Positions 1-64,000 of a stretch of 64,000 nt of DNA are shown in pieces (the first letter of the stretch is position 1; every line of letters begins with the position of its first letter). Source of the stretch: Panorpa germanica. Taxonomy: Eukaryota; Arthropoda; Insecta; Mecoptera; Panorpidae. The position numbers and the translations under genes were made by a program. Location: positions 11,918,603 through 11,982,602 of the forward strand of contig OY783211.1 of the NCBI GenBank assembly GCA_963678705.1. The letters are read 5' to 3'. Under the pieces are notes generated by a model, which saw only the letters and a program-made list of their open reading frames with translations, searched no databases and was not told the origin of the DNA.

Positions 1-1318
1 TTGGAGTTCAAAGATCAACATTTACTCCTACCAAATCAGTAGCTTCAAATAAAGAGTAGTATTTTTTAACATGAAATCAAATTAAAAGAAGTTTAAATAT
101 GGAATTAGCTATCTCTTTCTCTCTTAAAGAATGTAGAATGTTTTTAGAATACCTCGGGTTCAATAGATTCTAAAGATGAATGATGAGAACTTTGTAATCC
201 GATGATATCTTATGTGAATCTTGGTGTAGGGATACTAGAGCCAAGACGATGGGAAGCGTGCCTTAGAAATGTAAGGTACTGGTGTAGAATTCGAAGGTTA
301 GGTATTAGTGAAAAACATATATTATAGACTGTGAAATGCAAAGTAGCTTGTATCGTTAATGGCGTCGTTATAATAGCGATGTTTGATTAGTACTTTACAG
401 TACTACACTTGCGCGGATTGTAATTGTAGATACTTGGCGGAACAAAGAGTTCATAAGCGATCAATGGTTAATCTGTGACTGAAGACACTCAGAGTTCGGC
501 TTTAGAACGCGATAACGTATGCAATACGAGTCCAACTAAACGTATACAAGCAACATCTATTGCACAAAACATTAAATGAACTTGTTGAAACATGACAAAA
601 AACCTTAAATATAAATAAATAGATCTACTAAATAAAAAAAAATAGTTAATTGCAACAAAAAATAAGCAATTTTTGACCAATTTTTTATTTTTTACCCAAA
701 TAAACTAGCGGTCAAGTTTAGCTAAAGGTAAATAAATTGACCGCATGTAATAATAATATGGTAAGATTATTAAAAAGTTATTTATACCCATTTCAGTAAC
801 TTCGAAATCCAATTTATTTTTGTTGTGGGTGGCCCCCGACCTTGAAATTGCATTTTTTCCAGCAAAGAGCCCGCATCAGTGGCAATACTTGTACAAATAT
901 TTTGGAACCCTTCTAAATAAAATATTTATTTGATTTATTAAGAGTTTCATACATAACACATTGTTACAATAAAATACTCTGGTATCAGGAAATGTTATTC
1001 TCAAAAATATGAAAAGGGGTAGTGGCGTTATTTTGAGTTATTTCTGTAAAAAACGGGGCGTTTTATCGATAGTTTATAATTATAAGAGTTAACACCTTCA
1101 AATAGAATATTTCTTTGAAAGAATTTAACATGAAAATTAAAATGTGTGGATTTTGATATAAATTATAAATACATATTAAATAAAGGGTTGTACTACTAGA
1201 TATACCTATACCTATACTAGAAGGGAATGTCTAGGGTAGAATTATAATGTTCAAACGCTCAGAATTATCTTGTAATTATAAATTATAATGAATCAAAAAA
1301 TGGATTTAAATAATAAAA
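1..1318. other. Non-coding A+T-rich stretch
   Basis: I see no gene here. The longest open frame (489-680, minus) is a short hydrophobic chance frame in A+T-rich DNA with no splice or codon support. Confidence 0.5.
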
Positions 1319-1320
1319 TA

Positions 1321-1545
1321 TTTGGAATTAGAGCAGACACCAGGAAATTGTTGAAAGCATTAGATGAGACGGAAGGCGAAACGTAGAATTAAGGGATCAC
1401 CGTCTTTCATGTTTGAAGTGTGCCTCTGGGTAGCCACGTCCTACCGCAGCATCTTGATCAGGAAAAGGATCAGCTTGGTGTATATGCGGTCAACAATATG
1501 AGCATGGACTCAGTCGACCTAGTGAGGGATATTGGTTGGTAGAAG
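1321..1545 (+). pseudogene. LINE ORF1 (gag-like, zinc-knuckle) relic
   Basis: Hand translation gives a decayed non-LTR retrotransposon ORF1. It starts with an IRADTRKLLKALDE-like stretch (about 1327-1370). After a stop it continues with C-L-K-C near 1418 and W-C-I-C-G-Q-x-x-E-H near 1478-1505. That is the spacing of the CCHC zinc knuckles (C-x2-C ... C-x2-C-x4-H) in insect LINE ORF1 proteins of the I/R1 type, which bind the element's RNA. At least two in-frame stops and probable frameshifts break it. Similar GA-rich pieces recur near 20390, 30190-30545 (minus) and 62870-63070. The family call rests on motif spacing, so other gag-like proteins remain possible. Confidence 0.45.
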
Positions 1546-1599
1546 GTGCAGGCGCAGAGAAGGTAGAAATACGTGTTAACCAATTTTTTTCTCTTTGTA

Positions 1600-3761
1600 G
1601 CACAAATATCGAGAAATCAATTGTATTTAGTCACAATCACCTTTCCTGAAAAACTAACTTAAATTTCAAAAAGTACTCAAAGACAAAATTGAAGTTGAAC
1701 AAGACAAAAAATCAAATTCCGATGAACTAGAACGGAGATATAACAAAAAATGTACAGTAAGTCGTCTCCATCTTTAAATGTTTGCCATTTTGAAAAGCTG
1801 ACATTTTAAAATGACAATCACTGTCGTATTAAACACTGTTTTATTAACCCGGGTACTTTGCATTTTTGTGTTACAAGAGGGTCGGTAGCTCTAATTCTTG
1901 GATATGTTTCAAAATTAGGGCTAATCATACAAAGTCCAAGTTATTCAATATGGGCGACGCTCGCTCCGTGGCTAAAGATGTTTTTTGGCAATATCTCCTT
2001 ACTAGTGGGTCCTATGATGAAAAGTGTAATAATTAATCTTTTAGGAAACTCAATTCTCTACCAGTTTTGTAAACAACGTTTTTGTGCACGTCTAACAGAA
2101 ATGGATCTACATCAAACATTCAATAATACTCCTTGAATTAACTTAGTTCTTGAGTTTTGACTTATAGAGTACTAAATTTTGAACACAGCAAGGAAATAGG
2201 ACCTAATGATATATAAACTCAACTTTAAAATATACTCAGTGCATTTCTTCCCGTTTCTAAGAATATTTATTCCACTTTTTGTTTATTTGTTTCGCTCGCG
2301 TCATAATTCTTTTCTCGCACAACCATTACGCATAATTACACTTAAGACCGCACCAGCCAACCATTCACAGAGATATACTCGTTATTAATTACGAATTGCA
2401 TAATTAATTCATATAGTTTATAATTAAAATCACATTTAAATAAAGGATTACACTGTTATTAACAATTTATAATAATTATGCATTCAATTATTCACTTAAT
2501 TTGTTTATTTTTCTGCAATTAATTTTACTCATTCGTATAAACGAGTCGCTTTCTTAGCATTAGTTTCGTTTCGTTTTATTTTCTTTAATTTTTATTATTC
2601 ATTTTATTGTAATTTTATAAATTTCTTTCTCTTTTTTGCAATATCAATTATTTTAGAGAAGATTGGTAATTTTCAAGCTACCGTTATTCTTAAATGCCTT
2701 GCAGCCGCTAAAAATATACAGAGTGGTTCAATGAATACGAAATCACTTGTACACATTACTTAAATACTTTTTTCATTACATTACTGCAAGATACTTAATT
2801 ATTCTTGTAGTTCTACACTTCTTTTGATTGGGTGGTTAACTGAGATTATTGGAATGATAGAAAAGATATGTTCTCTTGTTTTGCTCAATGTGTTTATATG
2901 ATGCCGTCTCTATTTGTGATGAAATTGTCTAATGATCGCTTTGTCTCAAGTTTGCGTACTCGTATACGTATTATAGAAAAGTAAAAAGTCGTTAGACAAA
3001 TTTGTATTGGACATTTTTGTCACAAAACAGACTTGTCCCACTTGTGTGAATTCTTATATGATCGCATGGCCGGTACACAACCGGACTATCTTAAGACATT
3101 CGTGTCTTTAGTGTGGGGATTATAGTTACCTTATTACTAGTATATATGTTTAATAATGACAGATGTATCTGAAACTATCTGAAATATTAACATATCAGTA
3201 GTCAGTTAAAAGAAGATGTCCACAGGTTTTTATGCCTTGCATAAAATGGGATGTAATGGATGTAGAAGAGAAGAGAAGCGGCATGGAAGCTGTATGCAGC
3301 GAAGACTACGGTAATTTTAGTAGTATTTGTATGGTTAATCACATGAACGTAAGCATCTGTAACAAACAACAACAAACATCAACATGCATTGCAAGAGCTG
3401 CTTTTCGAAGCAATATCGTTTTCTTCAATAAAGTTAATGCATTTGATTCGAGAAGTGCGAATATGTTGAAAAGTCTCAACATATTAGACGCTGGGAATCG
3501 TTATTCGCATTAACGACATAGTATACTTGTAAAGATAATACAAATTTGCTCTATATAAACTTTTTATCCACTCTTTATGTCTGCATTGTATTTTTGCATG
3601 TGTTTTGATACATACACAAATACCTGTAGCTAAAACAAGTCGCACGGTCCAGCGCGGGATGCTGCGCGGTGGTCGGTGAATAAATCTGCATCAGGTTAAT
3701 ATTTATAAGCCACACAGAAAGATGTTATGACAATATTTCTTATAAATGAGAGATTATTCTA

Positions 3762-3764
<3 letters not shown>
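1600..3764. other. Non-coding stretch
   Basis: No recognisable gene. Open frames at 1858-2136, 2206-2388 and 3232-3513 (93 codons) lack splice partners, recognisable domains or coding-like composition. The 3232-3513 frame starts at ATG-like context but resembles no family I know, so I leave it uncalled. Confidence 0.4.

Positions 3765-3845
<81 letters not shown>
3765..3845. repeat. (AT)n microsatellite
   Basis: An almost pure AT dinucleotide run from about 3779 to 3844, with interrupted AAATAT units just before it. Length is likely polymorphic and prone to assembly error. Confidence 0.95.
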
Positions 3846-3847
<2 letters not shown>

Positions 3848-6800
3848 GTTGATGTCATATGATTATTTACCATTTCTTTTTAAGCCTTTATTTGAATATC
3901 ATTTAATTTATTGACTTTGTCCATGCTATATATTATAAATAATGAACTTATTTTTACATATATTTAAAGCTAAATGATTAAAATTGATATATTGTTGTAT
4001 TTTTATATTGATTGTTAAGTCAATTATCATATCATTTAAATCAGGGAATCATATCGCGGTCCAGCTTACCTACCTACTTATTGTACGCATCAGGAATACG
4101 TCGTGGAAGATTTTAATGAGTTCCACATAAGATTTTACTTCCTTACTTCAATTTATTAAAGCCACACAGTTGCCAAGATATTTGGTACTGAAGCTAGTAA
4201 GATCCAACAGCAACGTTGATATAATTACTTGTTTTCTATAAGACATTGAATTGCGTTACTATATCTGGCAGTTCTTGTTGATAGCAATCAACGTGATTAA
4301 ATCTACAATAGATAGATTCCAAGAACTCTCAGATGCTTTGTAAATTATTTCTAGAACAGCTTCTTGTGTTTCAGTTTCAGCTGTTTTTGTGGTCAACAAA
4401 CGCGGTTTCTACAATCAATTAGATGTGGTCACCCTGAAGGTGTCGGCACAAATATTGATAGGCAATTTCTTAAGAAGAAGATTTTCTTAGAAATGGGTTA
4501 ATTTAATTTATATATTATTTAGAATTTGTAATACATAGTCATTGGCTAAATACAAAATTAAGAATGATAATTATAAATAAATTTTAAAAGATACAAAATA
4601 AATTTTAAAAATGTATTTATTAAAAATTAATATGAAATTAATTTATAGTTTATATATTTAAAAATACAGAAAAAATATAGTGTTTTTTGGGAATCATTTT
4701 GATTTGCAAGTTCCATTAATCTTATGTAGAATATTTTCGATTTCTCTGCAAGCTGTAATTGGGTTGGATATAAGTGCGCTCTTAGAAGAAAGACTATTAC
4801 GAGATAGTAATATTTTAAAGCGAGAAGGTACCGAGATTCGTAAAACAATTTTATTTAAGTAATTAGCTCATAATAAAAATACTTTGCTTGGTTTTGCATT
4901 GGTATGAACATAAATCAAACAATAGATACATATTTGAAATATAACACATTAAACATATTGGACATATACTAATGTGATGATCTAATTAGAACAGTATGGA
5001 AAACATGCAAGTTAATCAGTAATGGGTAACTGATTTTCAAGTAATTTCCTGTATTTATAAGGCAGAAGTATAGAACACAGTATGAGATTATAACAAAAAA
5101 AATTGACTGACCAAATAATGGCTAACTTTAGAGGAGAGAAGCTAACTTAACTTTTTGTTTACTACGCACGATCAAGCCTTTCGCAATATCTATTTAGGTG
5201 ACGTACACTTACTATATCTATTTCAATGCAAGCTTTACTGTTGAATTAAACATTTTCATTAAACAAAAACTAGATATGCTCGTAAACTTGTCTAATTCAA
5301 ATAAATTCTTCATACAGATACCTACAATACCGTCTAGTAAACCACGTGAGATACCCAAGTTCCCCGCTATCAGCCTCCAAGATGAATAGCCTCCTGCAGT
5401 TATTGTTTCAGAATCCCACAGTTCTTCTATTTAATAATGTATCATTTTATTACAATATCGATTTGATTACTACAATATAGACTTCTCTGACAGGTTTTGA
5501 TGTATACACACACAGAGATATGTATACATACATATATGAATGCGTACATTGTATTTATATATATCACTTTAATAATCCCAGAAGATGTCAGCTGTCAGTC
5601 AGAACTTTTAAATATTAATTTATCAGACCGATAACTATATGAAATAAATCGACATTTTAGTGATGAGAAACAAACGATATTTTTATATGCTGACAAGCTA
5701 AGTTCGAATATTTTACAGACGATTTTAGAGTTACTTAAATATAAATATTGATTGCAATCAACGTAAGCACATACCATTAGTTTACGAATTACAGTGGTTT
5801 TAGATACGATACTTTTGTGGTTTTAAAAACAATGGAAAAATCTAACTAGTTTTCCTGGAGGCTCGTCGACTGTCATTATCAGAAATTAAAAAAAAAATTG
5901 TAGACAAATGGAATAGCATAGGGATTTAAGAAAATAAATTTACAACTACCATATGTACAATATGTTTTTATGAAAGAAGACAACGAAATACATTAAAAGA
6001 AATTTAAATCATTTTCAAGTTCTATACTATATGGTATTTCAATAAGACGATCCGATTTAATATCACCTTATATTAAACACCATGATGCAACATATATGAA
6101 TATACAGGATGTTTGTTTTATAAGAGAAGCCCTTATTAATAAATGCTATATTTTGATTTGAAGAGCATTGACTAACACTTACATATAACTTTCCATTTCG
6201 ATGTTGAATCACATTCGAATTGACTTAATAATAAATAATTGCACACCACTAGTATGTTCGAATGTAGCTGCACTTTCAAGTTGAATCTTATTATTAAATA
6301 CCATTATTATATGTAATTATTGATAATTTAATTTTTTTTATTTTATTGCATTATTGTTCAAGATCTTTGATCATTATCGAATACTTGGACGTTTTATTTT
6401 TAAGCGATCTCTTTTTAACAATGTTTAAATGATTGCATCTCTAAAAATGACTACTTGATGTTCATCTCTTCAAGATCTGATTGAGATTCAGACTCATAGC
6501 GTCCGTATATTTCTTTAAATGGTTTATTTTTACTTATTGTTATTATTTACAGAAATGCCGTGTTTAAGCCAATATGACTTTAGAAACTTCTAAACATACT
6601 TAAAATTTTCACTTAATATTTTTTAATTAAGTAATTGCAAATGTTTTTTTAAAATGTGTCAAATATTAGTAAAAAATCACCTAGTTTTAGAGTAGTAGAA
6701 AAAAATTACTTAAAATTAAAAGGAAGGATTACAAATTCATATTAGATATAACTGAATCTTAAAATCTGCATTCAACATGGTAGCTCTGACTCTATGTGCT

Positions 6801-7020
6801 TTCTGGAAAGATTCTTGAAGACTGTCTAATTACTTAACATCTATATAAATAGGGACTTTTATTGAAATAAATTAATCAATATCTATTGCTATAATTTGTT
6901 ATACAATATAAGTTCTAGGTGTACGTAAAAATGGGTAACAACAAACAGTTTTTCGCGAAATAGTGAAAGAGTCGTCACAATTAACTAAAACTTGAATAAA
7001 TTAGGAAAATTGCTCTCAAG
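3846..7020. other. Non-coding stretch
   Basis: No gene seen. Short frames (4627-4848 minus, 4680-4862, 5198-5389, 5595-5777 minus) overlap one another on both strands and look like chance frames. Confidence 0.45.
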
Positions 7021-7560
7021 CAGTGGTAGCTCAGCCCCCCTGAAAATGAATTATCTGCTCCTCTAAGCAAATACATATAAAATTCAGAAGATCCACACTG
7101 TTAATAATGCTATAAAAATAATTATCAGTGTAGTTATGAGAATTCGCGTGGCACTTTGACGCGATGCGACCCGCGTGTATTTTTTGAAATACGAGACCTT
7201 GCGAAAACCGGACTCTGGAGATGCGAGATCTCTGGAACGCGATCACTACCACCACGACTTGTGTGCCATTACTTAGAAGGGGATTGCTCCAGCTTTAACT
7301 TCAGCTACAGGTACAACAACAAGTGCAGGATCGACGACCTGCGACAGAATACTAATTCCACTAATTGGACCCAATCCAGATTCTGGTCCATTCATCCAAT
7401 ACCTGTACTCGAACTAGTCAATGTACGATTACCTGTTACTTACCATACATGTTCAGTGTGTGCCTGTGTGTGTGCGATGCTCGTCAGCATTGCTTTAGTG
7501 TGGTGGTGGTGCGGTTCGCCGAATAAATATTTGCCAAACATTTAGAAAGAGATTGAAGTA
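7021..7560 (+). other. Locally GC-richer block with 129-codon ORF
   Basis: Base composition rises clearly above the surroundings. An open frame of 129 codons runs 7156-7545, with Cys- and Trp-rich C-terminal sequence (C-x2-C-x-C-x-C, WWWCG). I recognise no domain. The start of the block (CAGTGGTAGCTCAGCCCCCC at 7021) resembles the terminal inverted repeat of hAT-type elements, and an AATAAA lies at 7521. The block may therefore be part of a transposon or a retroelement end rather than a gene. An imperfect palindrome (CAGGATCGACGACCTG) sits near 7326. Confidence 0.3.
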
Positions 7561-7729
7561 ATAATAAACAGGTTTAGTACTTTTCTAATGTGCACCATCA
7601 TTTCCATAAAAACATCCCCATTTCGTCTAAGCCCCATGAAGCCACAGTGCGTCACATTTTAATTCCATTTGAGTTCACTTATCCCAATTATTTTACTTCT
7701 TATTAGGGCCGGTATTCATGTGACAAAAG

Positions 7730-7870
7730 AGTAGAAAATGAAAAGAAGATTGTGCAGTTATTAAACGGGAGGAAATGCAGGGAAGAAGTGGATGGCGGAG
7801 ATAGAGAGAAGAAGAGAGGAAAGTGAAAGAATGGCAAAGTAGAAACAGGGAGAGAAGCAGTAGGGGTTTA
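7730..7870. repeat. Purine-rich (GA) tract
   Basis: The plus strand is dominated by G and A for about 140 bases, in short AGAGA/GAAG units. It lies between two copies of a TTAGGGCC[GA]GTA motif (about 7706 and 8030), which may mark the ends of an old inserted element. I see no coding sense in it. Confidence 0.4.
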
Positions 7871-8225
7871 AATATATTTGTTTTGCATTTTTTTTTTTCG
7901 GAGGTGTGATAATGAGTATAGATAGAATAAGGATCACAAATGAAATGTAATTAGACACAATGATATGTAATTTAATGATTTAGGGCGGAAGAATGTAGTA
8001 CCTAGATAATTAATAATAACTTCTGATTAGGGCCAGTACTTGAGAAATTTATACTAGATATGAGATGATGATCTGGGTCCTCCTTTTGAAGAGTGGAGTC
8101 TCTTAACATTTTATAGAAATGCCACAAATAAATACATAAACGGTATTAATCAAGAACTGTTTATTGTATTTGAAACTACACTAATGAGGGATTCCTTTTA
8201 CATCATGCAAGTCTGGACTGGAAAT

Positions 8226-8380
8226 TTTGCATGACCGAGTGGTTTGTGAAATGTTTTGTATTTCGTTGCTTATGTTTTCTTTTAATTCTTCAATAATCTC
8301 TAGGTTGCTGATGCAAAGGTTGCTTTTAAGGTATCCCCAAAGGAAAAAGTCCATTGGGAATAAAATCGGGCTGCGAGGTC
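8226..8380 (-). pseudogene. Mariner/IS630-family transposase C-terminal relic
   Basis: Reading the minus strand from 8380 gives P-R-S-P-I-L-F-P-M-D-F-F-L-W-G-Y-L-K-S, followed by NLEIIEELKENISNEIQNIS. This is the typical 'PRSPDLTP[LM]DFFLWGYLK' block around the last catalytic Asp of insect mariner-type cut-and-paste transposases, followed by their helical C-terminus. The usual SPDL is SPIL here, so one conserved Asp is lost. Nothing recognisable continues upstream of 8400 beyond a possible W-I-x-R. It is a truncated, inactive remnant. Confidence 0.65.
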
Positions 8381-8399
8381 ACGTTTTCTGGATATCAGC

Positions 8400-9690
8400 T
8401 TTTAGCTAAACTGCACTTTCTTAGCATATTTATTTCAATGTTTGTACAATTTGAATTTTGTAAGCGTTGTTAAATTATAATACAGTAGTTGTTTAATGTT
8501 TACAGATCGACGGCTCTCTTTTCATGGCGCCTGATGCGAACGCAACTAGCTTTACCTGGTAAATCGAAGAATAATACTGATATTTGCTTGAATCAGTTCT
8601 TTCTTTTGTCTACACTGTTATGTCAGAGTGTAACACTATTTCAATTTACTGACCTGAGGACGTCTAATCTGGTCAACCTAAATGTTAATTCCCAGCTAAA
8701 AATTATGTATCATTTACGTAAACTGTCGGATCAATGGTAGTATCTAATAAAACATCATTTGAAAAGTCGTTTTATTAAATTGAAGGTATCTTAACTATTC
8801 TATATTATCTCATATTCAGGAAGAGATGTTCGAGTATAGAACAAGAAAATCTATTATCATCTCTGGTATGACAAGCATTAAATATTAAAAATAATTTTAA
8901 ATAATGAGCTTTATTCAATCTTGTTGCCAGTGACATCTACAATGAAGGTGATTAATGTGACACAATAATCAGTCGGAGAGACATACACAAATGTTCATGG
9001 CAATATTGTAAAAGCAAGGAATTTGGTTATATTTATTAATTTTTATTTCTGTTGTTTTTTTGTTGTGTAAATTGATAAAGTATTTTATATTCATAACTTC
9101 TTAAAGAATATGCTAAAGAGTTTCAAAAAGGTCCCATACATCGTGCTCGTTGTAATTATATCATCCAAAATAGGTTTATTACCTTATTGTAATTTTATAT
9201 TTTTAATACGTAATAAATATTTTGATTGTTACCAACATGCGAGCTTTTACAGTAATTTATCTCTCACACATCCAACCATCCATCGTATCGGTTCGAATAA
9301 AATGTTCACAGATCAATGGATATTATTGTCGTATAATATTGTATATGTAAATATGACTGACCATTCGATCCGACACTCGCGTGTGTTTTTTAAATTTTTT
9401 TCTGTTTTTTTTTTTGTATCCTGCTGCTAAGAGATATGTCAAACATTTGTCTGATATTATTAAACAAGGTGTGAAAATCAACCCTAGAGTCTTTAGGGTG
9501 AAATTTTATTTGTTTCTTACTATAAAAAGGCGTTTTTTCTATAAATATTAATAAAACCGATCATAATAAAAAAAATGTAATATAATTCTTATTTTTGATT
9601 TCATACAAGTTTTTTTTTGTGATCAAGTTTCGTTAATGTATTCATAATATTTGAACGAACACAAACTCGTAAATATATATATATATATAT
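8400..9690. other. Non-coding stretch
   Basis: No gene recognised. Frames 8489-8740 and 9110-9430 are short, hydrophobic and T-rich, without splice support. A TA microsatellite (9671-9690) closes the stretch. Confidence 0.45.
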
Positions 9691-9699
9691 ATATGTATA

Positions 9700-10378
9700 C
9701 AGAGGCGGCCTTAGGGGGTGGCAAGCGGGGCAACCGTCGGGGCAACCGTCGGGGCAACCGTCGGGGCAACCGTCGGGGCAACCGCCGGGGCAACCGCCCG
9801 GGGCATCGCATTCTCGCGCAACAACCCAAGTAGAAAAATTCATTGTTATACTCGTATATATCTATTTGAATCTCGCGCCTCATTCTTTAGAAATCCCACT
9901 AGAATCACTGCGTCTTTTTTTATGGTATTCATGTACCTTAGTTTATCATCATTAATATTTGTCGTCTTTGTGCTTGGTAACTTTTAAAAACTTCCATTAT
10001 AAAATTTTATTTCTCGTCAATTATTATCTAAAAGACGGGGCCTTGCAATGGCAAAGGCAAAGGCGCCCCTGCTTACTATATATATTGCAGGTAATAGAAT
10101 ATGCCTTCTAAATAATTCAATGATTGCTTTTTGTTCAAGGGTCATTAGGGGCGCAAAAAATATACATACGAGTATATTAATTAGCGATAGAATTAAAATT
10201 GAAAATATTACTTTTCTCGGCGAAAAAAATATTTTTTAGTGGCGAAAGTAATATTTTTTTTCCCGGCAGAAATATTATTCCGCTTATTATATTTATATTA
10301 TAATTATATAATTATATTTATATATAATATTATTTATAAAACTTTCTCGGGGCCTCGCAATGGCTAAAGCCGCCCCTG
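9700..10378. mobile_element. hAT-type non-autonomous element with 8-bp target duplications
   Basis: Terminal inverted repeats are CAGAGGCGGCCTTAG (9700-9714) and, on the other strand, CAGGGGCGGCTTTAG (10378-10364). They are flanked by identical 8-bp direct repeats TATGTATA (9692-9699 and 10379-10386), the target-site length of hAT transposons. A second copy of the right end (CAATGGCAAAGGC...GCGCCCCTG, about 10035-10075) lies inside, so the element is either nested or has a duplicated end. No transposase is encoded; the short frames across it come from the minisatellite below. The flanks are TA-rich, so part of the duplication could be coincidental, but the exact 8/8 match with good TIRs argues against that. 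Confidence 0.7.
9726..9797. repeat. 12-bp minisatellite inside the hAT-type element
   Basis: Six head-to-tail copies of CGGGGCAACCG[TC], GC-rich against the A+T-rich background. The 12-bp period keeps every frame open on both strands. That is why spurious Gly-Asn-Arg-Arg, Gly-Ala-Thr-Val and Pro-Arg-Arg-Leu repeat ORFs appear here. Confidence 0.9.
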
Positions 10379-10386
10379 TATGTATA

Positions 10387-11720
10387 TATATATTTAATAA
10401 TAACTGGTCTTCAAACCAAGCACCAATTTTTTTTAAGTAGTACACGTAATATAAGTGAACTTAATGATACGACGTTCGTCTGGAGGCCCCGGCATCTTAC
10501 TCTATTTCATTTTTATATATTATGTGTCCTCTGTACAATCTACGTCACTGGATATTTGTTACTATGCATAAACAACAAAACAGTAAGAATTTTGATGTAT
10601 CACACTTCATGAACATATTTGTTTTTCAATAAAAATTGAAGTGTAATAAAATAAAAATTGTTATCACTTATTTTTGACAGTTATGTCATTTATAAAATGA
10701 GTAAATTACCAAAAGTGAGTTTATATCCAGTAGCAGAACAATAACATCATGGAACAACGAACAATCGAATCATTTTCCAGCTAAAACTCTTATTTACAGC
10801 TGTGAAGAGTTACTGGAAATAAAAATAATTTATGTGTAAGATATAAAAAGTGTTAGAATTATAAATTAAAAAACATTAAAAATTTAATACTTTATATGTT
10901 TTATAGTTGTTATAAAAAATACTCTTAGGTACAACTCTTAAGAATCCAACCCTTTTTTAATATCGTTTTAAATCCTTATCAAAATCCAATTATCCTAACA
11001 TCTGAAAACATCCCCCGATTCTTTATTGAACACCACAGACTATTGAACGTGGTGGAAGTCGTTTTGTCTTTCGGGCTGTGAAATGCACGCCTACAAATAC
11101 ATGCGTACGGGTGTATATGTGTGTTGATATGTGATGGAGCTGATTTAGTGGACCGATTTCAATACAGAGTGGTCCACAAGTTGAGCTAGACTGATCTATA
11201 AAAATTGGTACCTAAGAGAGTCTTCGGGGATGATTTTTTAGAGTATCACATAGACAGTGTTTTCATAAATGTTTATATATTTTTTATCCAAAACTACTTA
11301 TAATTTATTCCACGTATATTGCATATATTACAGGCGCACGGGTCTGAAAATAACAAAAATGTATTGTTTCTGAAGGATTTTCAGTTCAATTTTTATAAGA
11401 CAGTCAGCTATACCATCTCAACTGATTTAATATAATCTGACATGATATTTAGGTTGACCTATGATAACTTGTAGGGGTCATTTATAATTTACGCCATACA
11501 AATTTCATAGTTTTTTAACTCTTATCTGAATTCGTGCACATTGTGAACCACTCTCTCTTGTGATATAATTTGTTTTAAGCTTTAATTTACTTTTTGCTTA
11601 ATTTTCTTTTTCTTTTGACAATAGTAAGATTTTATTTAGTTTATTTTTATATTATTATACTGCAACTATTATACTAGTATTGTAACATAATATACTCGTA
11701 TTTTATATATCTCGTATATG
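10387..11720. other. Non-coding stretch
   Basis: No gene seen. Around 11476-11520 the sequence TCATTTATAATTTACGCCATAC resembles the ends of the element at 27641-27879 (ATTCATAAATTACGTCACAC), so a further degenerate copy may lie here. Confidence 0.4.
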
Positions 11721-11725
11721 GCACT

Positions 11726-11942
11726 TTGGTTGATAGTATTTTAGGTTAACGTAAGACTGCTGTGCATACGGGTTCGATATCCGCACCAGCTCTATTTTAC
11801 CTGGGTTTGGTTTTTATCAGAAATATATAAATGTGCATAAATATATCATAACTCTTATGAAGCAACAGTGTATGTTCGCATATATGAAGCCACATCACCA
11901 TAAATACTACCTACATTAAAGAATAAAGTGATTCCAATAAAT
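11726..11942 (+). mobile_element. tRNA-derived SINE, diverged copy
   Basis: A B-box-like GGGTTCGATATCC lies near 11770. It is followed by CCTGGGTTTGGTT and a tail resembling CATATATGAAGCCACATCACCATAAATACT, the same block order as the better-preserved copy at 18633-18904 read on its minus strand. The A-box region is poorly kept and the 3' end runs directly into the MITE copy at 11943. Confidence 0.6.
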
Positions 11943-12130
11943 AATTTGGTACTTTTTGCACTTCAATTATAGTTCGCATCAACTTTATTTCGACAGGAGA
12001 AGTGGTTTCGCCATTTGTAACTGATAAAATAGACATTTCATATGAACGACTGTGAGAAACCGAACTGTAAATTAATTCTTTTATGACAAAAAGATCATAC
12101 GCATCTTCTAACTCCAAAATGCTTACTGAG
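11943..12130 (-). mobile_element. CCCAGTAAAC-family MITE, degenerate inverted copy
   Basis: Contains CACTTCAATTATAGTTCGCATC, CGACAGGAGAAGTGGTTTCGCC and AGATCATACGCATCTTC in the order of the 35137-35398 element read on the opposite strand. The right end is TCCAAAATGCTTACTGAGA. An internal deletion is evident. The 126-codon minus-strand frame over it is a chance frame. Confidence 0.7.
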
Positions 12131-12299
12131 ACGTTACTATATAATATATTATTTAATATTATATAAATTATAAGTTTATTTTTGAGCAATAACCTGTTTG
12201 TATCCACCCTGTATTTAAACTTAACACGCTGTATTCTACTGTCTGACAGAACTTCAGATGTACAACGTCGTAAAATAGTGTCAGAAAACATCGAATAAG

Positions 12300-15200
12300 T
12301 GTTGAATTAAGTGTCGTTCACTTACTGTTTATGTTCCTGGAATGTTAATAACTTGAATCTAATGAAAATCAATGTCTAGGATTATCTAAATCAATAAAAC
12401 GTTTCCCAGAATGCAGTACACACGTATACAGTGTGGACACAAGATGGGTACAGGTACAGGAGAGATATTGATTCCATTAACAGAATAATGAGAGTAATTA
12501 AGAATTCTGATTAGCATCATTTGACACTACTGCTACCAGCATCATTCAAGCAGCAGGTATTGGTTGCTCGCTTCATTTAGTTTTTAATAGGGAGGACTGC
12601 TTCAGTATATCGCATTCCAGAATTTTAAATATATATTAATTTAATTAATTTGTTTAGTTTTGTTTCGTAAGTTCACATCGACAATTCTGGTCTTTATGGG
12701 TAAACATTTAATAAAATGTTTACTTATTTTTTGTTTATCATTTTGCTCTATAGACAGAAAATGTTATCATGCTATTGTAAAATAAATCCAAGCGCTCTAG
12801 ACGTGTTTTGTTCCTTTCAGAAACTCAATTCTGTCTAGTGTATATTTATATAATCATCAGACAGTGTAAGATTGCGAAATCCACCGCTGTAGACCCCGCT
12901 ACTTCATGCACAACGCCTTTTCTACCTCTATCTCTTTTTGTAGTAGGATAAGATGGTCGTATGCTACAGTTTCTAACTGCTATCTTGTTATTAGTTAATT
13001 CTAAGGTTTTCTTCTACCTCTCACATAGAAAATTGTTGTACAGTTTTAAGATTTTTGAACGCTAATTCCAAGATTAATTTTCTATTTGGGTATCAGGATC
13101 TATTTGGCTAAGAGTTTGATAAAGTAAGAGAGTTTAGATATCTAGGAGTATAATAGATTAAAATTGAATTGAAGGTGATTGAATTGATATTTAGATCTAG
13201 GCTTACCCTATGCAAGTTGTTTAAAACGCATTGGTGCGAATTATCCTATATAAATGCAGACTGTATTTATTAGGTTTTTTGTTGAAAGTAATAGCTCACC
13301 AGAACCGCATTTTAAGTCGTGGAAACATCGGTTCATTCACAATTCTCTTTATCACAGAACAGCGCAGCGCAGCGAGATGAATATGAAACGAACTGTATAT
13401 TGTGTGCATTTTTCAACAAATGTAATTTCATTCTTGTATTCAACGCACGCTAATTCAACGATCCATTCTTAAATATTTGGACTCGAACAGTAAATGAAGT
13501 TGTAAGAAGAAAACGCAAGATTTTACAGATTTTCAACATAGAGAGTAATATTAATTAAATTCAAAATGTATAAATACTCGTATTAACAAATTAATTATAA
13601 CCAATCCAAAATTACTCTTATAATATGCAGTAATTTCTTTTATTAGATATTATTTTTCTTTATTCTAAATTATTATTTATATATCTGACTAATCCGCTTT
13701 AGTCAAATTGCGGATTTAGTCAAATTCAGTCAAATTCGCTTATATTCCTAAATCTTTTCCTTCGGGAACAGTGGTTGCCGATATGATGAATAGACCCAGA
13801 CTTTAACGATTAAACACCGAAAAAACCACCTCAAGGGGAAGGGTTTTCTGATTTTTTACCTCACCAGTACTTCGTATCAACTTCTTTATTTAATCATTCT
13901 TGTTGTCTGGATATAACGTATAAGAGAACAATATTAGGGGTGATAAAAGGCTACGTGCATAGGAAGCCCGAGAAACTATATTTAAAAAAAAAAAAAAAAC
14001 TTCTTCATTGCTTAGATTGCACAGTTTTCAGAGATTTTTTATAACTAATCTGTCAGTAAACTCTTTCATGATAAAAATTAGATATTTTAATAAATATGAT
14101 TTCAAAAGAGTCGAAATTGTTTACTGTAACTTATAAATTCAATGACTTATTTCATTTCATCGACCTAATGTAGTTTCGTGAAAACAAACTCGATTTTGTT
14201 GTTTCCATGTTATATGTTTCAAATCAGCTTCAGCCTTCCTATTAGTGGCCGTTATTTTGATTAATTACGTACGTGATCAGCATCCGATGAATTTCATTTC
14301 GATGCCCGACACGTCCGAGAAATCTTTGTCTCAAACAATCGACATCTTCCGCACTCGATTTGGAAATAAGTAATTTATTTTATTAGGTGCTTATGTTTTA
14401 AACGCTCCTAAATATATGAGGATGTATAGGGTGCGTCAATAGATTGTGATAGTATTTAGAGTGGTCTAGAAAGGGTGGGGGAGCCTAAGCTGACTACAAT
14501 TTCTTTATTAGGGCTCTTTTGTTAATGATGAATAACTGGTTAATTTCCACCGAGAACGATAGCATATAAATTATCTCTAAAGTACTGTACAACATTTTTT
14601 ATAAAGCGTGACAAGATGTGACAGAGGAGGGGGGTGGCGAGGTAGCGACTTCCAAAAAAAGAAAAGACAATGGTATAGAATAAATGGTACAGAAAATCTT
14701 TTTCACAAAAATTTCAAATATAAGAAATTTCTTTCACCGCCCAGAGCTGCTCAGCTCATGCATTTGTAAGTTGATACGTTTGTCGCATTTCAGCTATTAT
14801 CTTGTCCTTCAGATGCTGGAATCGGTTTATTTTGGGATGTCAGGTCAGTATCAATCCAACGTTGAATAACATTTTTTTTACATTGTTCATTTTTGTATTT
14901 AGTTTTATTTGCATGTCTTTTGTTTTCTACCATTCATAAACAACACACAACTTGATGGGAGGTCTCACTTCATCAGTTGGCAACCCTAATCTAAATATTG
15001 GCATGCCGTGCCGCGTGGAGATATTGTCTATAGATGACTTAGTTTGATTTGCGTGCGTAGAGAAGTAAGTCATAACTTGTATTACGTAGCATTTCCCACG
15101 CATTGATATTTCGTATAGTCAAATTAATAATAAATATTCACGACCGGTAAGACTTGCCGAAATCAAACGTCGACCAATGGACGTTTTTTATAAAGTAGAG

Positions 15201-15350
15201 ATTAATGTGTGGTAAGTGAAGCTATAGGGTGATTCGAAATGTTACCACACTAATAGGACGCTCGTTTGAACAAGATTATGTGCAAAGGCATCATATATTG
15301 GCTCGTTTCAAAGTGTAATACAAATTTGTCATTTTACAAATACAAATGAA
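12300..15350. other. Non-coding stretch with a short tandem motif
   Basis: No gene recognised. Three near-adjacent copies of AGTCAAATT lie at 13701-13736. Frames at 13254-13472 and 14684-14869 are short and unsupported. Confidence 0.4.
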
Positions 15351-15616
15351 GGTTTCACACCAAAGAGACAGTTTTGAAAACAGTTTTGTTGTCAAAAAAC
15401 AAAACAAAATCATGTTATGTTTTATTTTAAAACAGTTCTGTTTTTCAAAAACAGACTGTTCACATTGAACAGTTTGGTTTTGTTTTGTGTGTTTTTCTGT
15501 GTGTCCCATAACAATTATAAACATGATAAACAACAACTGACAAGCGCAAATGTTTTTTGTTCAGAAAAACAAGTTATCATTCGTCTTTTATTGAACTGTC
15601 TCTCTGGTGTGAAACC
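15351..15616. mobile_element. MITE with GGTTTCACACC inverted ends
   Basis: The left end GGTTTCACACCAAAGAGACAG (15351 on) is matched on the other strand by GGTTTCACACCAGAGAGACAG ending at 15616, about 24 of 25 positions. The interior carries further complementary A/T-rich runs (AAAACAAAAC and GTTTTGTTTTG), so it could fold back extensively. I saw no clear target duplication, and no transposase. The 143-codon plus frame and two minus frames here are by-products. Confidence 0.7.
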
Positions 15617-18600
15617 GGCGTTACAGCGCCATCTAAAATTACAAAGCAAAACTTGGATAAAACTTATGTCCCTGGTAGAAAATGTAACATTTGATTTAAC
15701 TGGTAGTAAGGTAGTAGTTTTTATATGTGAAGTAGAACTAGCTAGCAAATGCGAATCTTACACTGCAACGAGGCGTTTTATTGGCAAGCACTGCCCAATT
15801 ATGGTGATAATGGTGGAACGGCGGATTGATGTTAACAAAACCATTTAATATTGCACCTAATGTTACTTTATTTTCTAAATATTTACAATAACATTAAATA
15901 AAAGAAATAAAATGAGTACAATAAGATTACGTGATTTTGTAAAAGTAAATTTACAATATAAATAATTTCTATGATGTAATCTGACCTTATACCAACAAAA
16001 AATTTGTTAAATAAAAGGTAAACTTTTTTATTTTAAATAAACATTTATAGTAATTTCGTTGGTCTATCAGAATCTGTATATATTTATTTCGTGACCAGTA
16101 AACGGCGTAATAAATATATAGTCATGCCAATGCAACGTAAGTTTTTTAAATTATTTACTTTTTATTGAATTGCCGGTCACGTGACACTAGAAAATGAGGA
16201 GGTTAATAGTCATTTTGCAAAAACTGTTTAACGGAATGGAAAAGCGATTAAAATACGCAATGAACGTATAATTTAATTACATAGTACACAGGAAATTTGA
16301 GGGACATTTTGAAGGAAATAAAACACCTCTTCGTTCAATAATTCAGTTTCGCATTATATAATTTCTGTATCGCCTTGTGCTAAAATAACTGAATGAGCAA
16401 ACAGATTCCCCATCGCCCATAGATCGTGTATGCAAAACACAAGTTCTTTGATATTTGCATCCGGCCAAGACATCAGATTTACGAATTTCAGATAAAACGT
16501 ACGAACAGCCGGTACGGGACGGACAGCCAAACAAACGCACAGACAATATAAACAATTCAAAGAAAGATTACCAAGTCACTCTTCAAGCCAGCTCCAGTCA
16601 AACGTTTGAGGTTAAGAAATTGCCTCCACCATGAAAGCCATTCATTGGAAACTGAGATGTTAGAATCAGATATGGTCCAGCGGACAGGGAACAAGAGGAA
16701 CCGTCTATCTGATGACGGTCTCTTGAGAGTGAAGGATTAGGCGAAATTGAAGAGAAGACAACGATATTGAATCACAAAATAAAATACGATCCTAACATCA
16801 CTATTGTTGAAATCCGTTAGCAAAATATTAACCAGATATAAACAAATATCTTGCATTGAAATTACTACATTCTATTTAATATATTCACCCTTTATTATTA
16901 GTCGAGTGCTTAACAAATATATTTGACAAAATTAGGCTACTAAATTAGATGTAAGGCATCGAAATTGTACTTAACTAGTTTAATTTTGTCAAATTAAACG
17001 ACAAATTAAAAAATATATAAAATGGGGTCTCAATACATGTTGAACAGCACGTCCAAACCGAAGAAATATGTATATTTAATGCATTGGTATCCTTCGCTGC
17101 CACTACGTATTCACGTATAAAAAGTAATATATAAATTAATTTGGTCGAGTCGTGTAAGTCATTTCATAGACAAAGTACTGCATACAAATGGTTATGTGTT
17201 ATTTCTATAATTTAAATAAGAATTGCAATAGTAGTAGTAATTTTTAATATGAACATAGGTATTTTTGTCATAGAACCATTACATAGCATTTAGCAGAGGT
17301 ACTTTGTTCACATTGTAATTTTTACTAAGTATTTTCACAGTGTATATATTTAATTATTATTTCCAAAACTTATACTGAATTGATGAAAACACATTAAAGA
17401 AAATTACCTTATAAAACTAATAATAAAATTACTGTGATAATCGAAAAATTAATGACTTCCGCTATACTTTCAACAAAATTATTTAAAAGCTGCTGGTCAA
17501 ATGTTCGAGTATTATAAGTAGCCTACAAGAAGTTTACCGTGCGCTTGTTTCCTGGTAAATTAATAGTGTAGTGTAGTTAATGTGATGAATTATTAAACAA
17601 TTAGGTCACACTAGAATATCTCACGTTAGTTTGAATTTATTAGTTTCAGCGTTGTCTATCGTGGGTGAAATACTGGGGCACATTGCCAAATGAATGTAAA
17701 TGCACAAGAAAACTGGATAGTAATTTAGAATTAGATACCGACCGCATAAAGCAATAACAGTATAGGATATATTTTTGACTTACCACTATGTCTGACCTTT
17801 TTTGACCTTGTGAATCTGAAAGATCAGTGTCAAAGAATCATGTGTCAATGATAAGTGCGTATACAGCTCACCGTCTCCCCCACGTCACACTTTGCGCATC
17901 TCCTTCCGTTGCTTTTGCATGTGACGTAATAATGGATGGTCTCTAAGGACATTTCATTGATAACAAAGTTTGGCAAGCACAACACCGTAACGTATTAAAG
18001 GAACAAGTATTCAGTTATGACAAGTTAAACGTCATTGATATATTACAATATTTACAATTGTAGACTTAGTAATTTTTCATTTTACAAAATAAAATTTACA
18101 GTCTGAAGTAAATCTACTTTAGTCCATTATTAAACATCTTGTAAAATAATATTATTTACTGGACATTAAATAGAGATAGTTATATTAAGATTACAAGTGT
18201 TAGAAAGAGTAAGAACGATACAGACGTCAATGTGTTATAATGTTAAAGTATAGGTTATAGTCAGTATGTCTCGACGTCGACAGTTCCCGCAGGAAGATAC
18301 GTAAGAGTCAATTATAGCAATTATTGTAAAAAGGTGTTAAATACTACCTACAAAACAATGTTACTTTTTAGTAGGAAAAGTGGTGTAAATTGGTCGGTAT
18401 TATTTGCGCAGAGCACAAGAACAGATAGCCACAAGAAAAGAAGAACATTTTTGGATAGGTACAAACGATAAATTGTACCACGATCTTGTCATACCTATAA
18501 ATATAAAGACGGAGTTGTGAACCATCCAAATACATTAGTGACCATCCTAATGTAAGATGATTTAGTTAAATGAAATAATAAATATATTCGAAAGTGTCAC

Positions 18601-18620
18601 TAGACACATAAGCGGTGATA
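15617..18620. other. Non-coding stretch
   Basis: No gene recognised. At 16343-16560 two overlapping minus frames (about 70 codons) sit in slightly GC-richer sequence. One of them (NIKELVFCIHDLWAMGNLF) looks protein-like but matches no family I know. TAGCGCCAT-type words near 15626 also occur upstream of gene A. Confidence 0.35.
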
Positions 18621-18632
18621 TGAATTTTATTG

Positions 18633-18904
18633 TTTTTTTTTTTTTTTTTTTTATTTAACGTCGGCCTATTTCCGATGCTGAGTCCTATCACCGACGACCT
18701 CCTTCAATGTTGGCAGTATTTATGGTGTCGTGGCCTCATATATGTGGGCTACACCACTGCCTAATAACTGTACGATTATGTATGACCATAATCAATATAA
18801 GTTCATAATAACCAAACCCAGAAAATATATATCTGGTCCGGGGATCGAACCCGAAGACACAGCAGTCGGCGTCAAGCATCAATGCTCTCGCCCACTGTGT
18901 CGTC
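18633..18904 (-). mobile_element. tRNA-derived SINE, full-length copy with target duplication
   Basis: Read on the minus strand it starts GACGACACAGTGGGCGAGAG, has a tRNA B box GGGTTCGATCCCC (about 18840-18852), then a tRNA-unrelated body, and ends in TTAAATAAAAAA. The A-tail appears as the T run 18633-18650 on the plus strand. It is flanked by 12-bp direct repeats TGAATTTTATTG (18621-18632) and TGAATTTAATTG (18905-18916), 11/12 identical, as expected of LINE-mediated insertion. Pol III promoter boxes and a tRNA-like head define it as a SINE. Other copies: 24421-24671 (minus), 11726-11942, 19068-19166 and 61655-61740 (plus). Confidence 0.85.
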
Positions 18905-19050
18905 TGAATTTAATTGTAAAGATATGATTGTAGGACAGATCGCAATATAAATCATAGTCATTGAAGTTTGTGTAAGTTAAACTAAAGATTTTAACGAAAT
19001 TAAATTGATTATGTACATACATAATCACAAACTAATTAGACGGCGGTATG

Positions 19051-19074
19051 GTATATATATATATATATATATAT
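19051..19074. repeat. (AT)n microsatellite
   Basis: Short AT dinucleotide run immediately before the SINE fragment at 19068. Confidence 0.9.
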
Positions 19075-19166
19075 GAGGCTACGACAGCACCAAAATAGCA
19101 AACATAGTAGGAAGTCATCAGTAATAGAACTCAGCATCAGAAAAAGGCCGACGTTAAATAAATTAA
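19068..19166 (+). mobile_element. SINE 3' fragment
   Basis: TATATGAGGCTACGACAGCACC through ACTCAGCATCAGAAAAAGGCCGACGTTAAATAAAT matches the 3' half of the 18633-18904 SINE (its minus-strand reading) in the opposite orientation. It is 5'-truncated and lacks the tRNA head. Confidence 0.75.
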
Positions 19167-19756
19167 CTAAAGACAGTGTTTTTAATTCTATTTTCCTTAT
19201 TATTAGTAAAAACCAAGTCAAATTATTCAAGTTATCAAGACTTGTAATTAGAAAACACTAGATTTTAATAAGTGAAATTTCTCTGGATTTATTTAAAAGT
19301 ACACTTTACTTATATTATAACACACAATTACTTAATAGAATAAATATAGTTGAAAATATGCTTGAATTTATTTATATATTAGGCTAGGGAAGGCTTTTAC
19401 TTTTTTTTTAGTTTTGATTTTCTGAGAGCTGTAGTGAGAGTGGCTTGAACCGGCGAGACACCTTGTGGTAATAAAGCACAACAACAAAAAAAGACACAGC
19501 AAATAATTACAAACAATAGATATAGACAAATAATTATTTAAAGTAATATAATATTTTTGTTAAACAAAAATTAAAAATATATAAAAGTAAAGTGTGATTT
19601 TAATTTTCCACAAGTAATAAAAATATTTATTGACACCACTAATACAAAAAATATTTTTGAGCTACTTTATGTCTAAAAATCTCGTAAATTTGCTGACTAA
19701 CAAGTTTTTAAAGTCAAAATGCATCAAATTATAGTATTTCCTTCGTCCGAATCAAA

Positions 19757-19902
19757 GTGAATATTCCCCGAACTAAATTATATTACGAAAAGGTGTTAAA
19801 TAATCTTGGACTCCTGTAACATGGTGTTAGCATTAGACTTACTTTTAAATTAATAACTATTATAACACCTTTTGTCTTACGTCTTCGGGGTATTTATTAT
19901 AG
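19757..19902. mobile_element. Fold-back repeat (small MITE-like)
   Basis: The left arm GTGAATATTCCCCGAA...AAAAGGTGTTA (19757-19796) is matched in reverse complement by TAACACCTTTTG...CTTCGGGGTATTTAT (19862-19902). The arms are imperfect and about 45 bp long around a 60-bp centre. No coding content. Confidence 0.5.
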
Positions 19903-20671
19903 TAAAGCAGATTAGCTATATCGTAGAAGAAGTGGAGTGGAATTATCTCTAATAATTATTAGAAGTATAACATTAGGTTCAGTTAGCAGGACTATGCGAA
20001 ACTATTTGATCTTTTTCTTATGTGTTATTAGGGAAGAATAAGTCAATTATATGAATTATTGTTTTATTATATCATTAGTTATGTTCCAATGAGTGTTATT
20101 AAATAGCTTCATTTCAATCAAATTTGTAGCCTATTTGAAAAAATCCGCCTTGTAAAGTATATGGGGAGTTATTTTTCGAGACATTTTTCCACAATATTTA
20201 ATGATACTTTGCTTTATTGATAATCAAGTAGTCTATGTCATCTAAGGAAAAGTGAATCTATAGAAGATGGCTTTCTTCTTAAGGCTGCAACCCACTTAGC
20301 AAAGTAGTTAAGATACTTCATCAATCTCACCAATTAAAATTTGGTGATGAGGGATGACTGTGTTTGTGGCGCAACTTCCGGCAAGAGCAAAGAAGGGCAG
20401 TGAAACACGAAGAAAATTGTTAAAAGCATTGTTCTAAAATAGAGGCCTAATCAGGAGTAAATACATTATACCATTGAGGCTAATTTGTCAGTAGTCACTT
20501 AAACTTCAGCTATGGCATTCTGAATTTTAACCGAGAAGACGGGTTTTCAATTCTAGATTTGTCAAAGACCATTAAAAAACAAAGATATTTTTCTTAGTAC
20601 GTTCTACAGTTATGTTATACTAGAACAAAAAGGAGAACTGAGGTACAAGATTTATCATAAACCTCAATTAA
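19903..20671. other. Non-coding stretch
   Basis: No gene. A short GA-rich piece near 20392-20435 (GAAGAAAATTGTTAAAAGCATT) resembles the LINE ORF1 relic at 1340-1365. Confidence 0.35.
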
Positions 20672-20920
20672 CTCAGAAAAGATTTTGGTGTTACTTTGAC
20701 ATCATATTGAAGATGTTTTCTTGTCATGAAAGTGTTCATTTACAGTTCAGTTTCTCACAGTCGTTCATGAAATGTCTATTTTCTCGGCTTTAAAAGGCGA
20801 AACCACTTTAACCTGTTGGAATACAAATGTAGATAAAGTTGATGCGAACTATAATTGAAGTTAAATAGTTAATCGAAAAAACGTCACAAAAAGGGACACT
20901 TCACCAAATTGTTTACTGGA
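20672..20920 (+). mobile_element. CCCAGTAAAC-family MITE, diverged copy
   Basis: ACTTTGACATCATATTGAAGATG, CAGTTTCTCACAGTCGTTCATGAAATGTC, GATGCGAACTATAATTGAAG and CACTTCACCAAATTGTTTACTGG follow in the same order as in 35137-35398. The ends are decayed (ACTCAGAAAAGATTTTGG at the left). Confidence 0.8.
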
Positions 20921-23073
20921 AACTATTGAAAAAGTTTTAAAATATCTATCAACACAAGAACTGGTTAAGCTTCGTGGCTAAGGGTAGAAAATTTGACGGG
21001 ATTTTTTACCCTGGATTACTTTAAAACGAATTCCTTTCAGAAAATCGATCAGTATAATTACGTAACACAATTTTTATAAGATACACTGCACCTTAAAAGT
21101 CAATAATAAAAAAATACAAAAAATGACTTGTGAAAAATTCCTCAAGGTTTTGTCGAGAGGCTCGTAAGTTTATAAATATAAATCACAACAAATTTATTCG
21201 CTAACTTAATAATAAATAAGTTAATAAGAATCCAATGAGAGATCTAAATAGGTTCTGCATCATCTCTGCGTGAGATTTAACCAATTATAGAATAAATATA
21301 TCAAAACGTTATGTACACATAAATCTAACTTAAAATATTTTGCATCCTGAAATTATTTTTACAATTATTAAATATATTTATTAAATGTCAAATCTGGTGC
21401 CGCCATGTTAGTTTACAAAGTGTATTAAGTGAACCCATTGGAAATTCGTTTAAACGTTATAAATTAGAAATTTTAATTGGAAGATTGCTTTATTAAAGTG
21501 AGAAACAGGGGAAGCAAAGCTTTAGGGACACGTGAGCCATTTTTACACGTTAACACCTAGATAAAACATCTATTAAAAACTTGTTTCATTTTGTTTTTAA
21601 ATATATAAAGTGTAAAGTATGTAATGTCAGTTACTGATATTTTCTTTAAATGAGTCTTATCTTTACTTAAAGCATCAATTTTCTTTATTTAAGTTTCATT
21701 ATATTCAGTGTCAATTTGCTTTACTAAACTTCAACTATATTTATCTTCGGCCCGAATGTTGAACGCCTACGACTAGATAACCTAAGTGTTCAACTTGTCA
21801 CATCTAAAATTGACACACTTTGTCGTAGAAAAATGTACTCAACGCCATATTAGCAAATTGATCAAAAAGAGAGAATGCTACCAATTTTGTCTTAAAGAGG
21901 AATTATACTTCCTTTAAAAACAGTGGTGTCTTAATAGAAATCAATTACCTAGATGCTCACGAGCACCGGCTAGGGCATTTACAATTTGTGTTTAAAGTAC
22001 AACTGTGGCTCCTATTTTCACAATTGGATGAACGTGAAGCCCATAGATACAAATTTGGAAACAACTTCATAGAGGACGCTTCAAAACGCCTTGCTTGAAA
22101 TCTTGGGTACTCTATCTTTTGTTTGACGCTAGTGACTAATCAGTATCGAAGACTGTCTGTAAACAGACTTGTGTGTGTCGTAGAAACATACAGACAACAT
22201 CATTTGAAAAGATTGAATAAACAACAATTTACGCTGAGAAGGCCCCAGAGTGAAAAACACATTTTCAAGATCTCTATTATTTTTTTTAGACTTTCTCAGC
22301 TTTTAAATATTTGTTTATAATACGGAAACATTTGTTTTACCAATTTAAAATCTACGAGTCTACTTTTCTATTCTTAACAGTCACAATTTACTTAGGTGAG
22401 GCAATAATCTTGTCCCTAGTTCATTTAGGATTAACATAAGGAACCACTAGATTTAAGTATTCTTTCATCATAAACCATGAGTCATTCACATCATATTGTC
22501 TTACTAAGCGGATACTTCCAGCAGATCATCTGTTAGCATCACAACGCCGGTACGACAACGCGGTATCGACAAGACAGTTACACCATTAAGCTCTCCGTAG
22601 CGCCACCACCAGACCCTGGCCCTCTACTGTTATGCGAATGAACTATAATAACACATTATATCACTTCAACACCTTTTTTTTGAGTAATTTATTTGAAATT
22701 GGTTTGAGTTGTTTTAACACCTTTACTCTCACTACAGCGCCGCACTGTACAGCTGTGTCGAGAGAATCTACTATTGATACTCTGCAATTAAACTTACTTA
22801 AACTGCTAATTTATAACACTGTTGTACGAACGGCTTTGTTTAGAAGAGAAGATTAATAGCAGAATCTGTTTTAAAATCACATTTTAAATGTTATAGCAAA
22901 CCGTACATTATAACTCTCAAATATTTTACCAGTACTTAAAAACATACATTGAGTAGATATTTAATATACAGCTATCGTGTAAAGACGAATAAATATCTCT
23001 CGATTGGGGTTGCCAACTACTCTAGTTTTGTAGAAATAAAAACATATATAATCACATTTCAATAATAATTAAC
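20921..23073. other. Non-coding stretch
   Basis: No gene recognised. Frames 22123-22320 and 22632-22856 have no recognisable domain and no convincing splice sites. Confidence 0.4.
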
Positions 23074-23244
23074 TCATTTTAAGTTTCGCATCATTTTTGA
23101 ACTGTCATTGCGGTGACACTTGGCAGATATTATATTCCATAACTAACCGCAGAGTTTGTACTTTGGATTAACATAAAAATATCACCATCTTTTACGAAAA
23201 TATTCCGTTCCTGTGTTGATTTAAAATGAAACCTCTTGCTGAAA
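23074..23244. repeat. Dispersed repeat, copy 1
   Basis: CATTTTAAGTTTCGCATCATTTTTGAACTG, then GCGGTGACACTTGGCAGATATT and ACGAAAATATTCCG...TTGATTTAAAATGAAACCT, match 61438-61622 in the same order and orientation with scattered differences. Nature unknown, probably a transposon fragment. The minus-strand frames over 23130-23434 are chance frames in its A-rich flank. Confidence 0.6.
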
Positions 23245-24420
23245 AAGGGATTAAGTAAATTAACGAACAGAGAAGAGAAAAGAAGAGGAGAAAGAAAACA
23301 AAGAGAAGTGGAATGAAGGGGAATTGAATAACAGTAGAGTTCAAAAGTATTCGAAGAAGAGCAGAAAGAAATGCACAAGAGTAAAAAAAACTATTTATTT
23401 TATTGATATTGAAAAAAGCAGTTATTAGTGTCAAAGGTCAAAACTTTGCAATAAATTTATAAACTACTTCCTGATAAGTTCACGACCTAAGATGTTGGGT
23501 AAATACTATTTGTACTATAGATTCATATAAAAAACTTTTAATAGATAATTTGTGGTTTAGAAGAAATGAAATTTCTGTACATTTTACTTTAAAAATAAAG
23601 CAAGCGTTAATGGGTTTCTTTTTAAAATATAGTTGGCAAGTTGCATTCAGAACGCACCCTTTATTTTGGGATACGATACGCTAAGATTGCACATTATTAC
23701 ACTTCATTAAATGTCGTCACTTTTTGTAGGTTAATTCTCATAGTTAATTAAAAAAGAAAAAGCTTTTTATAGATGTTACGTTTATTCACAAAGTTAAAAA
23801 AGTGATAGAAAGTTGAAATTTGGTATGTAGTAGATTAACTATGGTATTTCATTTACAATTTATTTATTTTATTTTAATTTTATATACCGCAACTTTGTCA
23901 TCGGTTCTATAATAGAACCTCTATAGAATAGAATAGAACTTCTATTTCATTCTAATGTAACTATAGGTATTCATGAATGGAGGAGATGCAAAGCTTGATG
24001 GTTTATATTTGGTTATCTAGGATTTAACTTATTTAGTTTTTAAAACGTTATATTAGTAAGCTATAACAATTAATAACAAATAAATTTGAGATTATAAAAA
24101 CCTAAGATTCATCTAACGTTTCTCAAACCCACAACACTTTATCATACCATAAACCCATATAGTTCTTATACCATAAACCTTGGTAGTAGTATAATCGTGT
24201 GAAATTTTAATTGTTGTACTACATTTATAATGAGTTATAAAGTTTGATGGGCTTTACGCGGACTTCTGACCTTTTATAAAAACTGTTTTTATTTCAAATT
24301 AAAAATTAATTAAACATTTATTAATTAATTAAATTAAAGTTGGTATCATTTCTTTATTTCTTTTCTTGGTTTTATATTATTTGTGTTTTTAATTGTAATT
24401 AAAAGTTTGTCCAGCATTGA
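23245..24420. other. Non-coding stretch
   Basis: GA-rich from 23268 to 23320, otherwise A+T-rich with no gene. The motif GATAGAAAGTTGAAATTTGGTAT at 23806-23827 recurs at 50463-50484, suggesting remnants of one repeat family. Confidence 0.4.
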
Positions 24421-24671
24421 TTTTTTTATTATTTAATTTGTTTAACGTCGACCTATTTCCGATGCCGACTTCTATCATCAAAGACTAATATACTATATTG
24501 ATAGTTTTGTGGTGTCGTATGGTATGTTGACCACATTACTGCCTAATAAGTTTATGATTAGGTATGTACATGATCAATTTAACTTAATCACAACCAAACG
24601 CAAAAATTATAACCGGAAGCCACCGTAGTCAGTGTCAAGAATCAATGCTCTCGACCACTGTGTCGCCTTCT
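24421..24671 (-). mobile_element. SINE, diverged copy
   Basis: TTTAACGTCGACCTATTTCCGATGCCGA...CACTGTGTCGCC parallels 18640-18904 over its whole length. The B-box region is decayed (AACCGGAAGCC) and the internal segments are shortened. Orientation is the same as the 18.6-kb copy. Confidence 0.75.
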
Positions 24672-24699
24672 AACTAATAAATAATCGACCGACTACTTT

Positions 24700-25990
24700 T
24701 TGAGTTTAGCAAGCACAAACATACGCAGGATAATTTTTTATACATAAAGATAAAGATGAATAATTAAGTTTGAACAACTTGAACAACAACAATTTGCTTT
24801 AAAAACTTTTTAATTAATTTTATTGTTAAAAGCACTGTTAGTTTGCTATTTTTTTTATTAGAATTGGAAAATTAAAGCAACGGTGACTTTTCTAAAACAA
24901 CCACGCACAAATACGGGCAACGCCGGATAAATAATACGAGCAATACACTCCTCTTAGACATTTAATTATAATTGTTGTTACATTTCTTCGAATTAAATGA
25001 ATGGAAAACACGCTACCAATATTAATGACCCTAAGGTTAACTTTTAGTGATATATTAAACACCAATCGCACGCAATTGTTAATTAACAATTACAATTAAA
25101 AATTTAATAATTGTTTGAACTTTGTTGTGTGACTTTTACCTACTGATTTTTCTTTTTTTTATATAAAATAAAACTTCCTCAAGACCTAAGAGCATATTCG
25201 TATTTTACTATATTGGTTTTATAATCATTAAATGTATTTTTTTATTTTATTCATAAGTTTCATCCTACCGCCTCTATAATGTGCACGGTAAGTAACTTTC
25301 TTAAAAGGGAATTAAAGTATAATTACTGCAATTTAATTTGTAATTAAAACATAAATTAAAATAAAATATAGCACACGGAGCTGGTGCGAATTGTTGGTGC
25401 CTTGGTGCCCGCAGTGGCGCTGGTGCTGGCCGTGGTGGTGGTATCAGCCTTGTATTGTCGATGGTAATGGAATTTACGCGTACGTAAAGTGAATAAAGTA
25501 ATCGTTGTGCAGAGAACAAGAGGAGGATGGGTTAGATAAATTTGTCAATATCGTTTAAATGAAGCTAATTTCTTGGTTTTAAGGCTGAACCACTTAAAAG
25601 TAATTGTGATATCATGAGTTTTATTTTAATATGAAATAAAAAATAACAAGAATTATAAGTTACTTTTTGCGACTGTAGTGCCAGTCCAGTCAACGAGGAC
25701 ATGGGATTCTATCTTGAAAAGGTTTTCTGGTTGATCTCCTTGAAAGTGGTTATACAATTTATTTATTCCGTTTAATAATATATAGATTACATCTATAACA
25801 TATTGTGTACAAGTGTTTAACGAGTTTTAGCTACAACCACGTAAAACATCACTTTGTAAAAACTATTTTATTAAGGGGTTGTGTGTATTTAGTCAAAATT
25901 ATACTACGAGAGTAGTTTGATAATTCAGTGACTTTTTTTTAAAGAAAGCGCTTTATTTTTTAATAAAAGATATTATTTTTATCAAAAAAG
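24700..25990. other. Non-coding stretch
   Basis: No gene seen. Around 25380-25445 there is a short GC-richer, GGTG-repetitive patch (Pro/Ala/Arg-rich in the 25301-25519 minus frame), which I read as simple sequence rather than protein. Confidence 0.4.
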
Positions 25991-25994
25991 TGCT

Positions 25995-26222
25995 TTATTT
26001 ATCAACATAGCATCCTTTAAGCTCGATATATTTTGTCCAGCGCTTTACCAATATTCTTATTCCTTTTAAATAATAAGTTTTATTAAGGCACTTAAAACAA
26101 GAGTTTGTTTTATTGTTTCAGTGATGGCCTCTTTCTTTGAGCCAAATCTCTTACCACCTAGCCATTTCTTCAGGAAACAGGAAATAGTCGCAGGTGGTTA
26201 AATCTGGAGAATATGCTGGTAG
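25995..26222 (-). pseudogene. Mariner transposase C-terminal relic
   Basis: Minus-strand reading from 26222 gives L-P-A-Y-S-P-D-L-T-T-C-D-Y-F-L-F-P. This is the 'YSPDLAPCDYFLFP' motif that carries the third catalytic Asp of mariner transposases. Further on, after stops and frameshifts, comes R-W-T-K-Y-I-E-L-K-G-C-Y-V-D-K and a stop near 25995, the usual C-terminus. The frame breaks between the two blocks (TGG-TAA about 26155). It is a 3' fragment only and differs in motif type from the relic at 8226-8380, so two mariner lineages are present. Confidence 0.8.
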
Positions 26223-27106
26223 CTACACTACACCCTCAAACGCAATCGCGCGGACAGTTGCTTTCAATAAGTGCATAAAAAGTGATAAGTGACGTAGTTT
26301 GCTCAAAATGTGACAGTTGTCTAATAATAGATGGCATAGTTTATATCTATAATGAATCATTAAACTAATTTATTATATGTACGGATGCACATGCTAGTTC
26401 AATAGCATGCTTCGATATATGAAAGTAACATGATCAAAAAAAGTATTGTGATGACAAGTTCAGAATTCATTTTTGTTTGTTTGATGCACATTTTATAATG
26501 CTTTTTAATTTGTCTCATATAATAAAGATCAAAATGCAATACATTATAATTTTTTGTGTACGAAAGGCAACTTTGCACCAGGCCCTACGTCTTTTGAGCC
26601 GGCCCTGTATACTACATATACAATACAGATACTTAAGTACTTATATACGTGAGCACATCTTTATCTCAAATTATACATTTTAATATTATTATTCTCTATT
26701 AGCTAGTTATGTATTCAAGTATATAAACTAGTCCATATATTAACAGAGTACTTAAGTAGCCTTGGTTGTTTAATAGATTGCATCTGCGAGATATAAAGTT
26801 CAGATATTTATACAAAAAAAAATCAAATTAATGTGAACTATGGCTCTAGGACTGTTATAGATTCTTCTTTAGTTATCATCGCCTCTGGAAGTTCCAATTT
26901 AAAGAATGTATTTAAAGAGGAACTGATTTGACCATAGATAAACCCTTAGGGCTGTTGCAAACGTACTGGCACACTGGACCTTGTCAGTGATGGCCATTCT
27001 ACTGATACAATATATAATATTTGCATCATTTTTATAACTAGATATTTTTATAACTAGCATAGATGCAACAATACTGAAATTTAAGCTGGGGCCATGGACT
27101 TTGGAC
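26223..27106. other. Non-coding stretch with a hAT-like end
   Basis: No gene. GGCCCTACGTCTTTTGAGCCGGCCCTG (26582-26608) reads on the other strand as CAGGGCCGGCTCAAAAGACG, resembling a hAT-type terminal repeat. I could not find its partner. Confidence 0.35.
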
Positions 27107-27303
27107 CAGACTCGGATTTGAGAGAGGACAGGTGGGGCTATTGCCCCGGGGCCTCTACAAGAAAGGGGCCTCCACAACAGAGATCAAAGCACTAAATTTT
27201 TGAAATACGTAAGGAAAAGAAATATTCCCTTTATTCGGAAAATAATTAGGGGCCTCCGCTCCTTCGTTGCCCCAGGGTCACCACACCTCTAAATTCGGCA
27301 CTG
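27107..27303. mobile_element. Small hAT-like MITE
   Basis: The left end is CAGACTCGGATTTGAGAGAGG. The right end read in reverse is CAGTGCCGAATTTAGAGGTG. Inside are GGGGCTATTGCCCCGGGGCC and GGGGCCTCCGCTCCTTCGTTGCCCC. A related, more decayed piece lies at 61044-61144. I did not see a clear target duplication. Confidence 0.5.
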
Positions 27304-27640
27304 CTTCGGACTATAGGCTTCATCCGCTGGAGTGCCTCGAGGAAATGTTAATTGCGAGTAAATACACTTTCAGTTGGTAACACTGATTATGTTTAAAAAA
27401 TTTTGGTTCTAACATTTTCTTTGGAAGTATGAGTAAACACTTGCAACTTATTATGTCATCTGGTTTAAACATTAATACAATTTCAAATCATGCGTTTACT
27501 AAGTTTTTTGTACATTTGCTATTATTTTGCATTATACGTATATATACGTGCTTTTGCACATATCAAAACGTACATAGTCATAGACATGTAGAAAACTTGA
27601 ATAAATATTAAACAATATCTTATATTTTAAAAGTAAGGAG

Positions 27641-27879
27641 TTATTCATAAATTACGTCACACAAACTTCATGGTATTTCTACAGAAACCCCCTCCCCCCT
27701 CCCATTGGCACGATTTGCACACATTGACAACTTCCTCACATTTCAATATCGTCACACACTTTTAATAAAAAAAAAACTTAATCGAATTTTAGATTAGATG
27801 GTTCGACTCCTCTCTCCTTGTAACTTTTTAGGGAAGGGGGGGGGGCTCCCACACCACATTTCAAGTGACGTAAATAAAG
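27641..27879. mobile_element. MITE with ACGTCAC ends and mirrored C/G tracts
   Basis: TTATTCATAAATTACGTCAC at the left is matched in reverse by GTGACGTAAATAAAG at the right. A C-rich tract (27688-27702) near the left arm mirrors the poly-G tract (27832-27845) near the right arm. The same end type appears near 11480 and 63830. Confidence 0.55.
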
Positions 27880-28837
27880 ATAGTCGTAACGATAGATCCC
27901 AATTGGGCTCCAACAATAAATATTGATTAAATAGTTGGCTGCCAATGACTTAGAGCCGGTAAGCGGTAAGCTAGCCAATACGTCGAAGGTTTGAGGTTTG
28001 AGGTTTGCGTGCGGTGAATTTATTACAGGAGACCCTTCAGTAACGAGACTCGTTAAGATTCGATTAAGATATGAACCAAGGACCACAGAAAACAATCCTA
28101 CAAGTCCTACATTAATATTGTGGTGTTTTCAATTAAACTGCATGTAACTTAAAGTATTCAAACATTTGTAAAACATTACATAAACAATTATATTCACCCT
28201 TCTCACACCCCTCATCCCACTCCATCATTCGTTATTTTGAGATCTTTTTTTAATTTGCAGTTGTGATTTTGATGCTGTATTTTTTAGTAATTTTAAATAT
28301 GGTGTGAGAGAAACTTGTTCGTTGGTATTCTTCAGGATTTAAAATTTAATTTACACCTTGGCTCCAAGAGTAATGATATTTTTGCTTGTTTATTTCTTTT
28401 TTACTTTTTTCAGATCGTTTAAGTCCATGTTAACATTTCTCTAACGAGGTGCGATAATTGTTTTATTGTCTGTTATATTTTTCTTAATGGTAATTTTAGA
28501 GTATTATTTTAGTTTACTGTTGTAACGATCCTTCATAGATTTCTTTGTAAAATGTAAGGGGATTATATCATGTAAAAATGTAAAAATCGTTCTTGTCTTT
28601 AAAATTAGCCAGTCAAGATTTTTAGGTTAAGATTTTATGTTGGCTACAGTGTAATAATATATATACATATGGAGTAATTATTTTTTAATAATCTTTAATT
28701 AATAAATTTTTAATTAATTCTAGACAGTATTGTCTAGAATTAATCTTGAATATGTCTTGAGTATATCTTATAGCTATTGAATATATTGATTTTATTAAAT
28801 AAACTTTTAATTTGTCTTGATCGTAATTTGCTTCATC
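27880..28837. other. Non-coding stretch
   Basis: No gene. Three tandem GGTTTGA units lie at about 27987-28008. The 105-codon minus frame 27778-28095 crosses the MITE and its poly-G and is not credible. Confidence 0.4.
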
Positions 28838-28845
28838 CCCTAGGA

Positions 28846-29916
28846 CAGCGGTTCTCAAACTTTTTACCTCGAGCCCCCCTGCATAATCCAGCTGTAAGCC
28901 GGGCCCCCCTACATGTAAGCGTACTATATATTATAAGTTGCATTTGACATTTTACAGTCAATTATTATTTGGTTAAGTTTTACACATTCTATGCATACTC
29001 TAATGGGGCAATGTTTGATTTAATCGTAATCAAACAACAAATTCTATACAAACTATTACAATTTATTTAATCATTTTAACTACTATAGTACATAATTGAT
29101 ATTTGTAACTGAAAGCAATAATAATTAAAAGAGCTTCAGTGTGAATGCAGTTTTCTGCGCTTAGTTTCTTGAAACGCGGTGTCAGTTTGGATAACGCTAC
29201 TCTGAGTTCCTTGGTCACATCCAGCCTTGAGCGATTTTTTACTCTTCATGGCAGCTAGAGCAGAAAACTCAGTTTCACAAGAATAAGTGGTGGCGAATGA
29301 AGTGAGTATTTTCAATGCCCTTTCACTCAAAATTGGGTGTTCCTTTTATACACCAATCCAGAAGCATGTGAGAGAAGATTATTTAAACTTCATTTCAAGC
29401 CCAGTGTCACCTTGGAGGTCAATGAGATTTTCTTTTTCCTTCATATTGAGGGAGCACTCATCGACTGATGGTTTGAACGGGTTTTGAAACCATGCCAAAC
29501 CATCCAAGTTCTCATTAAAATATTTTTCAAAACGAGATTTAAGGATTTCTAAGTGTTTAAGAGAGCATTTCTTTGCATTGGTTGGAATAGTTTTGAGATC
29601 CATTTCTTCAATCATAATTTTAAGATTAGGAAATAGCTCCAAATTGTCACTTTTCAGACCGCACTCGTACAAACTTAGCATTGCAGAAGGTTTGCATATT
29701 TTTTCCGTATTTTCTGATAAACTAAAAAAAGTAAAATGTTCGGCACTCTTACGACGTTGACTAAAAATTATACACTTGTTGTAATTATAAAAATAAAAAG
29801 TTTGCTTTATTATTTTGTAAGTAAATTTAATTAATTTTTCAACCAAGCTTTGGGCCCCCCCTGAGTCTTCATTGCGCCCCCCTTGGGGGCCGCGCCCCAC
29901 ACTTTGAGAACCGCTG
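28846..29916 (-). mobile_element. hAT transposon deletion derivative with perfect 8-bp duplication
   Basis: The ends are CAGCGGTTCTCAAACTTTTT (28846 on) and, reversed, CAGCGGTTCTCAAAGTGTGG (29916 down). Exact 8-bp direct repeats CCCTAGGA flank it (28838-28845, 29917-29924). End sequence and duplication length are diagnostic of hAT elements related to the vertebrate/insect Charlie-ZBED group. Only the C-terminal part of a transposase survives inside on the minus strand. G/C-rich blocks GGGCCCCCC sit just inside each end. Length is about 1.07 kb against 2.5-4 kb for intact relatives. Confidence 0.9.
29136..29760 (-). pseudogene. hAT (ZBED-like) transposase, C-terminal part, broken
   Basis: Runs from 29760 down to 29136 within the element above. 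Recognisable blocks, in order, are: S-L-Y-E-C-G-L-K-S-D-N-L; F-P-N-L and L-K-S-R-F-E-K-Y-F; W-F-Q-N-P-F; E-N-L-I-D-L-Q-G-D-T-G-L-E-M-K-F-K; then F-A-T-T-Y-S-C-E-T-E-F-S-A-L-A-A-M-K-S-K-K. The last is the 'FPTTYLCESGFSAL..IKTK' core of the hAT dimerisation domain, and the chain ends KRRKLHSH before a stop at 29136. Two in-frame stops (about 29377 and 29345) separate the last two blocks without a frameshift. The BED zinc finger and catalytic N-terminal part are missing. It is inactive. Confidence 0.85.
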
Positions 29917-30189
29917 CCCTAGGATATATAGAATTTGTAGTAGTATATTTTAGTAGTCTTTAGAGGACTCAGTTCGAGCTAACCAGTTCTTGTAGTTATA
30001 TTTAAACTTGTAAAGACACTAGATTTATGCAAATCAAGCGCATATTTGCCATTTTATACTACTTGATTGTATTGTATTTTATTGTATTTGCTTCGACGGC
30101 ATTTTCTTTTTATTTCGTTTCTGCCTCTACGGCATAATTCATTTTACATTTCTTTTACAAATTTTTAGCATTTTTTAAAAATTTCTTCT

Positions 30190-30545
30190 TCCTGTTCAAT
30201 GTTTGTCTCCCTTTTTATCTCGCTCCACTGCCTCCACCACCTTCTTATTACCTTCTTGCAATCGTTTCTCCTGACTTCCTCTGCTTCCAAAGATTATACT
30301 CCTTCTATCTTCTCTTTCTTCTTACCTCCGTCATCCATACTCTTTGTTCCCTCTTTCATTGCAATAACTTTCGCCTAGCTTAATCCACTTTCCACTTTAT
30401 CCTGACACCTATACTTAATGTGTTCTAATTTTTCCTCTTTCTTCTCGGATGTGCTGCATAATTTCTCTTCTACTGCTCCCCAATACTTAAAGCATCTCTC
30501 TTCATTCTCCAGCTTTCTAGCTTGATAACAAAGAAGCGCCTATTA
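30190..30545 (-). pseudogene. GA-rich LINE ORF1-like relic
   Basis: On the minus strand, charged sequence (C-Y-Q-A-R-K-L-E-N-E-E-R-C-F-K-Y-W-G, then Glu/Lys runs) is broken by stops. The stretch GTGGAAAGTGGATTAAGC...GAAGATAGAAGGAGTA aligns by eye with 62945-63050. It resembles the charged/zinc-knuckle part of LINE ORF1 but is too decayed for certainty. Confidence 0.3.
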
Positions 30546-31248
30546 CATATAGGATCAATGGCGCAACAGGGGACTAGGTAGAATTCAGTTTTTAGAAGCG
30601 ACTTTTAAATGAACAATGAAGTAGAGTAAATAAGATGTGGACGAGTTCCCATGCTTCTACCAACGAATATTGAATGTTCTCTAAAATGCTCGCAATATCA
30701 AGACTAGAAACTAATTTTTTAATTATATTCAAGATTACTTTAAAATATGTACTTCTTACAAGTGCAATAATATGTAGTAAAGTAAGATACCTACAGTTAT
30801 TGAACATATTCATATTTTTTTTTTTGTTAACCGCGGCGTTATCTTCTGCGAGTGTTGATAAATGGTAACCACTTAACCCTGCAGTTAACAAGACCCTTAA
30901 TCTTCGTTGCGTGTCAAATAGTTGCAAGCAATGAGAGAAACACATTCACTTGGAAATAATAAGGCGGCCATAAAACAATAAAACAAAGTTAGAATAGCAA
31001 CGTTGTCTGAAAACTTTGCCGGTAGAAAAGCATTGAAATTGTAATAGATATGAAATTAATTACAGTATTGCATTATAGTTAACATTGTATTTAACGGATA
31101 GTAGAATTATGTAGATATGTCTGGTTCGTTACTTTGTTTCGTTAGTTTTGTTAGTTCGTATATACGTTAAACACATGGGCAATATGATTTAGCGGCATGG
31201 TTGTCATAATTACACTCATCTCTCAGAGCCTGCAACTGCAAAGCGTCT
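30546..31248. other. Non-coding stretch
   Basis: Holds a 117-codon minus frame (30592-30945) that I do not recognise. Its N-terminal third is less A+T-rich than the rest. No splice or domain evidence supports it. Confidence 0.35.
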
Positions 31249-31791
31249 TAAGCCCTCCGCACACGACGCGACTGCTTGCAAACCTAAGCCCTGAATCTAC
31301 CCGAAGCGAATGTGATTACAACTGTTGTTAGTGAGAGATCGAAAGTGATGCGAGAGAGATAAAACACGAGGAGGGGCACACGACTCAACTGATTGCAAAC
31401 TAAACACGAAACGAAGTTTTCAACGAAAACGAGCACCATGGCTCATGCTCGTGCTCGTGCTCGAGCCGTGTATCGTATCTCTATTGAATTTTTAACAATA
31501 GCAAAACAGGGGATTCTCTTGTGTTATATTTGATTGTATGTATGTATATAAATACTTTGAAATAGTATTCGTAAACATCTCTGTTGATGAAACCAACAAT
31601 GCCCTGCGACCGAGAAATATAGTCGCTGAATATATGCTCAAAACCAGTTTAAAATCAGTATAGTTACGTTCGTGCCGTGTGTTTTATCTCACTCGTAAAC
31701 ATGTTTGTTTTTTTACTAACAACACAGTTGTAATCACATTCGGTTCGGGCAGATTCGGGGCTAAGGTTTGTAACCAGTCGTGTGGGCCTTA
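31249..31791. mobile_element. MITE with long inverted repeats
   Basis: The left arm TAAGCCCTCCGCACACGACG..., then CCGAAGCGAATGTGATTACAACTG, is matched in reverse by CAGTTGTAATCACATTCGG...CGACCGAT-like sequence ending CAGTCGTGTGGGCCTTA. The arms are about 85-120 bp, with small differences. The centre holds GCTCGTGCTCGTGCTCG repeats. No transposase. A separate right-arm fragment lies at 48939-49012, between genes A and B. Confidence 0.75.
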
Positions 31792-33938
31792 GAGTGGACG
31801 AAAAACGAGACTGCTTATCTGCTCATTTGTCTACTAAGGTTGCCGACCACTGTTATACATCACTGCAATGTTAAAATGATATGAATATTTATAACGCTTA
31901 CAAATATTTCCAATGAGCATAAACCAATAAACTGCAGATGAATAATAATTAATTTTAACAGGTAGACAAGTCATTTATTCAATAAATATTTATTTATACG
32001 TACACATAAGTAAATGGTATAAAAGTAAATACGTTACTTACTGATTAATACATTATAACTTACTGAAACCAGTTCTGGGCGCGCGAGAAAATAAGCAAAA
32101 CAACATTATTTCTGCAAAACGTACAATAAGCAAACCGAACGATGTTACTCGTACTTATTCCACTTCGTAATGCGATCTCGTAATCATAAATGTAAATGAT
32201 TGTAAATTCATACGAAAAATGAATATTCATGAACAGAAATCAAAATATTTGAGTTTTTATTGACATAATTGACCTAAAATTTAGCTTGAAAAAATGTATA
32301 CTTTTACATAAAGGTAGAAGAAAGGAGGCAGAGATGGAGTGGAAACGAAATATATCAAAGAGAGGGAGAAACTAAGAGGATGTAGGAAAACTTCAAGAAG
32401 ACAGACTTGAAGGATTAAATACTGAGTACTAATAAAGATTTGTTAAGATTATTTTAAATTATGTCAGAGCAAGCCAAAAGGCAAAAACAACGTCTACATG
32501 TTCGCACAAAACACATTGGATTTTTCGTATAAAACGTGAAAGAGAAGTTAAATGGAAAGGAAGGCATGTGCAACGATCACCAATTTTTTAGTAGTATTTA
32601 TAAGTTAGTATTATCGTCGGAATTTTTTAACTATGTTGCTCCGAAGAGCAGAAGAGGATCTCAGAAAGTTTTGTCAGTAGACCCGTAAAGGTCCTGCATA
32701 CATCTTCCCTCTGCCCCCGCTTTCCTACCCATCTACGTTTGCTACGACAAATCCGTTACGATCATGTTTCGATTATGTAAAATCTACGCCACTTATGGTC
32801 GGTTGCTGAATTCATAATTATCGTTAATGTTAGTTATCATGTTTAAAAAGAGCCTTGTAGCAGATACTGAATCGACCAAATGATGCATTGTTATATTGAT
32901 GGTGCGTCCAAAGACAATCTTTTCTTCCATTGCAAATCCATTCCATTGCAGATGGTATAGTAGGACGCATCTCTAAATGGACGTTAAATATACGTAAATG
33001 TGATTAAACAATTGAAGTAACTTAGAAATTAAGGTGAAACGATACTGGTCCATTTTTTCTCGCGAAATATAGATGGCGATACTATACAGCAGGTTAAATA
33101 TTATCAAAAAATCCATGTTTTTTATGTTTAAATCGTTTTATGTAAGAAACTATAAACGCGAATCAAAATCTAAAGCTGCAATTAGTTAGATGAATATCGT
33201 ATCTACATTTTAAGCTTCCTTCCACTGATTTTTAATGAGTTGGAACCGCAAAAATAAGTTTTGAAAATAAATATTGCTATATTTTCTATTCCAATTTTTA
33301 TATGACTGGTAACATTTCGTTATCAGGTGGCACCACCTAACGGTAAGCGTACAGAAAATACGCAGCGCATACTCAACTCTTTTTTTAAGTGTGCGCCTGC
33401 ACTTACTACCATTACCACATATATAATAACTATTCTTTGGATCATACCATTCGATATCCGCATTTCTTTTCTCAACAATTACCTCATTGTCTTCTTCTTC
33501 TTTTATTCTGCTTGTAAGTACATTTTTAAAAGAATTAAATTTTACTGTTACTCAGTAATGATTATAAAAACTTACCTTATCAATAAAATGCTCAACATTT
33601 TACAAACTGGATCGAATATCAGAGACAGCGACAAATAAAAAAAGCCTTTGCGCACCTCAATGAAATACCTGGTCTGTAATAATATTCATAATGTAATATT
33701 TACGACTTCTTTTATCTCTACTAAGATTTTAATTTTTTTTTTAAGTGTAATTGAACGTTTGTTTTAAATTAAATATCTGTTGATGCTGTGAATACCGTAC
33801 GGTAGTTTCATTTAATTACAAATGAAGATATGATATTATAGCTCTAGAAAGTTATTTATGTCAAATAAAAATATCGGTTAAAAAATATCCGGACAAATGT
33901 AAAACAATTGTGCAGTTAGTAGCAACAAATACTGTTTA
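31792..33938. other. Non-coding stretch
   Basis: No gene recognised. The frame 33327-33638 (103 codons, non-ATG start) is T-rich and hydrophobic without family resemblance. GGCACCACCTAACGGTAAGCG at its start looks like a repeat end. Confidence 0.4.
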
Positions 33939-34353
33939 CCCAGTTAATTTTGGAGTCACTTTGACATCATAATGAAGATGCGTATGTTTTTTTGCCATGA
34001 AACAATTGCATTTGGTTTCACTCGTTAAAGGAAATGACGCTGCTATGAACTACAAATGAGAAAATCACTTCTCCTGGCCTCAATAAACCATTAAAGTGTA
34101 ACAGAGACAGATACCTCTTGTTTCTTTTTCTATGAAATTCTAGTGAAATGAATATGTAATTTCAACTCTACTCGTCGTCATCTCCATTAGAATGTATGAT
34201 GTTGTTGGAAAGAGAAAGAATATTCTTATGAACAGATTCAAACAATTTTTTTTTCATAGGTGGCTATTTATCTGAAAGCTAAGTGAAAATTAATTGATTT
34301 TTTGACTGGAACTTCACCTAGTTATGTCATTTCACCCAAATGTTTTTTGGGTA
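33939..34353 (+). mobile_element. CCCAGTAAAC-family MITE, rearranged copy
   Basis: Begins CCCAGTTAATTTTGGAGTCACTTTGACATCAT and has GAAGATGCGTATG as in 35137-35398, then diverges. It ends TTTCACCCAAATGTTTTTTGGG, which fits the family's right end. It is either a longer variant or a copy with an inserted centre. Confidence 0.5.
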
Positions 34354-34604
34354 TATTAAATAGAAACTATAGTTCAAATTACATGAGGTGATAAGACAAA
34401 TCGACGGTGACTCTTACTTAAAACAAGTTGTGGGGTATAAACTGCCGATATAACTAAAAAGCACTGAGTCACTTATTTTTCTATAATGTGTATAGAAATG
34501 TGTAAGATAAAATTCATTATCATATTATAGATTTTTACCGGTCTTATAACCTCTTTTAAGTATAAGTCGCCGTCGAACTATCGTGATTTGGACTATATAT
34601 TTTA

Positions 34605-34858
34605 CCCAGTAAACAATTTGGTGAAGTGCCCTCTTTAGTGACGTTTCTATCACTATTTCACTTCAATTATAGTTCGCATCAAACTTTATCTTCATTTGTA
34701 TTCCGACAGGTGGAGTAATTTCGCCATCTGTAGCCGATAAAGTAGACATTTTATATAAAAAATGTGAGAAACTGAACTATAAATGAACTCTTTCTGAACA
34801 AAAAAATCATGACGCATCTTCAATATGATGTCAAAGTGACTCCAAAATGTTTACTGGG
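34605..34858 (-). mobile_element. CCCAGTAAAC-family MITE, near-complete inverted copy
   Basis: CCCAGTAAACAATTTGG at 34605 and CCAAAATGTTTACTGGG ending at 34858 are flanked by TA on both sides, a likely TA target duplication. The body matches 35137-35398 in reverse orientation. Length 254 bp. Confidence 0.9.
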
Positions 34859-35136
34859 TAATTAGTATTGTGATAACTAAGAAATATAAACATTCACACC
34901 AATAGCCCTTAATGTTAAATTTTTGTAAACTGAAGGTAGAAAATTTTCTCCAAATAAGGTCCAAATAATTCCCATTAAAATGCAATGGTTTATCAATACA
35001 CGAAATTCAGATTTTTCAATTATTTTGAAAAGTACAAAAGTAGCGTCACTAAATCCACTGTCACCCGTAAATTAATTGTCTGAATGTCATGAAATTTTAA
35101 TACAAATCGTTTGAAGGTTGCTGCTATCTAAAACTT

Positions 35137-35398
35137 CCCAGTAAACATTTTGAAGCATTTTGGAGTCGCTTTGACATCATATTGAAGATGCGTATGATTT
35201 TTTTGTAAAGATAGAGTTCATTTATAGTTCAGTTTCTCACAATCATTCATATGAAATGTCTGTTTTATCGGCTACAGATGACGGAACCACTCCACCTGTC
35301 GGAATACAAATGAAGATAAAGTTGATGCGAACTATAATTGAAGTGAAATAGTGATAGAAACGTCACTAAATAGGGCACTTCACCAAATGTTTACTGGG
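35137..35398 (+). mobile_element. CCCAGTAAAC-family MITE, reference copy
   Basis: 262 bp bounded by CCCAGTAAACATTTTG and CAAATGTTTACTGGG, an inverted pair of about 16 bp. The body contains GACATCATATTGAAGATGCG, GTTCAGTTTCTCACAATCG, ACCACTCCACCTGTCGG and GATGCGAACTATAATTG. No ORF. By end structure it could be a Tc1/mariner-type or similar non-autonomous element, but no transposase source is identified here. Confidence 0.9.
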
Positions 35399-37025
35399 TT
35401 ATATGAATTTGTCATTGTGGCGCCATCTATATGTCATCTTACAAACTTATTGAGTGATGTGTTATAGATAAATGACAAGCCATAGTTCTTGACATGTCTT
35501 CTTTACAATTCCATTACAACTTACACGACTTCTCCTACATTTGGTGAGTGATACAAAACATGATTACACTAAATCCCCCGCAGCTTAGCTTCATCATCTG
35601 TCTATTTAGCTTCTAGCTGCTCCTCCGTGCAGGGAGTCCCAGGGAGTGCTTAGAAGTTTGAGCGGGTTTGTCATTGGTATTCCAGTAGCTGAATTAATTC
35701 TGATCTAGATTTTTTGTCTAGCTGCTGTTTCTCGGCACGTGTCTAGCTTAACTTACCTTCATTCTTTGTGTGGTCTTACTTTTTATGTTTTACCTCTTGT
35801 AACTGTAATATTGCACTATTTAACATATAAAATACATTCCATTACTGCTATGCGTTTTGCATTTGTAATACGTTCTCGTAGGTAGATCTAACATTGACTT
35901 ATCTTTAATTTAATCTTAATGCTATTTATTTCCGGTGAGATAAGAACGGTACACAATGGAGTCAAGCGTATGTCTTCTTGTAAACTTTACTAGAATTACC
36001 AAAAAATATAACATGTGAAGATTAATTGTGTTATTCTTTTAAGAGCTTGAATTCCTTTCTGTATTTTTACTACAGCTTGATATTTACTTAAATGCTTACA
36101 AAATAGTACCACCACAACTAATTTTTGTATAATTTAACATCCCACTAACAGTAAAGCATGTTATTCTTCAATGTTCCAAGTACTTATTGCAAAGACAAAA
36201 CTATAATATGCCTGAAGACTATAAGAAGATATTTCAAAGCAGACTTATTAACTTTATCAATAACACTAATTTAACCTCTGTATTTTAAATTCCCATACTC
36301 GTATTTATAGATTATAAATTATGTATTAAGAATACTTAACCTACAGAATATGTATTAAATCCTTAAACTAAACTCAATTAAAGAATAACGATTATAATAA
36401 TATAAAAATTTATAACTAATTTATTATTAATCAATAATCTATTTATGACATTAACTAAATGGTACATGCATCAACATTTGTTAATATCACTCATAGCTTA
36501 GCATTATTTGTGCTAATCAAGTTACTTGTAAGTGTAACACAGACAGGTTTAAACACGTTAAGAAAAGACCGCGATACTCAATGACCTGTGCTGTCTGATA
36601 ATCGATTATTAACTGATAACAATGTGATCAATTTCCGGTTTGCTGAAGAAACAATGCTCTAAAGAATTGTTATCATCATTTTATAAATGATTCCTTCTAT
36701 ATATGATATACGAAATCATCAGGCGGATGTTTACATTTTTAATTCCATGTTAAACACATACCACTTTTATCTATTTTTATATTTAACTCATTTTTATTAA
36801 TATGAGGTGTATCACATTTTCTCTAATTTTATTTAGGTTATCTCAGAATTATATTTTTCGTTTTGTTACATTACATATTTTTAAATTGTTTTACGAATTA
36901 CGATCTTGAGTACAGCGTAGCTTATTTTTTTTAAATATTTGTTACTCAACATTTTTTTAAATTATAATTTGGGAGAATTCTTAGTGCCATGGCCTTTTTT
37001 TGCCCATTAAATTACAATAAGTACT
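35399..37025. other. Non-coding stretch
   Basis: No gene. A less A+T-rich patch at 35580-35740 (GGGAGTCCCAGGGAGTGC) may be a repeat fragment. Confidence 0.4.
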
Positions 37026-37570
37026 CTACATATCTTCCAGTCCACACCTACGATTATCTTCCCTTACTATGTAGTTTCTTCTTAATGATTTCTTTAGTTG
37101 TTTCTTTTCGCTAAACTTCTTCTCTACACATTTTTCCTTTTCCTCCATTTTTCTTTGATCCTCCTCTGCTTCCTCATCCTTACTTGAATTAGATTCCTAT
37201 CTGTAATCAAACATTCCCTTATCTACAGTTCTATCCAGTTCTGCTGATAATAGTTCGACGCTGTATTTAACTCTTCACTTTTAATTTCTTTTTTATCCTC
37301 TAGATTATCTTTCACCTCCATATCCATTATCACTTCTTCTCTCACTTTCACGTAATAGAACTGACGTAAGTTCACTCTAATGTGCCCGGGTTTAGAAGCT
37401 CTAATTCTTAAATTCACTAATTCAAATGCAAGAGGCACACAAATTTTACAATTTTGTCCCGCATATTTGAAACCATAATCGTGTAAATATGTCTTCCACG
37501 AACACAAAGTTGTATTCGCCTTATCAAATAAACCAGCAGACCGACAAGGAACTTTACGACCACTTGACGT
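37026..37570 (-). other. Unrecognised protein-like reading, possibly a decayed ORF or exon pair
   Basis: On the minus strand, codons are open from 37570 to the stop at 37223 (115 codons, no ATG near the start). They contain C-S-W-K-T-Y-L-H-D-Y-G-F-K-Y, N-C-K-I-C and an acidic/Lys-rich end. A second open block, 37196-37026 (56 codons and a stop), is strongly charged (S-K-D-E-E-A-E-E-D-Q-R-K-M-E-E-K-E-K) and preceded by TTGATTACAGATAG, a possible weak acceptor. The similar charged composition of the two blocks suggests one protein broken by a frameshift or small intron. I do not recognise it. A LINE ORF1 or a degraded host gene are both possible. Confidence 0.3.
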
Positions 37571-38654
37571 TTACTTTGACGTTATGGATTTTTTAAGGGC
37601 CCTTAAAACGAAACCATTACCATCAAATTATTTTGAATATATGAATCGTTATCAACAATTTTTACACATTGTCGTATTTTTTATTGTTAATTAAAATCTC
37701 ACAAAATAAAAATCACATAAAATTTGTGTTGGGTACATACTATTTGGGAATTACGATACAGGGAATGATAGCAGTATCAGTAATAAATTTAAGATTAGTG
37801 AATATTTATTCATATTTTAATTTTTTATGATAACATTTTTGCGTGGGTGGATTTTTTTGGTGATACATCAGTTATACATAGTTACATGCAAAATCCTTAC
37901 ATTTAAAATCCATTTAACAAACAGAAAATTACCTTTTACGTAAAAAATGTTACTATTTTACCAGTTATTTTATTCCTCATATAATCAAAGAAATGACATC
38001 GGAACACTGGTACAGTATGGCCACTTCAAAGCTACATATGTTCATGATATTTATGGTCGTCAAGAAACTAAGCTTGCGAGATCATAGTTGTATAAATCGC
38101 AATTGCATCTCAAATTTCAGAAGTAGCGGCAAGTTACAAGATTCTGAATTTTTTATTGGTACCTCAACCGAGTACTTCTTGCATTTTTAACAGTAAATAA
38201 ATTTATTGCCGAACTTTTATTATTTCTTGAATTAATTTATCGATAATTAATTTCACTATCTATCTGTCTCTTTCTAATTCTGTTTTCTCTTTCTCACTGC
38301 TGTATACCGTATAATAAGTTGGTTTTCATACTAATTAGTATTCCAATGAGTACGCTCGCCGCTCACGTAGATATTGTTTGACATTGTCTCTCAAGTGAGA
38401 AGAACATAAATTCCAATGAAATAAATTTAATGAAATTCCATGTATTTAGTACGGCCCGACCGTGTTGGTACGAGTACGAGTGAAGTGCGAAATATACTAA
38501 AAACATCATAAAACTTATGTACTTCTACACTTGCTAAAATATATAATTATGGGTTTATGTGCCATACTGATATGTTACATGTACACCCTGAAGAAGAAGA
38601 AGAGATCGTTGAATTTAAATATGTATCTTAAAACTAACATTATATTTAGTGATA
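37571..38654. other. Non-coding stretch
   Basis: No gene seen; the frame 37993-38190 is short and unsupported. Confidence 0.4.
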
Positions 38655-38774
38655 ATGGGAGCGCCACTTTGTAAAAAAGGAACCTATTGCAAATTAGACT
38701 GTCCTAAGTTAGGACAAAATAATCATCTAGGCTTTCGTCGTAAAAAAATATTAATCTGTAAATTGTGTCAATAA
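38655..38774 (+). other. Small Cys-rich ORF (39 aa), uncertain
   Basis: ATG to TAA, 39 codons, starting MGAPLCKKG. It has Cys at residues 6, 12, 16, 35 and 38, one His at 24 and an RRKK run. The C-x5-C-x3-C and terminal C-x2-C are zinc-binding-like. It sits just upstream of the LINE RNase H relic and may be chance or a retroelement scrap. No splice or promoter evidence. Confidence 0.2.
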
Positions 38775-38801
38775 ATAAATTATAATAATAAAATTATAAT
38801 A

Positions 38802-39303
38802 ATAACGGATTCTTTAAGTGCTTTAAAAAATTGAAATTCTAATGATAACAAATCAAATAATGATATTTTGACATGCAGAATTAAGGAGATGTATTTCAAT
38901 ATAATAAATAAGAATAATACCATAAAATTTATGTGGATACCAGGACATTGTGGAATAAGAGGAAACGAAATTGCGGATAAATTGGCAAAGGAATCAATAA
39001 ATTTAGAAATTGAGATGAAAGTGAAATTACCTTCATATGAAATTTTGAATATAATCAAACAATTAAACTTCAATTTAAGAAACACAGAGTTCATTAACAA
39101 AAGTCAGTTAAAAGGAAGAGATTGTTATATAGGTCATCCAAATTTAAGTAAGAAAAGATAGTTTAGAAATGAGTCCCGCAAAATTATATCAACTATAATC
39201 AGAATCAAAAGTAATCATTGCAAAACTCCAGCTCACATGTACAAAATTAATATTAAATCTGACGATAGATGTCAATGTGGTGAAGAAGGAAAGTCAAGGC
39301 AAA
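38802..39303 (+). pseudogene. LINE ORF2 3' end: RNase H domain and CxC tail
   Basis: I-T-D-S-L-S-A-L-K (38802) holds one RNase H catalytic Asp. F-M-W-I-P-G-H-C-G-I-R-G-N-E-I-A-D-K-L-A-K (about 38931-38990) is the conserved His/Asp block. After the stop at 39161, T-P-A-H-M-Y-K-I-N...R-C-Q-C-G-E-E-G-K continues the typical C-terminus. An RNase H domain in the polyprotein points to an I/R1/LOA-group LINE. A TGA at 38832 and the later stop make it a pseudogene. It ends in an A/AATA-rich tail at about 39300-39323. Confidence 0.9.
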
Positions 39304-39323
39304 TAAGTAAATAAATAAAAAAA

Positions 39324-41245
39324 AGAAAATGTATTTCCCAATTTAATCCGCCACTGATTACATTTAAGGAGGTCCTAGTACTACCGTAGCGAAAATAATT
39401 TCCATAACAATATTATATTAGTTATTACTTTTTTTATGCATATGAAAAATAATTTTAAAATTTATAGATAATAGGTGTATTACACTATAAACTAAAAAAG
39501 AAATTAATTACTACAAATTTATAAACATTAAATTGACTTAAAATTATTTGGCTACTCTAAATCGCTTAGGCATATTTGGCAACACCGCTAGAGTACATAA
39601 CCTGAAAACATAGACCTACTGCCCTTTAAATATTCGCCGACTAGCTACGCAAGCGACGTTGCCAAATCTTACATCGTGTTTTCACAAGTTTTACACAAAG
39701 TTTTAGAAAGTTCTCCATTCTATACTACTTCACGAGGATCTCCTTAAAGAGAAATTAAAGAAAAACGACGAGATGATTTAGCAAAATTAATGTGTATACA
39801 TAACTAACGACAGTTAAAGAAAATTTAGATTCGTTAATCTTTCTTTAGTTTCAAAATTCCACATGTAAAAAACTAACAGTGTGACAAGGAAACTTTTCCA
39901 CTTTTGACAAGACAGTTTTAAGTTCAATACAATGTTTAAATTTTTGTACTAGAAACACATTTATATCTGTAGTCTGCGCTTAGCATATGTCGATTAAGTT
40001 TTTATATTTACATTAAGAACATAAAAAAATGATATTATTAGCCAGAGGTGTCATGTCGAACAGTTACATGTTTTTCATGATATTTGTTTTCAATTGTCTT
40101 AAACTATTAAATAATTAATTAAATATTATTGACATAACTGATATCCATCCTATGGCAACACTATTCAGTTCTATCCACAATTAGAGGGCGGTAATAGTTA
40201 TTACCTAATTAAGTATAGTAATAAATAACAAAATTTAATACCTAGGAGTGACTGACAACAAAATATTATTGAACTTTATTAATTAAAATACTTGAAGACA
40301 TTTACTTTTCGTTATCAGTGTACCTGTTCTGATATTCAACGTTATTAAATATCCATTAACGAATTTTAAGGTGGCCATAAGAACGTTACGTTAAGTAAGC
40401 TTATCGAACATGGGGTTTAAGAAGCACCTCGTACGTGCATTTAATTTAAAAAAGCTTTAGATAAGAAAAAAGATAGATTTAATGACAAATAAAATAAAAT
40501 AATAATATTCTAACTCGAATTATTTTATATTACGAGGTTTTAACTTTTAATATCGTTTAATAATAATTACGACTTTATGTAAATTAAGATTCAGTGACTT
40601 TGTGTTGAGTTGTGTTTTGTTCATTGAAATTCATGACTGAACTTGCAATTATCATCAAAAATTTAATTAGTTAATGAGGAATGATTGTCCGGTTACTACT
40701 CTTTCACTGCTTTAACCTTTGCATCGTGAACTTTTAAGGGTAATAAAGTTTGGGTGATACGCAAAATCATTAAATCGTTTCATTTTATATTTTAACTTAT
40801 TTCATGAAAGGTTTGATCGTATAAAACAAAACAAATATTATCATTTTTACTTCGTATCACCAGTTCGATAAGTGAAATACCTCTTAGTTGAATTCATTAT
40901 GTAAAAACAAAACTTTGCATCAACAAAAACAACATTTAATTATCCATTGATACTAAAACATCATTAAAATTAATTAGTTTTGATTAATTACGAATCAACA
41001 CATTAATTAAAATCAACTTAATGCAGAAATTCTTTTGTTCCAAGACGTTCTAAGACTTTTTCTCTATTTTTGTTGATTTAGTATTATCAATATCTGTTAC
41101 TACGTGGACCCGATAACTAGCCCTGAAAATAATGGCGTTGAAGCGTTATGCCTATACTTCTTATGCTTATATTTAGTCGTTGGGGGTAGTGAACTACAGT
41201 AAAATAAGAAATCAAAATTCATTCCATGGTTTGCATAAAGGAGTC
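39324..41245. other. Non-coding stretch
   Basis: No gene recognised. I looked for a 5' exon that could join the candidate exons at 42094 and 43637 and found none convincing. Confidence 0.4.
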
Positions 41246-41888
41246 CAGAGACGTAGCAAAAGAGAGGGGAGTAAAAACTGTTTTCAAAAATAAGATAACG
41301 AAGCGTTTTTTTCATGAGCTAAATACAGTAAAGACATATCAGTTGATCTTTATGAACAATTCATTGCTTTGAAAACATGCTTTAAATCTGAAATTCAGAA
41401 AATTCATTCCATTAAGGAACTCATGGAATTATTGTTGATCAATAGCTTTGCATCCAGTTTTCCGGAGGTAATAACAGCATGTTTTCTAATCTTGCACCTT
41501 CCAGTTACAAGTGCAACAGTTAAACGAAGTTTTTCGAAATTAAAACTGATAAAAATTATCTAAACACCTCTATGGGACAGGAAAAGCTATCAGACTTGTC
41601 ACTATTGTCTATAGAGGCAGAAAATTTGAAAAACTTGAATCATCTTCAACTACGAATGATTTAATAAATAAGTTCGCCGAACAAAAGGTAAAAAAAGTGT
41701 ATATTTGATTTGAATAGTTTGGCTAGTTTAGTTCGTAGGAGTATTAATTGTAAGTAATAACGTACAAACATTATATAATTCTTTTAATGCAATGCGAGCG
41801 TTTTTGTTCCTTTTGTGAAAAATTTTTACCTAACATTTACTCCCTAACAAATTTTGATACAGCCCCTCTAAGGCAAGCTACGCCACTG
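41246..41888 (+). mobile_element. Zinc-finger-hAT (hATm-type) deletion derivative
   Basis: The left end is CAGAGACGTAGCAAAAGAGAGGGG (41246) and the right end, read in reverse, is CAGTGGCGTAGCTTGCC...GAGGGG (41888 down). These are typical 'CAGTGGCGTAGC' hAT termini. Inside lies the C-terminal dimerisation part of the transposase. I could not see an 8-bp duplication, so the insertion is probably old. Confidence 0.75.
41369..41690 (+). pseudogene. hAT transposase dimerisation domain relic
   Basis: The plus frame from 41369 gives F-P-E-V then L-H-L-P-V-T-S-A-T-V-K-R-S-F-S-K-L-K-L-I-K, the 'IPVTSASAERSFSKLKLIK' core of TTF/zf-MYM-linked hAT transposases. A frameshift near 41555 leads to M-G-Q-E-K-L-S-D-L-S-L-L-S-I-E, the next family block. 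N-terminal zinc finger and catalytic region are absent. Inactive. Confidence 0.85.
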
Positions 41889-42093
41889 GACTGAACTAAC
41901 TATTTATGAACTAAAAAAACTTGTATAAATACTACCAAATAAATTAAAAATATTCATAATACTGTTACCAATATAATCTTCCGACATTCTAGATTTTTAT
42001 ATATTTGCCAACCCCAAATATAGTCATTTAAATTTTATGATTTTGCCAAAAGTAATAATTCTCAGACTTTGAATATGAATGTTATTTGCACAG

Positions 42094-42285
42094 ACCATGT
42101 TTAAGTACCTGGGAACCCGAAACTCATTAAAATTATCAGTTTGTTGGTATGGAAAGGGCCAAACGGATATTCCTGACATTGCAAAGATAACAGTTCGTCT
42201 CTATCAAGCGGTGCAACAAGATCCTTCTAACAAATTTAACAGTGAATCGAGGTGTAAAGTTCCAGAGTGTTACTTTATAATAAAG
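42094..42285 (+). other. Candidate internal exon of an unrecognised gene
   Basis: An acceptor TTATTTGCACAG ends at 42093 and a donor AAG|GTACAT begins at 42286. The 192 nt between them are open for 64 codons, in phase 0 at both ends, and visibly less A+T-rich than the flanks. The peptide begins TMFKYLGTRN and includes CWYGKGQTDIPDIAK and YQAVQQDPSNK. No domain is recognised. It sits between the hAT relic and a MITE, and its 3' phase fits the open block at 43637-43918. It might instead be a transposon protein fragment. Confidence 0.35.
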
Positions 42286-42472
42286 GTACATATATTGCAA
42301 ATTATATTCAGTGATTATTTTAATTAATAAAAAATATATATTTCTAATACATTTTAAGTAGAATATATTGAAATACTGTTATAATATAATAAAAGATAAC
42401 AACGATGGAACTACAATACCCATATGCGTTGACGCATACCCGATTTGAGTGCTATTGACTTTTGGCTTATAC

Positions 42473-42743
42473 GTTGTGGTACAGTGAACTGGTTATGAAT
42501 GCACTCAGTAGATTGTGCTCTAACTTATTGAGCTATTCCGATCAGTGTTTTAATTTCCAATTATAATCGAAAATGTGAAAGTTGGTTAAACAAATGCGAT
42601 GTACCGTGTTGGAGGACAAATAGTCTTGCTAAGGTAAGGACTCTACTACCATCTTTCAAACGACGCCTTACAAAATTTCAAATTGATGTTCTCCAACACG
42701 GGAACATATTGATCGTATTTGTGTCAATTCACTGCACCACAAC
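42473..42743. mobile_element. Palindromic MITE
   Basis: GTTGTGGTACAGTGAACTGG (42473) is matched in reverse by CAATTCACTGCACCACAAC (ending 42743). A second inner pair, CCGTGTTGGAGGACA (42604) and TGTTCTCCAACACGG (about 42688-42702), nests within it. No coding content. Confidence 0.6.
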
Positions 42744-43636
42744 AATACATAAATCTTAATAATAACGTGGTATTAGTCACTATTTACTGGAATGTATATA
42801 CTTAAGTTAATATCATTATGCTCAATTGAGACCACCGGAGAAAAACAGAGATGTCATATCATTTTACGATTCGAAAGAAATAAAAATAATAAACCAATAA
42901 TTACCTAAATATTAGTCCGAAGTGAAAAATCTGGTCAATAAAATATGGAATTTGTTAACCATCGTCAGAATATCATAAGACGTTTATACTTAAGATGACC
43001 AGAATCAGAGCAGATGAAATGTTGTAATTACATACTATATTTAGAACAGATTAATTTGTTTGATATAAAAATTGTATATAATGACAGAGAAGATCAGGCA
43101 CGAATCCGATACAAGGTGATTACAAAATATTTTTTTGTGTTACAAGAACAAGAAGAGATCTACATATATTAGAAACTTTCTTCGTGTACAAGAGTTAGAA
43201 ACATTGTTTCTTAACTGACTCTAACTACCAACCTAATTTTATATTTAATGATATTATTAAATATATTTTCATCTTCAAATTTATTGGAGGTTTTCAAGAT
43301 AAACAAAAATACGGCTACATGCCTCGCGTATTTAAAACTCAAATTGAAATACACGTTTAACCATTGCACATCCTTTACATATAGATATTGACTATATATA
43401 GATAACCTCTCAGGTATAAAAATTTCAGAGCAAATAAAATATTAAAATTAAAATATTAAAATACTAAATATTCAAGGTAGGTTTTATAAAAAGGATACAA
43501 CCCGATATAAGTAGAAGGGTAGGACTAGGAGACGGTCGGCTTCACTTTGAATCCGTCGAAGTCATAAAAATGTTGCCCTCGTTTCGCAATTTTATGATCT
43601 GCCATTTCTAACATATATACTAATAATGCAAAACAG

Positions 43637-43918
43637 ACGTTCAAACAGAATATTCAACACCAAACAAATGAGAAAAGTCTAGTTGATCTATTAGAAAACA
43701 TAGAAAGTAAACTAACAATTGATGAGAATAAATTTTTAGAAACAGAAACTACAGATAACCAAATAGAATATTTTACTAAAACATCGCCAAAAATAAGATC
43801 GTCAAAACCTGGTGGAATAAGAAAAAAATGTATATACATTTTTTTATTAATTATTTTCTTCAATGAAACAGAACTAATTAAACAAAAATCAGCCGAAGAA
43901 AACCACCACTATACTTAA
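43637..43918 (+). other. Candidate 3' terminal exon with membrane segment
   Basis: Open for 93 codons to TAA at 43916-43918 with no ATG in frame, so it can only be coding as an exon. CTAATAATGCAAAACAG precedes it as a possible acceptor, although pyrimidine content is weak. The peptide has an amphipathic acidic stretch (SLVDLLENIESKL), a basic patch (KIRSSKPGGIRKK), a short hydrophobic segment (CIYIFLLIIFF), then a polar tail ending HHYT. A basic patch before a single membrane segment near the C-terminus is reminiscent of gene A, but the sequence is not obviously homologous. Joined to 42094-42285 it stays in frame. Confidence 0.35.
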
Positions 43919-44568
43919 TTAGTTTTATCTAATTAATGTCTGTTAATATCGGATATAAAACAAAGCATTCTACATTACATAAACATTGCTGAATGTCTTG
44001 ACAAACAGATTGCATTATCTTTTTATTTAATTTAAAAAGAAACTCTTAAAATTATACTGAATTTAGAGTAATAACGTCAACACAAATTATAAATTAATTA
44101 CGAAAATATTATACCTCATACAGATTGGTGCAGCATAAACATGCGACATTCAACATTTATATATTTTCATTCATAAGTTGACATTATTTAGACATGAGTG
44201 TACTAAATGTGTTGTGCTTTTAAAGTACAGACTTGTGCGACGCTAATAAAACCCTTACTTAAGCTATTTTTAAAAATTCTGGGTAGTATTTTTATGAAAC
44301 AAAAATGTTTTAAAAAGAGACCCTTGTTAAACTGAGTTTGATAATGGTAATCACGATTTAGCAGAGAGCTAGTTAAATAACTGAGTTTTATTACTTTTTT
44401 TTTCTAACGCAGGTTGGAATTCGTTCAAAATATGAAAACTTTCGACATATCGCCGAGCATGTCGCACTAGTGTGGATGTGTTGTACAACTTCTTGCAACA
44501 AATGTTATGTGCGCACGTTTAAATCGTAAGTATGTGTACGGTACGTACATTAGGTTGTACAAATAAAA

Positions 44569-44673
44569 ATGTTTAATACGCAGTAGTAGATGTTTAATAC
44601 GCAGTAGTAGATGTTTAATACGCAATAGTAGATGTTTAATACGGAGTAGTAGATGTTTTATACGCAGTAGTAG
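44569..44673. repeat. 21-bp tandem repeat, five copies
   Basis: Unit ATGTTTAATACGCAGTAGTAG, five uninterrupted copies with one or two substitutions each (CAATAGTAG, GGAGTAGTAG, TTTTATACG). The last copy runs directly into the LINE fragment that follows. Confidence 0.95.
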
Positions 44674-44785
44674 ACAAAGACTTTAAAAAGGCCTTTGACA
44701 AGATTGTTGCATATGGAAAGCTATTGAAAAACACAACATGTCCAAGAAGATGATAAACTTTAAAAAGAGTATATACACAAATTGC
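44670..44785 (+). pseudogene. LINE reverse-transcriptase fragment
   Basis: V-D-K-D-F-K-K-A-F-D-K-I, then in another frame W-K-A-I-E-K-H-N-M-S-K-K-M-I-N and K-S-I-Y-T-N-C. This is the 'DFKKAFD...LWKAIEKHNIPKKLI..I..iY..C' segment of non-LTR reverse transcriptases, which holds the first catalytic Asp. One frameshift, truncated on both sides. Confidence 0.8.
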
Positions 44786-46604
44786 TTTTTAATGGAAATA
44801 ACACTTGTCAAACCATTGCTTTGCTTGAATGGTATTTTTTCAAATAAAAGAAATGCTTTATCAACACACGAATTTCAGATTGTTTTGAAAATTATAAAAG
44901 ATAGAATTTAGTAACAAGATAGAGATATAAGCGAGTTAAAATATAACGAAGAGATGAAGTTCTTGGCATAACGTTTAAAAAATAATTTGATAATAATGAA
45001 ACGGAAATCATTTCAAGTGTGTTGAAAATGTTTATACATTTTGGTGCACCTTGTTGCTTATAATATTTTTTTCTGTCACCGACCAACTTATTTTAATTCC
45101 AATAACATACTTTTATATCTTTTCACTTTTGTTTTTGTTTCTTCTAATTACATCCACGTACTTTGGTGGTCCGCGACCAGTCCCGCTAGCGTGTTCGTTG
45201 CTTGGTTGGCTGGTAGGCTACTTATCCGATTGAGTATTTCCCATGCACATATATCTAACTACTTAATAAAATCAACTTCATTATATTTTTTTATAATATT
45301 TAATATAGAAAAGGGTTAATAAATAGGGGTAGTTAAGTAGCCCTACTATTAATTTATATTTGTTTAGTTTTTTTCGATTCCGAAATAAAAAATTAATCAG
45401 ATGTTGGGTCTTAATAATTTTTTATTATTTTAATAAATAAAAAACAACTTTTATAAAAACTATAACACAAGCTGAAATCATGCAACGCAGATTTTTGTAA
45501 ATATCACATAGAAATTTGGTTTTATTGTATTTATTTTATTCTATATGTTTTTTATGCGTTACAATCTGTTCATATTTATTTCTCATTTCATTTTCTTACT
45601 TTAACAAGTGTTAACAATCTTATTTAATTCATTTTTCATCAATTCATCTGTGCGAGGCACTGTTTTAATTGGAACTCTATTAATGCTGAGTATAATGCCA
45701 CATTATGGTTTCTAGTGCCGCAATTAGAAAACATGCAATATCAGAAGTTATTAAAAAATAATTGTACATTTGAGGTTCTGTTAGTCCAACTAGGGAAAAC
45801 CCAATGAAGTCCTTACTTGAAACTTAAGAATTTCTTTTCATTTAAATAACTTACTTTATTATTAACTTAAATTATTTTATTCCTATTAGTTCTTTCTTTC
45901 TATAGGTCTGGTGACAAACAGTCTGGACATATTAATACTTCATGCTAACCCTTTACGATTTATTACGGTATATTAATAAATATTTTAAATTTTTGGGGCT
46001 GTGTAGTTCGAGCGGCGCCTATTGAATTTTATTTAATTTTACATTTACCCAAGCAAAAGCATTTGAATCCAGAGCTGTCTGGTTTTCTACCCGGGTTCGG
46101 GTTTATTGCCAATACCTGACGAATTCAGGGCCGGGTCGGTTCCAGAAGCCCTGGCAACAATATCTAAGTAGTTACAGGGTGTAGCATATATCATTTGCAT
46201 ATCAATATCTAAAATTACTTCTCTTGTCTATCTATTCTTCTAAAAAAATGTTCGTAAAAACAATGGTACGTCACGTCCACAGATTTGTCATCTCTTTTAT
46301 ACAACAGAGATGCTTACCAGTCTGTGTGATAGATCATTTTCTACTAACAACAATGTTGAAAAAGGAATAATTAAATTATTTCTTCTGTGATGTTTTATCC
46401 ACAGCAAAATTATGCAGAAACCTGAATTTAAAATTTGATATAGCTATAACTTCGTCAACTTTTGGATATTTAAAAAAAAATGCAAATAGGCAAGAATCTT
46501 AATCTAATTAATACATAAAATACTTAATTAATCTAATTAAACTTCTTTTGAATCAAAATTTTAGAATGCGAATAAATTAAAAAATATGTAGATAGCAGTA
46601 AAAT
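44786..46604. other. Non-coding stretch
   Basis: No gene. A short GC-rich patch (46075-46155, ACCCGGGTTCGGGT and GGGCCGGGTCGG) stands out and may be a repeat end. Confidence 0.4.
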
Positions 46605-46610
46605 TTTATT
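46605..46610 (-). terminator. Polyadenylation signal of gene A (AATAAA on minus)
   Basis: TTTATT on the plus strand, about 120 nt past the gene A stop codon. Confidence 0.6.
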
Positions 46611-46728
46611 ACATCTTAAAAAATTCAAGAATACAATAAATATTGTTACATTTAAAAGTTGGTTCTTACAGTAATCATTATAGTCTAATTTTCTTATATA
46701 GTATAGTATCTTATTTTTTTTTTAAATA

Positions 46729-47583
46729 TTACATGAAGGCGTACCAAAAGACAAAAAGGAAAACAAGTGCAAAAATGAAAAATAATAATATCTCCTTAAA
46801 GGAGAATGGCGATTCTTCAGAAAAGTCTTCTGAAAATTCTTCTGAAGATTCTTCCAAAGATTCTTGTAAAGATTTTCGTGAAGATTTTTTTACTCTTCTT
46901 TCTCTTTTTGGTCTCCTAGGATTTTTTATTCTATTTTTTAAAATAGTCTTTTCTAAATAAATACTTAGAAATCTGAATCCATTTAATATATGGACAAAAC
47001 GCAATCCTAGATCATTTACCGTGTCCATGTATTTTCCAAATTCATTTTGTTCTTTCTGAAAAATAAAAATTATACATAATATTATATTTTTCATATATCA
47101 AAATAAAGAAAAGAAAAAAATAATAAAAATGAACTTTTAATGATTTCATTTATTAAAGCTTACCATTTGATTGTGCAATTTGTTGTTATTTAGCAAATTT
47201 TGTACTTTCTGTTTCCCACTGTTGAACATCGCAAACTGACTCGGGCTCATAGCATTGTATACGACCTTCATATCTCCAACACGACGTTCTCTGAAAGGTT
47301 GGCTAAAAATCCCGATAAATTAATATTGCATCTCGTTTATAAATTGTTTTTAACATTATAAGTAGTGAATTTTGTAAATAAAGGACCTCAAACATTGGCA
47401 ATAATAAATTAGGCTATCACTTAATATTCAAATATCGAATTTATTCACAAAATGTACTATTATTAGAAATGAAAATAAATATAACATTAAATAAAAAAAT
47501 ACTTACTTGTGTCGTAGATATTGGTCAACTGGTTTCTGTTGTTTACGGCTGTAATAAGGCGTGTCGCGATTGTAGAAATCCAT
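46729..47583 (-). CDS. Gene A: 176-aa protein with NRDTP head and C-terminal membrane segment (three exons)
   Basis: Coding exons on the minus strand are 47583-47507, 47290-47164 and 47055-46729. Introns are 216 and 108 nt, with donors GTAAGT and GTAAGC and acceptors TTTCAG and TTTTTCAG, in phases 2 and 0. Residues 1-9 are MDFYNRDTP. MSPSQFAMFN lies at 40-49. A hydrophobic HILNGFRFLSIYL helix lies around 90-102. A basic tract (NPRRPKRERRVKK) and a Ser/Glu-rich tract with repeated ES/EE/SE units follow. The chain ends in about 20 hydrophobic residues up to the stop. That architecture fits a tail-anchored protein with its charged part in the cytosol, which is inference. A TATA box lies upstream and a poly(A) signal downstream. 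The N-terminal half matches gene B, 3.15 kb away and divergent. Family and function are unknown to me. Confidence 0.8.
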
Positions 47584-47672
47584 ATTTACTGGTTTGTGTA
47601 AAATATTATAAAATCACTTAAATTTATTGCAGATTATTCAAACCTAAGTAGATATGTTCTCCTCGACAAAAG

Positions 47673-47680
47673 TATTTATA
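47673..47680 (-). promoter_or_regulatory. TATA box of gene A
   Basis: TATAAATA on the minus strand, about 90 nt before the ATG. Initiation about 30 nt downstream would give a 5' leader of roughly 65 nt. Confidence 0.55.
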
Positions 47681-50677
47681 CTAAAATCTTTATTTCTTTG
47701 CCTTTAGCGCCATGTGATTTTCTGGTGGCGCCTCTAACGTCATTTCGGGATACTTATACGACTTTGTGATACTATTTCCGTTCTGAAGGTGGTAAAACTT
47801 ACCAGAGACAGGGATAATTAACATTTATGTGAACTCTATGTTTACGTGGTTTTTTTAAATTTCTGATTGAAATAAATTTTAATAAAAGTAAAAATATATA
47901 AGTCCGTCAACTTTTGTATATTAAAAAAAATGAAAACGCGTCAATAAATATATACTAACCTTTATTTCAATGAAAAGTTTAAAAAACGACTTAAAAATTA
48001 AGTTCACAAGGCTGTTCATATTGTTTGTGTTCTATTCACATGAAAATATAGTACTTCCTTAGGTTGGAGTTGAAATGACAGAAGAAAGAAACCAAAACAG
48101 AAAATATCATTTAAGAAAAACGCCATAATTAGGCGTACTAATTAACCGAGAATCTAACTGTCCACTTAACTTTTCAATTTGAACTTTATCTATAATTTTC
48201 TTACTCATTTCAATTGGTTTATAAATAATTGGCTATTTTGAATAAAAATATTTTAATTTCAATTTGTTCTGTCAGTAGTCATATTAGATATGTTAGTCAT
48301 TACTTGATACTTGATAACACAATGTTGTTTGTACTATTAGGCCGCGTTCATACTTGCGTGTTCAAGTTGGACATAAAATTCGTGCTCATTTGGCAACCAT
48401 TTGAATTTTATATACAACGACAAATATTTTTTAGTATCGGTAAAGTAAAATAGGTCATAGCCTTGACTACTATAACATTAAAACATAACCTACAATACTC
48501 AATATGAGCGTAAAATTAACAATTCTCGAATCTTTCAATAAACAACTAAATTTGATTTTATTTAAAGAACATAAGATAAGATTAGACAAATGGATGACCG
48601 TTGAATATTTGCCATATTTTAAATATAATTAACAAGTGGTTCGGCTTGACCTTTAATAATTGGCAAACCGCCAACGGCTGTGTGTCTCTGCCAACACGAA
48701 TACACCCAAATAGATGTTCAAAATTTGGAACAGACCATCACTTGGAGTAAAATCTTTCGATACTGAAAGAACAGCTTTTAGCAGCTTTAGCTTTTTTTAT
48801 TTATGTAATTCTATGAATTACTATGAATATTATTATAAAATTCTATAATAATAGTGCACATTTCTGCCCATGATGTCAACACAGTCGCCTAAAACATGCT
48901 CAAAGCCAATTTGGAATGAATTTTCACGTGCCAAATCTCACTAACAACACCGTTCCATTCTCATTCGGTTCGGGCAGATTCGGGGTTAAGGTTTGCAACC
49001 AGTCGCCTCGTGTGCGGACACCCTTACAATACGACTGTATACGACTGAGTATCGCGCTGGACGCAGTATACACCAAAGCAACTCATACAAAAAAAATGAG
49101 GTTAGTTTATTTTTAATTTTGTAAATAATAAATAATATATATAAATAAAAAAAGAGAATAATCAAAGAACAATTAAAAGGTCATAAATGTTTAATATATA
49201 TTTTAACATTTGTTTCTTTAGAATATTTATTTTATTAATAACTTTATTCATTCAAGAATTTTTCAGTTTATATTTCATTAATTTTTTCCTTATGAAGAAA
49301 ACAGGACGTTAACTTTATTTGGTTATTTGTTATATAATTGATACTTATTATATAATTAATTAACAATGTAAGAAATAGTGATTTATTTCTAATTTTTTCC
49401 ATGTAATTTTCCACTGCGACACAACAGTGGCTCACATAATTACATAAATTGTAATGAAGATATGTTAAATAGGTAGTGCCCATCCTATTTTCTTTAAAAA
49501 TATAAATTTGTTATCTGGATATCCATTCAAATCTAATAAAATGTTGAAAATAGTAGCACAAATCTGTAGATTTTTGTCAATTCGATGTTTGTAAAAGAAA
49601 CAGGTTATGTTTACTAACAAATAAGGGTCAGAGTAGGATAGATATATATTTTGTCTCAAAGAAGTACTGTTCCTATACTTTACAGTTTCCTGTAATATAA
49701 CTATAGGAGTACTTTGTATTTATTATTCACAAAACAATTAAAATTTTATATTGATAACGTATTTATAATATTACAAAATTCATATCAAAAGTATTGTCTA
49801 AATTTGAAATTTAGTTTTCGTGTATAGCTAAATGCTTGTTGTCTATAAAATATATTAATTTAGTCACATATTCTTAGTATTTTTAAGTTTCTTGTAACAT
49901 GAAAAGAGTTGCTAATTCTTACCTCTCACTTTTTTATATTTGGTTTGGTGAGTTAAGGAATTAGATTAGCAGGTTGATGTAACTCCGCTTTGTATATATA
50001 TAAAGAGTTTGCTAAATTATAAATTTGTGTTAACCGTCAAATGCGGGTAATAATTCTTCCAAATGGAAGATAAACATACGCTAATACCCTTAAACAACTG
50101 AAGTAACTTAGAACTTAAGAATACTAAACTAATCCGCAATGAGTGCTCATTAATTAATTTCAGATGAGAGAAACAACACGAAAATATGCAGCGCATCGAC
50201 TTATATGAACTAGTGTTATTGTGACGACTAACACTGACTAAGTAAGTTCTATTTTATTATCTCCTATTTTAATAATTTCGTCATGAATCAATCATATACG
50301 GTGGCTCAAAGACAGCACTGCCTATTTTGTAGAGAAAAAAATTCTTAGATTTTTGGTATCCTAAAATATTTCCTTGAATTTCCTGGAAACCCCGAAATTT
50401 GAAAAGAAAAGATAGTAGTAAACTGAAGCACATTTTCCTTTAAAATATTTAACTCTTAGTAGATAGAAAGTTGAAATTTGGTATATACATTAACTTATTC
50501 ATTGAGAAAATATTCCAAATTTAGAAATTAAAAAAGTTAAGGCAAAAACTTTTGTTAAAAGTGGAGATGAATCTATATAACAAGTAAAGCATAAAATTTA
50601 ACAATTTTATTGTGTTACAATATCACAAAATTAATTAATCTACTTTTTTTTAGTCTATGCAGATGCTATTCAATTAA
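47681..50677. other. Intergenic region between divergent genes A and B
   Basis: No further gene recognised. Frames at 48229-48453 and 49268-49659 (minus) are A+T-rich and unsupported. It contains a MITE arm fragment (48939-49012) and the repeat motif at 50463-50484. GGCGCC/GCGCCAT words occur at about 47708-47735, just upstream of gene A's TATA box. Confidence 0.45.
48939..49012. mobile_element. Fragment of the long-inverted-repeat MITE
   Basis: ACTAACAACACCG...CATTCGGTTCGGGCAGATTCGGGG, TAAGGTTTGCAACCAGTCG and GTGTGCGGAC match the right arm of 31249-31791. The other arm is not seen. Confidence 0.75.
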
Positions 50678-50702
50678 CCAATATTTGTCTTCTCTATAAA
50701 AG
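50678..50702 (+). promoter_or_regulatory. CCAAT and TATA elements of gene B
   Basis: CCAAT at 50678-50682 and TATAAAAG at 50695-50702. The ATG is only 33 nt past the TATA box, so the usual start site would leave a leader of about 10 nt. Either the leader is very short or the real promoter lies upstream. Confidence 0.45.
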
Positions 50703-50734
50703 AAAATAAGACTTAAATAAATTGGTTATTGAAA

Positions 50735-53700
50735 ATGCATTTTTTCAATCGAGACACACCTTTCATTGAACCTAAGAATCTTACTAATATAGAAAAGTGT
50801 CTTAAAAAGTAAGTACGATTTATATTAATTAAGATATGAATAGTGCATGACATGGATACTTAGGGTGTTTTTTAATTACTGCGAACAATGCGACTTAGTG
50901 CACTTAGCTAGCGCACTGTGCAGATGTTTAATTGGAACATTCAATAATTTTAACAAGGAATATTAAATAGAACACAAGAAATGCTTAATTATTTGATTGA
51001 AATTGATTATTTTAATGGTTAACCTAATTTTTTCTTCTAGATTCATTTTTAAACAAATGTATAAACGGTGTAATAATTAACATATCAATAAACGCTGCCC
51101 CATGCTAAATCTGAAATTCTCGCTCTCAATTTTACATTAGTAACAGATATCTAATAAACAACATTATAAATTTTGTTAACAATGGTTTAAATTATAAAAA
51201 GAACAGGTTATAAAATGCAAGATTTGTTTAAATTAATATTTAGCAACATATTTTAAAAAAAAAGAATATAAAGTAAAAATTTTATTACTTTTAAAAGTAT
51301 ATTTAATTCCATTAAGAAAAAATGTAGAATGATAGTTATAATTTAGTGCAAATAGTTATTTAAGTATATCTTTATAATAGTAAAAATGAAGCATTTTGGG
51401 AAGGTCGTTATATTAAGAACCCCACTAGGCTCCCACTCATAGAATATTTTAGTTTTTTGGAGCTGTAATCAGTCTATATAAACTGTCATATACAGAGCAA
51501 ATACAATTACACTCTTGAGAAAGGTGGTTTCAGGAGTTGGATCAATCCTACGGTAAGGATGCTGAGCATCGCTGGGAAGTGTATCGAGCTAAAGGGGACA
51601 ATAATAGACATTGAACAATAAAGAATAATATTTATAAGTTTTACATTTTTATTATTAACGCGGATACTTGATTAATTGATTATACACTTACCTATTATAG
51701 TCTTCTAGTATTACAATCTTTGTTGAACTATCAAAAATAATTCCTGTATATAGTTGCAAAACAATTAACTAATTTTATTTGTTTCTTTCAGAAGGACATC
51801 TACTCAAGATTTAAAAATGTTATACTCGAAGATGAGTTTGATTCAGTATTCATTGTTTAACCGCAAGTTGACGAACGCTGAGTTATTTGACAAAATACAA
51901 CTACGACCTAAAGAAAGTCTTACTCGCCGTTATATAAAAATTTCGCAGCGTCTTCTTTTTCTAACCTTGTGGTTAAAGAAAGTACAAAATCCAATTAAAC
52001 AAAATATTAATAAGGTTCTTAAAATAACAGGTGTAGCTCAAGATAATAAATCACAAGAAGAAACTGAATTAAAAGCTTCTGTTGCTAAATGTCCTGCAAG
52101 TGATATTGTTGATTCCAAAAATGAATCATCCAAAGAACCACAAAACCCTATCAAAAAATTCAAGAAAGATGATGATTTAAATGGAAATGCACAAGATGTG
52201 AAGCTACAAATAATGAAAAAATTAACAGTCCCTGTCAGTAAATGTCCTGCAAGTGATATTGTTGATTCCAAAAATGAATCATCCAAAGAACCACAAAACC
52301 CTAGCAAAAAATTCAAGAAAGATGATGATTTAAATGGAAGTGCACAAGAAGTGAAGCTACAAACAATGAAAAAATTAACAGTCCCTGTTTGTAAATGTTT
52401 TGAAAATTATATTGTTAATTCCAAAAATAAATCATTCAAAAAACCGAAGAACCCTTGCAAAAAATTCAAGAAAGATGATGATTTAAATGAAGATGCACAA
52501 GTAAGGAAGCTACAAACAAAGCAAGAATTAACAGTCCCTGTCAGTAAATGTCCTGCAAGTGATATTGTTGATTCCAAAAATGAATCATCCAAAGAATCAC
52601 AAAACCCTATCAGAAAATTTAAGCATGATGATGATTTGAATGAAGATTCACAAGGAATGAAGCTACAAAAAACGCAAGAATTAACAGTCCCTGTCAGTAA
52701 ATGTCCTGCAAGTGATATTGTTGATTCCAAAAATGATTCATTCAAAGAACCACAGAACCCTATCGGAAAATTAAAGCAAGATGATAATTTGAATGAAGAT
52801 ACACAAGTAATGAAGCTACAAACAACGCAAGAATTAACAGTCCCTGTTAGGAAATGTTCTGCAAATGATATTGTTAATTCCAAAAATAAATCATTCAAAA
52901 AACCGAAGAACCCTTGCAAAAAATTCAAGAAAAATGATGATTTAAATGAAAATGCACAAGTAAGGAATCTACAAACAATGCAAGAATTAACAGTCCCTGT
53001 CAGTAAATGTTCTGCAAGTGATATTGTTGATTCCAAAAATGAATCATTCAAGGAACCACAGAACCCTAGCAAAAAATTTAAGCAAGATGATGATTTAAAT
53101 GGAATTACACAAGAAATGAAGCTACAAACAACGCAAGAATTAACAGTCCCTGTCAGTAAATGTTCTGCAAGTGATATTGTTAATTCCAAAAATAAATCAT
53201 TCAAAAAACCGAAGAACTCTTGCAAAAAATTCAAGAAAAATGATGATTTAAATGAAGATGCACAAGTAAGGAAGCTACAAACAACGCAAGAATTAACAAT
53301 CCCTGTCAGTAAATGTTCTACAAGTAAAACTACTCTTGCCCAAAATAAAAAAGAAGCGTCGGAAGCAAGTTGTATTAAAACTAAACCAAAAAGCGTAAAA
53401 ATAAAAAAAAATAACGAATGTGATAAAGTAAAGAAAGTGATAGGAAAATGTTCAATTAAAGATAAAAAAGATTTGAAAGAATCTCTTGGTGAAAGTTCTG
53501 GAAGTCAAATTAAGAAAAGTAAAAATAAAATAAAAGCGACCAAATCAAGTTGTGTTAAATTAAATAACAAAAATAAAGTAAATAGTAAAAAATCCCTTAC
53601 ATTAAAGACTAAAATTGTACGAAAAATTGATTTGCAAAAGCTTTGCAAACATTGCAAACATAGAAGTCACATTTCTAATTTCCTAGAAATGAAAAATGCA

Positions 53701-54009
53701 GAGAAAAATGGTGGTATCAAAACTATTAATAAACGTGAAGTTAAATTTAGAAACGCACTAGCTAAATTAGAGGCAATACTTAAAAGCAAAATTGCATTGC
53801 AAGCATCTGTTTCTAAATGTTCTATAAGTCAGATGACTACAATGAATAGGTTGCAAGAAGAAAGTGTTAATGAAACTGAAGCAAAAAACGAGGAACCATT
53901 AAACCATAGCAAAAGATGTAAGGAAGATGATGATAGTGATAAAGAGCAAATTAAATCAGTTGCAATATTGGAATTAACAGCACCTGTTAGTGAAAGTTCT
54001 TCAAGTTAG
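50735..54009 (+). CDS. Gene B: 763-aa lysine-rich repeat protein with NRDTP head (two exons)
   Basis: Exon 1 is 50735-50808 (donor A|GTAAGT), the intron is 50809-51791 (acceptor TTTCTTTCAG) and exon 2 is 51792-54009. The split codon AA|A keeps frame, and a stop (TAA, 14 nt before) lies just upstream of the ATG. Residues 1-9 are MHFFNRDTP. MSLIQYSLFN lies at 39-48 and a KISQRLLFLTLWLKK helix at 74-88. Residues 124-531 are eight 51-aa repeats rich in Lys, Asp, Ser and Asn. Then comes a very basic region (IKKNN, KKSKNKIK), a C-x2-C-x4-H stretch (CKHCKHRSH) near 645-653, and a degenerate ninth unit at the C-terminus. There is no signal peptide. It is probably a disordered, basic nuclear or structural protein (inference). 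Starting at ATG 51817 instead would lose the shared head. It is a paralogue of gene A over the first 90 residues or so; function unknown. Confidence 0.85.
51380..51625 (+). mobile_element. Possible retroelement (LTR-like) fragment in the gene B intron
   Basis: Slightly GC-richer sequence with TCTATATAAACTGTCATATA, CAGAGCAAATACAATTACACTC and, 90 nt later, CAATAAAG. A TATA box followed by a leader and a poly(A) signal is what an LTR looks like. I could not find matching TG...CA ends, a duplication or a second LTR. Confidence 0.25.
52087..53310 (+). repeat. Eight exact-length 153-bp coding repeats in gene B
   Basis: Units start at 52087, 52240, 52393, 52546, 52699, 52852, 53005 and 53158, all 153 nt with no indel. 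Two subtypes alternate. A has DIVDSKN[ED]S and KE[PS]QNP. B has IVNSKNKSFKKPKN and a C before KKF. The order is A A B A A B A B. Every unit shares [ST]VPV..KC at the junction and D[DN][DN]LN in the middle. A partial unit precedes 52087 and a degenerate one ends the protein. Confidence 0.95.
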
Positions 54010-55941
54010 AATTAAAAACTGATTAGGTAGGAAAATGTCAAATCGTAAAAAGGGAGGAAATATTAAATCTTAGCCAAATAATATGTAATTCCATAAAATG
54101 GAAGTGTATTTTGATAAATTTTCTATATAATTTCAAAACTAACACAGTAATGCTAAAGTCTATATATTTCTTATTTTTTTATTTATTTGCCTTGACTTTT
54201 ATTCGTCATAGCCACCATCAAATTAAAGTGTATATTTACTGTATATTTGATAGTACTTCTGTAAGTAATTTGTTTTAATGATGTAGTAGTTTGTTTTAAA
54301 CTTGTAAGACTGCTATTTACGCATTTATAGACCTTAACATTACTGTGTTTGATTTTGATTAGTGAAATTACTTGATTACACACACTCCTCTGGTTGAAGG
54401 TATAAGTTGCCAAGACCAAAAAGAAAATCATTATATATTAAAATTGGATCTGATTTATATTTTGTTCTTAATCCAAAAATAGTTGTAACTTTATTGTAGA
54501 AATATTGACACAATAAACAAAGTGAACAAAAAGACGTGGATTAAGTAAAACGATTGGCAACATTTTATAAAAGCAAAACTTATGTTTCAAAATTTTAATT
54601 CTGTGTTCTTTAATTTAAAAACTGTACTTTGTAACTAATATTTACACTTAACTTAAATAAATTTATATTTGCTTAAAAACAGTAATAATTTAATTTCTAT
54701 GAGTTCTAGAAAATATTCTTTGGGTTCGTGACCTTTTTTCTACCAGCAAAATTATTCTTAAATCTATTTAAAAAAATTAACATTGAGCCTTTTTTAAAAG
54801 AAGAAAATTATAAAATAGAGTATCAATAAATCGAATTTAATAAGATCCAAAATAGACTTTGATTCGGATATCGCATAAAAAATCTAAATTTCATAAATAT
54901 TTCATATTTCAAAAACAACATAAAATATACAGGAATTTGGTCAAGATTCAATGATAAAAACAAATGCTCTTTATTTCCTTTTGTGTGATTGTTTTGAATC
55001 ATAGACTTAACTTTTTACTAACAGACAATATTTATTATTCTAGACTTGAATGGAACTATACTACAACACAGACCTAATGGCGATCCAAATAAGGACATTC
55101 ACTCAAAAAACGGAATAAATTTATTTCATTGATAAAAATGTTAAAGGTGTTTAGAAAAAAATATATAACGTGATCTGCTCACTCAATGTCGCATTGCATT
55201 TCATTAAGGGTCACTCACACCTCCTATTTCAATTTTAAGGCTTAAGTATCATTTCCACTTACTGATTTAATTTTGTATTTAGTTTACGCTTTTCTAAAAT
55301 ATTAACACTTTGTCAAAGTGCAGTAGGATTTATTAAAAGAGGTTCAATGTCAGTTTGTCAAAAATAAAGAAGTAAAAACAATTTATATTACACATTGTTA
55401 TTAAAAACAGCAATTTTAATTATTCCACTTTCAATTTTGTCAAAATGTATATTAGTATATTACTAACGATACATGCGCACTAACTAAATTAACTAAACTC
55501 AAATTAAAATACGAATGTGATAAGAAATGCATATTCCGAAAACCTGAAATCTAGATTAAAACATTAAATAAAACTATCAAAACAGTGAGTGGGAATGAAG
55601 CACAAAAGAGAATGGTGTTGTAGTGTTTTAGTTTTAAATTTAAATTTTGAATACTACTCTTATAATGAAAAATAAAACTAAAGCAATATGTGGGAATGCT
55701 ACTTTATATTATCACTTTAATACAAATACTATTTTCTTTCTAGTTCCATCTATCATTTATAATTGGAACTAATATTATAACGTTCCCAATGGGTATGCGA
55801 CAGAAGAATACTAATGCATTTTAGCGGATAATTGTCTTTCATTTTTTAACCAAATATTTTATGGTGCAGATTGTAAATTTCGACAGCTTTATATAATTTT
55901 GTTTACAATGGAAACTAAACAGTTCTCTAGCTGTGGATGCA
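54010..55941. other. 3' flank of gene B and non-coding stretch
   Basis: ATTAAA lies right after the stop (54011-54016) and again at 54062-54067. AATAAA lies at 54512-54517, so the poly(A) site is uncertain. No other gene seen; the 54183-54431 minus frame is unsupported. Confidence 0.4.
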
Positions 55942-56030
55942 CAAAGTTCAAAACATATTTAGGAATTGATTGCTATAATATGCTATATTGGGTTTGTAAA
56001 TTAGGTGCCAAAATTAGCCTATATACCTTG
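55942..56030. repeat. Dispersed 85-bp repeat, copy 1
   Basis: AGGAATTGATTGCTATAATA...TTTGTAAATTAGGTGCCAAAATTAGCC matches 58102-58186 in the same orientation with about a dozen differences. A 65-codon frame (55899-56096) covers it but is broken in the other copy. Confidence 0.7.
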
Positions 56031-56192
56031 TGTATTATATATCGATTTATTGCAGGAGGAAGTGGATCACTGAATCCACTTCTCATAAGCCAGTAGTTCA
56101 GTGACACAAAATTTACTTAATACCATTAGGCTGATAACGTGTAAATTCTCATAATTATTTTAAATATGTATATGTATAATATATATACATAT

Positions 56193-56453
56193 CCCAGTAA
56201 ACATTTTGGAGCATTTTGGAGTCACTTTGTCATCATATTGGAGATGCGTATGATTTTTTGTCATGAAAGAATTCATTTATAGTTCAGTTTCTCACAATCG
56301 TTCATATGAAATGTCTGTTTTATCGGCTACAGATGACGGAACCACTCCACCTGTTGGAATACAAATGAAGATAAAGTTGATGCGAACTATAATAGAAGTG
56401 AAATAGTGATAGAAACGTCACAAAAAGGGACACTTCACCAAATGTTTATTGGG
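56193..56453 (+). mobile_element. CCCAGTAAAC-family MITE, well-preserved copy
   Basis: CCCAGTAAACATTTTGGAGC to CACCAAATGTTTATTGGG, 261 bp, nearly identical to 35137-35398 and flanked by ATAT-type sequence on both sides. The closeness of the two copies implies relatively recent spread. Confidence 0.9.
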
Positions 56454-57867
56454 ATATTTATTTCAATCGAACATTAAAATAACAACCCTTAAAGATGAAT
56501 ATCATAAGCCCATTGATAGAATTGTAAGGTGTTATTAACCTGACTACTACGGTAATTCATATCTGCAAGGAGCCTGCAGAAAAAAAATTAATTTAAAAAT
56601 CTTTTAAAAATTTGTTTTTTTTGGTTCTTTTTTGTTCACAGTCTGGCAAATACATGTATTACTTGTCTGTAATTTTGGAAATTTAATAAAGTGTTTAAAG
56701 CATTAGCAGTTGCACTTTGCTGAACTTATAATTCTACAAATTAGTTTTGTTCAAATGAATATACTTACATCACATTAAGCAAATGCTTTTAATTTACTAA
56801 CTTAGACTAAAATTATAATTCACCATTTGGACTGACATTCTTTTGCTGTTTTTTGTAAGAATAATAAATTATTGTCTGTATATCAAATCAGTGATATTAA
56901 TGTTCTTTAAGTGAGGGTCATTTTAGAAGAATTAATACTATTACTTTATGTGTTATATAATCGTTATTTACTAAAGCTGTTTATGCAAGGTTATATTAAA
57001 TTAATACAATTAAATTAGTAAATTAGATTTTTAATGTCTTTTGCATATTTTAAGATTTTATTTAATTAATTATGGCAATGTAACAGAATTATATTTAACC
57101 TCGAAAAATAGTAAAATGTCGGCAAAATATTAATTCGCCAAATGCAATTGCATCCATTCACAATTGCCTTCCCAAAAAAGAAATGACCTATTATATTTTC
57201 ATCGCGTGAGAATTAAAGAATACGTCATTTCTTCCAAGAGAAAATTAATTATTACTGGATTCAATAACCTTTTGCTAAAATCAATTGTTTCTTGCTATAA
57301 AAGAACCAAGTTTTTAAGTGCTTGTGAAAAATCATCCTCTCGGTATGATTCTGTTAAGATACTTTAAATTACTCAAAGAGATACTTTGCTATTATAAAAT
57401 TAAAAAAAATAATCATAATTCGCGAGCCCTAATTTTTGCCAGCACTGATATAGATGGCACCGTCCGAAAAGAGTGCCTTTCAATTAAATATCAATTACTG
57501 TAATTTAATATCACACCGGTATATTTCTTCTATAATTTATATTAAAAGCGGCATAGCTTTTAGTAATTTAATCTTCCTTTCTCTTACTCTTATATAAAAA
57601 TAATTTTTCAATATTTATTTTTAATAAAATAATATTTAGCAAAGACTATAAAATATATTTTGTCAGATGGTTGGCTAGTGACTTTCCTTCTAAGAGATAA
57701 ATGCTGGAATTGCATATAATTATATTTTTTAAATATTAATTTTGGACACTTCTTCATCTCAGTAAGTAAATATTTCATTATTTGAATATTAATCATTAGT
57801 ACTTATTAGTTATTAGTACATATACTACCATACAAATCTTTATCTTACTATATAAAAATAATCACAT
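56454..57867. other. Non-coding stretch
   Basis: No gene recognised. The open frame 57164-57367 can be extended upstream without ATG and is mildly basic, but it has no family resemblance. Confidence 0.4.
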
Positions 57868-58241
57868 CAGGGGCCACACATAAATTAAGAAAGAAATTTA
57901 AAACAAAAACTTAAAAAAAAATGTAATAGTTTTATAAAAAATGTAATTATTTTTATATTTTTATTTTTCACAATCTGATAATTAATTTTACAAGTATAAA
58001 TAGGACAATAAAAATAACGCAGAACTATCAAGTTTTATGTTTTAGTTTTGGAAAGTTTGAAAGGCGAATAGTTTTAAAAGTAAAACATAACATTAAAATT
58101 AAAGCTAAAACATGTAGAGGAATTGATTGCTATAGTATATTATATTCTATTTGTAAATTAGGTATCAAAGTTAGCCTGTACACAAAAATTCAACTCGTAA
58201 CACAATTTTTACCATCGAAAAAAAAGATTTTGTGGCCCCTA
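57868..58241. mobile_element. hAT-like non-autonomous element
   Basis: CAGGGGCCACACATAAATT at the left and, reversed, TAGGGGCCACAAAATCTTTT at the right. It contains the second copy of the 85-bp repeat. The flanking 8-mers (AATCACAT and AATAAAGT) match only partly. Confidence 0.4.
58102..58186. repeat. Dispersed 85-bp repeat, copy 2
   Basis: AGGAATTGATTGCTATAGTA...TTTGTAAATTAGGTATCAAAGTTAGCC; see 55942-56030. Being inside an element with inverted ends suggests the first copy is also part of that element type. Confidence 0.7.
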
Positions 58242-60213
58242 ATAAAGTTTATAAAAGTTTAATTTTTTTTTTAACGTTAGATGCTACATTATTACAAAAT
58301 CCAAAATGGGAACTTTTTCCAAAGTTAAGGAAGGCCCAAACATGTTTTTAAAATATTTCAAAAAGTTGAAATACATTAACATTTAATAGCGCCCAAATTC
58401 CAACTACTATCTTTTACGGATTAATAGTTATACTGCAAATAGCATCTATTCTTTTTTCCAGTTTTTCCAAAATTAATTTGGCCCGTTATTTGAAGGGGCT
58501 GAATTCAATATCCATATTATTCATACATATATGTAGGTTTTTAATCTACATTAGTAGTTTTGAATCCATTACCATCCCGGTACAGACTCCGCTTTGCAGG
58601 TTAGAATTTACAACCACGTGTTGCGATTCTATTATGCAGCCTAGAACTATTCAATCACTGTTGATAGCTCACAATTTGCAGGTTATATCTCTAACCATCT
58701 GTTGAGATCCTAATTTGTAGGTACTTTCCACAATTATAAGTTACAATTAACATCAGCCTAAGGTTGATGTACAATACAACAATACAGTTTCTTTTAAGAC
58801 GAGTAAACACATAATTTGGTTATTAATAGTTTGTTTAATCACTTATCAAAGTCATAAAATTATATCTAAATAAAGTTAATCAATCTTAATTATATTCACA
58901 ACAAAATACACTAGATATAATTACAGTACTTAGATTAAAATGTCTCTTCACAATATTATACGTCTCAATACATACTACGCAGTTGCAATTGTCTATAGTT
59001 ATCAGCACAATGATTTCAATGAAAATACACCTTAGTACTAAACATTACACTTGCTGCCTAACTCTTACAAAAACACTGATCAAAATAACAATTATTACAC
59101 CGTAATAAAGTTAACTTAATTATAAAACACACAATAACGACCATACATAAACTTTATATATTTCTATCGCCATTTGCTTTTATAAAAAAAACTCTCTGTA
59201 CACATATAACAATCTTTTACTTGTGCCTCGCCCAAAACACATGTCTCATCACGTTCATAGTTAGCGAACAGTTCCATATACCACGTTCTCTGTGGCGTAC
59301 GCTCGACACCAAAAGCGAACGGCTAAGCAATTACCATTGAACGGCTGTAGGGTCTGTCGCTGGTTTATTTATACACTTAAATATACCCCCGTTCTTAGCA
59401 AAGATCTCTACCCTAATTTACAGTTTCTTATTTCTATTGCTTAAAACTAATTATAATCTAACTTAAAATTACTCCTTAAAAAATAATCCCACATATATAT
59501 ATATATATATACACGCATGGATTTAAAAAACAATAATATAATCTCCTTAGTACATAATTTATGATATTTATCTCTCACAGTCAAGACTCAAGGTGTCTTC
59601 CGAACATTTGTCGTGTGCCAATGGCCATCGCCATCGGCAAGACATCTCCTTTCACGTGTATGAATACTTCTACGATGCAACCTTCCAGTCAGTCTTCCAG
59701 GCTCCTAGATGCCCAGGTTACTATCCTCTCCTCCTTACCTCCTCACCATGTCATCATCACATCTAGGCATGCGGGTTACCGTTCACGTCACGTTCAGGCC
59801 TACTGGCACCGTAAACCTACCTATTAATTAGTAAACCAGGTGTTTTAACTCTATTTGTGTTTGTGCCAGACATGATTCTTCTCTTCTGTAATGTCTATGT
59901 ATTACACAGTGTCTATATATCTATTTACAGACAAATGTGAGACTCGGTTTGAGAGCCCTTACAATCGGAACATCGCCAAATTCAATTGTGTATAATTTTA
60001 GTTTTGTTTTCATTTAATTTATCTAACGTCGTCCTGGTACTATCTTTATCTCTTTCCAACATTATACATTTAAATACAAATATAGTTGTTGTCTCTTTTA
60101 CATTTTATTTAGAAATATTTATTTTAGTAGAGATAAAATTCCACATTTATTTCAACAGAATATCGCAGAAAAAGAAACAAGATATATCTGTCTTTGTTAC
60201 ACTTAGTAACAGA
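58242..60213. other. Non-coding stretch, possible retroelement pieces
   Basis: No gene called. Minus-strand TATA-like GTGTATAAATAAACCAGCG near 59376 precedes GC-richer sequence (59230-59375), as in an LTR promoter/leader, without identifiable ends. A (TA)n run lies at 59492-59511. 59575-59815 is GC-richer with a CT-biased frame of 88 codons that I do not recognise. Confidence 0.35.
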
Positions 60214-60337
60214 GTTTGACAGGTGAAGTGATTTTGTCATTTGTAGTTTATATCACTGACAACCCTTGAACGAGTGAAATCAAATTGAATTCTTTCATCA
60301 TACGCCTTTTCAATATGATGTCAAAGTGACAAAGTAT
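60214..60337 (-). mobile_element. CCCAGTAAAC-family MITE, fragment
   Basis: TTGACAGGTGAAGTGATTTTGTCATTTGTAG and ATCATACGCCTTTTCAATATGATGTCAAAGTGAC match the family in reverse orientation. Both ends are lost. Confidence 0.65.
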
Positions 60338-60637
60338 ATACCTAAAAAAGTACCTTATCAACAAGTTACTAAAAAGAACAAAATTGACGACTCATTCTTG
60401 TTGTTACATTTTACATACAATAAAGTTGTATCGATAATTGTATAACATTATTTTGACAAGTTTCGAATAAACATTTTTCCAGTAGCTCTTCACCGCAGCT
60501 TCCAATTCATCAGCTCCTGAACTGACAACTGCAGCACCACAATACGACGGCTACTTCTCATGAAGTGAAGTATTGTACACCGCGCTGCGTACTGCTATCT
60601 GAGTACTTGAACGTTGTAAATATGTTTTATTGTTTAC

Positions 60638-60657
60638 AATGAATGAATGAATGAATG
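60638..60657. repeat. (AATG)n microsatellite
   Basis: About five AATG units in a row. Confidence 0.9.
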
Positions 60658-60791
60658 CAACTGCTTTTTATTATTTTATTTTAAAAGCTTATTGTTTTAT
60701 TTTTGTTAATACATTTCTTTACAGAGCAGTACACGTAGTCAGTTATGTTAATCCTATTAATGAAACGTATGTTACTAGAATAAGATAAATG

Positions 60792-61349
60792 CAGGACCGC
60801 TTTTAAGATTGGTGGGATCCTAGGTACAAATTGCAATGCGGGCCCTCTAACCTGCTACATACATGCAAATTTTTCGTACTTTTAAATTTTTTTATTTGTG
60901 AAGAAGTCCTTACTTCAACAAAGTTGAAAATATTACCAAGAAATCTTCGTGGTGAGACCGTTTCGACCGTGAGACCATTTGTCGATATGCCGAGACCTCA
61001 ATCGGACAAGTTCACTCTGGACTTTGGCTCGCCCAATGTCACTCGGGTGCAAGTCCGGATTTGAGGGAGGGCAGGCGGATCTACTGTTCCTACTCAGCTC
61101 CTTCGTTTCCACAGGGCCTTAACTCATCCAAATCCGGTGCTGATCGGGTGAGCCAAAGTAAGAGGTGCGAAGTACACCCTTGTATACTCTTGCGTCTAGT
61201 CTCTCGTTTCATTTGACTTGTGTCAAAATACTGCTCCTGTACAAGTCGATCTCGCCTGTCTCGGCGAGAGTGAGTTGTCGGCATATAAAGTTAAGAATTG
61301 AGAAATAGTGCAGGTTCACAGGACGTGCATATGTTTAAAAGTGGCCCTG
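60792..61349. mobile_element. hAT-like non-autonomous element, old
   Basis: CAGGACCGCTTTTAAG at the left and, reversed, CAGGGCCACTTTTAAAC at the right. The flanking 8-mers GATAAATG and CATAGATG agree at six of eight positions, as expected of a decayed hAT duplication. Inside lies a piece (61044-61144, CCGGATTTGAGGGAGGGCAG ... CCAAATCCGGTGCTG) related to the element at 27107-27303. Frames 60831-61064 and 61090-61284 are not credible genes. Confidence 0.5.
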
Positions 61350-61437
61350 CATAGATGTATTAATTAAAGCTTTATTTAATATAAAGAAGGTTACATTTTG
61401 CACCATTTTTTTAGGTTAGGTTAGACAATAAGAACTG

Positions 61438-61622
61438 TCATTTTAAATTTCGTATCATTTTTGAACTGGCAACATACAACTGTTGTTGCGGTGACACTTG
61501 CCCGATATTGTGGTCCATTTCTAGCCTCGGACTTTGTATTTTGGATTAAACTAAAAATGTCCACCACTTTTAACGAAAATATTGAATTTTCAGTTGATTT
61601 AAAATGACACCTGCTGTTGAAA
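61438..61622. repeat. Dispersed repeat, copy 2
   Basis: CATTTTAAATTTCGTATCATTTTTGAACTG ... TTGCGGTGACACTTGCCCGATATT ... ACGAAAATATTGAATTTTCAGTTGATTTAAAATGACACCT parallels 23074-23244. This copy has an extra AACATACAACTGTTG segment. Confidence 0.6.
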
Positions 61623-61654
61623 GATTCTATAGTGGTGGGTCAGTCTGTGTATAT

Positions 61655-61740
61655 GTATATGAGGTCTTAATACCATAAAAATTACAAACAAAAATAGGAA
61701 ATCATCGCTGATAGAACTCAGCAAAAAATAAAAAAGAAAA
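61655..61740 (+). mobile_element. SINE 3' fragment, diverged
   Basis: TATGAGGTCTTAATACCATAAA and ATAGGAAATCATCGCTGATAGAACTCAGCA match the 3' half of the SINE at 19068-19166. The GGCCGACG block is lost. Confidence 0.55.
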
Positions 61741-62809
61741 CTTCTCCTAGTTCGACTCTGTAACACCAGTTAAATGATTGTTTAATACAACTCTTACTTA
61801 TCAATATATTTTAATAAACATTTTAATTTGTAAAACCTACATTTATATCTTTTTAAGATTTTTTATTGCTCCTCATAAATATAAGTATATGCATATTCTG
61901 TACATCTTTTAAAGTAAAGAAATTAATTTTATTTTTTTAATGTTGGTATATCACTTTTTGTTTTATTATTATTATCAAGTGACCGATTTTAACGGAATGA
62001 TATATATTTTTTTAATTACAAATATTTTAACGATCGGCGTAAGGGATACATATAAGTTGATTAAATACAGAAGACCATTATATGGCTATTAATGTCATTT
62101 CAATATTGGGCACTTAATTAGTTAAATGAAATTGAGGTTAGGTGTTCGCCCAAACTTGAAACAGTATAGGTATAAATTTCGATTTTTTTATTTTTTTAAT
62201 ACAAGATAAGAAAAATGCTGTTTACTTTCTCGTTATTAAATCGAACTGATGTATTTAAAATTCAAGAGTTTTATAAAAATGTAATTGAAAAGTGAGGTTA
62301 AAATCGCGCGTAAATCGAAGTGTGGCATTTTGATGTAAAGATGTATAAAGCATATTACAAATACGAAATAGATAAATCTATGTAATCTATAAAAATCGTG
62401 GCGAATCTAAGCCAACTCTTCTAGAGAAACATCTCTTAACTAAATGTGTGAATTGCACTTTGTTAATTATATACTCAAGTTTCTGTACATTGGACATGTC
62501 ACATGAAACGTGACACATGACATTTACATTTTCGGTGCCTACTGATTTAGTACACAAAAGCGGTGTTTTTAATTTTATTATCTTATTAAATATCGACGGT
62601 AATTGTATGATGCTGTACGAGTATTGTGACTCTTATTAAATTTCCCCCAAATTATCACAATTTGCCCCCAAAACACATTCAATGAATTATAAGAAGTACG
62701 TGGCGTAATTCGCTGGAATTTGCACGAGATAAAATATGTGGTGGGTATAAAGTTTCAAATTTCAATAATGATGTTTTTTATAATACATATATAATAACAA
62801 TAAATATAG
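61741..62809. other. Non-coding stretch
   Basis: Nothing recognisable. Confidence 0.4.
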
Positions 62810-62869
62810 GTTGGGAACGGGGAGAATGCCGAAATATCTGAAAAATCAGATACTCTAGATCAGAAGGTT

Positions 62870-63070
62870 TAGACTTGGAAATGAAGAAAGAAGAAGATAA
62901 AACATGCAGGAAAAGAAGAAATTGAAGCACATTAAGAGCAGGTGTCTTTAGAAAGTGGAAACTGGATTATGCTTAGAGCAGATACTGCAAGGAAAATGTT
63001 TATTGAAAGTATGGATGAAGAAATTAAAGAGAAAGAGAAGGTAGAAGGAGTAGAAAAGAGAATAAGATAG
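62870..63070 (+). pseudogene. GA-rich LINE ORF1-like relic
   Basis: TTAGAGCAGATACTGCAAGG...GAAAGTATGGATGAAGAAATT resembles 1328-1368, and GAGAAAGAGAAGGTAGAAGGAGTA matches the minus strand of 30190-30545. Stops in all frames. Confidence 0.35.
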
Positions 63071-64000
63071 ACGGTAATTAGAAATTAGATTCTTATTGAA
63101 TACGAGATGAAGATAAGAAACTAGGAAAAGAAAAGCATCGTAAATATTTAGTTTAGAAATTTTATCAATACACTTTGGTTAAAGTGGCACTTTGGCAAGT
63201 TTATAATTATAGTAAGATTCAGTTTTAAAAATAACCTTATAAGTAATTGTGAGAAAAAAATTACAAAAGCAGATTGTAGTAGCCAAGAGGCACATCATTT
63301 AAATAAATGCATTAAGTAATAATAATATATACAATAGATATATAATGTTCTTATATCTTCCTATGAGACTATTATGTCAATTTTACTTATGTCAAAAAGG
63401 TATTTATTTCCAAATTTAAATGTAACTTTACCTTATATCCATCCTGTACAGAAAAGTACATATAGCCTGAATCATTAAACAACATTATACAGACGACTTT
63501 TATGTAGAAACCAAAATAAAACACTCTGAGGCAAATGCGTGCAGGCTTATAGAATTTTGACTCGATATTTTACCTTTACTAGCAGTGAAGGTAAAAACTA
63601 AAGATTAGTCTGCGATATGAACTAAAGTTACAATGTTCCAATATTACGTTATAGCATAGTTATTATAATGTTTTATGCTGTTAAGCTTTACATTCTTGTG
63701 ATTACATTCTAACAAGCTTTCTTATATTTTCTTCAAACTTTACCTAAACATGATTTAAAATTAAATTTAACCAAAGTTCTTAATATAATCTAAATATACC
63801 TAATAACCAAATATAAGAGGCTATCAATATTTTACGTCATACAAAATTTCCTGCAATTTTGACTCCCTTCTCGTCCTTGTCACACTTTGCAGTCTAACTC
63901 ACATTTTGTGTTTTTCCACATTTTCATTAATATTTATTTTTGTAATATTTTATTATTCTTAAAATAAGTAACCCTTTTTAAAAGGGGCTGTTAAGAAATT
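63071..64000. other. Non-coding window end
   Basis: No gene. From about 63822, CAATATTTTACGTCATACAAAATTTCC resembles the left arm of the 27641-27879 element; any right arm would lie beyond the window. Confidence 0.35.

Follow-up and report, generated by a model that had tools for sequence, protein, structure and literature searches.

Head-to-head genes of Panorpa germanica with a common N-terminal module and unlike C-termini, probably members of a dispersed, fast-evolving family

Taxonomically restricted (orphan), fast-evolving families with a conserved exon-intron plan are a general class of genes, and tail-anchored membrane proteins are likewise a known class. We considered, in relation to these two classes, two predicted genes of Panorpa germanica, A (minus strand) and B (plus strand), which are head-to-head neighbours on chromosome 8. 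The window, i.e. the whole stretch of DNA that was analysed, is 64,000 nucleotides long and also contains retroelement pieces. The features of the two genes are the following (positions are those of the window).

46729..47055, minus strand: gene A exon 3, 327 nt, ending with the stop
46735..46791, minus strand: C-terminal hydrophobic segment of gene A, putative tail anchor, residues 157-175 of 176
47164..47290, minus strand: gene A exon 2, the family module, 127 nt, with phase 2 at its start and phase 0 at its end
47507..47583, minus strand: gene A exon 1, 77 nt, 25 2/3 codons, MDFYNRDTP...
47673..47680, minus strand: TATAAATA, noticed by eye upstream of gene A and of little weight as evidence in DNA with 70% A+T
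50695..50702, plus strand: TATAAAAG, noticed by eye upstream of gene B, likewise of little weight
50735..50808, plus strand: gene B exon 1, 74 nt, MHFFNRDTP...
51792..54009, plus strand: gene B exon 2, 2218 nt, up to the stop
51792..51918, plus strand: gene B counterpart of the 127-nt family exon, acceptor kept, donor absent (CT for GT)
52087..53310, plus strand: gene B repeat array, 8 units of 51 residues (153 bp), residues 124-531
53815..54006, plus strand: degenerate unit-like stretch at the C-terminus of gene B, KCSIS...ELTAPVSESSSS, by eye only

The three predicted exons of gene A join in frame into a product of 176 aa (introns GTAAGT..CAG and GTAAGC..CAG, respectively), and the two of gene B join in frame into a product of 763 aa (intron GTAAGT..CAG). 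At the local composition, the chance of an open frame is 9e-7 for the 176 codons of gene A and 6e-13 for gene B minus its array.

An earlier note on this DNA had claimed that A and B have a common N-terminal module and first-intron position, and this was confirmed on the spliced predictions. Precisely, a phase-2 first intron follows an AA half-codon at residue 26 of A and at residue 25 of B, and downstream from it both genes present the claimed pattern, i.e. eight residues closing in D-[ML]-K and then MS-x-x-Q-[FY]-x-x-FN. Residues 1-110 of the spliced products were aligned locally (BLOSUM62, gap 11/1) and significance was obtained from 5000 shuffles: the alignment scored 105 against a shuffle mean of 29.1, and 0/5000 shuffles reached 105. 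The likeness is also found outside NRDTP, since from exon 2 onward the score was 64 against a shuffle mean of 26.7 (0/5000 shuffles reaching 64). When MSxxQ[FY]xxFN was masked too, the preceding 13 residues of A and B still matched (p 0.0005). In 264 kb (the window plus 100 kb on either side), exon 1 and exon 2-onward of each gene were used as tblastn queries, and the partner gene was the top non-self match for all four, with weak E-values (0.023-0.39); no extra copies of A or B above noise were found by tblastn in the 100 kb flanking the window on each side. The alignments indicate that the N-terminal ~100 residues of the two predicted products are homologous.

Further genomic copies of the NRDTP exon 1, envisaged by the earlier note, did not turn up. 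Exact matches to the exon-1 pattern were only those of genes A and B, and with at most one mismatch the places were five, A and B included; the three others were rejected because no coherent exon followed downstream.

With regard to the origin of the pair, the proposed inverted duplication holds as far as the head-to-head orientation is concerned, which is real, and its DNA-level trace is unconvincing. No convincing inverted repeat was found between A and B (the best DNA match was 29 nt long, E 0.003, and on the wrong strand), and when the DNA upstream of A was compared with that upstream of B, 188/500 shuffles scored as well. As the DNA of the two genes no longer shows any convincing similarity, the duplication step is inferred from gene order. 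The tails do differ, as expected from the claimed C-terminal replacement, and for gene B this claim could be made more precise: where the 127-nt exon would end, B lacks a donor and reads on into its array. Given that a donor is predicted in A and in the four genes C, D, E and F described below, its loss in B would be the simpler, not a proven, history.

The growth of repeats in gene B, also claimed, is plain: there are eight units, and a further, degenerate one was recognised by eye at the C-terminus. Two unit types are intermixed in the array (units 3, 6 and 8 versus the others), and a 459-bp period was also called by TRF. When the units were compared and pooled, pN was 0.126 and pS was 0.091; synonymous changes were 7/49, with 10.4 expected without selection (P 0.15). 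The units drift and the frame remains open.

In gene A, exon 3 encodes a helix-like stretch, Arg/Lys and then a Ser/Glu-rich stretch, in this order, before the stop. The 19-residue Kyte-Doolittle mean peaks at 2.82, with all the top windows within residues 156-176; residues 1-125 peak at 1.16, so there is no second segment comparable to the C-terminal one. Gene A thus has a single hydrophobic segment of this strength, within the last ~30 residues, as expected of a tail-anchored membrane protein. A hydropathy scan detected no segment of this kind in B, C, D (exons 2-3), E or F.

The earlier note had suggested a fast-evolving gene family, and the suggestion was supported and widened by four predicted genes, C on chromosome 16 and D, F and E in tandem on the X, and by a candidate, G. 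An exon 2 of exactly 127 nt that begins in phase 2 and finishes in phase 0 is a predicted feature of five genes (A, C, D, E and F); B, without the donor, fails this anatomy. In these five genes, codons 14-23 of that exon are occupied by the module motif [ML]-x3-[QED]-[FYL]-[AS]-x-F-N, which B also has. The motifs of the single genes are the following.

Gene A: MSPSQFAMFN
Gene B: MSLIQYSLFN
Gene C: MTPQQYASFN
Gene D: MDAKELARFN
Gene E: LDIKELATFN
Gene F: MGVKDFAIFN

In A and C, a short first exon that closes in phase 2 is predicted; for D, E and F there are candidates only, and the NRDTP start is absent both from these candidates and from C. The exon-3 block [QH]-I-x-[AS]-R-x3-[LM]-x2-[FYI]-[LI]-x-[KR] is common to C, D, E and F, and C-x-[IL]-H was seen by eye near the C-terminus of C and D. 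These four genes have no membrane anchor or repeat array, unlike A and B respectively.

Gene C was searched for with the pattern MSxxQ[FY]xxFN, derived from A and B, which occurs at 114 places in the genome. Among the 100 places listed, 17 besides A and B were stop-free in the motif and all 17 were read; gene C was the only one open across 42 codons with AG and GT placed exactly as in A. As a background for this anatomy, we counted 2/604 open ATG frames in the 264 kb, A excluded. With the motif masked, the resemblance of C to A was lost (p 0.22-0.40) and that to B was slight (p 0.03-0.14). Gene D was reached solely via exon 3 of gene C (E 0.064), and then it showed an exon of exactly 127 nt at the predicted place, bounded by TTTTACAG and GTAAGT. 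Gene E was reached via D (E 3.8) and gene F via E (E 0.10), and both carry the 127-nt exon. D, E and F came from weak leads, which were accepted on account of their fitting exon anatomy. Candidate G (X, 39089984-39090110) came from the exon-anatomy scan only; its LGHKTASEFS departs from the module motif and it has no recognised exon 3. A C17 place (E 2.3) and a second X place (E 0.12, with two stops) were dropped, since no family-type exon was present in the open segments inspected.

We also asked how A and B are recognised by exon-2 profiles built without them, from subsets of C, D, E and F. For these tests, the 264 kb provided 92 open 127-nt intervals of the AG..GT type, 1733 AG-started open intervals and 8392 six-frame segments. 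With the CDEF profile the exon of A ranked 1/92 (E 7.3e-5, next 0.0035), and with DEF it was again 1/92, narrowly (E 0.0093, next 0.021). The DEF runner-up lies 81 kb to the left of the window, with a poor donor and without a pyrimidine tract; it was taken as chance and shows how near to noise the DEF test lies. Among the AG-started intervals, A ranked 1/1733 with DEF (E 0.17). Among the 8392 six-frame segments, it was first with CDEF (E 0.01, next 0.027), CDE (0.021), CD (0.047) and CE (0.11), and only 4th with DEF (E 1.5) and 11th with DE (E 7.2). The exon of B was not recognised by the profiles free of A and B, its six-frame rank being 37 with CDEF and 69 with CDE; among the 1733 AG-started intervals it was 7th with CDEF (E 0.12) and 41st with DEF, and adding A to the profile brought it to rank 3 (E 0.24). 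In-register exon-2 scores gave p 0.003 for A-D and p 0.024 for A-E, and they were not significant for B-D (0.17) and B-E (0.23); those for A-C (0/20000) and B-C (0.0009) are both inflated by how C was found. For the exon-3 block, a profile of C, D and E left A and B outside the best 12 of the 8392 segments, and the block used as a sliding window gave p 0.42-0.62 in A and 0.03 in B. The putative membership of gene B in the family rests mainly on its homology to A.

As for known relatives, the description of the family as undescribed is consistent with searches of Pfam, PDB, IMG/VR, GTDB and PubMed Central text only. Among the Pfam matches listed, none passed the curated cut-off for gene A, for gene B (searched as residues 1-173 and as exon 2) or for genes C, D (exons 2-3), E and F. 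Sub-threshold matches were EMC3_TMCO1 over the tail of A (E 0.044), DIL for B (E 0.03), Uds1 for C (E 0.11) and DnaD_N for F (E 0.05), with none for D and E. A sequence search of the PDB gave no match for A at E 10 and a best E of 0.48 for B (1-173); neither this match nor those of C to IFT54 (best E 0.018) and of the seven-peptide exon-2 profile, G included, to aerobactin synthase (E 0.009, 22 positions) were taken as real. For the N-terminus of A and B, 81 pattern matches were obtained in IMG/VR viral contigs, with 0 confirmed, and 86 in GTDB genomes, with no relative among them; in PubMed Central text, NRDTP was found in two papers, both unrelated.

We consider it probable, on the whole, that A and B are old head-to-head duplicates in a dispersed, fast-evolving Panorpa germanica family, in which a module exon is placed on unrelated C-termini. 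A narrower reading, in which A and B are only local duplicates that resemble C-F through convergence of exon anatomy and a short, degenerate motif, seems to us rather unlikely. It would account for the non-significant match of motif-masked A to C (p 0.22-0.40), the non-significant exon-3 block in A, the narrow DEF margin (0.0093 vs 0.021) and the six-frame ranks of B (37 with CDEF) and A (4 with DEF, 11 with DE). It has to face, however, the agreement of A, C, D, E and F in the 127-nt length, both phases and motif offset, against a background of 2/604 frames, in addition to the rank of 1/92 for the exon of A with both DEF and CDEF and the in-register values for A-D (p 0.003) and A-E (p 0.024).

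That the two genes are dead or barely expressed duplicates with accidentally open frames, the array being a non-coding tandem expansion that happens to be open, we regard as improbable: the array does change as expected without selection (7/49 synonymous, 10.4 expected, P 0.15), but the open-frame chances of 9e-7 for A and 6e-13 for B without its array, the consensus splice sites and a module exon of A recognisable from distant paralogues speak for coding genes. A derivation from a virus or a transposable element would fit with several genomic loci and the retroelement pieces in the window; it is nevertheless very unlikely, given the several introns, the lack of relatives of the A/B N-terminus in IMG/VR or GTDB and the Pfam listings, which contain no transposase, integrase or capsid family. 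Least credible of all is a resemblance of A and B due to chance or to misread splice sites. Divergence is indeed high (34% identity in one alignment) and no convincing DNA similarity is left, but 0/5000 shuffles matched the observed scores with or without exon 1, intron position and phase coincide, the splice sites are of consensus type, and A and B are mutual best non-self matches in the 264 kb.

In the reading that we prefer, the module would be a basic, probably helical unit of ~80-100 residues, possibly serving in protein-protein docking. In A, the tail anchor may hold it at the cytosolic face of a membrane, probably the ER or the nuclear envelope; in B, it would bear a long, probably disordered, Lys/Ser-rich multivalent chain. 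The two paralogues may thus put one docking unit into different cell contexts. Given the fast turnover of the sequences and the free change of the tails, a reproductive (gonad) setting would be likelier than a housekeeping one. For Panorpa cognata, RNA-seq of gonad, head and carcass exists (PMC10715201). More tentatively, and in our opinion with less chance of being right than wrong, the family could be restricted to the scorpionfly lineage, with a portable docking exon, an anchor in A, a repeat chain following donor loss in B and possibly a role in reproductive conflict; this version places the family on autosomes, with a tandem array on the ancient X.

Fast-evolving orphan families are as a rule spotted only by their weak sequence similarity. 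In the present family, what lasts seems to be the exon, with its length, its two phases and the offset of its motif; it recurs on two other chromosomes, and its anatomy would make it possible to follow the family beyond the reach of similarity searches. A and B also provide a concrete, testable case in which a single donor loss could have exposed a gene to repeat-tail growth; if true, this would be a natural example of a new protein tail with repeats arising from the loss of a splice site. No known pathway is changed by the finding.

Compared with tail-anchored membrane proteins, gene A is alike in its single, strongly hydrophobic segment at the extreme C-terminus; no sequence relative was found. 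With orphan, fast-evolving families, the genes considered here have in common products that are short, basic and devoid of Pfam domains, deep paralogue divergence, conserved exon length and phases, and a tandem cluster together with dispersed copies. The A/B pair differs from such families by its wholly unlike tails, a putative tail anchor versus 51-residue repeats.

The two gene models that the earlier note had proposed for the back-to-back neighbours A and B, whose products (176 and 763 aa) both start M-x-F-[YF]-N-R-D-T-P, fit the DNA exactly:

Gene A: minus strand, exons of 77, 127 and 327 nt, predicted on DNA
Gene B: plus strand, exons of 74 and 2218 nt, predicted on DNA

Each of the three introns is of the GT..AG type, its donor being GTAAG and its acceptor CAG; in both genes the first intron splits a Lys codon after AA. 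Residues 1-104 of A align with residues 1-88 of B, and roughly a third of the positions are identical (34% in one alignment). None of 5000 shuffles (mean 29) reached the alignment score of 105; without exon 1 the score is 64 (shuffle mean 26.7), again with 0/5000 shuffles as high. In tblastn searches of 264 kb (the window plus 100 kb each side), A and B were mutual best non-self matches for all four queries, at weak E-values (0.023 to 0.39). On the strength of the shuffles and of these mutual matches the A-B resemblance is homology, as the earlier note had supposed. This homology is old, since blastn of gene against gene gave only short A/T-rich matches (the best 29 nt, E 0.003, on the wrong strand) and since upstream DNA of A and B aligned no better than shuffles, which were as good in 188 cases out of 500. 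The corresponding upstream values were 257/500 for A-C and 12/500 for B-C, C being a predicted gene on chromosome 16.

The genome searched comprised 464,208,970 bases in 249 contigs, the window being C8:11918603-11982602; the paper on the published Panorpa germanica assembly (GCA_963678705.1) gives 254 scaffolds (PMC11464959). Contig C8 corresponds to chromosome 8 of that assembly and C21 to its X. Around the two genes lie the following features:

C8:11911298-11912035, minus strand, 6.6 kb left of the window: helix-loop-helix gene, uninterrupted 246-aa frame (Pfam HLH, E 4.9e-19)
C8:11865256-11868603, minus strand, 50 kb left of the window: uninterrupted 1116-aa frame, many ankyrin repeats, weak AAA-type match below cut-off
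Window 38835-39158, plus strand: RNase H piece (Pfam E 4.8e-8), presumably part of a retroelement
Window 44569-44674: short clean tandem repeat, 21 bp x 5.0, 94% matches
Window 9726-9805: short clean tandem repeat, 12 bp x 6.6, 97% matches

A G+C-rich island at window 48860-49110 (44.6%, versus 29.3% and 24.7% in the flanks) ends in ATGAG/GTTAGT at about 49095; it could represent a 5' UTR with a tiny first exon belonging to a further plus-strand gene, in whose first intron B would possibly lie. The helix-loop-helix gene, which we take to be of achaete-scute-like type, has no second copy detectable by tblastn in the 264 kb.

Further copies of A or B were sought within 100 kb either side of the window, where none stood above noise, and in the whole genome with an exact-codon pattern for M-x-F-[YF]-N-R-D-T-P (one base mismatch allowed), which occurs at five places, namely A, B and three others that were rejected as lacking a coherent exon. 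The pattern MSxxQ[FY]xxFN occurs at 114 places versus 29 in the reversed control. Among the 100 of these that were listed, 81 have a stop within the motif, by reading the list, and the majority of them are copies of a single repeat family; A and B account for two more, and the remaining 17 are stop-free. All 17 were read, and a single one, located on chromosome 16, stays open through the 42 codons that such an exon spans; it is also the sole one with acceptor and donor positioned exactly as in A. This anatomy occurs in 2/604 open ATG frames of the 264 kb, A excluded. A predicted second exon of 127 nt, phase 2 in and phase 0 out, with [ML]-x3-[QED]-[FYL]-[AS]-x-F-N at codons 14-23, is hereafter called the module exon. 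The sequence ATGTGCTGAAGGCAATTTAATATATTCAAT and its variants, with tens of occurrences on C1, C2, C5, C6, C8 and other contigs and several pairs about 4.3 kb apart, form a dispersed, partly tandem repeat family.

The place on chromosome 16 is gene C. A genome search with C gave a weak match on X to its third exon (E 0.064), upstream of which lies a 127-nt exon (TTTTACAG/../GTAAGT) that carries the motif in an unchanged codon position; this gene, D, was reached without selection by any A/B pattern. E was found through D (E 3.8) and F through E (E 0.10), each with a module exon, and D, E and F occupy the same strand of a stretch of about 12 kb. These weak leads were accepted because the exon anatomy fitted and, for C-F, so did a block in the third exon, [QH]-I-x-[AS]-R-x3-[LM]-x2-[FYI]-[LI]-x-[KR]. 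An anatomy scan of 33 kb gave nine intervals, four of them compatible with a relaxed version of the motif: D, E, F and G, the last a candidate only, with no recognised exon 3.

Gene C: chromosome 16, exons of 65, 127 and 318 nt, 169 aa, predicted
Candidate first exon of F: X 39096297, 65 nt, MSANSIKQSALAILAEIHTVN, donor GTAAGTAT, phase 2
Candidate first exon of E: X 39101547, 74 nt, MVKNIHTIIEYISPEARNEIDNMV, donor GTAAGTAT, phase 2

NRDTP is absent from the candidate first exons of E and F. C is flanked (C16:3457900-3463900) by two minus-strand frames; from their translations, one looks like a MADF-domain gene and the other like a cytosolic 5'-nucleotidase gene.

Whether A and B belong with C-F was evaluated with profiles of module exons, each named by its source genes and built with A and B left out. 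With CDEF, A's exon came out top among the 92 AG..GT open 127-nt intervals of the 264 kb (E 7.3e-5; next 0.0035), and with DEF it was still first, narrowly (E 0.0093 vs 0.021); the DEF runner-up has no credible splice sites. Among 8392 six-frame segments A was first with CDEF (E 0.01; next 0.027), CDE, CD and CE, but DEF placed it only fourth (E 1.5) and DE eleventh (E 7.2). This D+E result speaks for A and B being unrelated to C-F, which we consider unlikely, and so do the comparisons with the motif masked, in which exon 2 of C did not resemble that of A (p 0.22-0.40) and resembled B only slightly (p 0.03-0.14). B ranked 37 (CDEF) and 69 (CDE) among the six-frame segments, and seventh with CDEF (E 0.12) and 41st with DEF among 1733 AG-started open intervals. 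C, D, E and F clearly share the exon-3 block; A and B were not among the 12 best of its C-D-E profile, and as a sliding window it gave p 0.42-0.62 for A and 0.03 for B (pairwise values for A and B, their register set by eye, are to be discounted). We consider A a probable member of a family with C-F, and B would belong to it through A, its membership resting on its homology to A.

The two proteins diverge in their tails. An Arg/Lys stretch in A is followed by a Ser/Glu stretch and then by 20 final residues of strong hydrophobicity (2.82, against a peak of 1.16 within residues 1-125), which form a putative tail anchor. In B the donor is missing where the module exon would end, and the frame continues into an array of eight units, each of 51 residues and belonging to one of two intermixed types; next come a Lys-rich stretch and what looks by eye like a degenerate unit. 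The composition of B is 18% Lys with 22 Cys and a pI of 9.6. The units drift while the frame stays open, with 7 of 49 changes between them synonymous versus 10.4 expected without selection (P 0.15). Because the donor is present in A, C, D, E and F and absent in B, its loss in B would be the simpler history. We infer that the module may be a docking unit, small, basic and probably helical, which A would present on a membrane and B would carry on a long flexible chain. The fast divergence suggests a reproductive setting. In the related Panorpa cognata, the X holds an excess of ovary-specific genes and many testis-specific ones too (PMC10715201), so the location of the array on X favours neither ovary nor testis.

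No credible relative was found in Pfam or PDB, none in IMG/VR or GTDB with the A/B N-terminal alignment, and no description of the family by a literature text search, which is blind to sequence databases. A fast-evolving orphan family is a known kind of thing; the family of A-F itself seems to be new.
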